From NCBI GenBank assembly GCA_021324885.1, contig JAJPIF010000024.1, forward strand, positions 62,001-126,000: a stretch of 64,000 nucleotides of DNA. Reading direction: 5' to 3'. A program made the position numbers and the translations under genes. Position 1 is the stretch's first letter, and every line of letters begins with the position of its first letter. This document shows, piece after piece, positions 1 through 64,000 of this stretch. The notes beneath the pieces are model-generated. The model saw only the letters and a list, made by a program, of their open reading frames with translations, was not told the origin of the DNA and ran no database searches. The stretch is from Pseudomonadota bacterium. GTDB taxonomy: Bacteria > Desulfobacterota > Binatia > Binatales > Binataceae.

Positions 1-633
1 GTCGGCCGCCCATCGCAGTCGTGAATCGCCGCGTCCCGCGACCACGACTCTGGCCACACCGGCGGCCTTGAGCAGTATCGCATGCATCAGCCCGAAGGCG
101 CCCGCGCCGAGCACCATGCAGGTTTCCACTTTGCGGGGAAGCGCCACCGCCTGGGCGTGAACCACGCAGGCCAGCGGTTCCAGCAGCGCCGCTTCGTCGA
201 AAGGCAGGCCGGGGGGTTTTCGGAACGCATTGCGTGCAACGACATGGGCGGGGAGCAACAGCAGGTCCGCATACGCGCCCATAACCATCGTGTCGATCAC
301 CTGGACGCACAGATTTTCCTGGCCGCGTGCGCAAAAAAAACATTTACCGCACGGTGCCGTGGGCGCCGCCATCAGCTCGTCGCCGGGCTTGAAGTTCTCA
401 ACCCCGGCGCCAGTTTCGACGACCACGCCGGAGAACTCGTGTCCGAAGGGCGTCGGAAAGCTGAACAACGGATGGCCGCGGCGGTAGAATTTCAAATCGG
501 TGCCGCAACTCAGGGCGCATTTGACCCGGATCAGGACTTCGCCGGGCCCCGGACGGGGTGGAGTCATTTCGCGCAACTCGAAATGCCGCGGTTCGATCAA
601 CACGGCCTGGCGCGACGATGGAGTCTGCGTCAC
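1..633 (-). CDS. Zinc-dependent medium-chain alcohol dehydrogenase (3' end outside window)
   Basis: Medium-chain dehydrogenase/reductase, expected to oxidise an alcohol or polyol with NAD(P). The visible part runs from a GTG at 633 off the window edge. It shows the catalytic zinc ligands (SCGTD, then GHE), a four-cysteine structural zinc site (CGKCFFCARGQENLC), and the beginning of a Rossmann dinucleotide site (VLGAGAFG). The start is supported by a 4-base overlap (GTGA) with the stop of the upstream ispA, which implies translational coupling. It is the last visible gene of a tetR-hpnH-ispA-dehydrogenase run. The substrate cannot be told from the sequence; the position suggests an isoprenoid or polyol alcohol, which is inference only. 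Confidence 0.85.
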   Translation of the reverse strand, partial: MTQTPSSRQAVLIEPRHFELREMTPPRPGPGEVLIRVKCALSCGTDLKFYRRGHPLFSFPTPFGHEFSGVVVETGAGVENFKPGDELMAAPTAPCGKCFFCARGQENLCVQVIDTMVMGAYADLLLLPAHVVARNAFRKPPGLPFDEAALLEPLACVVHAQAVALPRKVETCMVLGAGAFGLMHAILLKAAGVARVVVAGRGDSRLRWAAD

Positions 634-1589
634 AGGGAGCGCTCCACCACGAAATTTGCGATCTCGCGAAGCGGACGCGCGCGCTCGTCGAAGGCCGCCA
701 GAGCATCGATCGCGCGCTGTTTGAGTTCACGCGCGAACTGACGCGACTTCGCAACCCCCATCAAGGCGGGATAGGTCGCCTTGCCGTGGGCGTCGTCCTT
801 GTGAGTGCGCTTGCCCAGCTGATCGGCGGACGCCTCGACGTCGAGCACGTCATCGACGACTTGAAAGGCGAGGCCGATCGAGCGGCCATAGCGGGTCAGC
901 GCGTCAATTTGATCGGGATTCCCGCCGCCAAGCAAGCCGCCGCCGCGCACCGCCGCCAGGAACAGCGCGCCGGTCTTGCGGGCATGCAGATATTCAAGCG
1001 TGGCGAGATCGGTTGCCTTGCCTTCGCAAAGAATGTCGAGCGCCTGCCCGATCACCATACCGGAAGAGCCCGCCGCCTGAGCAAGTTCCGCGACCACGTC
1101 GAGCACCGCGGCGCTCGATGCACGATTGGGATGGGAACGCGCCAGCACGATAAAGGCGTCGGTCAGCAAAGCGTCGCCCGCCAGCGTCGCCATCGCCTCG
1201 CCGTAAACCTTGTGATTGGTGGGGCGGCCGCGGCGCAGGTCGTCGTCGTCCATGCAGGGCAGGTCGTCATGGATCAGCGAGTAGGTGTGGATCATTTCAA
1301 GCGCGCAGGCCAGGCCGAGCGCGTCAGCAGGGTCGCCGCCGACGGCCTCGCAGGCCGCGATGGCCAGGATCGGGCGCAGACGTTTGCCGCCCGCAAACAG
1401 ACTGTAGCGCATCGCTTCCAGCAGTTGCGCTCCGGGACGGCCATCGCTGGCGACGACGCTGTCCAGCGCGCGTTCCACGAACTCGGCCCGTTGCTTGAGA
1501 TAGCTGTCGATCCTAAAGGCGGACGGGTCGCTGTCCGGATGACGGCCAGGTTCGGCGAGATGGGTGGGGCCAGAGCGGGAATTTTCCAT
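630..1589 (-). CDS. ispA: Polyprenyl (farnesyl) diphosphate synthase
   Basis: Cytosolic trans-prenyltransferase that condenses IPP with DMAPP/GPP, normally to farnesyl diphosphate. At 319 residues it has family length. Visible motifs are GGKRLRP (about 68-73), the first aspartate-rich motif DDLPCMD (108-114) with the two-residue insertion typical of bacterial FPP synthases, a tyrosine five residues before it, and the second aspartate motif DDVLD (246-250). FPP is the precursor of squalene and hopanoids, which fits its place between hpnH and a dehydrogenase. A GPP or GGPP product is possible because chain length is judged from only a few residues. Confidence 0.93.
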   Translation of the reverse strand: MENSRSGPTHLAEPGRHPDSDPSAFRIDSYLKQRAEFVERALDSVVASDGRPGAQLLEAMRYSLFAGGKRLRPILAIAACEAVGGDPADALGLACALEMIHTYSLIHDDLPCMDDDDLRRGRPTNHKVYGEAMATLAGDALLTDAFIVLARSHPNRASSAAVLDVVAELAQAAGSSGMVIGQALDILCEGKATDLATLEYLHARKTGALFLAAVRGGGLLGGGNPDQIDALTRYGRSIGLAFQVVDDVLDVEASADQLGKRTHKDDAHGKATYPALMGVAKSRQFARELKQRAIDALAAFDERARPLREIANFVVERSL

Positions 1590-1652
1590 CGGTTTTCTCG
1601 GGAGCGGCAGCGAACTTCCCCATAACGCAAAGTAAGCGGGACGCGCGGGACC

Positions 1653-2651
1653 TCAGGAAACGTAATAGCGCACCATCTTCCACGTGTCTTTGAGGTTTTT
1701 GCCGAATTCCAAGGCTACGGTTCCGTCGAAGCCGGAATGGAGCTTGCAGTCACGGCAGCGAATGTCCTGCTTGGTGCGATAGTATTCCCAATCGGTCGCC
1801 TCGTGCATCTCCTTGAACGTTTTGTAGTGTCCGTTGGTTATTAAATAGCAGGGCCCTTTCCATCCGCGCGGATTGCGGGTCACCGTCGTCCACGGGCTGC
1901 ACAAGAGGTCGCGCTCGCCAGTCAGGTATTCGAGATAAATCGGCGTGTTGATGATCTTGTAATCGTCGGCCAGTTTTTTCACCCGCATGAACTTGTATGG
2001 CATCTCATCCGCCTTCAGATAGATGTCGTTGGTCAGCACCTGGTAATGGTAGCCCGGTGTGATCATCATTCCGTCCACTTTGAGCGAAGTCAGCAGCTTG
2101 ACCATCTCCTCGATCTCATCGGCGGTGGTTTCGCGATAGATCGTCGTGTTGGTCTGCACCCAGTAGCCCTTTTCCTTGAGCAACTTGATCATCTTGATGC
2201 AGGTGTCGAAGACGCCGTCGCGATCGACCACGCGGTCATGCGTCTCGCGCATCCCGTCCAGGTGGATGTTGAAGCTGAGGTAGGGGCTGGGCGGTACCTG
2301 CCTGATAAAGCGTTCCAGCAGGATCGCATTGGTGCAGATCATGGTATGGCGGCCCTGGTCAATGAGTCCCCTGGTGAGCGGGACGATATGCTTGTACATC
2401 AGGGGTTCGCCACCGCAGACGGCCACGATCGGGGCGTCGGCTTCCCGGGCGGCGCCAAGCGCTTCCTCCAGCGGCATCTGGTCGCGGATGGTGTCTTTAT
2501 ATTCGACAATCCGGCCGCATCCGACACAGGCAAGATTGCACGCGTGCAGCGGTTCAAGCATCAACACAATCGGGAAATATTTATGGCCGGCGCGCTTTTG
2601 CCGTGACATGTAACGGGCGAGGTCGGCCATGAATTTAAAGCGCATGCGCAT
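1653..2651 (-). CDS. hpnH: Hopanoid biosynthesis radical SAM protein HpnH
   Basis: Radical SAM enzyme. In characterised organisms HpnH adds a 5'-deoxyadenosyl group to diploptene, giving adenosylhopane, the first step to extended C35 hopanoids. The iron-sulfur motif CNLACVGC (Cys38, 42, 45) follows a short basic N-terminus (RQKRAGHKYFPIVLMLEP) characteristic of the family. The 332-residue length is normal and further cysteines lie at the C-terminus (IRCRDCKLHSG). It lies 21 bases downstream of a TetR gene and upstream of ispA, so precursor supply and side-chain addition appear co-transcribed. No squalene-hopene cyclase is in the window. Confidence 0.93.
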   Translation of the reverse strand: MRMRFKFMADLARYMSRQKRAGHKYFPIVLMLEPLHACNLACVGCGRIVEYKDTIRDQMPLEEALGAAREADAPIVAVCGGEPLMYKHIVPLTRGLIDQGRHTMICTNAILLERFIRQVPPSPYLSFNIHLDGMRETHDRVVDRDGVFDTCIKMIKLLKEKGYWVQTNTTIYRETTADEIEEMVKLLTSLKVDGMMITPGYHYQVLTNDIYLKADEMPYKFMRVKKLADDYKIINTPIYLEYLTGERDLLCSPWTTVTRNPRGWKGPCYLITNGHYKTFKEMHEATDWEYYRTKQDIRCRDCKLHSGFDGTVALEFGKNLKDTWKMVRYYVS

Positions 2652-2671
2652 GGCGGCTAAGTCTCCGTTCT

Positions 2672-3310
2672 TTAATTGGATGGGGGCCCGGCGTCCGCTG
2701 CCGGATCTGATAATTGACCGAACAACAGTCCGTAGAGCATGGTCAATGCGCTGTCCAGATTGCCGGGCTCCTGGCTCATGAACAGCAGGTTAATCAACAG
2801 CCCGTTGAGCGCAGCCATCACAAAATTGGCCATCACGTGGGGCTGAGTGGAGCGGGAACACAGCCCCTGTTCCTGAGCCAGACGAATCCGGTCCGTTAGC
2901 AGCGCCTGATATAGATCGTACAGGCGCCGGATCTGTTGCGTAAACGATTCAGGCATCTCCTCGCCGCTCATGAAGCGGCGTAAAAAGAAACTGACCGAAC
3001 TGCCGTTTTCGCGCACGAAATTGACATAGCCATTGACCAGCTTCCTGATTTGCTCGCGCGCATCCAGTTTTTCCGACTCTTCGGCGAAGTCGATAACATA
3101 AGGTTCCAGCAATTTGTCAAGAACCGCCAGAAAGAGCTCTTCCTTGGTCTTGAAATGCCAGAATATCAGCGCCTTGCTGACCTTGGCCTCGCGCGCCACC
3201 TCGGACATCGAGGTCTCATGAAAGCCACGGCTGGCGAACAGCCTGATCGCCGCCTTGAGAATCTCCTCGCGCGAATCCTGCGATTGTGTTTGCTCTCCCG
3301 CCGTTACCAT
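2672..3310 (-). CDS. TetR/AcrR family transcriptional regulator
   Basis: DNA-binding repressor of 212 residues. The N-terminal TetR helix-turn-helix is clear (residues about 14-60: REEILKAAIRLFASRGF, then TSMSEVAREAKVSKALIFWHFKTKEELF). The divergent C-terminal part would hold the ligand pocket. A GGAAG ribosome-binding site precedes ATG 3310. It heads a run of four genes on the same strand (hpnH, ispA, dehydrogenase), so control of hopanoid/isoprenoid genes or autoregulation is likely. The ligand is unknown. Confidence 0.88.
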   Translation of the reverse strand: MVTAGEQTQSQDSREEILKAAIRLFASRGFHETSMSEVAREAKVSKALIFWHFKTKEELFLAVLDKLLEPYVIDFAEESEKLDAREQIRKLVNGYVNFVRENGSSVSFFLRRFMSGEEMPESFTQQIRRLYDLYQALLTDRIRLAQEQGLCSRSTQPHVMANFVMAALNGLLINLLFMSQEPGNLDSALTMLYGLLFGQLSDPAADAGPPSN

Positions 3311-3567
3311 TGCCTTCCATCAGCCTGGAATCCCCACCGTGACGCGAGAATTAGACTGGCCGAGCTCCTTATCCATGGCGCAGTGACGGCGAAAATATCG
3401 CCGAACCGTCGGTTGATCTCCCATCCGAGGGAGCCGCCACCAACCCATCCCTAACCTGTCGGTCAATGATGACTCTTGCGCGCCGGTTGGAACAAGTCAA
3501 GGGCTGCGCAAGAAGCGGGGGCGAAGGTAGAGAAGTAAGAAAACGAGAAAGAAACGTAACCCCCTGC

Positions 3568-3589
3568 CCCTTTTCTTGCAAGAGAAGGG
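3568..3589. repeat. 22-base near-perfect palindrome
   Basis: The arm cccttttcttg (3568-3578) is followed directly by caagagaaggg (3579-3589). The two arms are reverse complements except for one position that can form a G-U pair in RNA. It follows a purine-rich stretch containing ggtagagaa and aacgagaaa, words that also occur in the larger inverted repeat at 13497-13638. It may be a member of a degenerate intergenic repeat family; there is no T-run, so a classic terminator is unlikely. Confidence 0.5.
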
Positions 3590-3744
3590 TAGAACCATCT
3601 CGTTTTGGGCAAAGGGTGCCGTCCACAGCCGGTTGTCGGCGGTGTCGTAGCGCTGCTGAGGTTAAGGAACGACGCGGAGCTCGACCTGGAACCCCTGCGC
3701 GAGGGTCCTGAGGCGATGCGGACTGGTTCGTAATTCCCTGTGTG

Positions 3745-3770
3745 GACCTTGCCGGCTGTCCAGCAAGGTC
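3745..3770. repeat. Hairpin, 8-bp perfect stem
   Basis: gaccttgc (3745-3752) and gcaaggtc (3763-3770) are exact reverse complements around a 10-base loop. No T-tract follows on either strand. The role is unknown; it could be an operator or an RNA structure in the gap between the repeat protein and tetR. Confidence 0.4.
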
Positions 3771-3947
3771 GCGAATCATCGGTGCTATGACCCAGCAGGG
3801 GCCGATCGCCGCCAGGTTGAGCAGCAGGAAGACCAGGATTGCGATCTCTGAAAGCTTCGTGCCCGCGCGAACGCGCCGCTTGAGCATCCAACCGGCGCGT
3901 TCCCCCTCCTTGCGGGCAATGAATCCGCAGTCATTTCAGTTACTCCC

Positions 3948-4403
3948 TCAGGGACTCCCCCTGATCGCCCAACCGGAGCCCAGCGGGTTGTTAGGACTGT
4001 CGGGGCGGTACGGATTGCCGGGACCGTAGGGATTGTTGACGCTGTCGGGCGAATATGGACTGCCGTAGCGTCCGTAGGGATTGCTGGTCGAATCGGGGTC
4101 GTAAGGATTGCTGCTCAACCTGCCGCGGTAGTCACCCGACTGGTCGTACAGCTTGGGCGCCTGCGTCGCGTATGGATTATTGACGCTGCGCGGGCTGTAG
4201 GGACTGCCGTAAATTCCGTCGGGGTTGTGGATCGAGTTGGGTGAATAGGGGTTGCCATAGATGCCGTACGGGTTCGAGGTGGAATTGGGTGCGTACGGAT
4301 TGGTGCTGAACTGGCCCAGGTATTGAGCCAGCGCGCGCCCCGCGGTAGCAGCCAGAAAGGCCACAACCGCAACTGCTGCGAGACAGTTGGCCTTGGTTCT
4401 CAT
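3948..4403 (-). CDS. Secreted NPY-type tandem repeat protein
   Basis: A 151-residue protein with a clear Sec signal peptide (MRTKANCLAAVAVVAFLAATAGRALAQ, likely cleaved after ALA). The rest is made almost entirely of a degenerate repeat of about 14-16 residues of the form NPY-x-P-x-S-x-x-NPYG-x-YG, with about eight units (for example NPYGIYGNPYSPNSIHNP and YGSPYSPDSVNNPYG). The composition is asparagine, proline, tyrosine, serine and glycine, with no cysteine after the signal and no catalytic motif. It probably acts outside the inner membrane. Repeats of this kind occur in uncharacterised exported proteins of other proteobacteria, from memory. The function is unknown; a cell-surface or matrix role is a guess. 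Confidence 0.75.
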   Translation of the reverse strand: MRTKANCLAAVAVVAFLAATAGRALAQYLGQFSTNPYAPNSTSNPYGIYGNPYSPNSIHNPDGIYGSPYSPRSVNNPYATQAPKLYDQSGDYRGRLSSNPYDPDSTSNPYGRYGSPYSPDSVNNPYGPGNPYRPDSPNNPLGSGWAIRGSP

Positions 4404-4533
4404 GCGGGTCCGCCTCCCATCCCAAACTTAGCGCCGAGCGTCTTTCTGGCAATATCAAATCGTAATTTAAATATGACCAGACGCTTTTCATCCTTAAATA
4501 CAATTTGCTTCCGGCGAGAGCGTTTGATATGGA

Positions 4534-5205
4534 GTGCTGCGGATGGCTACCAACGCGCGCAGGAACTCCATGGGACCGCAGCGTCCGCAGGCAATGAGGA
4601 AGGAGCGCACCGTCTCATGGCTGGTGGAATTCTCGCATGCCGATGCTCAAGGGCTCGCCATGGGACGGCCCGGAGATCTGCCAAACCTGATCTACGAGTT
4701 GCGCCAATGGCTCGATCTCGAACCGGATGAACCGGTTGAAGCCGCGCCGGTTTCCTTTCGAGCCGATCGACTTCAGCGTTGAGCGGTCATCGACGCGGTC
4801 CGGCGGGTGATTGAAGCGGTGGCGGATCGCCGGCGCTTGCAGGCGTTCTACCAGGCCGGCAAGGTGGTTCTTGACGCCGCCAAACTGGGTACTGAAGGAG
4901 GCCGGGCGCTCAGTTACCGCGACGCCAGGCTGATCGACGCCGCGGTGCGCGTGGCGATCGATGATATCTGCGAAGATCCCCAATCGGCGCTGCAGATCAG
5001 GCGCTGCCAGCAACCTCAGTGCTCGAAAATCTTTTATGCGCAGCGGAAAAATCAGAAATATTGCAGCCATCGATGCGCCAACAAGGTGGCCAGCCTTGCC
5101 TACCGCCAGAGCCATCGAAGGGAGCGCGCAACGCGTGAGCGGATCCGCTACCGTCAGAAGATGAGGCAACGCACCGGCCCCAACGTCAAAGTGGGCCGGC
5201 AGTGA
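4534..5205 (+). pseudogene. CGNR zinc-finger protein interrupted by an in-frame TGA
   Basis: Two open segments lie in the same frame, separated only by TGA at 4780-4782. The first (4534 or ATG 4543 to 4782; GGAG at 4531 favours ATG 4543) ends LEPDEPVEAAPVSFRADRLQR. The second continues AVIDAVRRVIEAVADRRRLQAFYQ and carries the CGNR-type zinc finger (CQQPQCSKIFYAQRKNQKYC, then SHRCANKVA) with a basic tail. Joined, they give about 223 residues, the usual size of CGNR/ABATE regulators, which bind DNA through the C-terminal finger. The first segment lacks an obvious ABATE DFVNT motif. A GTG at 4807 could start a short finger-only protein. A point nonsense mutation or a base error are the simplest readings. 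Confidence 0.65.
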
Positions 5206-5304
5206 CGCATTCGGGCCGACCGGCCTGAGTGGTAAGCGGCCCCCGCCCATTTACCTCGGCGGGCATGACGGCCCGCCCTGTTAACAGAGAGAAGTCCTGT
5301 GCCG

Positions 5305-6324
5305 TCAGAGCAGCGGGCGCAGGGCGACGCTGGTGCCGCCCGCGCTGTGTGAGGCCTTGGCGGCTTCAAGCATTGCCAATGCGGTTGCCGCTTCGTGCTG
5401 GTTTTGCATCGCTACGGCGCCCAGCGGCCCCTGGACGATTGCGGTTTCGAATTCCTGCGCCAACGATGCGAACCATCCCGGATGGTACGAATTGTCGGCT
5501 TCCTCGACGACCGATAGATCCTCGACCGCGCCACTGCGGTGGGTCAGGCGGACACTGCCGTCTTCGATTTCCAGCATTCCCTGCTCACCGTACAGCACGG
5601 CGGAGGTCCGGCGGGCGGGCGCGCGCCATGACAGATGGATATGTCCGAGCGCGCCGTTTTCGAAGCTTACGCTCACCTCAGCAACTTCCTCGATTACGCC
5701 GGGCGGAAATATACCCAGGCGGGCTGCAACCGAAGCCGGGGCGTTTGCGCCCATCAACCACTGCATCAGGTAAAACACGTGCCATCCGTGATCGATGAGG
5801 ATACCGCCGCCGCCGATCAGCGGGTCCAGGCGCCATAACGCACCCCCTGCCTGGCGTGTGCGCAGCCGCGTCAGAGCGCAGTAGCGCAATTCGCCTAGCC
5901 GTCCGGCGCTGATCGTCTGGAATGCGCGGCGGTAGGCAGGCGAATGCTTCCAATTGTGGACGCAAAACAGGATCCGTCCGCGCGCCTGGGCCAACGAGCA
6001 CAGGCTGCGCAGATCGTCCAGGTTCAGACACAGAGGCTTTTCCACCAGCACGTGAGCGCCGGCCTCAAGCGCGGCGCGGGCGGCATCGGCGTGAAAGGCG
6101 GGGGGGCTGGCGATATCGACGAAATCGGGAGACTCGCCCGCCAGCAGCAGGTCGAGGTCTTCATAGACGCGGAGGTTGTTATTTGCGCGCAGCGCCGCCT
6201 GCCGGCGCTGCGCCAGCGGTTCGTGGACCGCCACGATTTCGACGTCAGGCCGCTGACGCCATCCGGGGAGATGGCCCTGTTCGGCGACCTGGCCGAAGCC
6301 GGAGATGGCGCCGCGCAGCTTCAG
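5305..6324 (-). CDS. Gfo/Idh/MocA family NAD(P)-dependent oxidoreductase, unusual start
   Basis: Family enzymes oxidise or reduce sugars and related polyols with a bound nicotinamide cofactor. The catalytic EKP motif is present (HVLVEKPLCLNLDDL), as are the HNWKHSPAYRRA helix and the C-terminal beta-sheet domain. A GTG at 6234 would give 309 residues but delete the cofactor site. The same frame upstream encodes LRGAISGFGQVAEQGHLPGW, an intact Rossmann glycine motif, back to a stop at 6340-6342, and has no ATG, GTG or TTG. I therefore place the start at CTG 6324 (CTG 6318 is equivalent). Either a rare CTG start or a mutated ATG explains this. Confidence 0.75.
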   Translation of the reverse strand: MKLRGAISGFGQVAEQGHLPGWRQRPDVEIVAVHEPLAQRRQAALRANNNLRVYEDLDLLLAGESPDFVDIASPPAFHADAARAALEAGAHVLVEKPLCLNLDDLRSLCSLAQARGRILFCVHNWKHSPAYRRAFQTISAGRLGELRYCALTRLRTRQAGGALWRLDPLIGGGGILIDHGWHVFYLMQWLMGANAPASVAARLGIFPPGVIEEVAEVSVSFENGALGHIHLSWRAPARRTSAVLYGEQGMLEIEDGSVRLTHRSGAVEDLSVVEEADNSYHPGWFASLAQEFETAIVQGPLGAVAMQNQHEAATALAMLEAAKASHSAGGTSVALRPLL

Positions 6325-6394
6325 CTTTGGAGCCCCGTATTAAGTGTGATGACTGCGTGGAGACAGGCAGCCATTTTTTAAGCAGCTGGCTTTT

Positions 6395-6811
6395 CTACCC
6401 GGCCAGTTCGATTCCGCTGAAGAAAAACGCGATCTCACGGGCGGCCGTTTCTTTGGCGTCAGAGCCGTGGACCGCGTTCTGCTCGATATTCTGGCCGAAC
6501 TTTTTCCGGATCGTGCCTTCCGCCGCTTTGGCCGGATCGGTGGCGCCCATCAACTCGCGCCAGCGCTCGATCGCGCGTTCGCCCTCCAGCGCGGCCACGA
6601 CCACCGGACCCGAGGTCATGTAGTCGCACAGCGAGGAAAAGAACGGCCGCTCCTTGTGGACGTCGTAAAAAGCTTCGGCCTGCCTGCGCGTCAGCGTCAG
6701 CCGCTTGAGCGCTTTGATTTGCAGGCCCGATGCCTCGATTTGACCAAGGATTTGCCCGACCAGGTTGCGTTTGACCGAATCGGGCTTACAGATTGCGAGC
6801 GTCTGTTCCAT
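6395..6811 (-). CDS. ndk: Nucleoside diphosphate kinase
   Basis: Transfers the gamma-phosphate from ATP to other nucleoside diphosphates through a phosphohistidine. It has 138 residues from ATG 6811 (an in-frame ATG at 6829 would add six residues and overlap sucD). It starts with the typical [20 protein letters not shown] and carries the active-site NAVHGSDA with His115. It begins 4 bases after the sucD stop, so it is the distal gene of mdh-sucC-sucD-ndk. The linkage fits the supply of GTP or ATP made by succinyl-CoA synthetase. Confidence 0.96.
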
Positions 6812-6815
6812 CGCA

Positions 6816-7694
6816 CTACTTGCGGGCATCGAGCACCTGCTTCATGGTCGAGCCCAGATCGGCGGGACTCATCGCGACGGTGATTCCGGCCGCCTTCAGC
6901 GCCGCGATTTTGTCCGCCGCCGTGCCGCGTCCGCCTGAAATGATCGCGCCCGCATGGCCCATCCGCCGCCCCTTCGGAGCGGTCTGTCCGGCGATAAATG
7001 CAACTACCGGTTTTTTGAAATTCTGTTGGATGTACTGGGCGGCTTCCTCCTCGGCTGTGCCGCCGATTTCGCCAATCAGGATCACGGCTTCGGTATCGGG
7101 GTCTTCATTAAACATCTTTAGCGCATCGATATGCCCGGTGCCGATAATCGGATCGCCGCCTATCCCGATGCAGGTGGATTGGCCGATCCCCAGTTGGGTC
7201 AGTTGATAGACCGCCTCATAGGTCAGCGTGCCCGAACGCGACACCACGCCGACCTTGCCCGGCTTATGAATGTAACCCGGCATGATCCCGATTTTGCATT
7301 CGCCCGGCGTGATGATGCCGGGGCAGTTCGGGCCGATCAGCCGCGACTTCGTTGCGTTGATGTATCGCTTCACCTTCACCATGTCCAAAACCGGGATGCC
7401 TTCGGTGATGCAGACGATCAGTTCGACACCCGCATCCGCGGCTTCCATGATTGCGTCGGCGGCGAACGGCGGCGGAACGTAGATCACGCTGGCGTTGCAT
7501 CCGGTGGCTTTGCGCGCCTGCTCGACGGTGTCGAAGATTGGGATACCCTCGAAATCGGTGCCGCCCTTTCCGGGCACCACCCCGGCGACCATCTGCGTGC
7601 CATACTCCTTGCACGCCCGGGTATGGAGCTGACCGGTCGCGCCGGTGATTCCCTGGGTCACGACCCGGGTGTTCCTGTTGACCAGAATACTCAT
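6816..7694 (-). CDS. sucD: Succinate-CoA ligase, alpha subunit
   Basis: Alpha subunit of succinyl-CoA synthetase, which makes succinate plus ATP/GTP from succinyl-CoA in the TCA cycle. The 292 residues match the family. The N-terminal CoA-binding Rossmann domain ([23 protein letters not shown]) and the phospho-histidine loop ([17 protein letters not shown]) are intact. Its start lies 2 bases after the sucC stop, so the two are translated together. Confidence 0.97.
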
Positions 7695-7696
7695 GT

Positions 7697-8866
7697 TTAG
7701 CTCCGCCCCCCGATTGCTTCGACCACTCGGCGCGCCGCGTCAGCCATATCTGCGGCGGCGATTACGGCAATTCCGGAGTCCTTTAAGATCTTCTTGCCCT
7801 GGTCGACGTTGGTGCCTTCCATCCGCACCACCAGCGGCACCTTAAGGTTGACCTGGCGCGCGGCCTCGACCACGCCCTGCGCCAGCACGTCGCAGCGCAT
7901 GATGCCGCCGAAGATATTGATCAGGACGCCTCTGACACGATGATCGGAAAGCAGGATGCGGAAGGCCGCCGCGACCTTCTCGGTATTGGCGCCGCCGCCG
8001 ACGTCGAGAAAGTTGGCCGGTTCCGCGCCGTAATATTTGACGATGTCCATCGTCGCCATCGCCAGGCCCGCTCCGTTGACCATGCATCCGATGTTGCCGT
8101 CCAGATGGACGTAGCTGAGATCGTACTTGGCCGCCTCGGTTTCCGTCGGATCCTCTTCGTTGGGGTCGCGCAGCTCACGGATATCGGGATGGCGGAACAG
8201 GCCGTTGTCGTCAAAGGACATCTTGGCATCCAAACACAGCAAAACGCCCTGTTTTGTCACGACCAAAGGATTGATTTCGATCAACGAGGCGTCGGTTTCA
8301 TTAAACGCGCGGTACATCGAGTTGAGCAGGCCGGCGAACTGGTTGACCTGCTTGTCCCTCAGCCCGAGGGCAAAGGCGATCTTGCGCGCCTGGAATCCGG
8401 CCATCCCGGCGATCTGATCGATTGGCTCGGTGATAATCCGCTGCGGAGTTTTGGCGGCGACTTCCTCGATATCCATGCCGCCTTCGGTGCTGGCGACAAC
8501 CGCGATCCGCTCGGCCTTGCGATCGACCAGCATCGCCAGGTACAGCTCGCGCGCTACGTCGCTGGCTTCTTCGAGGTACAGCTTGCGCACGATGCGGCCC
8601 TCGGGCCCGGTCTGATGCGTCACCAGCGGCTTGTTGAGCATCTGTTGGGCGAAGTCGCGTGCTTGCGCCGCGCTCTCCACGATTTTGACGCCGCCGGCCT
8701 TGCCGCGTCCGCCGGCATGGATCTGGACCTTGGCGACGGCCCTGGGCTGGCCCAGCGCTTTGAACGCCGCCTCCATTTCCGCCGCGGAAGCGGCGGGCTG
8801 GCCTTTGGGCACCGGGGCACCGAAGCGCGCCAGAATCTGCTTGGCCTGAAATTCATGTATATTCAT
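7697..8866 (-). CDS. sucC: Succinate-CoA ligase, beta subunit
   Basis: Beta subunit with the ATP-grasp nucleotide-binding domain (residues about 1-240) and the C-terminal ligase domain. The opening [20 protein letters not shown] is diagnostic. The stretch [21 protein letters not shown] and the loop [20 protein letters not shown] are the conserved elements contacting the alpha subunit. It has 389 residues, full length, and lies between mdh (gap about 34 bases) and sucD. Confidence 0.97.
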
Positions 8867-8900
8867 TCAAGTTTCCCTGGGGTCGAGGTCGGACGGCGCG

Positions 8901-9839
8901 TCAGCCCGCCAGCACCTTGTCCATCGCCTCGACCAGTTCGCGGACATGATTGACGGAGCTGGCGAAAGCTTTTTTCTCCGCCTCGGTGAGATCGATCGGA
9001 ACGATTTTCTCGACTCCGCCACCGCCGATAATCACCGGTACCCCAGCGTACAGCCCCTTCACGCCATATTCGCCGTCCAGATAAGCAGCGGCGGGAAGGA
9101 CTTCCTTGCGGTCCAGGATGTAAGCCTCGACCATCCGATACACCGCCGAGCCGGCCGCATAATAAGATGACGTTTTCATCAGGTTGACGATCTCGGCGCC
9201 GCCGTCGCGGGTGCGCTTCTCGATCTCATCCAGGCGTCTGGGGTTAATCAGCTTCTCGATCGGTACCCCTCCCACGGTGGTGTAGCTGCGAACAGGCACC
9301 ATATCGTCGCCGTGCCCACCCAGCACCATCGCATGGACGCTTTCCACCGAAACCTTAAGCTCCTGGGCGATAAAGGTGCGGTAGCGGGCGGAATCCAGGA
9401 CGCCCGCCTGTCCGACGACCTGATGCCTGGGGAAGCCGGTTACGCGTTTGATCTGCGTGACCATCGCATCGAGCGGATTGGTGACGACGATCACGAAGGC
9501 GTCGGGCGCGTAATTTTTGATCGCTTCGCCCACCTGGTTCATTACGCCGGCGTTGATCTTGAGCAAATCGTCGCGGCTCATCCCCGGCTTGCGCGGCGAA
9601 CCCGAGGTGACTACGCAGCAGTCCGCCCCTTCGATTTCGCTGAAATCCAGTGTGCCGGTGACTTTCACGTCCACGCCCATCACCGGCGCGGATTCGAGCA
9701 TGTCGAGCGCCTTGCCCTGGGGCAGACCGTCGATAATGTCGTACAGGACGATATCGCCCAGTCCGCGCAGGAAGCACAGATGGGCGCAGGTGGCGCCCAC
9801 GTTGCCGGCACCGATGAATGCAATTTTTTTGCGCGTCAT
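8901..9839 (-). CDS. mdh: Malate dehydrogenase (LDH-like type)
   Basis: Oxidises malate to oxaloacetate with NAD. From ATG 9839 it is 312 residues and starts MTRKKIAFIGAGNVGATCAH, the nucleotide-binding glycine motif; an upstream in-frame ATG at 9875 would only add a basic tail. Asp in VLYDIIDGLPQGKALD indicates NAD preference. The substrate arginines lie in GSPRKPGMSRDDLL, and the catalytic histidine is in AMVLGGHGDDMVP. It is the first gene of mdh-sucCD-ndk. A nested hairpin region lies upstream of the start. Confidence 0.96.
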   Translation of the reverse strand: MTRKKIAFIGAGNVGATCAHLCFLRGLGDIVLYDIIDGLPQGKALDMLESAPVMGVDVKVTGTLDFSEIEGADCCVVTSGSPRKPGMSRDDLLKINAGVMNQVGEAIKNYAPDAFVIVVTNPLDAMVTQIKRVTGFPRHQVVGQAGVLDSARYRTFIAQELKVSVESVHAMVLGGHGDDMVPVRSYTTVGGVPIEKLINPRRLDEIEKRTRDGGAEIVNLMKTSSYYAAGSAVYRMVEAYILDRKEVLPAAAYLDGEYGVKGLYAGVPVIIGGGGVEKIVPIDLTEAEKKAFASSVNHVRELVEAMDKVLAG

Positions 9840-9957
9840 AAAAAGCCTCGTCAAAGGTCGGGGCGGTTTAAGCAAGACTTATCAACCAGCCATCCGTTAG
9901 TCAGTACAACTTAAACCCGCATGAGCAAAGACCCGCCTGCGTTCAGCCTCTTTGGCA

Positions 9958-10016
9958 GCAGAGTTGCGAATTGCCGGAGCTATTTTTGCAGAAACGGCAG
10001 GTGGGTCAAACTCTGC
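9958..10016. repeat. Nested inverted repeat upstream of mdh
   Basis: Outer arms gcagagtt (9958-9965) and aactctgc (10009-10016) are exact complements. Inside them tgccg (9972-9976) pairs with cggca (9995-9999). The element lies in the 193-base gap between the preceding secreted-protein gene and mdh, so on the minus strand it would be part of the mdh leader or the 3' end of the upstream transcript. It could be a processing or termination structure. No T-run follows. Confidence 0.4.
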
Positions 10017-10032
10017 CCTCGGCAGCCGAAAT

Positions 10033-10500
10033 TTATTTGGCGGACTTGACTGCCAGGTTTACGTCGCAGGCACCGCCGGAGGCGCCGTAGCAGAGATTGG
10101 TGAGGGTGCCGGGGACGTCGGTCTGGTTGGCCGGGCCGGGGCAAATCCAATGTCCGCCCGAACTGTAGAGCGCCACCGCAAAAAACTGGCCGGCATCCAG
10201 GTTGTCGCTGGCGTGACGATGGCCGGGGCCGAGGTCGTAGGAATTGGATATGGTGAAACCGTCATGACCGCCGGAGGGATCGAATTTCATTAAAAAAACC
10301 TGCCATCGGCGGTTGTCATGCCTGCTCATGTCGATGTGCGCGGGGCCCGAAGTGGAAAAGACCGGCTTGTCGCGGCACAGCCATGGCCGCGGCTCAGTGG
10401 CGCGCGCGGTGCCGCACACGACTGCACTCACCATCAAGGCGCAAAACCATCCGAACAACCTGATCAGCCGCAACTGTGAACACTCATCCTGGCCTGCCAT
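10033..10500 (-). CDS. Small secreted protein of unknown function
   Basis: A 155-residue protein with an N-terminal hydrophobic signal (LFGWFCALMVSAVVCGTARA) and a mature part containing several cysteines (PWLCRDKP, HWICPGPAN, TNLCYGASGGACDVN) that could form disulfides in the periplasm. The aromatic/histidine segment RWQVFLMKFDPSGGHDGF has no family match I recognise. The start at 10500 overlaps the mutase stop by 17 bases, suggesting co-transcription, although a functional link is doubtful. An internal ATG before MVSAVVCG is an alternative start. Confidence 0.65.
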   Translation of the reverse strand: MAGQDECSQLRLIRLFGWFCALMVSAVVCGTARATEPRPWLCRDKPVFSTSGPAHIDMSRHDNRRWQVFLMKFDPSGGHDGFTISNSYDLGPGHRHASDNLDAGQFFAVALYSSGGHWICPGPANQTDVPGTLTNLCYGASGGACDVNLAVKSAK

Positions 10501-12454
10501 CTTGTCTTCCCTCCTGAGCCGCTACTGCGAGCACGCGCTCCACAATATCATGGAGCATCGCATCATGCGGTGTGAACACCGCCTTGACGCCCAAATTGGT
10601 CAAAGCGGCGCGGTCGCGTTCGGGAATGATGCCGCCGATTATGACGCTGACGTGTTGCGCGTTATGGCGACGCAGCAGCTCCATGATCTCGGCGGCAATC
10701 GTCAGATGCGCTCCGGCCATACTGCTGACGCCGAGGATTTCCGCGTCTTCCTGCAACGCAGTCTCGACCAGTTGTGCCGGGGTCTGCTTGAACCCCGCGA
10801 TTATCACTTCCATCCCGGCCTGGCGGCAGGCATGCGCCAGCAGCTTGACCGCGTTGACATGTCCGTCAAGTCCGGCCTTGCCCAGCGCGATTCGGACGGG
10901 CCGCCTTGCCTTGGGCACGCGCAGCATCTGCATCGCGCCGGCGCTGTCCAGCACGGGGGGCGTGTAGCGTCCGCGCGTCGCGCGTTCCAGTGACTGCGTC
11001 CATTCCCCTACCGTGGCGCCCGCCCGCGCCATTTCCAAAGTCGCTTCCATTATGTCGGATTGCGCCGCCGCGGCGCGTTCGAGTTTGTCGCGCGCCGAAG
11101 CCACGGCGCCATTATCGCGCCTCGATCGCCATTGCCGGAGATCGTCGATTCTCCGCGCTTGCGCCGCAGCCTGCGCGGCAACGTCATCCTGCGCGGGTTC
11201 GACGGCGGCAAGGCCAATCTCGCCGGTGAAGGCGTTGACCCCGACCTGGATGATCTCGCCTGCCTCCAGCCTCGCCTGGCGTTCGGTCAGCCGGCGCGTG
11301 AGCTGGCCGCTGATGATCTCGATGGCGCGCTGGTAGCCGGCCTGCCGCAGTTCCATCGCGATCGCGCGGGCGCGATCGGCGATCTCGGCGGTTTGCGCCT
11401 CGATTATTTTGCTGCCCTCGAAAATATCGCCATAGCGGGCCACTTCGGTTTCGTACATGAGAATTTGCTGCGTGCGCAGGCTGAGGAGCTGTTCGGCCTG
11501 ATCGGGCAGACCCAGCGCCTCGCGGAAGCCCGGAAGCTGAAGCGCGTTGACGCGGGCGTTGGCCGAGAGCACCACCGGCAGCGCCTCGTAAGCGATGCGC
11601 ACGATATTGATTTCGGGCTGCTGCGCAGTCAGCGTCAGTGAACGCACCTGGCATCCGGCGCGGAAGGCAACGCCCGGGATTGCGTATTCGTGCGCGCACA
11701 AATCGCGCCAGAGTTGGAAGTACGCGCGCACCTTACAAATCTCGGGCACCAGTTCGATGCCGCTGTTGATAAAGAACGAGATGCGCCGGACGGTCTGCTC
11801 GAACGCGGCGGGTGCAAGATGCGGCCGCAGCGCGTCGAGAATCATCATGGCGTTGCCGAACGCGTACCCGATCTCCTCGGCGGGCGTGGCGCCGCTTTCC
11901 ATATAATGATAGCCGCAGCAATTGATCGGGTTCCAGTTGGGCACCCGTTCAACGCAAAAGCGAATCAGTTCGGTGGAAAGCCGCAGAGAAACTTCGGGCT
12001 GGAATATGGAGGTGCCGCGCGCGACGTATTCCTTGAGCAGATCGTTCTGGGTGGTGCCGCGCAGCTTGTCCCACGGCACCCCGCGTTTTTCCGCGACCAC
12101 CAGATACAGCGCCAGCAGCCACGGAGCGGTGGCGTTGATCGTCATCGAGGTGTTGATCGCGCCGAGGTCGATCCCCTCGAACAACGCGTCCATGTCCTGC
12201 CAATGGCTGACCGACACGCCCGCCTTGCCGACCTCGCCGCGCGCAATCGGGGCGTCGCAGTCATAACCGTTTTGCGTGGGCAGGTCGAACGCGATCGAGA
12301 GTCCACGCTGACCCTGTTTAAGGTTTTCATGAAACCGCCGATTGGCCTGTACGGCATCGCCGAATCCGGCATAGGTGCGGATAATCCAGGGCTCGCGCGG
12401 CGGAGCTTGTTGAGTGCCGCCAGCCGCAGGGGATGCTGGTTTGGGATTGGACAT
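10484..12454 (-). CDS. B12-dependent acyl-CoA mutase (methylmalonyl/ethylmalonyl-CoA mutase family)
   Basis: Adenosylcobalamin-dependent carbon-skeleton mutase, with substrate barrel (about 20-500) and B12 domain (about 515-650) in one 656-residue chain. Tyr28 (TYAGF) and Arg158 (SLRLS) align with the residues that hold a carboxylated substrate in methylmalonyl-CoA mutase, so isobutyryl-CoA mutase is less likely. Several blocks recall ethylmalonyl-CoA mutase from memory (NTSMTINATAPWLLALY, WNPINCCGYHYMESGAT, GKAGLDGH, IIGGIIPE). The cobalamin motif DxHxxG reads D530-G-H532-V-N-A535, with Ala replacing the final Gly. The reactivating chaperone MeaB is encoded at 59722-60714. The true substrate is open. 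Confidence 0.88.
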   Translation of the reverse strand: MSNPKPASPAAGGTQQAPPREPWIIRTYAGFGDAVQANRRFHENLKQGQRGLSIAFDLPTQNGYDCDAPIARGEVGKAGVSVSHWQDMDALFEGIDLGAINTSMTINATAPWLLALYLVVAEKRGVPWDKLRGTTQNDLLKEYVARGTSIFQPEVSLRLSTELIRFCVERVPNWNPINCCGYHYMESGATPAEEIGYAFGNAMMILDALRPHLAPAAFEQTVRRISFFINSGIELVPEICKVRAYFQLWRDLCAHEYAIPGVAFRAGCQVRSLTLTAQQPEINIVRIAYEALPVVLSANARVNALQLPGFREALGLPDQAEQLLSLRTQQILMYETEVARYGDIFEGSKIIEAQTAEIADRARAIAMELRQAGYQRAIEIISGQLTRRLTERQARLEAGEIIQVGVNAFTGEIGLAAVEPAQDDVAAQAAAQARRIDDLRQWRSRRDNGAVASARDKLERAAAAQSDIMEATLEMARAGATVGEWTQSLERATRGRYTPPVLDSAGAMQMLRVPKARRPVRIALGKAGLDGHVNAVKLLAHACRQAGMEVIIAGFKQTPAQLVETALQEDAEILGVSSMAGAHLTIAAEIMELLRRHNAQHVSVIIGGIIPERDRAALTNLGVKAVFTPHDAMLHDIVERVLAVAAQEGRQDGRPG

Positions 12455-12552
12455 GATGCCTCAAAGCACCTCTTCATCGCAGAATTTCATGTTCTGCCTG
12501 TCTTTGGTAGTAGGGCGTCCCGCTCTTCTACCGCAACATTTGGCGGTAGCCG

Positions 12553-13494
12553 CTATTTCGCGGCGCAAGCGTTGCGGGGTTCAGTGCTGAGTTCGGCGGC
12601 GAGGCGGGCCATCAAGGCGGGCCCGGAGAATTCGCTGAAGTCGGGCAGAGGCAGGATTGGGCATCGCACCCGGGATTGCAGGATTTTCAGCGCGCGGCGG
12701 GTTTCGGCTTGCTGGGCGAGCCCTGCGGAAGCGACGGCGCAGATGTATTTGGCCTGCGCGCGCCCCCGCATCGCGGCCGAATTTTTGAGCCGGGTCAGGT
12801 CGGCGGGCGTGAAGCCGGCCGGGTTGTGGCGGTTCAAAACGACCGCGGCGAGCGGGATTTCCAGGCGGGCCAGTTCAGCGCTGTTCTCCACCGTCTCGGC
12901 GACCGCCATCGGTTCAGGCGTGGTAACCGCGATGACGGCGCAGCGCTGCGGATCGCGCAGCAGGGCGCCGATATTGCTGGCCTCGCGGCCGACCACGCTG
13001 GTGCCAAAGGTTTCGTGCGCCGCAAACGGCATCCGTAAAAGGCTCAGCGCGTGACCGCTGGAGGGCGCATCAAAGATGATCGTCTGCCAATTCGGCGTCG
13101 CTTTTTTTTCACTGGTCGCTTCATAATAAATCTTTCCCAGCATCATCAATTCGCGCAGACCGGGTGCTGCCTGGACGAAGTACTGATAAAACCTGCTGGA
13201 CGCTACCGCGTGAAAAATCGCGCGCGATGGAATTACCAGTTTCAGGTATTCGTCCAGCGCATGCCCGCCCTCCAGGACCATCACCGAAAGGTTGGGTGAC
13301 ACCACGATCGGCGAAAACGAGGCGCGCGATCCCAGCAATGCCGCCATCGGCGCCCGCCCATCTGATTCCATCGCCAGCGTTGGACCTTTGCGCCGCGCCG
13401 ACAGCCATGCGATCGCCGCACTCAGCGTGGTTTTACCTACCCCGCCTTTGCCGAGGAGGAAGAGGACGCGGCGGCGCAGCAGCGCGTCGAGCAT
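12553..13494 (-). CDS. ArsA-like P-loop ATPase
   Basis: A 313-residue single-domain member of the ArsA/Get3 family of the SIMIBI NTPases. The deviant Walker A GKGGVGKTT (15-23) follows a short N-terminus, and DAPSSGHALSLLRMP is the switch-type region with the DxPPTGHTLRLL pattern altered to DAPSSGH. The arsenite-binding cysteines of true ArsA are not evident, so a role in arsenic efflux is doubtful. It is transcribed between fabH and the mutase. Such stand-alone ATPases often accompany membrane-protein or metabolic genes without known function. No Shine-Dalgarno sequence is visible because the upstream DNA is pyrimidine-rich on this strand. Confidence 0.82.
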   Translation of the reverse strand: MLDALLRRRVLFLLGKGGVGKTTLSAAIAWLSARRKGPTLAMESDGRAPMAALLGSRASFSPIVVSPNLSVMVLEGGHALDEYLKLVIPSRAIFHAVASSRFYQYFVQAAPGLRELMMLGKIYYEATSEKKATPNWQTIIFDAPSSGHALSLLRMPFAAHETFGTSVVGREASNIGALLRDPQRCAVIAVTTPEPMAVAETVENSAELARLEIPLAAVVLNRHNPAGFTPADLTRLKNSAAMRGRAQAKYICAVASAGLAQQAETRRALKILQSRVRCPILPLPDFSEFSGPALMARLAAELSTEPRNACAAK

Positions 13495-13496
13495 CA

Positions 13497-13638
13497 GGAG
13501 TGAGGGGAGAGCAGTGAGAAGGAGAGGTAGAGAAACGAGAAATGAGAAATGAGAAAAGAGAGAGGAAAAGGGGAGCGCGTTTTATGCCCGTCTTTTCTCA
13601 TTTCGCGCTTCTCTTTTCTGCTCTCACTCCTCACTCCT
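13497..13638. repeat. Large purine/pyrimidine inverted repeat
   Basis: The left half is almost all purines on the plus strand and the right half almost all pyrimidines. Exact paired arms include aggagtgagg (13497-13506) with cctcactcct (13629-13638), and gaaatgagaaaag (13546-13558) with cttttctcatttc (13592-13604). It fills the gap between fabH and the ArsA-like gene. Related purine words recur near 3526-3560 and 45255-45345. It could be a degenerate mobile repeat or an intrinsic fold affecting the fab transcript. Confidence 0.6.
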
Positions 13639-13656
13639 CTTGCCTCATTCTCATCG

Positions 13657-14634
13657 CTACCAGCGCAGCAGGCTCGCGCCCCAGGTCAGGCCGCCGCCGC
13701 AGGCGTTGAGCAGGACCAGATCATTGTCGCCGAAGCGGCCAGCTTCCAAAGCTTCATCGAGCGCGATCGGAACTGAGGCGGCGGAGGTGTTGCCGTAGCG
13801 CTCGAGATTGACGAAGACCTTGTCATAGGGGAGGCCGAGGCGGTCGGCGACAGCGTTGAGGATGCGGATATTGGCCTGATGGGGAATAACGACGCGGACA
13901 TCGGCCAGGGTAAAGCCAGCGCGTTCGACCACCTGGCGGGTGATATCGGCCATGCTCTTGACGGCAATTTTGAACAGTTCGGGACCGCGCATTTTGAGCG
14001 TGTCGGCAACGTCGCGGCGCCATTCAGAATCGGCGCTGGCGCGGACTCCAGTGGCGCGCAGCGACAGCAGATCCCACGCTTCACCCGCCGACCGTAGCAG
14101 CGTTTCCAGCACGCCGCGCGGACCCGGCTCGCTGACCATGACCGCAGCTCCGGCGCCGTCGCCAAACAACACCGCCGTGCGGCGATCACCCCAGTCAACC
14201 ATCGTGGAGAGGGCGTCAGCGCCGATTACCAGAACTTTCTTCCACACTCCCGCCCGCATCGAATTATCGGCGACCGACAGCGCGAAGACGAAGCCCGAAC
14301 AGGCCGCGGCGACGTCGAAGGCTGGAATCGAAGTGACTCCCAAGGTGCGCTGGACCTGGCAAGCGAAGGACGGGAACGCGTACTCCGAAGACACCGTACC
14401 GGCAATAATCGCATCGAGTTCGCCGGCCTTAATCCCGGCCTTGTCCAGCGCGTGACGGCTGGCCTCAGTCGCGATATCCAGCAGCGATTCGCCAGTGCGC
14501 ATCAGATAGCGGCTGGAAATTCCGGTGCGCGAACGGATCCATTCGTCGGACGTATCAAGTTGGCGTTCAAGGTCCTGATTGCTGAACGAGACCGGCGGAA
14601 CGGCCCGCCCCGTGCCGATAATTCGTGAGCCCAT
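13657..14634 (-). CDS. fabH: 3-oxoacyl-ACP synthase III
   Basis: Starts fatty-acid synthesis by condensing acetyl-CoA (or another acyl-CoA) with malonyl-ACP. The catalytic triad is visible: Cys112 in DVAAACSGF, His in VIPHQANIRIL, and Asn in ERYGNTSAAS. Length is 325 residues, normal. It follows fabF by 11 bases and so is probably co-transcribed with it. The acyl-primer pocket cannot be judged from sequence alone, so a branched or unusual primer is possible. Confidence 0.95.
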   Translation of the reverse strand: MGSRIIGTGRAVPPVSFSNQDLERQLDTSDEWIRSRTGISSRYLMRTGESLLDIATEASRHALDKAGIKAGELDAIIAGTVSSEYAFPSFACQVQRTLGVTSIPAFDVAAACSGFVFALSVADNSMRAGVWKKVLVIGADALSTMVDWGDRRTAVLFGDGAGAAVMVSEPGPRGVLETLLRSAGEAWDLLSLRATGVRASADSEWRRDVADTLKMRGPELFKIAVKSMADITRQVVERAGFTLADVRVVIPHQANIRILNAVADRLGLPYDKVFVNLERYGNTSAASVPIALDEALEAGRFGDNDLVLLNACGGGLTWGASLLRW

Positions 14635-14645
14635 AATCCGTCCTG

Positions 14646-15902
14646 TCAGTCTGCGTTGTGGGGCCTGAAGGCCAGGGTCGTGTTGGTGCCGCCAAATCCG
14701 AATGAATTATTCAGGGCCAGCCGGATTTTTGCCGGGCGCGGATGGTTGGGCACGTAGTCCAGGTCACATTCGGGATCGGGATAGTCGTAGTTAATCGTCG
14801 GCGGAATCATCTGCCGCTGCACCGCCAGCGCGGTGAACACCGACTCGACGGCGCCGGCGGCCCCCAGCAGATGGCCGGTCATCGACTTGGTTGAACTGAC
14901 GGCAATCCGCGCCGCATGCTCGCCGAAGACCTGCTTGATCGCCTGGGTCTCGGCCAAATCACCCTGCGGGGTCGAGGTGCCGTGAGCGTTGATATAATCG
15001 ACTTCAGCTGGATCCAGGTCGTCGTCCATCAGGCACATCCGCATGCAGCGCGCGGCGCCCTCGCCGTTGGGTGATGGAGCGGTGATATGATGCGCGTCGC
15101 CGTTGGCGCCATAGCCGACAATCTCGGCGATGATCGGCGCTCCCCGTTTCAAAGCGCGCTCGCGTTCCTCCAGGATCAAGGCGGCGCCGCCGTCGGCCAT
15201 CACAAAGCCGTCGCGTTCGCGATCGAATGGACGGCTGGCGCGTTCGGGTTCGTCATTGCGGGTTGAGAGCGCGCGCATTACCGCGAATCCACCCAGACCC
15301 AGCGGCGTCAGCGCGGCTTCGGTACCGCCGGTGATAGCGGCATTGAGGTAGCCCTGGCGGATCATCCGGTAAGCCTCACCGATCGCATGGCTGCCCGAGG
15401 CGCAAGCGCTGGTTGTGGCGAGATTGATGCCCTTGGCGCCATATTTAATCGCGATATTGCCGGGGGCCAGATTGCTGATGAGTTTGGGAATAAAGAATGG
15501 CGTGACCCGCTTGAGTCCCGACGCGATGAAGGTTTTATGGATTTCCTCGATCGTAATCAGGCCGCCGATCCCAACTCCGAAGATGACCCCGATCAACGGC
15601 GCCTCCTCTTCGTCGAATTTCAGTCCGGACTGCTGCATCGCCTGCTCGGCGGTGGCCATCGCGTACTGGATGAAGGGGTCCATCTTTTTGATTTCTTTTT
15701 TCTCGATCCAATCCTCGGGATTGAAATCGCGCACTTCGCCGGCGATTTTGGTGGGGAAATCGGAGACGTCGAACCCCTCGATCAATCGGATGCCCGAGCG
15801 TCCTGCCATCAGGGCCTCCCAATTCTTTTCCACACCGGTGCCCAGCGGAGTTAGGAGTCCGACTCCTGTTATCACCACCCGGCGGTCCAAAATTCGTCTC
15901 AT
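14646..15902 (-). CDS. fabF: 3-oxoacyl-ACP synthase II
   Basis: Elongating ketosynthase of type II fatty-acid synthesis. From ATG 15902 it has 418 residues beginning MRRILDRRVVITGVGLLTPL. The frame stays open up to 16109, but that extension has no homology features, and GGAGG lies about 12 bases before 15902. Catalytic residues are Cys167 (TSACASGSHA), His in NAHGTSTPQGD and His in STKSMTGHLLGAAG. No acpP or fabG is adjacent; the group continues only with fabH. Confidence 0.95.
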   Translation of the reverse strand: MRRILDRRVVITGVGLLTPLGTGVEKNWEALMAGRSGIRLIEGFDVSDFPTKIAGEVRDFNPEDWIEKKEIKKMDPFIQYAMATAEQAMQQSGLKFDEEEAPLIGVIFGVGIGGLITIEEIHKTFIASGLKRVTPFFIPKLISNLAPGNIAIKYGAKGINLATTSACASGSHAIGEAYRMIRQGYLNAAITGGTEAALTPLGLGGFAVMRALSTRNDEPERASRPFDRERDGFVMADGGAALILEERERALKRGAPIIAEIVGYGANGDAHHITAPSPNGEGAARCMRMCLMDDDLDPAEVDYINAHGTSTPQGDLAETQAIKQVFGEHAARIAVSSTKSMTGHLLGAAGAVESVFTALAVQRQMIPPTINYDYPDPECDLDYVPNHPRPAKIRLALNNSFGFGGTNTTLAFRPHNAD

Positions 15903-16015
15903 CGAGCCCGAAGCCCTCCACTTTAATCCATCAGGATTTTCTATCATTGATCCTGCCCCGTCGATATACCTGCGGCGTGGCATCCCTGACCGGCCTTGAT
16001 AAGAGGCCGGCACCA

Positions 16016-16396
16016 GTGAAAAGATTGAATGTGGCCAGCTTATCACAATCGGATTCTTTTCTTCAGCTAATCGATCGGCTCGGCGAGCTCGAGGTCGTGA
16101 TCGGTCCACAGGCCCGTCCCGCGGTCGCCGAGGTTCGCAATCTCTTGCGCGAAGCCGCCGCTGCGCGCCAACGGGGCGACGTGCCGGGAGCCCTGGGGAT
16201 TATCAGCGCGGCGATGCAACGTTTGGCGGCGCTGGCCGGCGGCGTGGACGGCGAGGAAGGAGCGATGATGCGCGCGATTTCGGCCAGCTTTGCACAATCC
16301 CTGGGCGCGGGCGACAAGGGCGGCGCCAAGCGGGCGTTGGAAACGATGCGAATCAAGGCCGGAGATTGTACGAAAAAAGAAGACCCGGACTGGTGA
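16016..16396 (+). CDS. Small helical protein of unknown function
   Basis: About 126 residues from GTG 16016 (GTG 16031 is equally possible). It is divergent from fabF and followed by tkt. The sequence is amphipathic-helical and alanine-rich: FLQLIDRLGELEVVIGPQARPAVAEVRNLLREAAAARQRGDVPGALGIISAAMQRLAAL, then a second helical stretch ending ALETMRIKAGDCTKKEDPDW. The low-complexity bias and regular heptads argue for a real soluble protein. No family or function is recognised. Confidence 0.6.
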   Translation: MKRLNVASLSQSDSFLQLIDRLGELEVVIGPQARPAVAEVRNLLREAAAARQRGDVPGALGIISAAMQRLAALAGGVDGEEGAMMRAISASFAQSLGAGDKGGAKRALETMRIKAGDCTKKEDPDW

Positions 16397-16592
16397 CCCG
16401 ACTTTGCTGAATACCTGGCCCACCCGACCTACAACTTAATTAGAGGAGCTGATCAGCCGGGGTTTGGCCAGAGTTCCGCCGCTCCCGATGTTGAAAACAC
16501 GCGGGAGCGCGTCTTGCTTCCCGGCTCCTTTCTAAGCATTTTTCCAGAGCGACTTCAAAGCTTAAGCTTCGGGCGCCCGTCAGGAGGAAGTG

Positions 16593-18650
<2,058 letters not shown>

Positions 18651-18698
18651 GAGAGGTCGATAGTTTGGCGCCCGGGTTTCATTCAGCATCTTTCAGAT

Positions 18699-19439
18699 AT
18701 GAGTAAGCCGGAAATTGTAGTTCTAAATGATTACGAAGCCCTGGCGGTGCGGGCGGCGGAAGAGATCGTGCACATATCCGGCGAGGCGATTTGCACGCAC
18801 GGTCAGTTCACGCTGTGTCTGACCGGGGGCAACACCCCCGCCGGTGTGTACACCCTGATCGCCACCCGCTTTCAGTTGAGCGTGGATTGGAATGCCGTGC
18901 ATCTGTTCTGGGGCGACGAGCGATGCGTGCCGCCCGACCATCCGGCCAGCAATTTCGCGATGGCCAATCGCACGATGCTGTCCAGATTGAATCTTAATGC
19001 GAGTCAGATTCATCGGATACGCGGCGAGGACGAAGCGGAAATCGCGGCCGCAAAATACGAAAAAGACCTGGTTGAATTTTTCTCATTGGAGGAGGGCGAG
19101 TTCCCGTGCTTTGACCTGGTCTTGCTCGGTCTGGGCGAGAACGTTCACATCGCGTCGCTGTTTCCGGGAAATCCCGCCATTCACGAAAACCGCCGCCTCG
19201 CGGTCGCCGTCGAGGTCGACGCGCCGCAGCCGCGCCGTATTTCGCTCACGCCGCCGGTGCTCAACCATGCCGCCCGCGTCATGTTTATCGTGTCGGGCGC
19301 CAACAAGGCCGAGGCGGTCAAGCTGGCTCTGGAGGGCCCGCGCGATATAGATCGGTACCCTGCGCAACTTATCGATCCCGACCGCACAGAAGTCATGTGG
19401 CTGCTGGATCGCCCGGCCGCAAGCCAGATCAAATTGTAA
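18699..19439 (+). CDS. pgl: 6-phosphogluconolactonase
   Basis: Hydrolyses 6-phosphogluconolactone in the oxidative pentose phosphate pathway. 246 residues of the NagB-like fold, with LCLTGGNTPAGVYTLIA and FWGDERCVPPDHPASNF. The usual third motif GxGxDGHTASLFPG reads LGLGENVHIASLFPG: the conserved Asp-Gly before the active-site His is replaced by Asn-Val, while the His is retained. Activity is probably kept but merits a check. Paired with tkt. Confidence 0.88.
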   Translation: MSKPEIVVLNDYEALAVRAAEEIVHISGEAICTHGQFTLCLTGGNTPAGVYTLIATRFQLSVDWNAVHLFWGDERCVPPDHPASNFAMANRTMLSRLNLNASQIHRIRGEDEAEIAAAKYEKDLVEFFSLEEGEFPCFDLVLLGLGENVHIASLFPGNPAIHENRRLAVAVEVDAPQPRRISLTPPVLNHAARVMFIVSGANKAEAVKLALEGPRDIDRYPAQLIDPDRTEVMWLLDRPAASQIKL

Positions 19440-19480
19440 TAATCGCGCGAGACCATACCGCCCTGATGGCGCCATTCCCT

Positions 19481-20510
19481 TTATGTGTTGCCCGGACCCG
19501 TCTGTTTGAAATGCGGCATGACCGCTTGGGCGAACAGTTCAATATTATGCACGACCTTGCTGACTGGCTGTCCCGGCGGGGCAATCGAGATGCCGAAGCT
19601 TTCCAGGGGCGCCTCGGCCACCGCCGCCCTGATGCGTTTGACGGCTTCTTCGAGTGTGACCACGGTAATGAGGTTGCGGCGCTTCAGCTCATCGACGCTG
19701 TCCAGATGCCGCCAGAATCCGGTGTCGGTGCCTTCGAACCATCTGGCATAGGCGTTGTACCAGTACATAACGCCGGGAGCCCACAGTTTGAAGTCGCGCT
19801 CGGGGTCATTGGATACCACCAGCCACGACACCCCATGCAGGCTGCCGGTTATGCGCGCCTTCGCCGGATCCTTGCCGAGCTTGCGCAACTCCTCGCGATA
19901 CATCTGCACGTTGCGCTTGTGGGCGGGTCCGATATAACCGTCGCCGTATTTGGCCGCGCGCCTGATCGCAGCCGGGCCGAAGCCGCCCACCCATAGAGGG
20001 GGGTTGGGTTGCTGTATTGGGCGCGGCGTAATTTGGGCGCCGTCGATATGGAAATGCTTGCCATGAAAGGTGACCTTCTCGCCTTGCCACAGCCGCCGGA
20101 TGATCTCCAGGGCTTCGTTGGCGCGTGAGGCGCGGGTTTTAAGATTGATTCCATAGCCGGCGAATTCCTCGGGGCGGTACCCAAGCCCGACGCCCAGATC
20201 GAGCCGGCCGTTGGAAATCACATCCAGCACGGCGCCGTCCTCGGCCAGCCGCACCGGATCGTACAGCGGCAGAATCGCGATATTGGTGAACACGCGCATT
20301 TTTTTGGTGCGCGCGGCAACCGCAGTGGCAGGAATCAGCGGCGAGGGAACATAGTCATCGTCGGCGAAGTGATGCTCGATGGAAGAAGGCATCCTCGAAA
20401 CCAAGTGATTCCGCCCATGCCATATGATCGATGATATCGGCATAAACTTCCGCCGAGGTTCGCCCCGAATCCGGAGGGTTGCGAAAATCCGTCAACAGTC
20501 CAAAGCGCAT
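19481..20510 (-). pseudogene. LLM-class (luciferase-like) flavin-dependent oxidoreductase, frameshifted
   Basis: The N-terminus (ATG 20510: MRFGLLTDFRNPPDSGRTSAEV, ending ESLGFEDAFF) and the body (from IEHHFADDDYVPSPLIPATAVAARTKK to the C-terminus) are in different frames. They join at about 20380-20386, where one extra base in the run ttcttcc breaks a typical bacterial-luciferase/F420-type sequence. Restored, the protein would be about 343 residues with the family signature IEHHF, an NGRLDLGVGLGYRPEEF loop and ALEIIRRLWQGEKV. It would act as a flavin or F420 monooxygenase of unknown substrate. A sequencing indel is possible. Confidence 0.75.
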
Positions 20511-20746
20511 TAGTCCCGTGCTCCAGCGATTTGAAATAAGACCATCCCGCTTTCCCTCGAGTACGGAGCCTCCATCTGATGCCGGCTCGAGATGAAGCAA
20601 GCAGGCCGACCATAGGCCCGGAGGCCCGGACGTTCAAGCGAAAGATTTCAGCGAAATGCCGCCGCTGGCCTGTTCGAGGCACCTCGCTCGCCAGTCACAG
20701 CATCCGAATCGTTGCCCGGCCGGGCAAGGGACACTAAAATTGCCCC

Positions 20747-21277
20747 ATGGTGCTGGGCGTTGGCATGTTCGCCGCCGGCCTGTTGAGCTGGACGCTGCTG
20801 GAGTACGCGATCCACGGCTGGATGGCGCATCTGCATGGTACGTTCGTGACGCCGATGCACGCGGGTCACCATCGCGATCCGCGCGCGGTCTTCGCCATCG
20901 GCGCATGGCCGCCTTCAACCGCGATCGCGGCGGTGCTGTTCGCGTTTTTCGGTTTGGCTCCCGGAGCGGTTTTCTATTATGGACTGTTGTGCGGCTTCAT
21001 CGCCTACGAGATCATCCATTACCGGCTTCATTTTGCCGCGGCTCTGACCCCGTACGAACGCGGCCTGCGCGATCGCCACATCGTCCATCATCTGCGGCGC
21101 CCGATGATGTGTCTGGGCGTGATTTCCGGTTTCTGGGATCGCCTTTTCGGTACGGAGCCTGCGCCTCACGAGTTGTCGGCGCTGCGCGCTTCGTTGGGCG
21201 AGATCCGGCCGCTGAGCGGGCCCACCAACTTTCACCAGATGGTGTCCTGGGTCCTTTCATCATTTAAGCGCGGCTAG
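20747..21277 (+). CDS. Membrane fatty acid hydroxylase / sterol desaturase family protein
   Basis: Small (176 residues) integral membrane di-iron enzyme family. The histidine boxes are visible: HGWMAH, MHAGHH, YEIIHYRLHF and DRHIVHHLR, among hydrophobic helices (VLGVGMFAAGLLSWTLLEYA, IAAVLFAFFGLAPGAVFYYGLLCGFIAYE). Family members hydroxylate or desaturate lipids, sterols or carotenoids. A stop codon four codons upstream in frame fixes the start at ATG 20747. It is short compared with sterol desaturases and closest in size to the carotenoid/fatty-acid hydroxylase group. The substrate is unknown. Confidence 0.82.
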   Translation: MVLGVGMFAAGLLSWTLLEYAIHGWMAHLHGTFVTPMHAGHHRDPRAVFAIGAWPPSTAIAAVLFAFFGLAPGAVFYYGLLCGFIAYEIIHYRLHFAAALTPYERGLRDRHIVHHLRRPMMCLGVISGFWDRLFGTEPAPHELSALRASLGEIRPLSGPTNFHQMVSWVLSSFKRG

Positions 21278-21386
21278 CAGACTGAGCCATAGCCATTGCG
21301 GCGTTGGAGCGTCCGCCGTTTGGCGCGGCATCGAAGACCGGATCCCGGTGTTGCGTTGAGCCAGGCGTTCCCGGCGCGGAGGGAAG

Positions 21387-22175
21387 ATGGATTACAAAAC
21401 CATTTCTTTTGAACTGCGCGAAGGCGTCGTGCACCTCACGCTGAATCGGCCCGACGCGGCCAATTCGATCAACCTGGAACTCTCGCAGGATTTATATGAC
21501 GCGCTTCTGCGCTGTGATGAGGATCCCGCGGTACGCGCCGTGTTGCTTTCGGGCTCCGGCAGGATGTTTTGTGCGGGAGGCGATCTCAAGGCCTTTTCGA
21601 CCCATCACGACGACCTCGGCGCTCATCTGAAAAGGCTGACGCATTTTATTCACGGGGCGGTTTCCCTGATGGCGCGGATGGACGCTCCGGTGGTCACGGC
21701 GGTCAACGGCACCGTCGCCGGCGGCGGACTCGGTCTGGTGTTCGGCGCCGATCTGGTGATTGCCGCCGAGTCGGCGCGATTTACGATGGCGTATACGCGG
21801 GCGGCTTTATCGCCCGATGCGTCCACCAGTTTCTTTCTGCCCAGACTCGTCGGGCTCAGGCGCGCCCTGGACCTGACGCTTACCAATCGCCCGCTTTCCG
21901 CGAGAGAGGCGCTGGACTGGGGTATCGTCAACCGCGTTGTTGCGGATAACGAACTGGCCGATGCGGCGCAAAAACTGGCTCGGGAGATTGCTGACGGGCC
22001 GACAGCGGCGCTCGGAGCGGCCAAACGCCTGCTGCGCCAAAGCTTCGACGACACACTCGAGACCCATCTGCAAAGCGAGGCGCGCACCATCGCGCAACGA
22101 TCGCGCAGCGCCGAAGCGCGCGAAGGGATCGCCGCGTTCCTGGAAAAGCGGCCGCCGCGCTATCACCAGAGCTGA
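21387..22175 (+). CDS. Enoyl-CoA hydratase/isomerase family protein
   Basis: Crotonase-fold enzyme of 262 residues. The oxyanion-hole blocks FCAGGDLKAFS and GTVAGGGLGLVFGADL are intact. At the catalytic positions the hydratase glutamates are replaced: the first site falls in MAYTRAAL and the second is Asp in LSPDASTSFFLPRLVG. This is the pattern of isomerase-type members such as PaaG rather than classical hydratases. GGAGGGAAG precedes ATG 21387. It could act on enoyl- or epoxy-acyl-CoA; the pathway is not evident from the neighbours. Confidence 0.88.
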   Translation: MDYKTISFELREGVVHLTLNRPDAANSINLELSQDLYDALLRCDEDPAVRAVLLSGSGRMFCAGGDLKAFSTHHDDLGAHLKRLTHFIHGAVSLMARMDAPVVTAVNGTVAGGGLGLVFGADLVIAAESARFTMAYTRAALSPDASTSFFLPRLVGLRRALDLTLTNRPLSAREALDWGIVNRVVADNELADAAQKLAREIADGPTAALGAAKRLLRQSFDDTLETHLQSEARTIAQRSRSAEAREGIAAFLEKRPPRYHQS

Positions 22176-22385
22176 CGCATTAATGCAGCGAGGGCGCCCT
22201 GAACCAGGGCCGATCCCGGTCATGGGAAGAATTGCGCGGCTGCGGAATTGATCCGTAATTTCCAGTCGCCCGGCAGCGTTGCTCGAGAAGTTCCCTGTTC
22301 GAAAAGCTTTTACTCCTTGGAAAAAGCAGAACGGGCGCTCAGACGCGTTTGATAATCCGATCGCGATCTGGTATCGGCCATTACG

Positions 22386-22410
22386 GCCTGCGAATTTCAG
22401 ACCCGCAGGC
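22386..22410. repeat. Hairpin in the leader of the DUF1329 gene
   Basis: gcctgcg (22386-22392) and cgcaggc (22404-22410) are exact complements around an 11-base loop, 36 bases upstream of ATG 22447. It may shape the 5' untranslated region. No T-tract follows. Confidence 0.35.
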
Positions 22411-22446
22411 GGGCAGGGCTGGTGCCGCGTTTTTAGGAGAGTCATC

Positions 22447-23802
22447 ATGAGAACGCGAGCTCTCGAAGAGAAAAAAGTCTCCGCATTCCTTCTATCCGCG
22501 TTGTTGCTTTGCGTGATCGCCTGCACCGCGAGGGCCGAGGTGAGTTATGATCCCAACGCATATGCATCACTGGCCCCGTCCGACTCGCGGGCCACGATAC
22601 CCGATGGCACCAGGATAACCACGTCGAACTGGCAGCAATATAAACAGTTCATGTCGGTAGGGATGCAGGCGCTGTTCGGCGGCGGCTACGATTGGAGAAT
22701 CGACTCGACTCCGCAATCAGCGATGGTCGTTGGGCCCACTATCCCCACGGTGCAACCAAAGCAGTTCCTTACCGATACGGAGAAGTACTCCAACCGGGTC
22801 CAGCTCATCAAGTTGCCTCACGAAAGCTACACGGTGAAGGGTTACGTGGCGGGTTTGCCATTTCCAAATCCCGCCGAACCTGATTTGGCCGCCAAAGCCT
22901 ACTTCAACGCCTATTACGAATACCGGCCTTTCGTTGCCTGGTACGACGATCCCGGCTGGCTGGTGGACAAATACCACAACACCACCAACAGCGACACCGA
23001 GGTAGCGGCCTTTCGTCTCAGCCATTTAAGCGATCCGGGCTATCCGACCAATCCGCCCTTTGGAAAGGGCTACATTTTTTCCGACCGTTATCTTCAGCTT
23101 CTTCCCGAGCAGTCGAAGTACACAACTGAAGTCGCTATGTATCGCGACGATCCCTCGCTGCCGCAGGAGCTCTATGTTTTTCTTCCTTCGCTGCGGCGCT
23201 CGCTCAGACTCTCGAGCCGCGCGCGCTGCAGCCCGATTCTGGGCAGCGACTACGCTCAGGACGACAACAACGATTTCCTGGGTGTGTTGATAACCGAGTT
23301 TTCGTTGAAACTGCTGGGCCGAAAAAAAATCCTCGCCTTGATTCACGAAGACCCCGCCAACACCGGACATCCAAGCTCGTTCGTCCAGCCCAGCGGCGGT
23401 ATGCCCGGATGGCCGACCCCGAAGCTGGGTAAATGGGAACTGCGGGATGTTTACGCCCTGGACCTTTTCCCATTGCCGGACCTGGCAAAAGGATACTGTT
23501 ACGGCCATAAAGTTGTCTATGTCGATACGCAATCGTGGGTGCCTTTATCCGCTGACATTTACGATCCATACGGAAAATTGTGGAAAGTAGGACTGGTTAA
23601 TTATCATCCCTGGAAGATACCGGGCGGCAGCGATGAAGTAATAGTTCCGCAGGTGGTGGATATCATTTTGTGGGACCTGCAAAACAGCCACACGACTCTT
23701 TCAACGGTGGGACAGGGGCTCATTAATCAGGAAGCGCCGAAAAAGTATCAGGAAGTCAGCGTGATGGCGTTCCCCGCGTCGCTGGACCAGGTGATGCAGT
23801 AA
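22447..23802 (+). CDS. DUF1329 family exported protein
   Basis: A 451-residue exported protein with signal peptide (SAFLLSALLLCVIACTARAEV) and the DUF1329 layout: a long beta-rich outer-membrane lipoprotein-like fold (MSVGMQALFGGGYDWRID, LPQELYVFLPSLRRSLRLSSRAR, DDNNDFLGVLITEFSLKLLG, KVVYVDTQSWVPLSADIYD). Family members are linked with export or trafficking of hydrophobic compounds together with RND/MMPL transporters, but none is adjacent here. ATG 22447 has AGGAG 7 bases upstream; the frame is open farther but unsupported. Confidence 0.88.
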   Translation: MRTRALEEKKVSAFLLSALLLCVIACTARAEVSYDPNAYASLAPSDSRATIPDGTRITTSNWQQYKQFMSVGMQALFGGGYDWRIDSTPQSAMVVGPTIPTVQPKQFLTDTEKYSNRVQLIKLPHESYTVKGYVAGLPFPNPAEPDLAAKAYFNAYYEYRPFVAWYDDPGWLVDKYHNTTNSDTEVAAFRLSHLSDPGYPTNPPFGKGYIFSDRYLQLLPEQSKYTTEVAMYRDDPSLPQELYVFLPSLRRSLRLSSRARCSPILGSDYAQDDNNDFLGVLITEFSLKLLGRKKILALIHEDPANTGHPSSFVQPSGGMPGWPTPKLGKWELRDVYALDLFPLPDLAKGYCYGHKVVYVDTQSWVPLSADIYDPYGKLWKVGLVNYHPWKIPGGSDEVIVPQVVDIILWDLQNSHTTLSTVGQGLINQEAPKKYQEVSVMAFPASLDQVMQ

Positions 23803-23916
23803 CTTCAGCGGCCGGAGAGCCTCAGGAGAGACAGTCTTCCAGGTTTCTCTCCCGGCCCGCGTAGCGCCCTCTGAGCCTTGGCCCATGGGCCCGCATACCA
23901 GGCTGGCCGACCTGGA

Positions 23917-24438
23917 TTACGTTCCCGCTGTGTCGGCTGGCAGAAGGTCGGAATATGATCCGGCGATCAGGTCGGATGGCGGTATTCCGAGCCGATTGAC
24001 CAATTGAGCGGCCTGCGCGCGGCATCCTTCGATATCGCGGCCGGGCAGGACTTCGACTTCGAATTCGATGAACGAGCCGAGTCCTTCGACTTCGTCGAGA
24101 TGGATGCGAATATTGTCCAGACGCCATAACTGACGCCGTTTGCGTACCCTGGTCTTGACTCCCAGTGCCTGTTCGAGAATTGAGACGATCTTCTGATTCG
24201 GCGCGATCGGTACTACTTCGTATCGACTTACTTTGGCTGAATGACTATCCGGGCGGCGATAGTAAATCAGCGCCTCGTGCTGGCTGTCCTCGCGCCGCAA
24301 TTTCAGGCGTCCCTGGTTGACGATGAAGTAGATATCGACCTGGTTTAGATTGCCTTCCCAAACCGCGCCGGCGGCCCTGACTGCCTGTTCCATCCGGCGC
24401 AAGTCCGCGCAGCGCGCCTTGATCTCGACGTTCTCCAT
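23917..24438 (-). CDS. CYTH domain protein (class IV adenylate cyclase / thiamine-triphosphatase type)
   Basis: A 173-residue CYTH (triphosphate tunnel) domain. Diagnostic features are the N-terminal ENVEIKAR (ExExK), basic strands GRLKLRRED and YYRRPDS, and the acidic C-terminal strand LDEVEGLGSFIEFEVEV. These bind triphosphate and metals. The ATG overlaps the CoA-transferase stop (TGATG), so it is translationally coupled. The fold cannot separate cyclase from phosphohydrolase activity. Confidence 0.85.
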   Translation of the reverse strand: MENVEIKARCADLRRMEQAVRAAGAVWEGNLNQVDIYFIVNQGRLKLRREDSQHEALIYYRRPDSHSAKVSRYEVVPIAPNQKIVSILEQALGVKTRVRKRRQLWRLDNIRIHLDEVEGLGSFIEFEVEVLPGRDIEGCRAQAAQLVNRLGIPPSDLIAGSYSDLLPADTAGT

Positions 24439-25679
24439 CAACGGGGCGCGCGTTTGCGCTGCTCGGCCAGTCTGGGCGCCTCCGCCAGCAGCCCGCTTTG
24501 CGTCAAAGCGGCAACTTGCTGCGCTGAGTAACCGAGGTATTTGCTCAAGACGCGCTCGTTGTCCTGGCCGAGCATGCTCAACTCCGGCGGGATTTCAGTG
24601 GGCGTCTGCGAAAAATGAAAGGGGGCCTTGGGCAGCGGGACATCGCCGAAGCCGGGCACATTGACGCGCTGGAAGGCGTTGCGCGCCTTCATCTGTGGAT
24701 GGTTGATCACGCCGGGCAAATCCAGAACCGGCACGCCGATCAGATGATTTTCCTGCAGCAGGCGCACGGGAATGTCGCGCGTGGGAAAAGTCTGCAGCCA
24801 TTCCTCGATGATGGCAACGGTCTCGTATTTGTGCTGATTGCGGGCTTCCTGCGTGGCGTAGCGCGGATCTTCAATCAGTTCCGGCTTGCCCATCAGTTTG
24901 CAGAAGCCGGGCCATTGATGCGCCAGCACCACCACGATCATGTATCCGTCACGGGCCTTGAAAATGCCGCAGGGAGTGGCTTCGTCGCGATGAGCGCCGC
25001 ACGGGCCCGGATTAACGCCGGTGAACAGGTGATTAATCAGTGGAATGTCGTGGATATGGAACAGGCATTCGAACAGCGCCAGATCTATATACTGTCCTTC
25101 TCCCGTTTTTTCCCGGTAATACAATGCCGCGAGGATTGCCGCCAAAGCATTGACACCGCCGTTGTTGTCGGCGATGTAAGCGCCGGTATAAACGGGAGAG
25201 CCGCCGGGATTGCCGGTTAGATAGGTCATCCCGCTGAGCGCCTGCGCCACCGCGTCGGTGCCCGGCAGCTTCGCCATCGGACCGGTCTGGCCGAAGGCGG
25301 AAACCGAACACATGATCAAACGCGGATTGACTTGCTTCAGATTGTCGTAATCAAAACCGTACTTGGCCAGCACCCCGGGGGTGAAGTTCTCGAGCAGCAC
25401 ATCGAAGTGGCGCACCAGGTCGCGCGCGATGGCCGCGCCTTCGGGCTTCTTGATGTCGATGCAGACGCTTTGCTTGCCCCGATTCCAATAGGTGAAGCCG
25501 GGGGTGAACCCGGCGGGACCGGTCTCGCCGCCGTAGCCGCGCGTATAATCGCCGATCGGCGGCATTTCCAGCTTGACCACTTCCGCGCCCATGTCGGCCA
25601 TCATCTTGCCGGCCACCGGACCGGCGATATATTGGCCCATTTCCAGCACCCGCACTCCGCTAAGCGCCCGCTTTTCCAT
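24438..25679 (-). CDS. CaiB/BaiF (family III) CoA-transferase
   Basis: Moves CoA between acyl groups through a glutamyl/aspartyl-CoA anhydride. At 413 residues it is full length and starts LSGVRVLEMGQYIAGPVAGKMMADMGAEVVKLE. The catalytic aspartate is visible in LPGTDAVAQALSGMTYLTG. Positioned after a VOC protein and overlapping the CYTH gene. Substrates are not predictable; the family covers carnitine, bile acid, formyl and succinyl transfers. Confidence 0.92.
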   Translation of the reverse strand: MEKRALSGVRVLEMGQYIAGPVAGKMMADMGAEVVKLEMPPIGDYTRGYGGETGPAGFTPGFTYWNRGKQSVCIDIKKPEGAAIARDLVRHFDVLLENFTPGVLAKYGFDYDNLKQVNPRLIMCSVSAFGQTGPMAKLPGTDAVAQALSGMTYLTGNPGGSPVYTGAYIADNNGGVNALAAILAALYYREKTGEGQYIDLALFECLFHIHDIPLINHLFTGVNPGPCGAHRDEATPCGIFKARDGYMIVVVLAHQWPGFCKLMGKPELIEDPRYATQEARNQHKYETVAIIEEWLQTFPTRDIPVRLLQENHLIGVPVLDLPGVINHPQMKARNAFQRVNVPGFGDVPLPKAPFHFSQTPTEIPPELSMLGQDNERVLSKYLGYSAQQVAALTQSGLLAEAPRLAEQRKRAPR

Positions 25680-25720
25680 CGTTCACCTGTTCCCTGGTTG
25701 ACAAACCCGCGCCACCCAAC

Positions 25721-26233
25721 TCAGCTCTGGCGCGACGGTCCAATCCCCGTCGGCATCGATTTGATCGCATCGGCCAGACTGGGATCGTCGGGCGCAAAGT
25801 CCAGCCGATCCATCCCCATATAATCGTTGGGGATTTTTGGACGGTCCTGCGGTGCGACATCGCAATAGACTTCGAGCTGATTGCCGTCTGGATCCAGAAA
25901 ATACACGCTCTTGGTTATGCCGTGATGAACCGTAAACGAGATCGGCACCTGACGTTCCTTCAATTCCCGATATGCCTTGATCAGTTCGGCCTCGTCAGCC
26001 AGCCTGAAGGCTACGTGCGAAAGCCCGACCTGCGAACCGGTGGGCGCTGGCGCGCCGGCGCCGACTTCCATCAGTGCCAATTCGTGATGGTCCCGGCGAT
26101 GGCTGGCTAAAAACGCCATCCCAGGCATTTCGAACATCAGTTCCAGCCCCAACACTTCGGTGTAAAATTGCTGCGATCGTTTGAGATCCCTGATCTTGAG
26201 CACGACGTGGCCGATTCGGTCCGGATTAATCAT
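25721..26233 (-). CDS. VOC (glyoxalase/extradiol dioxygenase) family protein
   Basis: A 170-residue metalloenzyme with two beta-alpha-beta units. Likely metal ligands are His9 (GHVVLKIRDL), the histidine in GLSHVAFRL and the glutamate in LDPDGNQLEVYCD, which match the dioxygenase arrangement. A C-terminal proline-rich tail follows. It is first in the VOC > CoA-transferase > CYTH unit and divergent from nadA. It may be an extradiol dioxygenase for a catechol-like substrate or another VOC activity. Confidence 0.82.
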   Translation of the reverse strand: MINPDRIGHVVLKIRDLKRSQQFYTEVLGLELMFEMPGMAFLASHRRDHHELALMEVGAGAPAPTGSQVGLSHVAFRLADEAELIKAYRELKERQVPISFTVHHGITKSVYFLDPDGNQLEVYCDVAPQDRPKIPNDYMGMDRLDFAPDDPSLADAIKSMPTGIGPSRQS

Positions 26234-26352
26234 CGATCAGTCCACCTCCTGATAAAGACAACGGCCCCAGCTCGGCGGCCACTGCAGGGTCGTCCCTCAA
26301 GCCATAGCACTTTTGCCCCCGAGACGGACAGATTCGGCATGGGTCCGGCCGC

Positions 26353-26382
26353 TTGCCCGCGGGGCTCTGGCTTTGCTAGGAT
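26353..26382 (+). promoter_or_regulatory. Candidate sigma-70 promoter of nadA
   Basis: TTGCCC (26353-26358) and TAGGAT (26377-26382) are separated by 18 bases and lie about 60 bases before the nadA start. Both boxes are imperfect. A palindrome directly follows and overlaps the last base of the -10 box, which supports a repressible promoter. Calling it a promoter is inference. Confidence 0.5.
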
Positions 26383-26398
26383 GTGTCAATTTGACGCA
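26382..26398. promoter_or_regulatory. Candidate NrtR-type operator upstream of nadA
   Basis: TGTGTCAATTTGACGCA is an imperfect palindrome: TGTGTCAA and the reverse complement TGCGTCAA differ at one position, around a central T. It lies at the presumed transcription start, 46 bases upstream of the nadA ATG, where a bound repressor would block initiation. The linked NrtR-like gene at 27649 makes it the natural candidate binder. Confidence 0.6.
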
Positions 26399-26443
26399 AA
26401 GGGTGGTTCCGGCTGATCCGGCCAACCGCAGCGGTGACTCATT

Positions 26444-27457
26444 ATGGCACCTGCAACCCATACAGCCTTAGATGGCGACCAGCTTTATCACAAACTTAGC
26501 GTTCTCGGGCAATACGATTATGACCGCGCCACCTGCGATCGGTACGCGTCGATGATCGCCGAGATCCGTCGGCTGAAGGAACAACTCCGGGCCGTGGTGC
26601 TGGCGCACAATTATCAGCGTCCGGAGATTTTCGAGGTCGCCGACTTCATTGGGGATTCCCTGGAGCTGGCGCGCAAGGCCCGTGAGGTACGCGACGCGGA
26701 AATAATCGTGTTTTGCGGCGTTCACTTCATGGCCGAGACTGCCAAGGTGTTCAACCCTGAACGCACCGTGCTGCTGCCCTACCTCAAGGCCGGATGCTCG
26801 CTGGCCGACAGCGTCACGGCCGAGGCGCTGGCGGATCGCAAGGCCGAACTGAGGCGGATTTATCCCGACCTCAAGGTGGTCTCGTACGTCAACTGCACCG
26901 CTGACGTGAAAGCCCTTTCCGACGCCTGCTGCACCTCCGCCAACGCCACCAAAATCGTTGATGCGATAGACGGGGATCATATCCTGTTCGTGCCCGATCA
27001 GAATCTGGCCAACTACGTCCAGGGACAGACCAAAAAGCAGATCATCTCGTGGGACGGCAACTGCTATGTCCATCATCAGATTACGGTGGCCGAAGTCGAG
27101 AAGGTCAAACGCGGGCTGCCGGGCGTCAAGGTGCTGGCCCATCCGGAATGCCGCGCCGACGTGCTTGAGGTCGCCGACGCGGTGCTTTCGACCAGCGCGA
27201 TGGTGCGGTACGCGGAGCAAAGCGACGCCACCGAATTCCTGATCGTAACCGAATGCGGCCTGTCCGATCGCCTGTTGCTGGAAATACCGGGCAAGCATTT
27301 CTACAAGGCGTGCAAGTTGTGCCGCTACATGAAGATGATCACGCTGGAGAGCACGCTCGATTCGCTGCGCAACCTGCGCTACCCAATCGAACTGGACGAC
27401 GACGTTCGCGAAGGCGCCCGCCAGGCGTTGGAACGGATGCTTGAGCTGAGCGCCTGA
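26444..27457 (+). CDS. nadA: Quinolinate synthase
   Basis: Makes quinolinate from iminoaspartate and dihydroxyacetone phosphate, the early step of de novo NAD synthesis, using a 4Fe-4S cluster. 337 residues. The family start LRAVVLAHNYQRPEIFEVADFIGDS is present. Cluster cysteines can be placed in YVNCTADVKALSDACCTSANA, LAHPECRADVLEVAD and ACKLCRYMKM. nadB and nadC are not in the window. Preceded by a promoter with an overlapping palindrome and followed by an NrtR-like regulator. Confidence 0.96.
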   Translation: MAPATHTALDGDQLYHKLSVLGQYDYDRATCDRYASMIAEIRRLKEQLRAVVLAHNYQRPEIFEVADFIGDSLELARKAREVRDAEIIVFCGVHFMAETAKVFNPERTVLLPYLKAGCSLADSVTAEALADRKAELRRIYPDLKVVSYVNCTADVKALSDACCTSANATKIVDAIDGDHILFVPDQNLANYVQGQTKKQIISWDGNCYVHHQITVAEVEKVKRGLPGVKVLAHPECRADVLEVADAVLSTSAMVRYAEQSDATEFLIVTECGLSDRLLLEIPGKHFYKACKLCRYMKMITLESTLDSLRNLRYPIELDDDVREGARQALERMLELSA

Positions 27458-27648
27458 ACCGGCATGGTGGGCGAAGGGTTGGCCGGCTTCAGGCTCGCAG
27501 GCCCGATCACGTGTCGCGAAGCGCGGATGAGAAGCTACCGGCGCCGGGCTTCGACAGCGCCGCCTCTTTCAGCCATCCCCGCTTCAAGCGCCGGTTTGGC
27601 GGGCTGTCTGTCGGGCAACAGTTGAGTAATGCCGTGTACGAGCGCTCG

Positions 27649-28356
27649 ATGCATAGCACGGGAGGCGCGGTGGCCTCCAGGCCGCGCGTCCTCAGCGGCC
27701 GCTACGAGCGCCCCAAGGTGGCGGTCGATACGGTGCTGTTCGCGGTTGAGCAAGGCCGTCTCAAGACTTGCCTGGTGCAGCTGAAGTCGGGGCCGTTGCG
27801 TGGACGATGGGCCTTTCCCGGCGGCCTGGTGCGAGTGGGTGAGATGCTTGACGATGCGGCGCGGCGCGAATTGCGCTCGACCACGGGCATCGAATGCGCC
27901 TGGCTGGAGCAGCTATTCACCTTTGGCGATCCTTCCCGCGACCCGCGCGCCCATGTTGTTTCGGTTGCCTACCTGGGGCTGATTGGGGATGCGGCCCGCG
28001 TGATTGCGCCGTCGGAGAAATATGCTGGCGGCGGATGGTTCGAGGTTCCCGGGCAGCTTCCGCCCCTTGCCTACGATCATTCGGTGATGGCAGATTACGC
28101 GCTGTCGCGGCTGCGGGCCAAACTCGTCTACACCAACGTCGCGGCGTTTGCCTTGCCGGAGTCATTCACTTTCAAGGAATTGGAAGCTTTGTACACCGCG
28201 ATTTTAGGGCGCGGCCTGGACCGCAGAAACTTCCGCCGCCGCATCCTGGCGATGGGTTTGCTGAAGAAGATGCCGGAAAAACGCCGCGGCCCCCATCGTC
28301 CTGCCGCCCTTTACAGTTTTCAAAACAAGAGCCTGCAGGTCGTGCAAACGCTATAA
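27649..28356 (+). CDS. nrtR: NrtR-like transcriptional regulator (degenerate Nudix domain plus winged helix)
   Basis: Nudix domain (about 20-150 from ATG 27649) followed by the NrtR-type winged helix FTFKELEALYTAILGRGLDRRNFRRRILAMGLLKK, ending GPHRPAALYSF. The Nudix box GGLVRVGEMLDDAARRELRSTTGI has lost the catalytic glutamate pair (REUxEE reads RELRST), as expected for regulators that sense ADP-ribose rather than cleave it. An upstream GTG at 27511 would add 46 residues without homology. NrtR proteins repress NAD-biosynthesis and salvage genes, which fits nadA immediately upstream with a palindrome at its promoter. Confidence 0.82.
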   Translation: MHSTGGAVASRPRVLSGRYERPKVAVDTVLFAVEQGRLKTCLVQLKSGPLRGRWAFPGGLVRVGEMLDDAARRELRSTTGIECAWLEQLFTFGDPSRDPRAHVVSVAYLGLIGDAARVIAPSEKYAGGGWFEVPGQLPPLAYDHSVMADYALSRLRAKLVYTNVAAFALPESFTFKELEALYTAILGRGLDRRNFRRRILAMGLLKKMPEKRRGPHRPAALYSFQNKSLQVVQTL

Positions 28357-28373
28357 ACTGATATACTGCGGTT

Positions 28374-28784
28374 ATGAATAAGAGCCGAAAGAGCGGGCTT
28401 CTGATCGCAAGCTGCGCAGTCATGGTTCTGGCCGCGGCCTATTTTGGCGCGGGCGCTTTGCGCGCGCGCCCGGCTGCCGTTTCAGCCGGAGATTACGCCG
28501 GCACGGTTACGCTGGATCCGGCTCTTTACCAGGGTCCGGCTCGCGACGCCTATCGCATCGCGCGGGAACGCCCCGAATTACTCGCGCAATTGCACTGCTA
28601 TTGCGGATGCGACCGATCGATGGGTCATAAAAACCTCCTCGACTGCTTTCGCGGCACTCACGCCGGCTATTGCGCGATATGCATAGGTGAAGCGATCGAC
28701 GCCGAACGGTTGCACGATGGCGGTACTCCGATGGATCAAATTCGCGATACGCTGCGCCAACGCTACAGCCGCCACGAGAGCTAG
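28374..28784 (+). CDS. PCYCGC-motif exported protein
   Basis: A 136-residue protein with an N-terminal hydrophobic anchor (LLIASCAVMVLAAAYFGAGAL) and the cysteine cluster LHCYCGCDRSMGHKNLLDCF, then GYCAICIGEA. This is the PCYCGC-type motif found in exported proteins of unknown function. Six cysteines could bind metal or form disulfides outside the cytoplasm. Starts 18 bases after the nrtR stop and is followed by a DedA gene 3 bases later, so it is probably part of the same transcript. Confidence 0.8.
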   Translation: MNKSRKSGLLIASCAVMVLAAAYFGAGALRARPAAVSAGDYAGTVTLDPALYQGPARDAYRIARERPELLAQLHCYCGCDRSMGHKNLLDCFRGTHAGYCAICIGEAIDAERLHDGGTPMDQIRDTLRQRYSRHES

Positions 28785-28787
28785 ATT

Positions 28788-29411
28788 TTGGTCGCCATCG
28801 TTTCCACATATCTCGAGCATTTCACTTATATCGGGATACTGGTTGTGCTGGTGCTGTGCGGTCTGGGACTGCCTGTTCCCGAGGACGCGGTATTGCTCAC
28901 CGGCGGTTTTCTGGCCCATCGCGGAATCGTCGAATACCCCGTAACGCTGGTAGTCTCATTCGTGGGAGTTATCACCGGCGACTGTTCGCTGTATTTTCTG
29001 GGGCGGCGCTTTGGCACCGGCCTGCTGCGTTATTTCGCCATTATTCATCCCGGTTCCAAAGGCGGCATCGCCCGGATGCAATCCTTTATGGATCGCCATG
29101 GTCATCGCGCGGTCTTCTATGGGCGGTTCCTGGCCGGATTGCGCGCGCTGGTCTATCTGAGCGCCGGTTCGCTGGGGGTGCCAATCTCGCGTTTCCTGAT
29201 GTACGATTTGCTGGGAGCCGTGATTTCCGTTCCGCTCGTGGTTTCGCTCGGTTATCTGTGCGGCGGTGAAATCGAGGAGATTCTCCGTTACCTGGGCGGC
29301 ATCCAGCGCGCCCTGCTCATCCTGGTTGTGCTGTCGGTGTTAATCTGGCTTATGCGTGTATTGGTGATGTCCAGACCGGTTGGAAAAAATCCGCAGGTGG
29401 AGGCTGAGTAG
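28788..29411 (+). CDS. DedA family membrane protein
   Basis: A 207-residue polytopic inner-membrane protein of the DedA/SNARE-associated family, involved in membrane homeostasis and undecaprenyl-phosphate or lipid flipping in other bacteria. Typical blocks are GLGLPVPEDAVLLTGGFLAHRG, GDCSLYFLGRRFGTG and the re-entrant motif HGHRAVFYGRFLAGLRALVYLSAGSLGV. TTG 28788 is the likely start, 3 bases after the PCYCGC stop. Confidence 0.88.
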   Translation: MVAIVSTYLEHFTYIGILVVLVLCGLGLPVPEDAVLLTGGFLAHRGIVEYPVTLVVSFVGVITGDCSLYFLGRRFGTGLLRYFAIIHPGSKGGIARMQSFMDRHGHRAVFYGRFLAGLRALVYLSAGSLGVPISRFLMYDLLGAVISVPLVVSLGYLCGGEIEEILRYLGGIQRALLILVVLSVLIWLMRVLVMSRPVGKNPQVEAE

Positions 29412-29492
29412 AGGCCCTGGGGGGCCAGGCGGAAAGGCTGCGACGGTGTTGGCCGCAACAATCAAGGAAAACGCCGCGGCAGGGAACCCGCA

Positions 29493-30959
29493 ATGGAACT
29501 GAGGTTTCCAGCTTTAAGTCTCAAAGCCAAGCTGCTGGTGATAATCATTGTACTGCTGGCCGCCACGCTCGGCGCGGTGGTCGTGATCAGCCTGCGCACG
29601 CAGCAGGCGATCGCGCATGCCGAGCAGAAAAACGTCAAGGATCTGGCCGGCGCTATCCAGATCAGCGTCCAGGAACTCACCGCGGTGGGCGCCACCGACC
29701 GCGACAGCCTGCAAAACTATGTCCGTAACCTGCACAACAGCGGTATCGAGGTTTCGATTGCTTCCAGCGAAAACCTGATCATCAACAGCTCCAACCCCAG
29801 GCTGATCGGAGCCTCGGTCAATCCCCGCACCAAGCAAATCATAATCAACGCACACTCCAGGTCCGACGCGCGCCGGCCTGCCCCCTACGACCTGGTTCCG
29901 AACAATCGTGAAACGACCGTTTACCTGATTCCGATCGTGGTCGAGGATCACCTGATGGGCTACGTGCAGGTGATTGCGAATTTCGGCGACTACACACAAC
30001 TGCTGAGTCAGGCGCGGGTGCGTCTGGTCACGCTGGCGCTGGTGATTTTCGCCGTCGGTATCGTGCTCTCCTACGCGCTGGCCGACCGCTACACGCGCCC
30101 GATCAAGGTGGTTACCTCTGCCGCCCAGAATATCGCCGCGCGCGGGCTGGAGCCGGTACCCGAGGTGCGCCGGCGCGACGAAATCGGACAATTGACCCGC
30201 AGCTTCAACGAGATGCTCGATCAGCTCCGGCATGCCCGCGAACGCGAGCATGAACTAAACCAGCTCGAACGCTTTACTGCTTTGGGTCAGTTGGCTGGTG
30301 GGCTGGCGCATGAAATCAAGAATCCGCTGCATTTCATCAGTCTGGCGGTGGACCAGATCCGATCGCGCTACGCCGGGCAGCTAAGCAACGAGAAGGAGAA
30401 CTTCCTGCGCCAGATTGCGATGATCAAAGGCGAGATCCATCGTCTGTCGGGACTGATCCAGAACTTTCTCCATTACGGAAAGCCAATCGAGATCCGCACC
30501 GCGCCCACCGATCTGCGCGCGATCGTAAACGACGTGCTGGCATTGTCGGAGTCGCGGCTGAAGAGCCAGCATATCGAGGTGGTGGAGGAAGACGGCGCGG
30601 GCCCGACGATACTCAACGTGGACGCGGAAAAAATTCGCACCTGCTTTCTTAACGTGGTTGCCAACGCCACCCAGGCGATGCCTGAGGGGGGAAGCCTCAG
30701 GATCGTGTTCGCGCGCAACAATGGATCCCTGCAGGTGAGCTTCGCCGATACCGGCGTAGGGATCGATCCGGAGGTGGCCAACCGCGTATTCGAGCCGTTT
30801 TTCACCACCAAGCGCGAAGGCATCGGTATCGGCCTGTTTTTGTCGAAATCAATCATGGAAAAGCACGGCGGCAACATCAGGATAGAGCCCAATTCGCCCC
30901 CGCCGGGCGCGGTGGTGACGTTTTCGTTTCCGCTCAACGGCGTCCGGCCGCAGGCATAA
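29493..30959 (+). CDS. Sensor histidine kinase
   Basis: A 488-residue membrane kinase. Order: TM1 (about 14-34), a periplasmic sensor segment (about 36-175), TM2 (about 178-196), HAMP (about 198-255), HisKA with His273 (GGLAHEIKNPLH), and HATPase with VVANATQAMP (N box) and a G1/G2 region (DTGVGIDPEV, GIGIGLFLSKS). The extracellular part has no cysteine or known cache motif that I can name, so the signal is unknown. The response regulator follows 6 bases later. Confidence 0.93.
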   Translation: MELRFPALSLKAKLLVIIIVLLAATLGAVVVISLRTQQAIAHAEQKNVKDLAGAIQISVQELTAVGATDRDSLQNYVRNLHNSGIEVSIASSENLIINSSNPRLIGASVNPRTKQIIINAHSRSDARRPAPYDLVPNNRETTVYLIPIVVEDHLMGYVQVIANFGDYTQLLSQARVRLVTLALVIFAVGIVLSYALADRYTRPIKVVTSAAQNIAARGLEPVPEVRRRDEIGQLTRSFNEMLDQLRHAREREHELNQLERFTALGQLAGGLAHEIKNPLHFISLAVDQIRSRYAGQLSNEKENFLRQIAMIKGEIHRLSGLIQNFLHYGKPIEIRTAPTDLRAIVNDVLALSESRLKSQHIEVVEEDGAGPTILNVDAEKIRTCFLNVVANATQAMPEGGSLRIVFARNNGSLQVSFADTGVGIDPEVANRVFEPFFTTKREGIGIGLFLSKSIMEKHGGNIRIEPNSPPPGAVVTFSFPLNGVRPQA

Positions 30960-30965
30960 CGCATC

Positions 30966-32381
30966 ATGAAAAAAGCTTCCGTACTGGTAGTTGAAGACAA
31001 CGATCTGGAACGCCAGATTACCGCCGAGATCCTGCGCGAGGAGGGCTTTGCCGTCGAGGAGGCGGCGAGCGGCAAGCGCGCGCTGGAACTGCTCACGCTC
31101 GGTTCTTTTGACGTCGTGCTCACCGACCTGGTGATGCCCGGAATGTCGGGCGAAGAGTTGCTCGCGACGATCCGTCCCAAATATCCGGCCACCCAGGTTG
31201 TGATGGTGACGGCGCACGGCACCATCGACAGCGCGGTCAAAGCGATGAAGGCGGGGGCGTTCTACTACCTGACCAAGCCCACCGATCGCGAGACCCTGGT
31301 GATGACCGCGCTTAAGGCCGCCGAACTCGCAAATCTGCAACAGGAAAATCTGCTGCTGCGCAGCCGCCTGGAGGGCAAGCTGCAAATCGAAGGGATCGTC
31401 GGCCAGGATCCGGCGATCGAGGAAGTGATCAAAATCGTGCGCAAGGTTGCTCCGTCCAACTCCACCGTTCTGATCGAAGGCGAGAGCGGGACAGGCAAGG
31501 AGATCATCGCGCGGTCGATCCATAAATTGTCGCCGCGGGCTGCGCGGCCGTTCGTAGCGATCAACTGCTCCGCCATCCCCGAAAATCTGATCGAAAACGA
31601 GCTGTTCGGCCATGAACGCGGCGCCTTCACCGGCGCCACCGAGCGCAAGATCGGCCTGATCGAGGCGGCTGACAAATCGACGCTCTTCCTCGACGAAATC
31701 GCCGATCTCGGGATCTCGTTGCAAGCCAAGCTGCTGCGAGTTCTGCAGGAAAAGGAAGTGCGGCGCGTGGGCGGCAACGAATCCTTTCATGTTGACGTGC
31801 GGCTGGTCGCTGCGACCAATCGCAATCTGGCCGAGGAAGTTGCCGAGCAGCGCTTTCGCGAGGATCTGTTTTACCGTGTCAACGTGGTGACCATCCAACT
31901 GCCGCCGCTGCGCTCGCGCCGCTCCGATATTCCGGTACTGGCCAATCATTTCCTGGCCAGGTACAGCCCCATGGCGGGTGGACGGGTGAAGGAAGTCAGC
32001 CGCGAAGCGATGGAAGTGCTGCTGGATTATTCATGGCCGGGTAATATCCGCCAACTGGAATCCGCCATCGAACGCGCCGTCCTGTTGTGCGACGGCGATC
32101 GGATCACCCCGCGCGATCTGCCGGCTGAAGTATTGGCGAAAAAATCGATTACGCGTCCGAACCTGGGAGAACGCGGTCGCGCCGAGCGTTTCGAAATCCC
32201 CGCCGAAGGAATCAATTTCGACAACCTCGAGCGCGATCTGATCATGCAGGCAATGGAGAAGGCCGATGGCGTAATCGCCAAGGCGGCGAAAATGCTCGGG
32301 ATGAGCTACCGGACCCTGCAATACCGTCTGGAAAAGTTCGGAGTCAAGAAGGGCGAATCCCGCGGTCTCGAATCAAAGTAA
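30966..32381 (+). CDS. Sigma-54-dependent response regulator (NtrC family)
   Basis: 471 residues: receiver domain with phospho-acceptor Asp54 (VLTDLVMPGMSG), sigma-54 AAA+ domain with Walker A GESGTGKE (172-179) and the sigma-54-contacting loop GAFTGA (219-224), and a Fis-type helix-turn-helix near the end (AAKMLGMSYRTLQYRLEKFG). It activates sigma-54 promoters when phosphorylated by the adjacent kinase. I found no convincing -24/-12 promoter beside it, so its targets are unknown. Confidence 0.94.
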   Translation: MKKASVLVVEDNDLERQITAEILREEGFAVEEAASGKRALELLTLGSFDVVLTDLVMPGMSGEELLATIRPKYPATQVVMVTAHGTIDSAVKAMKAGAFYYLTKPTDRETLVMTALKAAELANLQQENLLLRSRLEGKLQIEGIVGQDPAIEEVIKIVRKVAPSNSTVLIEGESGTGKEIIARSIHKLSPRAARPFVAINCSAIPENLIENELFGHERGAFTGATERKIGLIEAADKSTLFLDEIADLGISLQAKLLRVLQEKEVRRVGGNESFHVDVRLVAATNRNLAEEVAEQRFREDLFYRVNVVTIQLPPLRSRRSDIPVLANHFLARYSPMAGGRVKEVSREAMEVLLDYSWPGNIRQLESAIERAVLLCDGDRITPRDLPAEVLAKKSITRPNLGERGRAERFEIPAEGINFDNLERDLIMQAMEKADGVIAKAAKMLGMSYRTLQYRLEKFGVKKGESRGLESK

Positions 32382-32536
32382 GATCTTTTATGCCAGGCTC
32401 GTCGGATCGCTTGCACCGGCTTCCACCAAAAAAACGCCCGATCAGCGATAATTGATTCACATTCACTTGACCCTGGTGTCACAATGGCGGCATGCCCCGA
32501 AAAGGGAAACCCTCCAGGCAGTCAAGGAGAACGCCC

Positions 32537-32935
32537 ATGGCGGACGAAAGAAGTGCGTCCAGCAGAAGCGAGGAAAGAATGGCCGGCAGAAGCGAAGAAC
32601 AGCGACGACCATCGGGGACTCGCCATGAGCAACCGCATGCCGACGGCTCTGAGATAATCAATATGGCGTCAACCGCGGGGCTGATCGGCCTGGCGGCGTT
32701 GGTGGTCGAGCCCGAGCTGCTGATCCCGGTCGCCGCCGGAGCCGGACTGGTGTATGCCTCCAGGCTGCTGACCCCGCTTTTCGAGGCGGTGATGCGTCCC
32801 GCGATGAAAACCGTAATCAAAGCCGGATATGCGGTGGCGGCAGGCGCCAGCGAGATGGCGTCCGAGGTATCCGAGTCGATGCACGAGGCGGTCGCTGAAG
32901 CCAGAGCCGAGCATCAATCCGGTCACACGCCATGA
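32537..32935 (+). CDS. DUF5132-like membrane-associated protein
   Basis: A 132-residue protein beginning at ATG 32537 with AAGGAG 7 bases upstream; an ATG at 32492 is open but less supported. A charged, low-complexity N-terminus leads to one hydrophobic stretch (ASTAGLIGLAALVVEPELLIPVAAGAGLVYASRLL) and then PAMKTVIKAGYAVAAGASEMASEVSESMHEAVAEARAE, which resembles DUF5132. This group is thought to sit at the membrane; the function is unknown. Confidence 0.6.
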   Translation: MADERSASSRSEERMAGRSEEQRRPSGTRHEQPHADGSEIINMASTAGLIGLAALVVEPELLIPVAAGAGLVYASRLLTPLFEAVMRPAMKTVIKAGYAVAAGASEMASEVSESMHEAVAEARAEHQSGHTP

Positions 32936-33015
32936 CCGCCGCCGCGCTGCGCCAAGCCAAAACCGAATGACTGAGTGGCGGTTGGCTGAAACAACCGCTA
33001 TTCATTTTTTGCGGC

Positions 33016-34527
33016 TCACACTTTCTCCCAAGAGATGTTTTGCTCGTAGGCGTAAGCGGCGCGCAGCAGCGTGGCGTCTTCGAAATGGCGTCCGGTCAGC
33101 ATCAGTCCGACCGGCAACCCGTGCGACTTGGCGCACGGTACGTTGAGCGACGGATGGCCGGTCACGTCGAATGCCGCGGTGTTGTTGGCGACGTGCCATC
33201 CGCGCGCCAGACGGGTTTGCGGATCCAGCTTGGGTTCGTTCTTCAGCGCTTTGCTCGGCGTCGTCGGCATCGCGAGTATATCCACGCGCTGCAGTGCCCG
33301 ATCGTACTGAGCGCGCAGGTGCGTTCGCAGATTCTGGGCTTTGGCATAAATGCGCCCGTGGTAGCGGCGATTTAGATAGGTTCCGACCAGCAGATTGACT
33401 TTGAGCAGGCGCGGCATGTCGTTGGCGCGCAGCCGCAGGCGCCGGCCCATCTCCTCGGCCAGATGCTCGTTGTAAGGTCCGTCGATATGATGTACCAGGC
33501 CGTTGCCGCGCATCAGCGCCGCCATCCCCTGGGTCGTCACACCCGTCAAAAAACGCGCCGCCCGCCGATGCAGCGGGATCGAAATTTCCTCCACGTGCGC
33601 TCCCATCCCGGCCAACGCCTGGACCGCCCTGGTGACCGCCGCGTCAACATCGCGCTCCGAGGACTCCCAACCGAAACCTTCCTTCACCACTCCAATGCGC
33701 AGCCCGCTCACACCCTTGTCCAAACCCTGCGTATAGGAAAGACGAGCGTCGCGATTCCCCGTCGCCTGCGGGATCGGATCCGCGATCACTTCCAGCAGCA
33801 GCGCGACATCGGAGGCCTTGCGCGCCATCGGGCCGATATGATCGATGGTCGGATCGATTCCCAGGATGTTGGTGTAGGGCACCAGTCCGTGGGTGGGCTT
33901 CAGACCGACCACACCGCAGAACGAGGACGGAATGCGAATCGAGCCGCCCTGGTCGCCGCCGATTGTCAGGTCGATATCGTTATAATAGAGCGCGGAGCCC
34001 GAGCCGCCCGAAGAGCCGCCGGTGAGGTAGTCGCGGTTGTGCGGATTGAGCATCGGGCCGAAGGCGCTGCTGTCGCCGCTGCCGGAAAACGCCATGTCGT
34101 CCATGTTGAGTTTAGCGACGATTTCCGCGCCCTCATCCAGCATCCGGGTGACGATGGTGGCGTCGCGGTCCGGGATGTAGCCGTCGAGCAGCAGCGATCC
34201 GCAACTCATCGGAACGCCGGCGACCAGCACGCAGTCCTTCACGCCGACGCGCTTGCCGGCCAGCTTGCCGGTTTTGGCCCCCTTGACCGAGCATCGCCGC
34301 AGGATGGCGTTGAGCGGGTCCTCGTTCGGCCCCGGCCGGTAGCCGGGATCACGTTCATGGTATTTGAGCGGTAGAGCCGGTTGCGGCATCTGATCGATTT
34401 CGTCCAGCCCATGGACCATCGCCTCGATCATGGGCACAAAGTTGTCCAGTTCCTCGTCGGAAAGTTGAAGATGGTTAAGCGCGGCCAGTTCGATCAGCTC
34501 GGCGCGCCCTGGCGCTCGCAATGCCAT
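33016..34527 (-). CDS. Amidase (amidase signature family)
   Basis: A 503-residue hydrolase of amides. Its Ser-cisSer-Lys triad is visible: Lys in GKRVGVKDCV, the cis-Ser and nucleophile region in LTGGSSGGSGSAL and GGDQGGSIRIPSSFCGVVGLK. The N-terminus (LIELAALNHLQLSDEELDNFVPMIEAMVHGLDEIDQ) resembles a GatC-like helical segment, so it may be a stand-alone amidase with a fused gatekeeper. It stands alone on the minus strand between the plus-strand genes on either side, so no operon partner points to a substrate. A GatA role is less likely as no gatB or gatC is adjacent. Confidence 0.9.
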   Translation of the reverse strand: MALRAPGRAELIELAALNHLQLSDEELDNFVPMIEAMVHGLDEIDQMPQPALPLKYHERDPGYRPGPNEDPLNAILRRCSVKGAKTGKLAGKRVGVKDCVLVAGVPMSCGSLLLDGYIPDRDATIVTRMLDEGAEIVAKLNMDDMAFSGSGDSSAFGPMLNPHNRDYLTGGSSGGSGSALYYNDIDLTIGGDQGGSIRIPSSFCGVVGLKPTHGLVPYTNILGIDPTIDHIGPMARKASDVALLLEVIADPIPQATGNRDARLSYTQGLDKGVSGLRIGVVKEGFGWESSERDVDAAVTRAVQALAGMGAHVEEISIPLHRRAARFLTGVTTQGMAALMRGNGLVHHIDGPYNEHLAEEMGRRLRLRANDMPRLLKVNLLVGTYLNRRYHGRIYAKAQNLRTHLRAQYDRALQRVDILAMPTTPSKALKNEPKLDPQTRLARGWHVANNTAAFDVTGHPSLNVPCAKSHGLPVGLMLTGRHFEDATLLRAAYAYEQNISWEKV

Positions 34528-34685
34528 TGGCGGTTCCTCCCATCACGGGTGTTGCATCGATCCAGTCCGCGACCCTAGCGCCATGCGGGGGCGGGAATCC
34601 AGTGGCGCTTGCCGCGTCTGCATCTGGTGCGGGATAATACCCGAGCAAGTCCAACAGGTGCGAGAACAACAGGGAGGACGCCGGT

Positions 34686-36116
34686 ATGACCTCCGGTAAT
34701 CAATCTGCGTCGGCAGAGGTTCGTGCGCGCGTCAATCATCCGATTATCGACTCCGACGGCCATGCGGTGGAATTGGGGCGGGCGCTGTTCGAATGTATCG
34801 CTGAGGCCGGGGGCTCCACGATGGTCGACAAGCTGCGGCGGGTGATGCCGGCCAGTTTCGGCGGGCTTACTGATCAGCAGCGGCGCGAGCGCCGTCTGTG
34901 GCGCGGGCCATGGTGGGCGCTGCCGGCGGAGAACACGCTGGATTTGGCCACGGCGACATTCCCCAAGCTGCTGCACGAGCGTCTGGATGAGATCGGGCTT
35001 GATTTCACCGTTCTCTATCCCAGCATGGCGCTGGTGTTTCCCGATATCGAGGATGAGGAGGTGCGGCGCGCCGCCTGCCGCGGCGCCAACCTCTACTTCG
35101 CCCGCTATTTCGGCGAGTATCGCGACCGGATGGAGCCGGTGGCGACGATTCCCATGCATACGCCGGCTGAAGCGATCGAGGAGCTGCAATGGGCGGTCGG
35201 CACGATGGGCTTCAAGGCGGTGGTGATGCCCAGTTTCGTGCGCCGTCGGGTCCCGGCGCTGGGCGATTCGGAAGCGGCGCGGCGCGCGCTTTGGCTCGAT
35301 ACCTTCTGTATCGACAGCGAATACGATTACGATCCGGTGTGGGCCCGGTGCGTCGAGTTGAAGGTCGCGCCGACCTTCCATTCGCTGAGCATGGGGATCG
35401 GCTTTCGCGCGTCGATTTCCAATTACATGTACAATCATATCGGCCACTTCGCGGCGTCAGGCGAAGCCTTGTGCAAGGCGCTGTTCATGGGCGGGGTGAC
35501 GCGCCGTTTCCCCACCCTGAAGTTCGCCTTTCTTGAAGGGGGAGTGGCGTGGGGCGCCGGATTGTACGCCGACCTGATCGGCCATTGGGAAAAACGCAAC
35601 GTGCGCGACGTGCAGCGCTACAATCCGGCCCGGGTGGACCGCGAAATGTTCGTGGATCTGTTCCAGCGCTACGGCGGTAAGCTGGCGGACGAACGCTTCA
35701 AGTCACGCACGATGGTGCTGCCGGTTCCCGATCAGGGCATGGACGTGCGCGACCGCGACGACTGGTCGCAATGCGGTATCGAAAAGGCCGAGGACATCCG
35801 CGACCTGTTCATCCCGCATTTTTACTTCGGATGCGAAGCGGACGATCCGATGAATGCCACCGCGTTCGATACCAGGCGCAATCCCTTCGGCGCGCGCCTC
35901 AACGCGATTTTCAGCTCCGACATCGGCCATTGGGACGTGCCCGACATGCGTGAGGTAACGCACGAAGCCTATGAGATGGTCGAGAAGCGGCTTATCGGCG
36001 AGGACGACTTCCGCCGCTTCGTATTCGAAAATCCGGCCCGGATGTGGCTGGGAATGAACCCTGACTTCTTCAAGGGCACCGTCGTCGAAGCCGCTGCCAC
36101 CAAGCTGACAGGGTAA
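34686..36116 (+). CDS. Amidohydrolase family 2 metal-dependent hydrolase
   Basis: A 476-residue TIM-barrel metalloenzyme of the amidohydrolase_2 type. The N-terminal metal motif DxH reads PIIDSDGHAVEL, and the C-terminal acidic site is FSSDIGHWDVPDMR. Histidines in the barrel (ATIPMHTP, PTFHSLSM) complete the metal site. This family hydrolyses or decarboxylates carboxylated aromatic compounds. GGAGG precedes ATG 34686. It is the larger of two such enzymes in the window; the substrate is unknown. Confidence 0.85.
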   Translation: MTSGNQSASAEVRARVNHPIIDSDGHAVELGRALFECIAEAGGSTMVDKLRRVMPASFGGLTDQQRRERRLWRGPWWALPAENTLDLATATFPKLLHERLDEIGLDFTVLYPSMALVFPDIEDEEVRRAACRGANLYFARYFGEYRDRMEPVATIPMHTPAEAIEELQWAVGTMGFKAVVMPSFVRRRVPALGDSEAARRALWLDTFCIDSEYDYDPVWARCVELKVAPTFHSLSMGIGFRASISNYMYNHIGHFAASGEALCKALFMGGVTRRFPTLKFAFLEGGVAWGAGLYADLIGHWEKRNVRDVQRYNPARVDREMFVDLFQRYGGKLADERFKSRTMVLPVPDQGMDVRDRDDWSQCGIEKAEDIRDLFIPHFYFGCEADDPMNATAFDTRRNPFGARLNAIFSSDIGHWDVPDMREVTHEAYEMVEKRLIGEDDFRRFVFENPARMWLGMNPDFFKGTVVEAAATKLTG

Positions 36117-36250
36117 AATGAGGCTCACACTCCGGCGTCATTGTTCGCCGGATTTTTACGCCGGTGGTACGGACCGCCGTACCCGCAGGGTGGGATCGGA
36201 TTTTTCCCTGCACAATCCGACCATGCGTCAGCGCGTGAGGAGAAGCCGTC

Positions 36251-36868
36251 ATGATTGAGTTCTACACCTGGGCCACGCCGAATGGGACCAAGGTTTCGGT
36301 TACGCTCGAAGAGATGGGCATCCCGTACGATGTGCATCCGGTGAACCTCGGCAAAAATGAGCAGAAGACGCCCGAGTTTTTGGCGATCAATCCCAACGGG
36401 CGCATCCCCGCGGTCATCGATACGCAAGGGCCGGGCGGCAAACCGCTGACGGTATTCGAATCGGGCGCGATTATGATTTATCTGGCCGACAAGACGGGCA
36501 AGCTGATGCCGCGCGATCCGGTGCGGCGGATCGAAGCGATCCAGTGGCTGATGTTCCAGATGGCGGGGGTTGGTCCGATGTTCGGGCAGCTCGGATGGTT
36601 CAAGCGCAACGGCGCCGACAACCAGCAGGCGATCACGCGCTACACCGATGAATCGATTCGTCTGGCCGGTGTGCTCGAGCAGCGGCTGGGCGAAGCCGAA
36701 TACCTGGCCGGCGAATATTCCATCGCGGACATCGCGAATTTTACCTGGGTTGGCGTGCTGCCCTTCTTCAACCTGACGCTGGAGCGATGGCCCAATCTGC
36801 GCCGATGGCACGAAGCGATCGCCGCGCGCCCCGCCGTCCAGCGCGGACTCAAAGTGCCGAAGGTCTGA
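36251..36868 (+). CDS. Glutathione S-transferase
   Basis: A 205-residue cytosolic GST with N-terminal thioredoxin fold (MIEFYTWATPNGTKVSVTLEEMGIPYDVHPVNL) and helical C-terminal domain. The cis-proline and G-site stretch reads NPNGRIPAV, then ESGAIMIYLADKTGKLMP. The cluster resembles the YfcG/Ure2p-like bacterial GSTs. GGAG lies before ATG 36251. It detoxifies electrophiles or acts as a disulfide reductase. Confidence 0.9.
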   Translation: MIEFYTWATPNGTKVSVTLEEMGIPYDVHPVNLGKNEQKTPEFLAINPNGRIPAVIDTQGPGGKPLTVFESGAIMIYLADKTGKLMPRDPVRRIEAIQWLMFQMAGVGPMFGQLGWFKRNGADNQQAITRYTDESIRLAGVLEQRLGEAEYLAGEYSIADIANFTWVGVLPFFNLTLERWPNLRRWHEAIAARPAVQRGLKVPKV

Positions 36869-36883
36869 GCCTTGCCGCGGCCA

Positions 36884-37309
36884 ATGCCCGAGATAAAACT
36901 GGCGTCAAGCGACGATGAGATCAGGGCGTGCTCGTCCGTGATGCGCCAGCTCCGGACGCATATTGCCGAAGCGGATTTCCTGAAGCGGATCAGATTTCAG
37001 CAGCGCAGCGGATACCAGCTCTGTTATCTGACAGAGGAAAACACTGTGCGTTCGGTCGCAGGGTTCCGTTTTATCGAAAACCTGGCCAGCGGACGCGTGC
37101 TGTACGTGGACGATCTCGTGAGCGCTTGCGGCTCGCGTTCAAACGGCTATGGTCAGAAGGTGCTGGCGTGGCTGGTAGAGCAGGCCAAGGCAGCGGGTTG
37201 CGACACGCTGGAACTTGATTCCGGAGTGCAGCGCTTCGGCGCCCATCGATTCTACTTACGCAACCGCATGGATATCGTCAGCCATCATTTCAGGATGAAC
37301 TTGAAGTAG
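36884..37309 (+). CDS. GNAT family acetyltransferase
   Basis: About 141 residues from ATG 36884 (TTG 36872 is an alternative). The GNAT pyrophosphate loop is recognisable in SRSNGYGQKVLAWLVEQAKAAGC, with DDLVSACGSRSNGYG giving the strand before it and a C-terminal ELDSGVQRFGAHRFYLRNRM. It transfers acetyl groups to amines; the substrate is unknown. It follows the GST gene by 15 bases. Confidence 0.85.
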   Translation: MPEIKLASSDDEIRACSSVMRQLRTHIAEADFLKRIRFQQRSGYQLCYLTEENTVRSVAGFRFIENLASGRVLYVDDLVSACGSRSNGYGQKVLAWLVEQAKAAGCDTLELDSGVQRFGAHRFYLRNRMDIVSHHFRMNLK

Positions 37310-37397
37310 GAGCATTCCGCCGGGTGAGTCGTGGTGAAGGTCCTGGCAGGGTTCGATCCGGCGGCTGCGCTTTTGAATCGATGGCAGGGGAATCGTT

Positions 37398-38408
37398 ATG
37401 AGCAAGCAACCGTCGCTCGACCGGATTGTCGAACTTCAATTTCAGTTCGCGGCCTCCAAGGCGTTTCTGAGCGCCGTGGAACTGGGCGTGTTCACCGCCT
37501 TGTCCGAGGGGCCTTTGGATTACGAAACTTTGCGCGGCCGCCTGGGGCTCCATCCGCGCGCCGCACGCGACTTTTTCGATACGCTGGTGGCGCTCGGGGT
37601 GCTGGAGCGCGACGGGGAGCGATATGCGAACACCGAGGAAACCGGGTTTTACCTGGTGCGCGGCAAGCCTGACTACGCGGGCGGGCTGGCCGAGATGGTA
37701 AATGCGCGTTTGTATGGACATTGGGGAGCGCTCACCGAAGCTTTGCGGACGGGGACGCCGCAGAACGAAATCGCGGGCGCCAAAAATACTTTCGACGCGC
37801 TCTACAGCGATCCGCGACGGCTCAAGCTATTCCTCAGCGCGATGACCGGAGGCAGTCTGCCGGTTGCCAAAGCCATGGCGTCGAAATTTCCATGGCGCGA
37901 CTACCGCACTCTGATTGACGTCGGCACGGCGCAGGGGGCGCTGCCGGTGCAGATCGCGCTGGCGCATCCCCATCTGGCCTGCGGCGGATTCGACCTGCCG
38001 CCGGTAGGCCCGATTTTCGAACAATACGTCGCGTCATTCGGGCTTGAGCAACGCGTGCGCTTTTATCCGGGCGATTTCATGAAAGGATCCCTGCCCAACG
38101 CCGACGTTCTGGTGATGGGACACATCCTCCATGACTGGAATCTGGAGGAAAAAAAGATGCTGCTCAGGAAGGCATATGAGGCTCTGCCCGGGGGCGGTGC
38201 GCTGATCGTGTACGAGCATCTGATCGATGACGAGCGTCGCAGGAACCTGGGCGGTCTATTGATGAGTCTCAACATGCTGATCGAGACGCCCGGCGGCTTC
38301 GACTTCACCGGCGCGGATTGCATCCGATGGATGCGCGAAGCGGGCTTCAGTCAGACCCGCGTGGAGCATCTGAGCGGACCGCAGTCGATGGTGGTGGCAA
38401 TCAAATGA
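37398..38408 (+). CDS. SAM-dependent O-methyltransferase with N-terminal dimerisation domain
   Basis: A 336-residue enzyme of the plant-type/bacterial small-molecule O-methyltransferase family. An N-terminal winged-helix dimerisation domain ([46 protein letters not shown]) precedes a Rossmann domain whose SAM loop is [17 protein letters not shown], and the general base His is in [14 protein letters not shown]. It methylates a hydroxyl group of an unidentified small molecule, possibly a phenolic or tetrapyrrole-like compound. Confidence 0.9.
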
Positions 38409-38428
38409 AAGCAGTCTTTCAGCTTCAA

Positions 38429-38788
38429 TCAGCCCTTTCGATCGAAGATGAACAGCGGGACCTGATTGGCGGATTTGGGCTCGACTTCCACGATGCGGCG
38501 GCCATTGGCCGCGCGAATCGGTTTGAAGCCGTAGCCCTTCCTGGTCAGCGCCGCGCAGACGGCGTCGATGTCTTCGGCTTCGAGCCACAGGCCGGACATT
38601 CCTTCGGAATCGGATTGCGAGGCGGCTGGGGTCAGTCTGATTTCAGCGTCGGCGATGCTGACGCTGGCGAAGGCGGCGTCGGGCGCGAGCTTGACGTCCA
38701 GTTCAAAATTGTTCCGGTAAATCGACGCCGCGTCTTTGACGTCGGTTGTGGTTACGTCGAGCCGGTCCAGCCGTTTGAGTTTTGCCAT
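38429..38788 (-). CDS. Short VOC family protein
   Basis: A 119-residue protein starting MAKLKRLDRLDVTTTDVKDAASIYRNNFELDVKL, typical of the first strand-helix of the vicinal-oxygen-chelate fold, and ending with the EVEPKSANQVPLFIFDR strand. Most metal-ligand positions of glyoxalase I are not obvious, so it may be a binding protein or an enzyme with unknown substrate. It converges with the O-methyltransferase. Confidence 0.75.
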   Translation of the reverse strand: MAKLKRLDRLDVTTTDVKDAASIYRNNFELDVKLAPDAAFASVSIADAEIRLTPAASQSDSEGMSGLWLEAEDIDAVCAALTRKGYGFKPIRAANGRRIVEVEPKSANQVPLFIFDRKG

Positions 38789-38872
38789 CGTTATGCTCCC
38801 CTAAAGAAGGAAGTGCTGCGCAACACTTGTTTCGGAGCGTTCCCGTGAGGAACAGGCGCTGACGCGGCGCAA

Positions 38873-39580
38873 TCAGGCTTTCGGTTTCATGCTGACATCA
38901 AGGGTCGTGGGCGCTCCGGCCTTGACCGAAACCTGGTGCTTTTGCTCGCCCAGCTTTTCCTGCCAAACCGTCACTTCATAATTTCCGGGAGGGACATCTT
39001 TGATGGTGAAGTTGCCGTTTTTGTCGGTGACGGCGTAGTAGGGATTGGCCGCCGAAAACCACCATCCTTTCATCCATCCGTGCGCATCGCAGGTGACCTT
39101 GATCAGTTCCGGTTTTTCGACTTTGACCGCGATGACCTTCTTGAATTGAGGTTGGGCGATGTTGATAGGCGGGTTTTTGGTGGAATAGGTGTGGATATTG
39201 TGGAGTATTCCGTCGTCGTTTTTGATCTGAATCGTGCTGCCCGCCGCAAAGGCAAGGACGTGAGGTTCGTAGTCACATCCCTTCTGATCAAATATGACGG
39301 TCTCCGGCTTGGGTTTCGCCTTGGCGTCGGCGACATACACCACGGCGTTGGCAATCCCCCCGTTTGCGCCAACGATTAGATCCTCCTCGAAATGCGGCTT
39401 GAGCCCGCAGACTTCCTTGTCCTTGGTGATGTCAACCGGCCTGGGCTTGGGCGGGGTCCCCTCGTATTTGACCGTGCCAGTTATCCATCCGTTATCGGCG
39501 GCATCGACGCTCAGAATGCCGAAGCACAGGACAGCGGCACCAATCATTGCCATTATCGCTAAAGGGCTTGTCTTGTTCAT
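38873..39580 (-). CDS. Cupredoxin-like exported protein with a C-terminal carboxypeptidase-regulatory-like domain
   Basis: A 235-residue exported protein from ATG 39580 (AGGA 6 bases upstream); a signal segment (SPLAIMAMIGAAVLCFGILSVDAAD) opens it. The middle part resembles a blue copper fold with possible ligands His and Cys in HNIHTYS and VTCDAHGWMKGW, plus CDYEPHVLAF. The last third (NPYYAVTDKNGNFTIKDVPPGNYEVTVWQEKLG) is a CarboxypepD_reg-like beta domain. It may carry electrons or bind copper in the periplasm; neither is proven. Confidence 0.75.
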   Translation of the reverse strand: MNKTSPLAIMAMIGAAVLCFGILSVDAADNGWITGTVKYEGTPPKPRPVDITKDKEVCGLKPHFEEDLIVGANGGIANAVVYVADAKAKPKPETVIFDQKGCDYEPHVLAFAAGSTIQIKNDDGILHNIHTYSTKNPPINIAQPQFKKVIAVKVEKPELIKVTCDAHGWMKGWWFSAANPYYAVTDKNGNFTIKDVPPGNYEVTVWQEKLGEQKHQVSVKAGAPTTLDVSMKPKA

Positions 39581-39804
39581 CCGTTTCCTCATGCGAAGCG
39601 CGATTGCGCTCGCGCGTATCCTGGTAAGGCGAAAGGCAGCGCCGCTATAACGAATGACGAAGCTCATCGAACTTAAATTCGCAGTGGAGGGCTTGAAATG
39701 TGCCAGTCACCCTCGCTCCCGGACCGTCACACGAAAAGAAATCGGGGAGAAGGAAGGGAGCAGAGCGCAGTGGTAGGATTGCTTCAAGGCGATCGGCGGC
39801 CGTT

Positions 39805-40422
39805 TTAAACTTCTTTACGCAGAACTATGATGGTGTGGAGCGAGTAGCGCGAGGTTTTGTCGCGGCGTTCGACCTTGAGCGGGACGCCGTCGATCACGTC
39901 GCGGTAGCGCAGTTGCGTGGTCCAGCCCAGATGCTTGGCGATCGGGTTGGAGATACCTACCAGAAAGCCGATTATCGGATTTTCGCTGCGGAAATGGTTG
40001 ATGATCACGATCCGTCCGCCGGGTTTGCACACCCGGTGCATCTCGCTCATCATGCGCACCGGATCGGGCACGACGGTGATGACGTGAAAGGCGCAGACCA
40101 CGTCGAAGCTGGCGTCAGGTATATTCAGATTGAGCGCGTCCCCCTGGCTCAATTCGACGTTTTTGAGCTGGTTTTCCCGCACCTTTTTTTTGGCATGCTC
40201 GAGCATCTCGGGCGACGGATCCACTCCCACGACGTGGACATAGGGTGGATAGGCGTCGAGGGAGATGCCGGTGCCGACACCGACCTCCAGGACGCGTTGT
40301 CCGGGACGCAGGTTGAGCGACTCGATAACGGCATGTTCGCGGTCAACGAAAACCCGGCCCCACAGCCGGTCATAAAAATGTGCGAAGTCTGAATAGACCC
40401 GACTTTCGTGCGGTTCAGGCAT
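39805..40422 (-). CDS. Class I SAM-dependent methyltransferase
   Basis: A 205-residue methyltransferase. The SAM motif is RVLEVGVGTGISLDAYP, the acidic end of strand two is GVDPSPEMLEHAKKK, and DVVCAFHVITVVPDPVRMMSEMHRVCKPGG follows. The pattern recalls UbiE or phospholipid N-methyltransferases (PmtA-like), so a lipid or quinone substrate is plausible. Downstream of the HTH gene by 47 bases, same strand. Confidence 0.85.
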   Translation of the reverse strand: MPEPHESRVYSDFAHFYDRLWGRVFVDREHAVIESLNLRPGQRVLEVGVGTGISLDAYPPYVHVVGVDPSPEMLEHAKKKVRENQLKNVELSQGDALNLNIPDASFDVVCAFHVITVVPDPVRMMSEMHRVCKPGGRIVIINHFRSENPIIGFLVGISNPIAKHLGWTTQLRYRDVIDGVPLKVERRDKTSRYSLHTIIVLRKEV

Positions 40423-40469
40423 TTACGTTGGTGGTTGGTTAGATCCGGTAACAAAGGCTGCGCTACGAA

Positions 40470-40709
40470 CTATGCAGCGACGTTTAAACCTTTCAGTTGT
40501 CGTTTGAAGGATGTCACATCGCGTTTGCGAAAACGCCATTGCCGTCCTTTTTTGAAGGCCGGAATGACGTTGCGGCGAGCCAACTCATTAACCGTATCCG
40601 GACTCAAATCCAGCAGGAAAGCCACCTCGCGCGAATTGAGCAGGATGTCGTCTTTATCGCCTATCAGATTAAGACTCAAAAATGATGGATTACGCTTAAT
40701 CATGACCAC
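40470..40709 (-). CDS. Small helix-turn-helix (excisionase/MerR-like) DNA-binding protein
   Basis: A 79-residue protein with one winged-helix motif of the excisionase/MerR-like type: LLNSREVAFLLDLSPDTVNELARRNVIPAFKKGRQWRFRKRDVTSFKRQL. It has no effector domain. Start may be GTG 40709 or ATG 40703. No integrase is near, so a mobile-element excisionase is unlikely and a local regulator is more plausible. It may regulate the methyltransferase that follows. Confidence 0.8.
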   Translation of the reverse strand: MVMIKRNPSFLSLNLIGDKDDILLNSREVAFLLDLSPDTVNELARRNVIPAFKKGRQWRFRKRDVTSFKRQLKGLNVAA

Positions 40710-40995
40710 GGTTCAAACCGAGCATTTGTAGTACGCTAGATGGCTGGTGTCAAGCGACCCTCGCCATACTGGTTGGTACGCGCAGGTTCCTCCGCCTTCC
40801 TTTCACAACCATAATAGGGCATCGCCGTCCCTAATCAAGCTTCGGGTCCCACCAGATTGCCGAACAGGATTTTCCGCAACCGTTTCCCTCACTCTAATCT
40901 CCCTCGGAAAGGAGCAAAGGAAAGCAGCCATTTTTCTAATCAGGGTGCGGACCGCAGCTTTCAGGTAAGCGCGCGGCCGGTCCTTTCCCGCCCCG

Positions 40996-42651
40996 CTAGA
41001 CGCTGATCCGGGTCAGCCTGCGGGTCGAAATCAGGTAGTCGTACCAGATCCGGGTGACCACGACGCAGGAAAACAAGCCTGTCAGCACGCCGACGCACAG
41101 GGTCACGGCGAAGCCTTTGACTGGGCCGGTTCCGAACTGGAAGAGGATAAGACCGGCCACGAAGGTCGAAATATTGGAATCATGAATCGCCGACCAGGCC
41201 CGTTCATAGCCGATTCTGACGGCTTCCCTGGGGGCCTTGCCGTTGCGCAATTCCTCCCTCATGCGCTCGTTGATTAGTACATTGGCGTCCACGGACATTC
41301 CCAGCGTCAGCACGATTCCGGCGATTCCCGGCAGCGTCAGCGTCGCCTGCATCGCCGCCATCACGCAAATCAGGAGCAGGATGTTCAGGGTAAGCCCGAA
41401 ATCCGCGACCAATCCGGCTCCGCTATAGTACACCGCCATGAAGATCAGTACCGCCGCAGCGCCGACCGCGAAGGAAAGCTCGCCCTGGCGAATCGAATCA
41501 CGCCCCAGCGACGGTCCGACCGTGCGTTCCTCGGCGATCTCGACTGGCGCCGGCAAAGCGCCCGAACGCAGTACGATCGCCAAATCGTGAGCCTCGTCGA
41601 TGGAAAATCGTCCGGTAATCGAGACTTTTCCGCCCGGAATCCGCTCTTTGATGACGGGCGCGGAATATACCGTATTGTCCAGGATGATAGCCAGGCGCCG
41701 GCCCACGTTCTCCGCTGTCAGTGTGTCGAAAATCCGGGCCCCACGTTGGTCCAGATCGACCGAGACATACGGTCCCTCAAGCCGGCTGCCCGGACGTACC
41801 CGGGCGTCGGTCACGACGTCGCCGGTCATCAGGGTCTGGGATTCGACGAGGTAAGGTTCCCTGCCGCCCCTTTCCGGTGGACCGTAAAGGATTTCGTCCC
41901 CCGGAGGGGGACCGTTCTTGAGGGCGTCTTCCACGCTATGGCTGTCGTCAACGATTTTGAACTCCAGAACCGCAGTCTTGCCAATCAGCTCTTTGGCGCG
42001 CTCGGGGTCCTGGATACCGGGCAATTGAACCAGGATTTCGCTCTCGCCTTCGCGCTCGACGGTGGTCTCACGCACTCCCAACTGGTCGATCCGGTTGCGG
42101 ATGGTTTCCAGCGCCTGATCCATCGCATTGGAACGGAGCTGCGCCAGATCGCGGGGCGTGTAGTTCAGGGTGTAGATGGTTCCGCCCGTCGCGGACGGGG
42201 TGCTGCCCAGCTTCATATCCGTGAAGTCTCTGGACACGATGTCTTCGAGCGCGCTGCGGTCCGAGGGATTCGCCAGTTCGACCTGTATGGTGTCGCCGGT
42301 GGTTGAAACCCTGGCTCCGGTGATCTTGCTGTCCTTGAGTTCGCGTTTGAGGTCGTCGGCGCGCCGGCTCACGGCGTTTTTGACCGCGTCATCCAGTTTC
42401 ACGTCGAGCAGCAGATGGGTGCCGCCCTGGAGGTCCAAGCCATATTGAATCCTGGGGACTGGCAGGTAAGTTGTCCACCACGAGGGCAGTTCAGGGGTGA
42501 AACTGGGGACCAGCAGGAAAACCGCCGCGGCCACCAGGATCGCGGTAAGGTAAATGCGGGTCTGGGCCCGTCCATTGTTAAGGTGCAGGTAGAGAATCGC
42601 GACGGCCAGCGCCACCAGAACCATGACCGGCGCGAAATTTCCGTTTTCCAA
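40996..42651 (-). CDS. secD: Protein translocase subunit SecD
   Basis: RND-type SecD that uses the proton gradient to drive late steps of Sec export. At 551 residues it has the periplasmic head after YGLDLQGGTHLLLDV and the C-terminal helices ending in GMSVDANVLINERMREELRNG and FVAGLILFQFGTGPVKGFAVTLCVGVLTGLF. The N-terminus shows two hydrophobic stretches (VMVLVALAVAILYL and IYLTAILVAAAVFLLV) where SecD normally has one. yajC precedes it by 60 bases. No secF is next to it. Confidence 0.95.
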   Translation of the reverse strand: MENGNFAPVMVLVALAVAILYLHLNNGRAQTRIYLTAILVAAAVFLLVPSFTPELPSWWTTYLPVPRIQYGLDLQGGTHLLLDVKLDDAVKNAVSRRADDLKRELKDSKITGARVSTTGDTIQVELANPSDRSALEDIVSRDFTDMKLGSTPSATGGTIYTLNYTPRDLAQLRSNAMDQALETIRNRIDQLGVRETTVEREGESEILVQLPGIQDPERAKELIGKTAVLEFKIVDDSHSVEDALKNGPPPGDEILYGPPERGGREPYLVESQTLMTGDVVTDARVRPGSRLEGPYVSVDLDQRGARIFDTLTAENVGRRLAIILDNTVYSAPVIKERIPGGKVSITGRFSIDEAHDLAIVLRSGALPAPVEIAEERTVGPSLGRDSIRQGELSFAVGAAAVLIFMAVYYSGAGLVADFGLTLNILLLICVMAAMQATLTLPGIAGIVLTLGMSVDANVLINERMREELRNGKAPREAVRIGYERAWSAIHDSNISTFVAGLILFQFGTGPVKGFAVTLCVGVLTGLFSCVVVTRIWYDYLISTRRLTRISV

Positions 42652-42711
42652 AAGTCCCTCTCTCCTCAGACCGCCGAAGGATATGCCCTGGCTGGGGTGC
42701 GGTCCACTATA

Positions 42712-43065
42712 TTAGTCCTTTGCCGCGGCTTTGGAACCGCCCCTTCCATAAGGGGATAGCGCCGCAATTTGCGCCCGTTCGACCATCACGCGAACATTCG
42801 GCGCAATCTCCAATATCACCGTCTTTTCCTTTAACTCGACGATCTTGCCAATCAGGCCGCCGGTGGTGACGACCTCGTCGTTGCGCTTGAGCGCGGCCAG
42901 CATTTTCTGAAGGTCGGCGGCTTTTTTGGTCTGCGGCCGGATCAGGATGAAGTAGAAAATGGCGAAAAGAAAGACCAGCGGTATGACCGTGGTAAACAGT
43001 ACCTGTTCGCCGGTGCTGGTGTTTTGAGCCGCCTGTTGAGCGTATGCGATCCCCTCAAACCACAT
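42712..43065 (-). CDS. yajC: Preprotein translocase subunit YajC
   Basis: A 117-residue single-pass inner-membrane protein that associates with SecDF. The hydrophobic helix VLFTTVIPLVFLFAIFYFILIRPQ and the conserved tail MLAALKRNDEVVTTGGLIGKIVELKEKTVILEIAPNVRVMVER are intact. The start overlaps the tgt stop by one base (TAATG), supporting ATG 43065 over a long open upstream stretch. Confidence 0.95.
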   Translation of the reverse strand: MWFEGIAYAQQAAQNTSTGEQVLFTTVIPLVFLFAIFYFILIRPQTKKAADLQKMLAALKRNDEVVTTGGLIGKIVELKEKTVILEIAPNVRVMVERAQIAALSPYGRGGSKAAAKD

Positions 43066-44198
43066 TAGTTTTCTTCCGTTTCGTCGAAGTCTTCCATGCC
43101 TGCGGACGCAATCGAGCGGCGGAATTGCGCGAAATTCCCCGACGCGATTGCACTCCGTGCCATTGCTATCAGATTCGCGTAAAAAAACAGATTGTGTTCC
43201 GTTAATGCCCGCGCCGCAAGAATCTCGCCCGCGCGGTACAGATGGCGCAGGTAGGAGCGGCTGTAGGAGCGGCAGGTCCGGCACCCGCAGCGCTCATCCA
43301 GCGGAGCGGAATCCCTGATATTACGCGAATGCTTGATCGACACCCGCCCTCCACTGGTAAAGGCGCATCCATTGCGGGCATTGCGGGTCGGCAGCACGCA
43401 GTCGAACATGTCATAGCCCATCCCAATCGCAGCCAGCAGATCAGTGGGCGTACCGACGCCCATCAGGTAGCGGGGTTTGTCGACGGGTAGAAAGCTGGCG
43501 CTTAATTCCGCCATTTCCAGCATCAACAGCTTGGGCTCGCCCACCGACAAACCGCCGGTGGCAAAGCCGTCAAAACCCAGCGACGTGATCTGGCGGGCGC
43601 TGGCGGCGCGCAGATCGGGATAGACGCTGCCCTGAACGATTCCGAACAGAGCCTGATTTTCGGAGGTACGCGCCCGCAGCGAGCGCTCGGCCCATCTGGC
43701 GGTCAGTTCGAGGGACTGGCGCGCGTAGGATAGCTCAGCGGGGTACGGGGTGCATTCATCCAGGGCCATCATAATGTCGCATTGAAGTTTCTGCTGGATT
43801 TCGACCGCGCTTTCCGGCGTTAGCAACATCGGGCGGCCATCCAGATGGGAGCGGAAACGGATGCCGTCCTCGTCGATCCGATTGATCGATGCCAGGCTCA
43901 TCGCCTGAAATCCGCCCGAATCAGTCAGCACCGCGCCGTGCCATCCCATGAAGGCCTGGATGCCGCCCATCTCACGAATCAGGTCGGCACCGGGCCGCAC
44001 CGCCAAATGGTAGGCGTTGGCCAGAATCATCCGGTAGCCGATATCCCACAATTCATGCGGCGCCATTGCTTTGACGGCGGCGCGCGTCCCCACCGGCATA
44101 AAGGCAGGAGTATCCACGACGCCGTGACCGGTAATCAGACGGCCGCAGCGCGCCGCCCCGTCTGCGGCCAGGATTTCGAACTGGATTGGCTGCGCCAT
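43065..44198 (-). CDS. tgt: tRNA-guanine transglycosylase
   Basis: Exchanges guanine-34 for preQ1 in tRNAs for Asp, Asn, His and Tyr. The 377 residues hold the aspartate active site VLTDSGGFQAMSLASI, TYR/GVQ-type recognition blocks (MGVGTPTDLLAAIGMGYDMFDCVLPTRNARNG) and the zinc site CGCRTCRSYSRSYLRHLY with a downstream His. ATG 44198 overlaps the queA stop (TGATG), so the next step of queuosine synthesis is translationally linked. Confidence 0.96.
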   Translation of the reverse strand: MAQPIQFEILAADGAARCGRLITGHGVVDTPAFMPVGTRAAVKAMAPHELWDIGYRMILANAYHLAVRPGADLIREMGGIQAFMGWHGAVLTDSGGFQAMSLASINRIDEDGIRFRSHLDGRPMLLTPESAVEIQQKLQCDIMMALDECTPYPAELSYARQSLELTARWAERSLRARTSENQALFGIVQGSVYPDLRAASARQITSLGFDGFATGGLSVGEPKLLMLEMAELSASFLPVDKPRYLMGVGTPTDLLAAIGMGYDMFDCVLPTRNARNGCAFTSGGRVSIKHSRNIRDSAPLDERCGCRTCRSYSRSYLRHLYRAGEILAARALTEHNLFFYANLIAMARSAIASGNFAQFRRSIASAGMEDFDETEEN

Positions 44199-45217
44199 CA
44201 AAGGATCAGCATGGCGTCGCCATAGCTGAGGAAACGATAGCGATGACGGATCGCCTCGCGATAAGCACTCAAAGTCAGCTCGCGGCCCGCAAACGCCATC
44301 ACCATCGCCAGCACTGTCGTGCGCGGCATGTGAAAATTCGTGATCATTCCTTCAACCAGTTTGAAGCGAAATCCTGGATAGATAAACAGCCCCGTCAGCC
44401 CTTCGAGGTCTCCGGTCACCGCGTACGATTCAAGCGCGCGGACGCTGCTGGTCCCCACGGCGACGATTCGCGATCCGATCCGGCGGGCATGTGCGATGGT
44501 TTCCGCGGCTTGTGGCGCAATCGTGTACCATTCGCCCTCCATGCTGTGCGCCTCCACTTCCTGGCTGCGCAGCGGCGCGAAGGTGCCGGGACCGATATGC
44601 AGGGTGATGAACACGGCCTTGATGCCGCTTTGCTCCAGTTCCTCGAGCAGGTGCCGGGTGAAATGCAGCCCGGCTGTCGGTGCGGCGACTGCGCCCGTAT
44701 GGTTGGCATAAACGGTCTGGTAGTCGTCGGCGTCCGAAGCCTGAACCTCGCGCTTGATATAATGGGGGAGCGCCAGCAAGCCGTTGTTTGCGAGCATTCC
44801 CTCAATTGATCCCTCGCCTTCCATGGCCACCAGCGCGCGTCCCGGTCGCTGATAACCAACGATTTGCAGCGTCTCACCGCGGTCGAGCACCAGGCGGGTC
44901 CCCGGCGGACATGGGCGATGGGAATGGATCAGCGAAATCCATGCGCGTGGCGGCTGGTCGGCCTTGCGAACAAACAACAATTCGACTTTCCCGCCGCTCT
45001 CCTTACGCGCCATCAGACGGGCCGGAAAGACCCGCGTATCGTTGAGCACCAGCACATCGCCCGGATGCAGATAGCGGCCGAGCTTGTAAAAGCGCGAATG
45101 CTCGACGGTGCCGCGCTTGCGGTCCACCACCTCCATCCGGGCCTCGTCGCGGCGTTCCAGCGGCCGTTGCGCGATCAACTCGGGCGGCAGGTCATAATCC
45201 AGGTCGGACAACCTCAT
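44198..45217 (-). CDS. queA: S-adenosylmethionine:tRNA ribosyltransferase-isomerase
   Basis: Converts preQ1 in tRNA to epoxyqueuosine using the ribosyl moiety of SAM. The 339 residues begin LSDLDYDLPPELIAQRPLERRDEARMEV, which is diagnostic, and contain AGLHFTRHLLEELEQSG and MITNFHMPRTTVLAMVMAFAG. First gene of queA > tgt > yajC > secD, a common bacterial order. The 159 bases upstream show no recognisable preQ1 riboswitch. Confidence 0.96.
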   Translation of the reverse strand: MRLSDLDYDLPPELIAQRPLERRDEARMEVVDRKRGTVEHSRFYKLGRYLHPGDVLVLNDTRVFPARLMARKESGGKVELLFVRKADQPPRAWISLIHSHRPCPPGTRLVLDRGETLQIVGYQRPGRALVAMEGEGSIEGMLANNGLLALPHYIKREVQASDADDYQTVYANHTGAVAAPTAGLHFTRHLLEELEQSGIKAVFITLHIGPGTFAPLRSQEVEAHSMEGEWYTIAPQAAETIAHARRIGSRIVAVGTSSVRALESYAVTGDLEGLTGLFIYPGFRFKLVEGMITNFHMPRTTVLAMVMAFAGRELTLSAYREAIRHRYRFLSYGDAMLIL

Positions 45218-45254
45218 GTCAGCAACCCCATCCGGCTCTACGATAACACGCCCC

Positions 45255-45345
45255 GACGAGATGAGAGGAGAGAGGCGAAGAGGAGAGCGTCGAGAAGCCG
45301 CTGCGATTCACCGTGACCGTGCTACTCGCAAGGCGGGCTCCTCTT
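45255..45345. repeat. Purine-rich intergenic stretch with weak inverted repeat
   Basis: The gap between queA and the hydrolase gene contains a purine run (gagatgagaggagagaggcg) and, about 55 bases later, a pyrimidine stretch ctcctcttttttccgc. aagaggag matches ctcctctt on the opposite strand. It resembles the larger element at 13497-13638 in composition. It may be a decayed copy of the same repeat. Confidence 0.35.
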
Positions 45346-45376
45346 TTTTCCGCACCCTGCTAGACTAACGGGCGAG

Positions 45377-46123
45377 GTGACGCGCGTGGAAAGTAAGGTT
45401 GCGATTAAAACGGCTGACGGTACTTGCGATTGCTACACCTACACCGCGCCGGGGGTCGATTCGGCGCCGGCGGTTATTTTCTATATGGATGGGCTTGGTA
45501 TCCGGCCCGATTTGCGCGCGATGGCCGAGCGCCTGGCGTCCAATGGGTTTTTCGTGCTGCTGCCCAATCTGTATTACCGCGCCGGAGAATATCCGCCATT
45601 TGACATGGCGACGATGATGACCGATGAGTCGCAGCGCAACCGCATGATGGCGCTGGTGCAGTCGGTCACCAACGCCGGCGCGATGAGAGATACCACCGCG
45701 TTCCTGGATTTTCTCAGCAGTGAACCGAAGGTCAAGGGCTCGAAGATCGGCTGCGTCGGGTACTGCATGGGAGGTCCGCTGGTGTTGACGGCTGCCGGGA
45801 CCTTTCCCGACCGCGTTGCGGCGGGCGCCTCAATCCATGGGGCTGGCGTTGCCACCGACCGTCCCGACAGCCCCCATCTGCTGGCGCCAAAGATGCGCGG
45901 CAGGATTTACGTCGCGGTGGCGGAGATCGATCCGTGGCTGACGCCGGGCGAGACCGATCGCTTAAAAGCCGCCCTCGAATCAAGCGGTACCAATCATACG
46001 GTCGAGATTTATCCGAAGGTCCAGCACGGCTTCGCCGCCAACGGCACCCCGATGTACGACCGCGAAGCCGCCGAGCGCCATTGGGATCGTATCGTGGCGT
46101 TGTTTCGCGAGACTCTGCTGTAA
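45377..46123 (+). CDS. Dienelactone hydrolase family protein
   Basis: A 248-residue alpha/beta hydrolase. The family's catalytic Cys nucleophile is in GCVGYCMGGPLVL, and Asp and His lie in AEIDPWLTPGE and QHGFAANGTPMYD. Dienelactone hydrolase opens the lactone ring of chloroaromatic or catechol degradation. GTG 45377 is taken as the start; GTG 45386 is equally possible. An amidohydrolase gene follows on the opposite strand, converging with it. Confidence 0.87.
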   Translation: MTRVESKVAIKTADGTCDCYTYTAPGVDSAPAVIFYMDGLGIRPDLRAMAERLASNGFFVLLPNLYYRAGEYPPFDMATMMTDESQRNRMMALVQSVTNAGAMRDTTAFLDFLSSEPKVKGSKIGCVGYCMGGPLVLTAAGTFPDRVAAGASIHGAGVATDRPDSPHLLAPKMRGRIYVAVAEIDPWLTPGETDRLKAALESSGTNHTVEIYPKVQHGFAANGTPMYDREAAERHWDRIVALFRETLL

Positions 46124-46153
46124 ACGGCTCTCGCCATCTCAGGTGTCCGACAA

Positions 46154-47275
46154 TCAGTTTACTGCGTATAAGCGGCTGCAGTTGTCGCGCACCAGCTTGT
46201 TGACCAGGTCGGGCTCAAGGCCGGCGAAGTCCTTGGCGACCTGCTGGCGCGAGCGCGGGAAAGTGCCTTCGGTATGCGGGTAGTCCGACCCCCACATCAG
46301 GTGATCGACGTTGAGCAGTTCGCGCGTAAGCAGACCTGCGCGGTCCTCCTCGAAGGTGAAGTAGAACTGGCGATGGCAGTAAAAGCTCGGTCTTTCGTCC
46401 AGCTTCGGCCGCAACCATAAATGGTGGTCTTCCCACCAATGGTCCATCGTGTGCAGGATGGCCGCGACCCATCCGATTCCGCCTTCGACCAGCACAAAAT
46501 TAAGCCGTGGATAAGCCTGCGGAACACCCGACATGATAAGGCTGGTGAGGGTGCGGAAATGATCCACGTATTTGTTTTCCAAAAACGTGATGGTGGCGCC
46601 GCCCGCCGAGGTCGGAACGTTGGCGAACTGCTGCTCGCTGGCCGCGTTATGAATCGACAGCACGGTCCCGCTTTCCTGCAATTCCGAAAACAGCGGATGG
46701 TAGTAGGGATCGCCAAACGGGATCTTCGGATGACCCGATGGGATGCAGACGGTGCGCAGACCCTTTTTGCGCACGCGCCTTACCTCCTCCACCGCCGCCT
46801 CGATCGGACCGCCAATCGGCAGCATCGCAGCGCCTAGCAGCCGATTGGGCGCTACTGAGCAGAAATCCGCCATCCAATCGTTATACGCCCGGATGCAGGC
46901 GTGCTTGTACTCGACATCGGGAGCAGCGAACAGGAACAGCGCGTCGCCCGGATAGATCACCTCGGCCGCGATGTTGTCAAGGTCCTGATCCTTGAGTCGC
47001 TCCACCGGATCATAGGCGCCCGCCCGCACTTCGGATTTGCGGTTATGGCTGCGGTCCTCGATCGGACGCCCCTCCAGCTTGAGTGTCGCCATCGCGCCGC
47101 CCAAATCGGCGCCGGCAAAAGGGCTGAGCCCGTCAACACAGAAGACGTCGAACTTTTCGCGATGCTCGACGTGCGGCGCGCGATCGCGGAAGCGCCGGTC
47201 GATGCGTTCCAGCCAGAGATTGGCGGGTTCGATTACATGGCCGTCAGAGGAGACAAACCGGGCAGCTGAATCCAT
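46154..47275 (-). CDS. Amidohydrolase family 2 metal-dependent hydrolase
   Basis: A 373-residue metalloenzyme. Metal residues: VSSDGHVIEP (Asp and His of the DxH type), His in VLSIHNAASEQ and the C-terminal WGSDYPHTEG aspartate. The sequence block AEVIYPGDALFLFAAPDVEYKHACIRAYNDWMADFCSVAPNRLLGAAMLP is typical of this family. It is a shorter relative of the enzyme at 34686-36116. The substrate is unknown, probably a carboxylated or ring-cleavage product. Confidence 0.87.
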   Translation of the reverse strand: MDSAARFVSSDGHVIEPANLWLERIDRRFRDRAPHVEHREKFDVFCVDGLSPFAGADLGGAMATLKLEGRPIEDRSHNRKSEVRAGAYDPVERLKDQDLDNIAAEVIYPGDALFLFAAPDVEYKHACIRAYNDWMADFCSVAPNRLLGAAMLPIGGPIEAAVEEVRRVRKKGLRTVCIPSGHPKIPFGDPYYHPLFSELQESGTVLSIHNAASEQQFANVPTSAGGATITFLENKYVDHFRTLTSLIMSGVPQAYPRLNFVLVEGGIGWVAAILHTMDHWWEDHHLWLRPKLDERPSFYCHRQFYFTFEEDRAGLLTRELLNVDHLMWGSDYPHTEGTFPRSRQQVAKDFAGLEPDLVNKLVRDNCSRLYAVN

Positions 47276-47348
47276 AAGGCCAACTCCATCGTCCGCGGGT
47301 TGAGAGCGTGGAAGCTCGCGGTCCGTATAAATTTGCTCGCCAGCTAAT

Positions 47349-49556
47349 TTATTTACCCGCAGCGGGGTTATTACTCAATACCGCCGCGCCGTGCGCGCCC
47401 CCGGCCGACGCCTGCTCGGCTCGGGCCATCCCGCCTTTGCGGTCGCGATACAGCAGGACCATCGAGCGGTCTTTCAGGTCGAACAGGTCACCGGCGCACA
47501 GATGCCGATCAGCCTCCGCCGGATTTTCCTTACTGGTGTCGAGCAGGACTCTCCAGCCGTCGGGTTGTCCCACCTTGGGGATCAGGAATTGAATCGGTTC
47601 GTGATGGCTATTAAAGATGATTATGCAATCGCCATCGGTGATAATTCGCCCCCGCTCGTCATACTCATTGATACCGTCGCCCGCGAAAAAAACGCCCAGA
47701 CAACGCGCGAATGACTGATTCCATTCCTCGTCGGTCATCTCGCGGCCGTCGGGATTGAACCAGATGATGTCTTTGAGGCCCCTGATACTGCGGCCCTGGA
47801 AAAAATGACGACGGCGGAACAGCCGGTGTGCCTTGCGAATCGCGATCACATGGCTGACAAATTCGCAAAAGCGCCGATCCTCCTCGCGCAGATCCCAGTT
47901 GATCCAGCTTATGCTGTTGTCCTGGCAATAGGCGTTGTTGTTGCCGTTTTGCGTATGCCCAATCTCGTCGCCCGCCAGCAGCATCGGAATTCCCTCGGAG
48001 AGCAGAAGGGTGGCGATCAGGTTGCGTTTCTGCTGCGCGCGCAGCGCCAGGACCTGGGGGTCGTCGGTCGGCCCCTCCGTTCCGCAGTTCCAACTGCGGT
48101 TGTCGTTGGTGCCGTCGCGGTTTTCTTCCAGGTTGGCTTCGTTGTGCTTGTCGTTGTAGCTGACCAGGTCGTGCAGCGTGAAGCCGTCGTGGCAGGTGAC
48201 GAAATTGACGCTGGCATACGGACGCCGCCCGTTATGTTCGTACAAGTCGCTGGAACCGGTAAGGCGATAGGCCAGCTCCCCGATGAGCCCGCCTTCGCCT
48301 TTCCAGTAGGCGCGCACGGCGTCGCGGTACTTCCCGTTCCATTCCGCCCATCCGATCGGGAAGTTGCCGACCTGGTAACCGCCCGCCCCCACATCCCACG
48401 GCTCCGCGATCAGCTTGACCTGCGAGATTACCGGGTCCTGGTGAATGATGTCGAAGAACGCGCTTAGCTGGTTAACCTCGTACAACTCGCGCGCCAGCGC
48501 CGCCGCCAAATCGAAACGAAAACCGTCCACGTGCATCTCGAGCACCCAGTAACGCAGGCTGTCCATGATCAGTTGCAGGACGCGCGGATGTATCATGTTG
48601 AGCGTGTTGCCGCATCCGGTGAAGTCCATGTAGTAGCGCGGATCTTCCGGCGAAAGCCGATAATACGAGCTATTGTCGATACCGCGAAAGCATAATGTCG
48701 GACCCATGTGGTTACCTTCCGCGGTATGATTGTAAACCACGTCAAGTATCACCTCGATTCCTTCGGAGTGCAGCCGCTTCACCATCGACTTGAACTCGCC
48801 TACAAAACCGCTCGCGCTGTAGCGCATGTCCGGGGCAAAGAAGCCAATCGAGTTGTATCCCCAGTAGTTGCGCAACCCGCGTTCCACCAGGCGGCGGTCG
48901 TCGATAAATGCATGTACAGGCATCAGCTCGACCGCGGTGATGCCGAGCCGCTTCAGATGCTCGATCGCGGGGTCGGTGCTGAGCCCGGCATAGGTGCCGC
49001 GCAGATGGGCTGGAATTTCGTGGTTAAGCCGGGTGAATCCTTTCGTGTGCAGCTCATAGATGATGGTGTCGTGCCAAGGGGTGCGAGGCGGGCGATCCTC
49101 GGCCCAGGAAAAGGCGCCGTCAATCACCCGGCAGCGCGGCATCGCCGGCGCGCTGTCACGCCGATCCATCGCGAGGTCCTCGCGTGGATTACCCATGCGA
49201 TAGCCAAACAGCGCGTCCGACCATCTAACGGTGCCTACGATGTGGCGGGCATAGGGATCGATCAGGAGTTTGTGCGGATTGAAACGTAATCCCTTTTTGG
49301 GGTCATATGGACCATATACCCTGTAGCCGTAGAGCCAGGCGGGCCGCGCTTCGGGAAGATAGCAATGCCAGATCTGGTCCGTTTGCCATCGCATCGGCAC
49401 GCGATCGATTTCGCGTCTGCCCTTGGGATCGAACAGGCAGAGTTCGACGTGCTCCGCATGCTCCGAAAAAAGCGCGAAGTTGACGCCTTCGCCGTCCCAG
49501 GTGGCACCCAGCGGATAGGATTTGCCCGGCCAGACCGCAATTTTCGAATTAGCCAT
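47349..49556 (-). CDS. glgX: Glycogen debranching enzyme (GlgX)
   Basis: A 735-residue isoamylase-type GH13 enzyme that cuts alpha-1,6 branches of glycogen. The N-terminal CBM48 region (GATWDGEGVNFALFSEHAEHVELCLF) is followed by GH13 regions VVYNHTAEGNH, GFRFDLAAAL, LIAEPWDVG and FVTCHDGFTLHDLV. Divergent from treZ over 252 bases, so both may share regulation; together they move storage glucan toward trehalose. Confidence 0.95.
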   Translation of the reverse strand: MANSKIAVWPGKSYPLGATWDGEGVNFALFSEHAEHVELCLFDPKGRREIDRVPMRWQTDQIWHCYLPEARPAWLYGYRVYGPYDPKKGLRFNPHKLLIDPYARHIVGTVRWSDALFGYRMGNPREDLAMDRRDSAPAMPRCRVIDGAFSWAEDRPPRTPWHDTIIYELHTKGFTRLNHEIPAHLRGTYAGLSTDPAIEHLKRLGITAVELMPVHAFIDDRRLVERGLRNYWGYNSIGFFAPDMRYSASGFVGEFKSMVKRLHSEGIEVILDVVYNHTAEGNHMGPTLCFRGIDNSSYYRLSPEDPRYYMDFTGCGNTLNMIHPRVLQLIMDSLRYWVLEMHVDGFRFDLAAALARELYEVNQLSAFFDIIHQDPVISQVKLIAEPWDVGAGGYQVGNFPIGWAEWNGKYRDAVRAYWKGEGGLIGELAYRLTGSSDLYEHNGRRPYASVNFVTCHDGFTLHDLVSYNDKHNEANLEENRDGTNDNRSWNCGTEGPTDDPQVLALRAQQKRNLIATLLLSEGIPMLLAGDEIGHTQNGNNNAYCQDNSISWINWDLREEDRRFCEFVSHVIAIRKAHRLFRRRHFFQGRSIRGLKDIIWFNPDGREMTDEEWNQSFARCLGVFFAGDGINEYDERGRIITDGDCIIIFNSHHEPIQFLIPKVGQPDGWRVLLDTSKENPAEADRHLCAGDLFDLKDRSMVLLYRDRKGGMARAEQASAGGAHGAAVLSNNPAAGK

Positions 49557-49808
49557 GTTGGTGCTCGATTGTGAATTCCGATACGCGCGGGTAACAGCCC
49601 GTCAGTCTTGAGTTCTGATTAGTATGGTATCCCATGACAATTGATCCCACAGCTATAAATCGCACTCAATTCAACTCCTTTCCGGCCGCCTTGGGGCAGT
49701 CTGTAGCATTACGTGCCATCCCGCACTTCCCGGCAATTTTTACTGGTTGCTGTGGCAGTGGGGCGGACCCTTTTCCCCGCCGGCTGTTCGTCACGGCAGT
49801 CCAAACAT

Positions 49809-51551
49809 ATGAATGAGTGGCGGGTGTGGGCGCCTAATGCCGCAAGCGTCGCGGTCCGGATTGGGAGCCGGCGGCTGGCGATGGAGAAGCAGGGAACGCA
49901 TGCGCGCGGATGGTGGCGTCTGGCACGGCTTCAGGAAAATAGCGCTGCGGATTATTCCTTTGTTTTGGATAACGAGGAGCAGGCGCTTCCCGATCCACGA
50001 TCGCAATGGCAGCCGCATGGCGTGCATGGCCCGTCGCGTCCCGTCGATCACGCTGCTTTTGCCTGGACCGACGCCAACTTCACCGCGCCGTTGTTGTCAG
50101 AGGCGATTATATACGAGATGCATGCCGGTGCGTTCACGCAGCAGGGAACCTTCCAATCCGCGATCGCGCGCCTTGACCATCTGGTTGAACTGGGCGTGAC
50201 GCATGTTGAACTGATGCCGGTAGCGCAGTTTCCAGGCACCCGCGGCTGGGGCTATGACGGCGTCGATTTGTTTGCGCCGCATCATGCCTATGGCGGCCCG
50301 TTGGGGCTCAAGCGCCTGGTGGATGCCTGTCATGCCAGGGGACTCGCCGTCTTGCTCGATGTGGTTTACAACCATTTCGGGCCCTCCGGCAATTACCTGC
50401 CACGTTTCGGCCCTTATCTGACCGACCGCTACGCGACGCCATGGGGCAGTGCGGTCAACTTCGACGGACGGGGCAGCGACGAAGTGCGCCGTTTCATTTG
50501 CGACAACGCGATTTCGTGGATGCGCGACTACCATATCGACGGCCTGCGCCTGGATGCAATTCATGCGATTTTGGATCTTTCGCCTACGCATCTGCTGGAG
50601 GAGCTTGCCGCTGAAACCGCTCAACTCGCGCGTCAGACCGGGCGCCGCCTCGTCCTGATCGCGGAGGATGATCGCAATGATCCTCGCGTGGTCTCGCCGA
50701 TCGCCCGGGGCGGATATGGAATCGACGCTCAATGGAACGAGGATTTCCATCACGCCCTGCACGCGCTCCTGACGGGCGAGCGGACCGGCTATTACGCTGA
50801 TTTCGGATCGTTCGCACAGCTTGCGAAGACGCTGCATAACGGTTTCGTGTATGATGGCGAATATTCCGCCTATCGGGATCGTCGCCATGGCCGATCGACC
50901 GCGGGGTTGTCCGGCGTCAACTTCGTGGGCTGTTTGCAAAATCACGACCAGGTGGGCAATCGGGCTAAGGGCGACCGCTTCTGCCATCTGGTGAGCATGG
51001 GGCGGGTGCTGATCGGAGCCGCTATGGTGCTGACGGCGCCGTTCGTGCCGATGTTGTTCCAGGGCGAGGAATGGGGCGCGTCATCACCGTTTCAATATTT
51101 CACAGATCACCAGGAGCCGGAATTGGCGCGCGCTGTAAGCGAGGGGCGCCAGCGGGAGTTCGCGGCCTTCGGATGGGATCCGTCCGAAATTCCGGACCCT
51201 CAGGATCCCGCGACTTTTGAGCGGTCCAAACTGAATTGGTCCGAACTGGAACGGGAACCGCACAAGAGCATCCTTCAATGGTATCGGCGGCTCATCGGCT
51301 TGCGCGCGCGATTTGCCGAATTGCGCGACGGTGTAATGGAAAAGGTCAAAGTCGCTTACGATGAACAGGCGCAATGGCTGGTGATGACGCGCGGTCCTAT
51401 TACCCTGGCCTTCAGTCTTGCCCGGCATGCCCAACTGGTGCCGTTGTCCGCCGGCTCCCATCAATTGCTGATGGCATCGGAGGGCGTCGGCCTCAAACCC
51501 GGTGAAGTCGAGCTTCCACCGGATTCAGTGGCGGTAATTGGCCCCGCGTGA
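49809..51551 (+). CDS. treZ: Malto-oligosyltrehalose trehalohydrolase
   Basis: A 580-residue GH13 enzyme that releases trehalose from maltooligosyltrehalose. The start at ATG 49809 matches the CBM48 onset MNEWRVWAPNAASVAVRIG. GH13 regions: LLDVVYNHFG, GLRLDAIHAILD (catalytic Asp), LIAEDDRND (Glu) and CLQNHDQVGN. Substrate-forming TreY is not in the window, so the pathway is incomplete locally. Identification as TreZ over branching enzyme rests on length and those motifs. Confidence 0.88.
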   Translation: MNEWRVWAPNAASVAVRIGSRRLAMEKQGTHARGWWRLARLQENSAADYSFVLDNEEQALPDPRSQWQPHGVHGPSRPVDHAAFAWTDANFTAPLLSEAIIYEMHAGAFTQQGTFQSAIARLDHLVELGVTHVELMPVAQFPGTRGWGYDGVDLFAPHHAYGGPLGLKRLVDACHARGLAVLLDVVYNHFGPSGNYLPRFGPYLTDRYATPWGSAVNFDGRGSDEVRRFICDNAISWMRDYHIDGLRLDAIHAILDLSPTHLLEELAAETAQLARQTGRRLVLIAEDDRNDPRVVSPIARGGYGIDAQWNEDFHHALHALLTGERTGYYADFGSFAQLAKTLHNGFVYDGEYSAYRDRRHGRSTAGLSGVNFVGCLQNHDQVGNRAKGDRFCHLVSMGRVLIGAAMVLTAPFVPMLFQGEEWGASSPFQYFTDHQEPELARAVSEGRQREFAAFGWDPSEIPDPQDPATFERSKLNWSELEREPHKSILQWYRRLIGLRARFAELRDGVMEKVKVAYDEQAQWLVMTRGPITLAFSLARHAQLVPLSAGSHQLLMASEGVGLKPGEVELPPDSVAVIGPA

Positions 51552-51587
51552 GGCGGAACGTAAAAATCAAAAATTGTCCGCACCCCG

Positions 51588-51998
51588 TCAGGTTCCGGAG
51601 CGGCGCAGGCGTGCCCGCGAACGGGTCAGCCAATGGCGTTGGCGGCTGGCCGCTGTCGATCCGTTCTGGATTTGGCGCCGCCGCATATCCAGCATTTTGC
51701 GCAGCCGGCCAGCGTCGATCCCCAGCGCCTCGCACAGCGTTTCGTAGGAAAACAATCCCTTGCTGCGCGTGGAATTCATCCAGTCGCGGACTTCGTAAAA
51801 CAGGATCCGGCGCTGCCGGCTCCTGGCATTCATATGATGTAAGTAACAATGGATGGCATCTTCCAGGACCGCGAACATCAACTTCAGCTCGCCTTGCAGT
51901 TCATGACGCCGCCGCCGCAGCTCGTTGTATTGTTCCGGAAGCAGAATATCCGGCTCATAACCCTCGATCAGTTCTTCCATCCGCTCTACGAGTTCCAT
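51588..51998 (-). CDS. Conserved hypothetical protein
   Basis: A 136-residue protein (MELVERMEELIEGYEPDILLPEQYNELRRRRHELQGELKLMFAVLEDAIHCYLHHMN). A recognisable block GLFSYETLCEALGIDAGRLRKML (a helical motif) is shared, from memory, with uncharacterised proteins of Deltaproteobacteria and related groups. The C-terminal tail is arginine-rich. It converges with treZ, with 36 bases between the stops. The start is well placed; the function is unknown. Confidence 0.65.
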   Translation of the reverse strand: MELVERMEELIEGYEPDILLPEQYNELRRRRHELQGELKLMFAVLEDAIHCYLHHMNARSRQRRILFYEVRDWMNSTRSKGLFSYETLCEALGIDAGRLRKMLDMRRRQIQNGSTAASRQRHWLTRSRARLRRSGT

Positions 51999-52369
51999 TT
52001 GGGCCTCCGCCGAGAGCTTCGCTGTCGGGCGATCGCTTGACGCTCCGAGTTACCGCTGTCGTTCACAAGTTACGTGCCAAGAAAAACCTGCCAAATTTGG
52101 TAGTTTTGGTTGCGCGGAAGGTAGCGAGAATTTACATACTTTATGCCAGCTAGATTGCGAGAGTGTTCACGAATGGAGGCTGACCGCACATCGCTCCGGA
52201 TATCGGGGCTCGAAGGAACGCCCGCCAGAATCTGCGGACGTAAGGGATCATTAATCGCGATCACCAATGCAGCGCAAAGGTATTGACGCGCTGCCAAAGT
52301 CCGCCTCTGGTTTCGCGCCGCCTTTCAATTCTAATGTGGAGCGCAAGGAAACGGGTCCGGAGGAAAGAA
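51999..52369. other. Intergenic region with a perfect 10-bp palindrome
   Basis: This 371-base gap separates the divergent conserved hypothetical gene and alpha/beta hydrolase gene. At 52091-52100 there is a perfect palindrome ccaaatttgg, which could be an operator. No RNA gene or conserved reading frame is visible. The local AT content is slightly raised near 52075-52150. Promoters for both flanking genes should lie in it. Confidence 0.45.
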
Positions 52370-53092
52370 ATGCCAGTCCTTCAGCGCGGCGATTGTACAA
52401 TCCATTACGAAGAGTACGGTCACGGCTTTCCGCTTCTGCTCATGGCCCCCGGCGGGATGCGCTCTGAAATCGATTTTTGGCATCGCAGCCCCTTTGATCC
52501 CACGGTCGAGCTGGCCCGCACCTTCAGGGTGATCGCGATGGACCAGCGCAACGCGGGAGGCTCGCAAGCTCCGGTTGCACCCACAGACGGATGGGATACT
52601 TACGCTTGCGACCAGATAGCCCTGCTCGATCATCTGGGGCTGAGCCGATGTCATATCATGGGCGGATGTATCGGGTCGTCTTACTGTCTGGGTCTGATCA
52701 AGTCGGCGCCAGATCGAATTGCCGCCGCGGTGCTGCAAAACCCGATTGGACTTGGACCCGGAGGTATCGAACGTTTTCACAACATGTTCGACGATTGGGC
52801 CCTTGAGTTGCGCCGCAAACGGCCGGAGGTAAAGGAATCGGCAATGGCGGCCTTTCGCGCCAACATGTTCTCCGGCGACTTCGTCTTTTCGGTCACCCGC
52901 GATTTCGTCCGCTCCTGCCTCACTCCGATGCTCATACTGGCCGGCAATGATCCTTATCATCCGGCTGAAATTTCGCTGGAGCTGGCGCGCCTGGCGCCCA
53001 ACGCGGAGATTATAATGGAGTGGAAGACGCCCGATGTGGTGGGCGCCGCGGTCGAGCGCGTACGGTCCTACCTGGAAGACCGCATCCCATGA
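52370..53092 (+). CDS. Alpha/beta fold hydrolase with Cys nucleophile motif
   Basis: A 240-residue protein starting at ATG 52370 (GGAGGAAAG upstream; a longer open frame is not supported). The fold begins LQRGDCTIHYEEYGHGFPLLLMAPGGMRSEIDFW. The nucleophile elbow GGCIGSSY carries Cys in place of Ser, the acid is likely Asp in LILAGNDPYHPAE, and the usual C-terminal catalytic His is missing (MEWKTPDVVGAA). It may be a binding or partly inactive relative. OsmC follows. Confidence 0.8.
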   Translation: MPVLQRGDCTIHYEEYGHGFPLLLMAPGGMRSEIDFWHRSPFDPTVELARTFRVIAMDQRNAGGSQAPVAPTDGWDTYACDQIALLDHLGLSRCHIMGGCIGSSYCLGLIKSAPDRIAAAVLQNPIGLGPGGIERFHNMFDDWALELRRKRPEVKESAMAAFRANMFSGDFVFSVTRDFVRSCLTPMLILAGNDPYHPAEISLELARLAPNAEIIMEWKTPDVVGAAVERVRSYLEDRIP

Positions 53093-53123
53093 TTCGCAGG
53101 TCGTCGCTGAGAGGTAAAATCAC

Positions 53124-53558
53124 ATGAAACCACTTCCCCATCATTATGCGATCCATTTGTCCGGTGGTCCGCAGGGCTACGCAACCTGCTCGGCTGAACG
53201 GTTGCCCGATCTAACCTGTGAGGCGCCGCTTGATTTCGACGGGCCGGGTGATGCCTGGAGCCCGGAGCATCTGCTGATGAGTTCGGTGAGCGCGTGTTTT
53301 CTGCTCACGCTGCGCTCCGTTGCCAGGCTTTCGAAATTCCACTTTGAAAGCCTGGAACTCGCGGCCGACGGAACAGTGGATCGCAAGGAGGGCCTGACGC
53401 GCTTTACGGAGATCGTTTTGCGCGCGAAGCTGACGGTTGCAAAGGGCACCGATCATGCTCAGGCCGTCCGCATCATGGAGAAGGCGGAAAAGGCCTGCCT
53501 CATATCAGCCTCGCTCTCGACTCCGGTGAAACTGCAAGCCGAAGTGATTGAGGCATAG
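53124..53558 (+). CDS. OsmC family peroxiredoxin-like protein
   Basis: A 144-residue protein of the OsmC/Ohr superfamily that reduces organic hydroperoxides through two cysteines. Candidates are Cys in MSSVSACFLLTLRSVARL (peroxidatic) and Cys in EKAEKACLISASLSTPVKL (resolving). Length and order fit OsmC rather than Ohr. It follows the hydrolase by 31 bases, so it may be co-transcribed. Confidence 0.88.
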   Translation: MKPLPHHYAIHLSGGPQGYATCSAERLPDLTCEAPLDFDGPGDAWSPEHLLMSSVSACFLLTLRSVARLSKFHFESLELAADGTVDRKEGLTRFTEIVLRAKLTVAKGTDHAQAVRIMEKAEKACLISASLSTPVKLQAEVIEA

Positions 53559-53669
53559 AGCTGTTTATATCCTGATAAGATTGACCGGCAGCACACCGGC
53601 GCATCTGAAGCACGCGACAATTTTACAGACAACGTAAGCGAGCGCGGATTCGCCGTTTATGGAGGTCTC

Positions 53670-54671
53670 ATGATTCACCTCGTCCGGCTCGTCACCATCC
53701 ATCCTTTATTTGTGCACTTCACGATCGGTGCGATGCCGATTCTGCTCCTGACTTACGCCATGGCGGCCTGGTTGCGTTCCGAGCCATGGACCTTTGCGGC
53801 CGACGTCACCGCCGGCGTCAGCGCGATGCTGACTTTGTTCACGCTGGCCTTCGGATTGGTCTCCAACGCTTACGTGGGATGGCCGGGCGGCCTGGGCTTT
53901 TGGCGTCACCTGCACATGAGTCTGGGTGTGGCCACCACTTTCCTGATTGTGGTTCTTGCAGTTTCGCGCCTCGCGATGCGACAGCGCGGTCAGCTCGTGG
54001 CCGGATACGCAGCCTTCGGTTTGGCGGTGCTGGTTGCGATTGCGGCCGGGGCGGCAGGATGGGTCGGCGGCGAAATTCTGACCTACACCGCGGGTATGGC
54101 GGTGGAAGGAGCAGGCGAGGGTTCGCTTTCGCCGTTGCCGGCCGGCACGCACCAACCAACCGACCTGATGGACGCGATGGGTCAAGCGCGCGCCGATTGG
54201 GGTGCGGCGACCAGCGATTTGGCGCGGATGGTAGTGCAGCATCCCACCGACGCGAATTTTGCCGATATCGCGCGCCGGGCGGCCAGGCTCCAGCAGGCCG
54301 CCGCTTGGATTGCGGCCAACGGAGCCAGGACGCTGCCGCGCCCCGACGCACTCGTTGGTGAACAGGGAAAGCCGGCCGCAACCTCCCCGCCGAGTCCGGG
54401 CGCGCCGGCTCAAAGTTTCGACCGGCCAGCGATCCGGCCGGTGCGCGAAGGCGCTCAAAGCGCTCCGGATGCAGATGAAAGCGGGACCGCCCAAACGCGG
54501 GCGCGGCGTCTGCAGAAAATGGCGAAGATTCTCCAACAGCGCGCGCGTGCGCTGCGGGATGCGGCAGAGCGCAAGGATATTGTCGAGGTCGCGCGCCAGA
54601 CCGGAGCGATCAGCGAAGAATGCGCGGAATGCCACAAGGACCTGCGCTGGCGTTCGCCATCCCCGTCATGA
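53670..54671 (+). CDS. DUF2231-type membrane protein with C-terminal heme c motif
   Basis: 333 residues. The first half holds four predicted membrane helices in a DUF2231 pattern (LVTIHPLFVHFTIGAMPILLLTYAMAAWL, then LTLFTLAFGLVSN, LGVATTFLIVVLAV, AGYAAFGLAVLVAIAAGAAG). A long alanine/proline linker follows, and the C-terminus forms a four-helix-like stretch ending ISEECAECHKDLRW, a single CxxCH heme c site as in cytochrome c'. The heme part would face the periplasm. GGAGG precedes ATG 53670. A fused membrane-plus-heme protein of unknown function. Confidence 0.75.
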   Translation: MIHLVRLVTIHPLFVHFTIGAMPILLLTYAMAAWLRSEPWTFAADVTAGVSAMLTLFTLAFGLVSNAYVGWPGGLGFWRHLHMSLGVATTFLIVVLAVSRLAMRQRGQLVAGYAAFGLAVLVAIAAGAAGWVGGEILTYTAGMAVEGAGEGSLSPLPAGTHQPTDLMDAMGQARADWGAATSDLARMVVQHPTDANFADIARRAARLQQAAAWIAANGARTLPRPDALVGEQGKPAATSPPSPGAPAQSFDRPAIRPVREGAQSAPDADESGTAQTRARRLQKMAKILQQRARALRDAAERKDIVEVARQTGAISEECAECHKDLRWRSPSPS

Positions 54672-54679
54672 AACCTCGC

Positions 54680-55825
54680 TTAGGGCTTTGATTTCAGTTC
54701 GATTTCGTTCAGGCGCCGTTGCAGGAATCGGCGCTCCGGTTGCGAATGGGCCAATTCGAGCGCGCGCCGATATGACTGCGCCGCTTCCTCCCATCGCTCC
54801 ATCCGCCGCAGCAGCTCGCCGCGCGCGGCCCACATCAGATGATAGCCGTCGAGGTCGTGGCGCACGCCAATCGCTTCGATCATCCTTAAGCCGTCCGCCA
54901 GTCCCGACGCCATCGCCACCGCGACGGCGTGGTTCAACTCAATTACCGGCGATGGTCTGATCCGCACCAGGTAAGCGTACAGCGCCTCGATTGCCCGCCA
55001 GTCCGTGTCGTCGGCACGCGCTGCGCGCGCATGGACAGAGGCGATTGCCGCCTGGATCGCGTAAGGGCCTGCGGGTGAGTGTGACAGCGAAGAATGCACC
55101 AGCGCCAGGCCTTCGCGAATCTGGCTGCGATTCCATTTGGTGCGATCCTGATCTTCCAGCAATACGATGTCGCCCTCGGTGTCCGCGCGCGCCGTTTTCC
55201 TGGAATCCTGGAGCAGCATCAGGGCCAGGAGTCCCCGCGCCTCGGCATTTTCAGGCACGAGTTCGCACAGGATGCGACCCAGCCGGATAGCTTCGGCGCA
55301 CAAATCCGCGCGCACCACGCAATCGCCGAACGTCGCGGCGTAGCCTTCGTTGAAAACCAGGTAAATCACCGCCATCACCGCCTCCGTGCGCTCGGCCAGC
55401 GATTCAGGCGGCGGAATTTCATAGGGGATGCGCGCCGCCCGGATTTTGCGCTTGGCGCGCACCAGGCGCTGAGCCATCGTGGCCGGCGCAACCAGAAAAG
55501 CGCGCGCAATTTCCTCGGTCGTCAGCCCACACAGCGTCCGCAGCGAAAGGGCGACCTGCGCTTCGGTAGCGAGTGCGGGATGGCAACAGGTGAAGATCAG
55601 CCGCAGCCGTTCATCGGGAACCTCGTTGGACATCGTGCCGGCCTCATCAGTCCGCGCCTGAACTTCGATGTCGCGGATCAGTTCATCGCGCCGCGCCGCG
55701 AAGCGCGCCTGGCGGCGGATTCGGTCGATTGCCTTATGGCGGGCTGTGCCGATTATCCAGGAGCGCGGATTTTGTGGGACGCCTTCACGCAGTGGCGGCA
55801 GGTTTGAGGCCGTAAGACTGCCGGC
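54680..55825 (-). pseudogene. RNA polymerase sigma factor (ECF, SigJ/DUF6596-like), 5' truncated
   Basis: The frame after ATG 55633 encodes sigma region 4 (DERLRLIFTCCHPALATEAQVALSLRTLCGLTTEEIARAFLVAPATMAQRLVRAKRKIRAA) and the long C-terminal TPR-like domain. The same frame continues upstream with SWIIGTARHKAIDRIRRQARFAARRDELI, which is part of sigma region 2, but reaches a TAG at 55826-55828 with no ATG, GTG or TTG before it. The start of region 2 is therefore missing. It is probably a truncated, inactive gene, broken at the edge of the lower-GC segment. Confidence 0.7.
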
Positions 55826-55987
55826 CTATTAAAAAATTAACTTGAGCGGCTGACGGCCAAGTTCCGAAACGACACTTTTTTGCGGCCAAAGACGTTATGA
55901 CATCTTCTCAATGCGGCCGCGACTAGTGTGGCCAGAATAACAGGGCCAGTTACTAATCAGTAATTAAGCGAAACTAGAGAATAAGCT

Positions 55988-58690
55988 ATGAGTACTCATC
56001 TCTGCGCTGGGCGACAATGGGCTTCAGCCATCTTTATCGTACTTTGCTATCAGCTCCTCCTGCCATCACGGGCCCTTGCCGTGCCGGTAGCGCAAATCGC
56101 ATTCGGAGAAACAGGTCTCACAGCCATAGAGTACCAAGGTACCAACTACCTGAAACTTTCTCAATGTATTGTCAACTCCATCAAATTTGACTCCAGCTCG
56201 GAAATTCCGAGTCTGACTGTACTGTACACTTCAATTGATGCTGCTCAGATGTCCATGACGCGCGGATATTCGTGGGGAGCTATCAAATGCGCGTACAGCA
56301 CAATTGGCGCGCAATTGTTCGCAACTGTCTCGATTACCAACGACGCTGCCTATAACATTGTTAGCATCACAATCTCCTTGTTCGACTTGATTGCGCCGTC
56401 CACTGCAGCGACGATTGGCGGCTCACTTACCGAGACCAAGGCGAATCTCGAAGGACCCGAGATAAAAACGCTGATTTATGGGCCAAACCGGATCTTGATT
56501 GCCTGCGAACAACCTCGACAAATGGCGCCCATTGTACTCCAGACCGCGGACCCCGCGGGGGATGTGAATGTATCCCTCAGCACCTCTATGTCTTACGTTT
56601 TGCCCGCGCAAACCCTGACTGCCGTCGGCCATGACTCTGTGAGCAGCTCGGGCACAAGGTACCTGACGGCAAGCAACACCGTCCTTTCACGAACTACAGA
56701 TACTTATGTGCTGTCTTTTTCCTTTTCAGGTTCAGATAATTCGCTTTCGAGTATGATGTCGAACCTCTTTGACGCTACTCGCATCACATTTCCGCCTAAC
56801 CCCGAATCCTGGGCGGACCGCCGGCCAATCGCTGCGGTTTTTCTGGCAAGTCATGCAGCTGCCTCGGTAACTCCATACAATCCGCTAAATCCACGCTATT
56901 GGGTTGACGCGAACCCGTCAGTGGATATTTCATCACCAGCGGGGCTCAATTACTTTCAGACCCACCTGCTTGATCACGCTCGCAGAGCGGTTTCCACGAT
57001 GCAGGAAGTGAAGGCGCAAGGCGCGGTCGTATGGGACGTGGAAGGCCAGGAATTCAAACAACCCGTGAGTTACGTCGGCGACCCTCGGTACCTTTCGCCC
57101 GAAATGGAGACAATCGTGGATCGGTTTTTCGCCACGCTCACAGCGGCCAAGCTTCGCTGCGGAGTAACGATCAGGCCTTCCACTTTTTCCATTGACGCCT
57201 CTGGGGCGGCCTCGCAGGTTTTCCCCGCAACTGACAGCGAAGCGCTTGCCAACCTGGACGCCAAGATTCGTTATGCGCAGAGTCGATGGGGATGCACGAT
57301 GTTCTATATCGATTCTGACGGGGATACGAACTGGCCGATCGACTACACTATATTCCAGGAATTGGCGCTTGCGCATCCCGACGTCCTGCTTATTCCGGAA
57401 AACAAGACCCTGGCCGATTTCAGTTGGACGGCTCCGTACATTGACGCCCGTCTCCTTAGTCCCTCAGTCTATCCAATTTTTTCCGCTATTGCGCCCGACG
57501 AGGTTCTTCAATCCTATTGGGCCCGACAAATCTATGCGGACGCCTTTTCAGTGATCGCCTTGAGCGACGTCAATATGAGCGCTCTTTCTGAAACCGGTGT
57601 GCTTTGGCATCAGCTTTTCGATGCTGTCAAGGCAGGCGACATTTTGATGATTGATGACTGGCCGTCGCCACAGAACAAGGTCGTCAGCGCGATTTATGCG
57701 GCCGCCGCCGTGAGCGCGCCGAGCGCTCCGCGGATTTCCGGCATCCCGGACGCGATCGCGGCCGGCTCCAGCTTCCGCATAACCGGTAGCGGATTTACGC
57801 CGGGTTCCGTGGTTAACTTCTTCGTGTCCACCTCAACCGGACCGCTCAACGAGGGTCCCCTGATCCCGGGTTCGGCGACTTCGACACTGCTGACCGTGGA
57901 AGTGCCCGCCGGCGTCGCGCTTGGCCAGGGTTTTGTGGCGGTGCAGGTAGTCAACACTGATATGGGCTATGCGGCTTCCAACCTGGCCTACGCGCTGCTC
58001 CAGGGTTCCGCCGCGGCTGGTCTTCCCACCATCGAAAGCGTCAACGGTTTTCCACTGGCTCCAAGCAGCCGTGATCCGAATTTCGCGGCTGATAACGTCG
58101 AAACTTCAGTCACACCCGGGGACAGCGTGACGCTGGGCGGCACCGGCTTCGACACGGTCGACGGCGTGGCGGTCGACTTGTTCTGCGTTTGCCCTGGCGG
58201 TAAGGTCGGGCCCTTTTTCCTGAATCCGGGAAATCCTGGGCTTAGCCCTACCTCGCTCACGTTCACGATCCCTGCAATCGGACCGCAAGCTCCCACAATC
58301 GGGCCCGGCGCATTTGTAGTGAGTAATGCGGGTCCTTCGCATTCCTATACGGCTAAAAGCAACGCGGTAGCGGTGCCGATTGGGCCGGAAATTTCAGTCA
58401 GTTCAGTAACTCAGTCGTCCACCATCATTACCGTAAATGGGACCGGGTTTTCGGCTCGGACGGTGATCAATTTCTTCAATGCGCAGAGCTCAGGCGTAGT
58501 GAATTTGGGCGGAATAGGAGCCGCGGGCGTGCCGAAGATTGCGCTGACCCTGATCAGCGCAAATCAGCTTAGCTTCAGCAGGCCGTTCGGCGCCGTTCCC
58601 GGGCCATCATATGTCCAGGCAATGAATCCGCCTTTCGTGCCTTTTACCAGTTCCGGCATCGACCCCGGCGGCGCCTTCATGCTGAAATGA
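55988..58690 (+). CDS. Large secreted protein, TIM-barrel-like part plus TIG/IPT repeats
   Basis: A 900-residue exported protein (signal SAIFIVLCYQLLLPSRALA). Residues about 30-265 are beta-rich. About 270-560 carry acidic strand motifs like those of glycoside hydrolases (AVVWDVEGQEF, CTMFYIDSDGDTNWP, ILMIDDWPSP). From about 575 two or three TIG/IPT-like immunoglobulin repeats follow (APRISGIPDAIAAGSSFRITGSGFTPGSVVNFFV). The first two thirds are lower in GC than the neighbourhood, while the TIG part is GC-rich, suggesting a fusion. Possibly a carbohydrate-active surface enzyme; no catalytic pair is proven. Confidence 0.7.
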   Translation: MSTHLCAGRQWASAIFIVLCYQLLLPSRALAVPVAQIAFGETGLTAIEYQGTNYLKLSQCIVNSIKFDSSSEIPSLTVLYTSIDAAQMSMTRGYSWGAIKCAYSTIGAQLFATVSITNDAAYNIVSITISLFDLIAPSTAATIGGSLTETKANLEGPEIKTLIYGPNRILIACEQPRQMAPIVLQTADPAGDVNVSLSTSMSYVLPAQTLTAVGHDSVSSSGTRYLTASNTVLSRTTDTYVLSFSFSGSDNSLSSMMSNLFDATRITFPPNPESWADRRPIAAVFLASHAAASVTPYNPLNPRYWVDANPSVDISSPAGLNYFQTHLLDHARRAVSTMQEVKAQGAVVWDVEGQEFKQPVSYVGDPRYLSPEMETIVDRFFATLTAAKLRCGVTIRPSTFSIDASGAASQVFPATDSEALANLDAKIRYAQSRWGCTMFYIDSDGDTNWPIDYTIFQELALAHPDVLLIPENKTLADFSWTAPYIDARLLSPSVYPIFSAIAPDEVLQSYWARQIYADAFSVIALSDVNMSALSETGVLWHQLFDAVKAGDILMIDDWPSPQNKVVSAIYAAAAVSAPSAPRISGIPDAIAAGSSFRITGSGFTPGSVVNFFVSTSTGPLNEGPLIPGSATSTLLTVEVPAGVALGQGFVAVQVVNTDMGYAASNLAYALLQGSAAAGLPTIESVNGFPLAPSSRDPNFAADNVETSVTPGDSVTLGGTGFDTVDGVAVDLFCVCPGGKVGPFFLNPGNPGLSPTSLTFTIPAIGPQAPTIGPGAFVVSNAGPSHSYTAKSNAVAVPIGPEISVSSVTQSSTIITVNGTGFSARTVINFFNAQSSGVVNLGGIGAAGVPKIALTLISANQLSFSRPFGAVPGPSYVQAMNPPFVPFTSSGIDPGGAFMLK

Positions 58691-58727
58691 TTAACCTGTG
58701 TGGATGCGGTGGGACCGATTTGAAATG

Positions 58728-58804
58728 TGGTGGCGGTGGTAGGACTTGAACCTACGACTCCGCGGATATGAGCCGCGTGCTCTAACCAACTGAGCTACAC
58801 CGCC
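58728..58804 (-). tRNA. tRNA-Met (CAT)
   Basis: A complete cloverleaf on the minus strand: acceptor stem GGCGGTG with CACCGCC, D arm GCTC...GAGC, anticodon stem CGCGG/CCGCG with loop CTCATAT (anticodon CAT), and T arm GTAGG-TTCAAGT-CCTAC. A discriminator A is followed by an encoded CCA. The form fits elongator tRNA-Met; tRNA-Ile2 with lysidine cannot be ruled out from sequence alone. Confidence 0.93.
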
Positions 58805-58971
58805 ACTGGAGTTGACAGGATAACCGGGCGCGCAAACGGACGAAAGGGACCCAGCAGGGCGCGAAAAAAGAGGGGCTGCGCCTTTATCAGGATGCTGCGT
58901 TCGGCACCCTGGATAGAATCTGGCTGCTTTCCTTTGCTTCTCAGCCTCTGGGAGAGACTGGGGAGTGAGGG

Positions 58972-59007
58972 TAGCAGGTTGCGGAGAATCCTTTCCGCAA
59001 CCTGCTA
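58972..59007 (-). terminator. Strong 14-bp hairpin at the end of the phosphatase gene
   Basis: tagcaggttgcgga (58972-58985) and tccgcaacctgcta (58994-59007) are perfect complements around an 8-base loop. The right arm includes the phosphatase stop codon (59005-59007). There is no T-tract after it on the minus strand, so it is not a textbook intrinsic terminator; it may stop transcription or protect the mRNA 3' end. Confidence 0.5.
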
Positions 59008-59718
59008 ACGCAGCGACTTGATACGATAGCTGCTGACCTTTTTGCTGCCCCGATTTACCTGGAAGCAGCGGCCTTCAGTGAACTCCAGACAACTCAGCTT
59101 TCCGCCGTACACCAGGCCCGTATCCAGCCCGATCTTGTAGGGCAGGTCCACCAGCACGTCGCGCATCGGCGTATGGCCGAAAATAACAGTGTGGCCCAGC
59201 GCATGCGGATTGAGGATGAAATCGTGGCGAATCCACAACAGGTCCTCTGCCTCCTGCTCCTCCAGTGAACGTGCCGGATGAACGCCGGCATGGACGAACA
59301 GGAACGGCGGGCGCAGGTAGCTCGTTTCAAGACTTTGCAGGAACTCGAGGTGACTCGACGGCATCCGCTGGCGCGCCTGCTCGAGGTCTGCGTCCTCGAT
59401 GATGTCGTAGCTCTGCATGGTGGCGAAGCCGCCGTTGCACAGAAAAGATTCGCCGTAGTTTCCCTTCATCCCCAAAAAATCCAGCATCATGTCTTCATGG
59501 TTGCCCTTGAGAAAAACGGCGGTGGGATGGGCTTGCTTGAATTCTATCAGCAAATCGACCACGTCACGAGCCGACGGACCGCGGTCAACATAATCGCCCA
59601 TGAAAATCACGGTATCGGCGCTATCGGCGTCGATATGCCTGAGGATTGCGCTTAATTCGTCCGGACAGCCATGAATATCGCCGATTGCAAAGACGCGCCC
59701 GTTTTTGCCCGATGTCAT
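59005..59718 (-). CDS. PPP-family metallophosphatase (serine/threonine phosphatase-like)
   Basis: A 237-residue phosphoprotein- or nucleotide-phosphatase. The three metal motifs are clear: FAIGDIHGCPDEL, FMGDYVDRGPSARD and LKGNHEDMMLD. The later histidines are in FVHAGVHPAR and VIFGHTPMRD. It starts 3 bases after meaB ends, so it is co-transcribed with the B12-related GTPase. Either a protein phosphatase or an Ap4A-like hydrolase is possible. Confidence 0.9.
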   Translation of the reverse strand: MTSGKNGRVFAIGDIHGCPDELSAILRHIDADSADTVIFMGDYVDRGPSARDVVDLLIEFKQAHPTAVFLKGNHEDMMLDFLGMKGNYGESFLCNGGFATMQSYDIIEDADLEQARQRMPSSHLEFLQSLETSYLRPPFLFVHAGVHPARSLEEQEAEDLLWIRHDFILNPHALGHTVIFGHTPMRDVLVDLPYKIGLDTGLVYGGKLSCLEFTEGRCFQVNRGSKKVSSYRIKSLR

Positions 59719-59721
59719 TAC

Positions 59722-60714
59722 TTACGAGTCTACCACCGTTTTACTCAACAATGCACCCATCGCGGAGGCATCATCAAGCAGCATCCGCACCGCCGAATAT
59801 GGATTAAGCTTGCCCGCGCAAACCGATTCGACCAGCGCGTGCACGCGCTGGTCGTCCATTGCGTTTCTGGCCCGCTCCTCAAGTTGGCCGGTAAGAATCT
59901 CGATAAACTCGTGCACGCGATGCTGGCGTTCGGCTTGCGGATCCTTGTGCGCCCGCAGGTATTCCCAATGGCGGTCCAGTTGCGCCACCAGCGCATCGAG
60001 TCCGCGGTCGTTGGCCGCCTCGGTCAGCAGCACCGGCGGACGCCATCCGGCGTCGGCGCGCAGGTGAACATTGAGTTCCAGTTCGGCTTTGACCCGATCG
60101 GCACCGTCGCGGTCGGCCTTGTTGACCACGAAGATATCGGCGATTTCGTTGAGCCCCGCCTTCATAATCTGGATACCGTCGCCGCCTTCGGGCACCGTGA
60201 CGACGACCGTGGTATGAGCCAGATCCATGATGTCGAGTTCGGTCTGTCCGACCCCCGCGGTTTCGACGATGATAACGTCGAACTTGAATGCCTCCAGCAG
60301 GGTAACGATCTGGCGCGCCGCGCGGCTCAGACCACCGTGGCTGCCGCGGGTTGAGAGGCTGCGGATATAGACCCCGGGGTCACCGTAATGGTCGCCCATC
60401 CGGACCCGGTCGCCGAGCACGGCGCCACCTGAAAAGGGGCTGGAGGGGTCGATCGCCAATACGGCAACCTGCTGCTTGCGCGCACGCAATTTTTTGATCA
60501 GCCGGTCGATCAGTGTGGACTTACCGGCCCCGGGCGGACCGGTGATTCCGATGACGTGAGTATTGCCGACGCCGCTGTACAGCCGTTCCATCACGGTTGC
60601 GACATTGGCGCTGCGATTCTCCACCAGCGTGATCAACCGGGCCAAAGCCATCCGGTCGCCGGACGCAAAACGGCTGAGCAGTTGCTCGAGCCGGTCGTTG
60701 CCTGGATTGCTCAT
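59722..60714 (-). CDS. meaB: MeaB/ArgK-type G3E GTPase, B12 mutase chaperone
   Basis: A GTPase of the MeaB/ArgK family that protects and reactivates methylmalonyl-CoA-type mutases. The GTP-binding P-loop GITGPPGAGKSTLIDRL, switch VETAGVGQTELDIMDLA and base-recognition VVNKADRDGADRVK are intact. From ATG 60714 the length is 330 residues; an ATG at 60759 adds 15 more. It is a functional partner of the mutase at 10484-12454, although unlinked. Confidence 0.94.
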   Translation of the reverse strand: MSNPGNDRLEQLLSRFASGDRMALARLITLVENRSANVATVMERLYSGVGNTHVIGITGPPGAGKSTLIDRLIKKLRARKQQVAVLAIDPSSPFSGGAVLGDRVRMGDHYGDPGVYIRSLSTRGSHGGLSRAARQIVTLLEAFKFDVIIVETAGVGQTELDIMDLAHTTVVVTVPEGGDGIQIMKAGLNEIADIFVVNKADRDGADRVKAELELNVHLRADAGWRPPVLLTEAANDRGLDALVAQLDRHWEYLRAHKDPQAERQHRVHEFIEILTGQLEERARNAMDDQRVHALVESVCAGKLNPYSAVRMLLDDASAMGALLSKTVVDS

Positions 60715-60855
60715 CAGGCCACCAGAGTATCCGAATCGCCGGTTCAAGTGTACCGGCACAGCGCTGAGAGAAGCGGCGACTTAAGCTTGCGCCGCGCAGT
60801 GCAAGGACGGCCAACATTGTTTTTGCGGCCTTCGGGCCGTATTCTTTCTGCTGAG

Positions 60856-61287
60856 ATGAAACCGGCGCAGCTTTATGGCGATTGGCGGATCGTTGCCGGA
60901 ATAGTTCTGATTCTGCTCGGCATCGGAAACTGGCTGGTCGGCCGCAACGGCGTCGTTCAGTATCGCGGAATCGTCGTGCCGTCCTCCCCCAACGCAGACC
61001 TTTACCGTAATTTCGACGAGTTGGACGCGCGCACCGGCAACGCCGTACTGGCTCCGTTGACCCAGGACGAACGGACCCTGTCCTACGCCGCGGCGCAGAT
61101 GGACTTTTATCACGCCGTGTACATCACCGGTTGCATCCTGTTCGCGTTTGGCTTGATGATATCACTGGTGGCCTTTATCAGCGCTATTCGACGCGACACC
61201 AGCGAATCCCTGAAGAAAAGATCCCGCACCCGGATAGCAGACTTCGATGGTCACACGGTTGGAGTTACCGACGCCCGCCAAGATTAA
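60856..61287 (+). CDS. Small membrane protein of unknown function
   Basis: A 143-residue protein with two hydrophobic helices (RIVAGIVLILLGIGNWLVG and VYITGCILFAFGLMISLVAFISAI) and a charged tail. The start at ATG 60856 is divergent from meaB. Its end overlaps the ispE start by 41 bases, so the last residues may be translated through the ispE region. No family is recognised; a role in the membrane near an isoprenoid gene is only suggested by position. Confidence 0.6.
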   Translation: MKPAQLYGDWRIVAGIVLILLGIGNWLVGRNGVVQYRGIVVPSSPNADLYRNFDELDARTGNAVLAPLTQDERTLSYAAAQMDFYHAVYITGCILFAFGLMISLVAFISAIRRDTSESLKKRSRTRIADFDGHTVGVTDARQD

Positions 61288-62116
61288 CCTGTTTCTGCGC
61301 ATAACGGGACGCCGTGCTGACGGTTATCACGAACTCGATTCGCTCTTCCTTCCGGTCTCGCTGTACGATCGGGTCGCGCTGGAGGCTCAGGAGAGCGATG
61401 ACGCGGCTGTAACGCTGCGCTGCAACTGGCCCCATCTGCCGGTTGACGACCGCAACCTGGCGTTTCGGGCCGCCCGGCTGTTCCTGGAAGCAAGAAAACT
61501 GCGCTGGCGAGTGAAGATCGAGCTTCACAAGCAGATTCCGGACGGCGCGGGACTGGGCGGCGGTTCCAGCGATGCCGGCGCGGTGCTCCGGATGATGGCC
61601 AGGCTTGACGCAAGCGCGCCGCAATCGCTGGCGCCCATCGCATTGCAGCTGGGCGCCGACGTTCCCTTCTTCCTCGATCCGCGGCCGGCGCGAGTCGGCG
61701 GGATTGGCGAACAGATCAAGTATCTGGACGGAGACTGGGGCCTGCACATGGTGATCGGAGTGCCGGCGGTGACGGTACCGACGGGGGAAATCTACCAGCA
61801 TTTGGAGCCCGGCGATTGGAGCGGTCGCGGGCCGGCTATCTCGTCAACCTCCCGGGATGAGGCCGATTTACCGCCTGGCCTGCTGGTCAACGATCTGGAG
61901 CGGCCTGCGCTGTCGTTATATCCGCAGATTGCGGCAGTCAAACGGCTGCTGCGCGAAGTCGGTGCATCGGCGGTCTTGATGTCGGGCGGCGGTGGCGCGG
62001 TTTTTGGTCTGTTTGGGGGGTTGGACCAGGCTGCACAGGCGCGGGACAGGGCGGCGGCCGAAATGCCTGGGGCGAGTTTTTTCGCGGCTCGGGTGGTGCG
62101 CGAGACAGTGCTGTAA
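61247..62116 (+). CDS. ispE: 4-diphosphocytidyl-2-C-methyl-D-erythritol kinase
   Basis: Phosphorylates CDP-ME in the MEP pathway for isopentenyl diphosphate. The 289 residues open TPAKINLFLRITGRRADGYHELDSLFLPVSL. The GHMP ATP loop PDGAGLGGGSSDAGAVLRMM is intact, and the C-terminal motif LMSGGGGAVFGLF closes the site. It lies in the conserved order ispE, tRNA-Gln, prs, rplY seen in many bacteria. The product feeds ispA. Confidence 0.96.
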   Translation: MVTRLELPTPAKINLFLRITGRRADGYHELDSLFLPVSLYDRVALEAQESDDAAVTLRCNWPHLPVDDRNLAFRAARLFLEARKLRWRVKIELHKQIPDGAGLGGGSSDAGAVLRMMARLDASAPQSLAPIALQLGADVPFFLDPRPARVGGIGEQIKYLDGDWGLHMVIGVPAVTVPTGEIYQHLEPGDWSGRGPAISSTSRDEADLPPGLLVNDLERPALSLYPQIAAVKRLLREVGASAVLMSGGGGAVFGLFGGLDQAAQARDRAAAEMPGASFFAARVVRETVL

Positions 62117-62191
62117 CTCCCCTTTTTTTGGCGCTTTCGACGGACGTTAAACAGGTTTTGGCGCGCTGTTGATGTATGCTATAGAGCATAA

Positions 62192-62220
62192 TTGACAAGG
62201 ATTTAACCCGGCCTTAACAT
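62192..62220 (+). promoter_or_regulatory. Consensus-like sigma-70 promoter for tRNA-Gln and prs
   Basis: TTGACA (62192-62197) is a perfect -35 box and TAACAT (62215-62220) a good -10 box, with 17 bases between them. It is about 165 bases upstream of the tRNA-Gln gene, in an otherwise non-coding gap of 269 bases. Transcription would begin near 62228 and may cover the tRNA and prs. A closer weak -10-like TATGAT occurs at 62341. Confidence 0.6.
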
Positions 62221-62385
62221 CAGCGGCAATTCTCCTTCAGAGCTGGTTTGGGAAGCTGTTGGATTTTAGCCCGGATTGCGCACCCGCGGTCCGCACGGAG
62301 AACCGTCGCAATTAGAAAGGCCGGTCCAGACGCTTTTTGTTATGATGTGGGTGCGGCATCCTCGCAGGGGAAGCCCAGGTCGAGT

Positions 62386-62458
62386 TGGGCGGTCGCCAAG
62401 CTGGTAAGGCACCAGGCTTTGGACCTGGCATTCGAAGGTTCGAATCCTTCCCGCCCAG
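62386..62458 (+). tRNA. tRNA-Gln (TTG)
   Basis: Acceptor TGGGCGG pairs with CCGCCCA, D arm GCCA...AGGC-type, anticodon stem CCAGG/CCTGG with loop CTTTGGA (anticodon TTG), and T arm GAAGG-TTCGAAT-CCTTC. The discriminator base is G and CCA is not encoded (CCC follows). Located between ispE and prs, a common bacterial position. Confidence 0.93.
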
Positions 62459-62525
62459 CCCAAATTATCGTGCGGTGGAGTTTGGCGACCCGGCGTCAGC
62501 CGTGAAATGAGGTCAAGACAAATCG

Positions 62526-63485
62526 ATGCCTGAGCGGGCCAAAGATGAACTGAAGATTTTCACCGGCAACTCCAATACCGCGCTGGCGCGCGAAGTCTGC
62601 CAGGAACTGGGCGTGCGGCTGGGAAATGCCGAAGTCGGACGCTTCCCCGACGGCGAAGTGATGGTCGAGATTCGGGAAAACGTGCGCGGCGGCGACTGTT
62701 TCGTCATGCAGTCGATCTGCACCCCGCCCAACGATAACCTGATGGAATTGCTGCTGCTGATGGATGCGCTGCGCCGCGCGTCCGCCAAGCGCATCACCGC
62801 CGTCATCCCTTATTTCGGCTACGCCCGCCAGGACCGCAAAGTCGCTCCGCGGGTGCCAATCAGCGCCAAGCTGGTGGCGGATCTGATCACTACTGCCGGC
62901 GCCTCGCGGGTGATGACGGTCGACCTGCACGCCGGTCAGATCCAGGGCTTCTTCAATATCCCGGTGGATAATCTTTTCGCCATGCCGGTGTTGATTCCGT
63001 ACCTGCGCAAACGAATCGAGGGCAAGCGCGTGACGGTGGTCTCGCCTGACGCCGGCGGCGTGGAGCGGGCGCGCGCCTTTGCCGGACGGCTTAATGCCAG
63101 TCTGGCGATTATCGATAAACGGCGCCGCCGCGCCAGCGAAGTGGCCGAGATGCAACTGGTGGGCGACGTTGCCGACGCCACCGCGGTTCTGCTCGACGAC
63201 ATGATTGATACGGCCGGCACCGTCACCGAAGCGGCCAAAGTCGTAATCAAAGCGGGCGCGCTTGAAGTAATCGCCTGCGCCACTCATCCGATTTTGTCCG
63301 ATCCCGCCTGTGAACGGCTCAGCCGCAGTCAGGTCCAGGAGCTGATTACGACCAACACGGTGCCGTTGCGGCCCAAGGCGCTGGCGGAACTACGCAATAT
63401 CAAGGTGCTGTCGGTCGCCGAGTTGATCGCGGAAGCCTTGAACCGCGTGCACAACGAGGAGTCGGTCAGTTCGCTGTTCCTGTGA
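62526..63485 (+). CDS. prs: Ribose-phosphate pyrophosphokinase
   Basis: Makes PRPP from ribose 5-phosphate and ATP for nucleotide, histidine and NAD synthesis. The 319 residues have the usual N-terminal LKIFTGNSNTALAREVCQELG, the DLHAGQIQGFFNIPVDNLFA and PYFGYARQDRK catalytic blocks, and the PRPP loop LLDDMIDTAGT. Followed by the L25 gene after 77 bases. Confidence 0.97.
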   Translation: MPERAKDELKIFTGNSNTALAREVCQELGVRLGNAEVGRFPDGEVMVEIRENVRGGDCFVMQSICTPPNDNLMELLLLMDALRRASAKRITAVIPYFGYARQDRKVAPRVPISAKLVADLITTAGASRVMTVDLHAGQIQGFFNIPVDNLFAMPVLIPYLRKRIEGKRVTVVSPDAGGVERARAFAGRLNASLAIIDKRRRRASEVAEMQLVGDVADATAVLLDDMIDTAGTVTEAAKVVIKAGALEVIACATHPILSDPACERLSRSQVQELITTNTVPLRPKALAELRNIKVLSVAELIAEALNRVHNEESVSSLFL

Positions 63486-63562
63486 TCGTTGGGCAGCCGA
63501 TATCGCTTTTGCAACTGGCATCGCTTTCGCGCAACCGGCACAATTAGTACCAGGGTTAGCTG

Positions 63563-64000
63563 ATGGAAACACTTGATCTTGATTGTGAAAAACGCGAGCT
63601 GGGCACCAAGGGAAAAGTGCGGGCACTGCGCCGCATTGGCAAAATTCCAGCCGTGGTCTACGGACCCAGGCGCCAATCCACACCGATCGCGGTGGCCAGC
63701 CCGGGTTTGAAGGCGTCAGTTACCACCGACGCCAGCCAGCGTTTGCTCAAGCTCAGGGCGGCGGAACCCGATCTGGACGGCCGCCACGTGATTATCAAAG
63801 ACGTGCAGCGGGCGCCGATTACCGGCGACTTCCTTCATGCTGATCTTTACGAGGTCGATCTGACCGCAAAACTGCGGGTCAGCGTGCCGCTGCGGTTCCA
63901 GGGCAGAGCCAAAGGAATCGGCGAAGGCGGAATCCTGCAACCGCTGGTCCGCACGATTGAAGTCGAATGCCTGCCCACCGATATCCCGGAAGCGATTGAA
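63563..64000 (+). CDS. rplY: 50S ribosomal protein L25 (bL25/CTC type), truncated by window edge
   Basis: The visible 146 residues start METLDLDCEKRELGTKGKVRALRRIGKIPAVVYGP, the 5S rRNA-binding L25 domain, and continue into the TL5/CTC beta domain (FLHADLYEVDLTAKLRVSVPLRF). The protein runs off the window. Binds 5S rRNA; general-stress (Ctc) forms have the extra C-terminal domain. The order prs then rplY is a standard arrangement. Confidence 0.94.
   Translation, partial: METLDLDCEKRELGTKGKVRALRRIGKIPAVVYGPRRQSTPIAVASPGLKASVTTDASQRLLKLRAAEPDLDGRHVIIKDVQRAPITGDFLHADLYEVDLTAKLRVSVPLRFQGRAKGIGEGGILQPLVRTIEVECLPTDIPEAIE

Follow-up and report, generated by a model that had tools for sequence, protein, structure and literature searches.

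Closest described regulators

The described regulators that come closest to the locus studied here are SoNrtR, BtAraR, MsNrtR and NadQ. SoNrtR of Shewanella oneidensis (PDB 3gz5, 3gz6, 3gz8) is described with a Nudix-type effector domain, an NrtR winged helix and NAD genes as targets (PMC4666351), all of which recur here. By sequence the match is at an E-value of 7.6e-29, and the SoNrtR residues Arg41 and Asn43 are replaced by Leu91 and Ser93 in our protein. BtAraR of Bacteroides thetaiotaomicron (PDB 5bs6, 5ddg) is the closest solved structure by sequence (1e-34). It is described with the same GTGT half-sites and N7 spacing, and with a recognition stretch, DKRNFRK, close to the DRRNFRR found here. 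It senses L-arabinose and controls arabinose genes, whereas here the sites are at NAD genes, and it has Gly89 where ours has Arg146.

MsNrtR of Mycobacterium smegmatis is reported to repress nadA-nadB-nadC, to have lost its catalytic activity and to be released by ADP-ribose (PMC6800001). Its operator is given as GTTTTCGA-N7-TCGAAAAC, unlike the TGCGTCA type, and there the gene and the operon are on opposite strands, whereas here nrtR lies downstream of nadA. NadQ (PDB 7q91) shares the NrtR-like winged helix, the NAD genes and a palindrome of similar layout, with a different effector domain (PMC5343134).

Control of nadA by NrtR has been reported for Mycobacterium (PMC6800001) and predicted for Corynebacterium (the source is among PMC6800001, PMC4666351, PMC5343134, PMC5045206 and PMC2807442). 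According to these reports, NrtR operators vary between groups (PMC4666351, PMC5343134) and NrtRs without catalytic activity are already known (PMC6800001, PMC4666351). A literature search returned nothing that we recognised on NrtR regulation in the class of this host. What is new here is the predicted operator motif for this class, together with an Arg/Lys difference that follows it.

The regulator gene beside nadA

We analysed a stretch of 64,000 nucleotides, called the window. The gene that follows nadA as the next open reading frame, on the same strand, encodes a protein with two Pfam domains (Table 1). The N-terminal one is NUDIX (PF00293, E 5.6e-12, 46.3 bits against a gathering threshold of 21.1) and the other is NrtR_WHD (PF21906, E 1.3e-22, 80.1 bits against 27). 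The same winged helix carries AraR_C as a second Pfam label (2.6e-11). The matches to BtAraR (5bs6) and SoNrtR (3gz5) cover about 205 residues. An earlier sequence-only reading had placed a Nudix domain and an NrtR-type winged helix in one gene directly after nadA, and these matches bear it out.

The match to the NadQ structure 7q91 (2.9e-11) is confined to residues 185-273. With the N-terminal half being Nudix, identity as NadQ was set aside. For the NCBIfam model NF050029 (ADPR responsive repressor equivalog), the protein scores 134.8 bits and does not reach the cut-off of 400, so that it earns the NrtR family label and not the equivalog label. On its Nudix-like N-terminus, NrtR winged helix, impaired Nudix signature, linkage to NAD genes and conserved palindrome, the protein is classed as a member of the NrtR family.

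The start of nrtR has several candidates. The ATG at 27649, chosen in the sequence-only reading, is possible but is only one of them: the longest frame opens at 27511, and a GTG at 27670 lies just after GGGAGGCGCG. The start is not conserved within the genus, and conservation sets in near residue 61 of the longest frame.

Table 1. Coordinates of the features at the nadA-nrtR locus, in positions of the window.
Feature	Position	Strand	Basis or remark
Candidate -35 box of the nadA promoter, TTGCCC	26353..26358	+	18 bases before TAGGAT; TTG[ACT] recurrent in relatives
Candidate -10 box, TAGGAT	26377..26382	+	Last base is the first operator base
NrtR operator (predicted), TGTGTCAATTTGACGCA	26382..26398	.	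Palindrome; conserved block in three genomes of the genus
nadA, quinolinate synthase	26444..27457	+	PF02445, E 2.4e-116; NF006878, 396.6 bits against a cut-off of 294
nrtR, Nudix-related transcriptional regulator	27511..28356	+	PF21906, PF00293 and PDB matches; true start uncertain (27511, 27649 or 27670)
Degenerate Nudix box, GGLVRVGEMLDDAARRELRSTTGI	27820..27891	+	Neither catalytic Glu of REUXEE present
NrtR winged-helix DNA-binding domain	28147..28320	+	PF21906, residues 213-270
Recognition-helix stretch, DRRNFRRR	28219..28242	+	Residues 237-244; 237-243 align to BtAraR D178-K184
CYCXC (PCYCGC) family protein gene	28374..28784	+	NF041379, 108.7 bits against a cut-off of 90; 17 bases after nrtR
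DedA/VTT membrane protein gene	28788..29411	+	PF09335, 6.9e-16

The predicted operator and the nadA promoter

The 17-bp palindrome that had been read at the nadA promoter, overlapping the end of a candidate -10 box, is there, with one base in common with TAGGAT. Complementarity holds in 7 of its 8 position pairs. Shuffles lead one to expect 0.01 occurrences of the generalised pattern TGYGTNANNNTNACRCA in the window, and there is one. In an exact scan, WGYGTCANNNTGACRCA was found at a single place in the whole 4.53-Mb host genome. With up to three mismatches allowed, the 17-mer is hardly more frequent in the host genome (4 forward and 3 reverse matches, the true site included) than its reversed control (3 and 2). 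Upstream of nadA, where the DNA of the three genomes of the genus has otherwise diverged, they share a conspicuous block GGATGTGTCAA..TGAC.CAAAGGG.

A similar promoter layout recurs in relatives. In 38 of 63 loci the operator is preceded, at a distance of 25-33 bases, by TTG[ACT]; shuffled sequences gave a mean of 5.4 and a maximum of 11. By raw count, TANNNT abuts the operator in 28 of the 63, and the spacer is 17-18 in 23 of 26 box pairs. Against the main reading, a sigma-70 consensus scan of the window gave no promoter of at least 9/12 at nadA. The layout fits a repressor that would cover both the start and the last part of the -10 box.

Downstream, the CYCXC and DedA genes both follow nrtR in 28 of 30 nrtR loci of the family, the exceptions being one at a contig edge (L011) and one with neither gene (L036). 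This recurrence suggests that both may share one NAD-controlled operon with nadA and nrtR.

Conservation of the operator across the class

Among 145 genomes of the class, 105 gave some regulator match, many of them only a short Nudix match, and 90 carry nadA. We used 88 nadA loci from the latter, leaving out the fragments in G086 and G101. Two further loci (L125, L126) were dropped as they had no nadA match, and L040, being cut by its contig start within the site, has no row in the site context table. Sites were scored over the 10 positions of [TA]G[CT]GT-N7-AC[AG]C[AT] in the 200 or so bases upstream of nadA.

The gene nrtR adjoins nadA in 64 of the 88 loci, always on the same strand. A site scoring at least 9/10 lies upstream of nadA in 63 of these 64, and 54 score 10/10. 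The sole miss is L040, whose contig starts inside the site with TGACGCA. The palindrome, which the sequence-only reading had proposed to look for near nadA in related genomes, is conserved there.

Three of the 24 nadA loci without an adjacent nrtR score at least 9: L074 and L080 at 10, and L124 at 9. In the genomes of the first two (G139 and G112), other contigs hold a full-length nrtR. The remaining 22 genomes lack a full-length NrtR match and have short Nudix matches or none; six of them (G015, G043, G046, G049, G055 and G062) also have no NrtR_WHD match. At the nadA loci of these 22 genomes, no site reaches 10/10 and one reaches 9/10.

A point against the main reading is that the pattern was written after viewing the same nadA loci; what counts most is therefore how genomes that have NrtR contrast with those that do not, together with the sites at other genes. 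With that contrast, the link between the presence of the operator and that of NrtR is strongly supported by genome comparison.

The same contrast bears on the idea that the palindrome belongs to a different regulator and nrtR is merely its neighbour. Neighbourhood alone is no proof of binding, and NadQ, an NAD regulator with an NrtR-like winged helix, is reported to use a site of similar layout, ttATRCTCannntGAGYATaa (PMC5343134). We consider this very improbable, given the missing 10/10 sites where full-length NrtR has no match, the sites in the two genomes with nrtR away from nadA, and a half-site and spacing that match those described for the related BtAraR; a NadQ-type regulator is further opposed by the Nudix N-terminal half.

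A search of the phylum for NrtR_WHD, over 395 genomes, gave 17 with a match. Seven of these lie outside the class, and at their loci our filter showed neither nadA nor the site.

Sites at genes other than nadA

By our count, the 41 genomes of the host's family (f1) hold 41 exact sites; 2 of the genomes contain the reversed pattern. Most of the sites (37 of 41) are at NAD genes: 27 at nadA, 8 at nadB, 1 at valS-nadC and 1 at an NAD synthetase pair. The remainder is one site at a contig end (G011) and three elsewhere (G006:C73, G013:C207, G038:C140). Given this distribution, assignment to the AraR/XylR branch, with its sugar-gene targets, was set aside. Both nadB and nadC are among the genes near which the sequence-only reading had proposed to look for the palindrome.

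The nadB sites belong to seven genomes of genus g15 and to G029. They amount to 8 of the 32 nadB loci examined in the family (two of which have fewer than 60 bases upstream), a small share that speaks against the main reading, and to none of 22 in other families. Among 20 nadC loci examined, 16 of them in the family, the site was found only in G004, upstream of a valS-like gene that precedes nadC. A 10/10 match in one more nadC locus (L262) was set aside, since it lies inside a long open reading frame upstream of nadC. In the host genome, nadB and the valS-like gene with nadC are on other contigs, with no 10/10 site at either, which is a further point against. Another comes from outside the family: exact sites away from nadA number 15 there, and the reversed pattern gives 3. 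The G013 genome has nadB immediately downstream of nadA-nrtR.

In G009, a genome search did not find nadA or nadB. Its operator (7448-7464 of L278, on G009:C18) ends just before the ATG of a carbon-nitrogen hydrolase gene; NAD synthase comes next. This hints at a regulator that has moved to a new target, and at a way for regulators to persist once the first target is gone.

Along with the domains, the degenerate Nudix box and the conserved operator linked to NrtR, the use of the predicted site at nadB, valS-nadC and the NAD synthetase pair in some relatives is legible in the genomes themselves. Very probably, the window encodes an NrtR-family repressor of NAD synthesis that acts on nadA through the palindrome at 26382-26398 and is released by a metabolite. 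The sequence-only reading, in its family assignment, degenerate Nudix box, link to nadA and operator, is strongly supported by the comparisons made here. Furthermore, the predicted operator and target set for NAD control in one class can be used for annotating these genomes.

Nudix box and ligand pocket

The Nudix box reads RELRSTTG, the two catalytic glutamates of REUXEE being replaced by S and T; the earlier RELRST was correctly read. In the other two genomes of the genus the boxes are RELRTSTG and RQLLSTTG. Over the 71 aligned NrtR proteins of the class, which include the window's own (G104 is missing), none has both catalytic glutamates; the first is present in 23 and the second in 2. An intact box in close homologues, which would have spoken against the sequence-only reading, was thus not seen.

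The Nudix domain scores well in Pfam, as given above, and the prototype NrtR is described with both functions (PMC6800001), so one could think of a protein that is mainly a nucleotide hydrolase with an additional DNA-binding domain. With neither catalytic glutamate in the window protein and the pair in none of the 71, this is extremely improbable, and an active hydrolase was set aside.

For the ligand pocket, we compared the SoNrtR residues named in PMC4666351. By our count on an alignment with 3gz5, SoNrtR Arg41 and Asn43 fall on the Leu91 and Ser93 mentioned above, and Arg98 falls on Arg146. Of the 71 NrtR proteins, 67 have Leu, Val or Ile at residue 91 and 17 have Arg at residue 146. Arg143 is retained in 70 of 71 and Asp144 in all 71.

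Going by family membership, ADP-ribose is the likeliest ligand of the window protein. It is also the weakest part of the earlier interpretation, as the clade does not conserve the residues equivalent to SoNrtR Arg41 and Arg98. It is possible, though doubtful, that the circuit is real and its signal is another, such as NAD or one of its precursors; a sugar, as for BtAraR and BtXylR, is a less likely candidate. The best PDB match is an arabinose sensor, AraR_C also matches, the Arg41 and Arg98 positions vary as described, and NdnR of C. glutamicum is reported as NAD-responsive (PMC6800001, PMC4666351). On the other side, residue 146 of the window protein is Arg and its BtAraR counterpart is Gly, and a sugar is made unlikely by the share of exact family sites at NAD genes.

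For the window's NrtR, we infer DNA binding, repression, the operon and the ligand as follows. A dimer would bind the 17-bp palindrome, touching the -10 box and reaching into the likely transcription start, and would keep RNA polymerase from working at the nadA promoter. Should the cluster form a single operon, nadA, nrtR itself, the CYCXC gene and dedA would all be shut off. When a metabolite related to NAD (in the best-studied NrtRs, ADP-ribose) fills the pocket of the Nudix domain, which has no catalytic residues, the winged helices would move, the repressor would release the DNA and quinolinate synthesis would rise.

Predicted operator recognition and the Arg/Lys difference

In the BtAraR-DNA crystal, D178, K179, R180, N181, R183 and K184 are described as contacting GTGT-N7-ACAC (PMC4666351; the N7 is our reading of Table 2 there). 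By alignment, the equivalents in the window protein are D237, R238, R239, N240, R242 and R243, and the window operator, GTGT-N7-ACGC, has the same half-site and spacing. By our own count, R243 is residue 6 of the recognition helix, a residue reported to take part in protein-site correlations of the NrtR family (PMC5045206).

Residue 243 is Arg in all 34 proteins with a C6-G12 operator and Lys in all 19 with A6-T12 (G104 is missing from these counts). It is also Arg in the five C6-T12 cases and in the single C6-A12 case, and the three A6-G12 operators have Arg once and Lys twice. The only other column that fully separates the C6-G12 and A6-T12 groups is 248.

In the NrtR tree, which includes column 243, a single branch of weak support (62/91) separates the Arg from the Lys proteins. 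We rejected the correlation as many-fold support, since the tree shows about one evolutionary change; with the split on one branch it counts as about one event, a lead. Two operator types with a single Arg/Lys difference make a small, clean test of how NrtR chooses its DNA.

A wider proposal would join these threads: that the class has an NrtR branch reading a signal other than ADP-ribose, because two arginines that bind phosphate in SoNrtR are not conserved, that its operator has been rewired to nadB, valS-nadC and NAD synthetase, and that helix residue 6 sets the pair 6/12 (Arg for C-G, Lys for A-T). Taken as a whole, we find this unlikely.

Other loci with nrtR

In the seven loci of family f2 (L163-L169), nrtR is not adjacent to nadA, and no convincing operator was found around it. 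In L163, L165 and L169 it follows a gene that in L163, the one searched, gave a weak phosphonate-binding protein match, the likeness in the others being judged by eye. Several f2 loci have a gene beside nrtR that resembles, again by eye, a beta-lactamase fold, tested in L166.

Finally, G009 encodes a protein of about 575 residues (L278:3426-5150) in which a quinolinate phosphoribosyltransferase-like part is joined to a molybdopterin-binding part. A frame in G013 (L279:1724-3436) is similar in length and start to this fusion and has a weak match to the nadC model.
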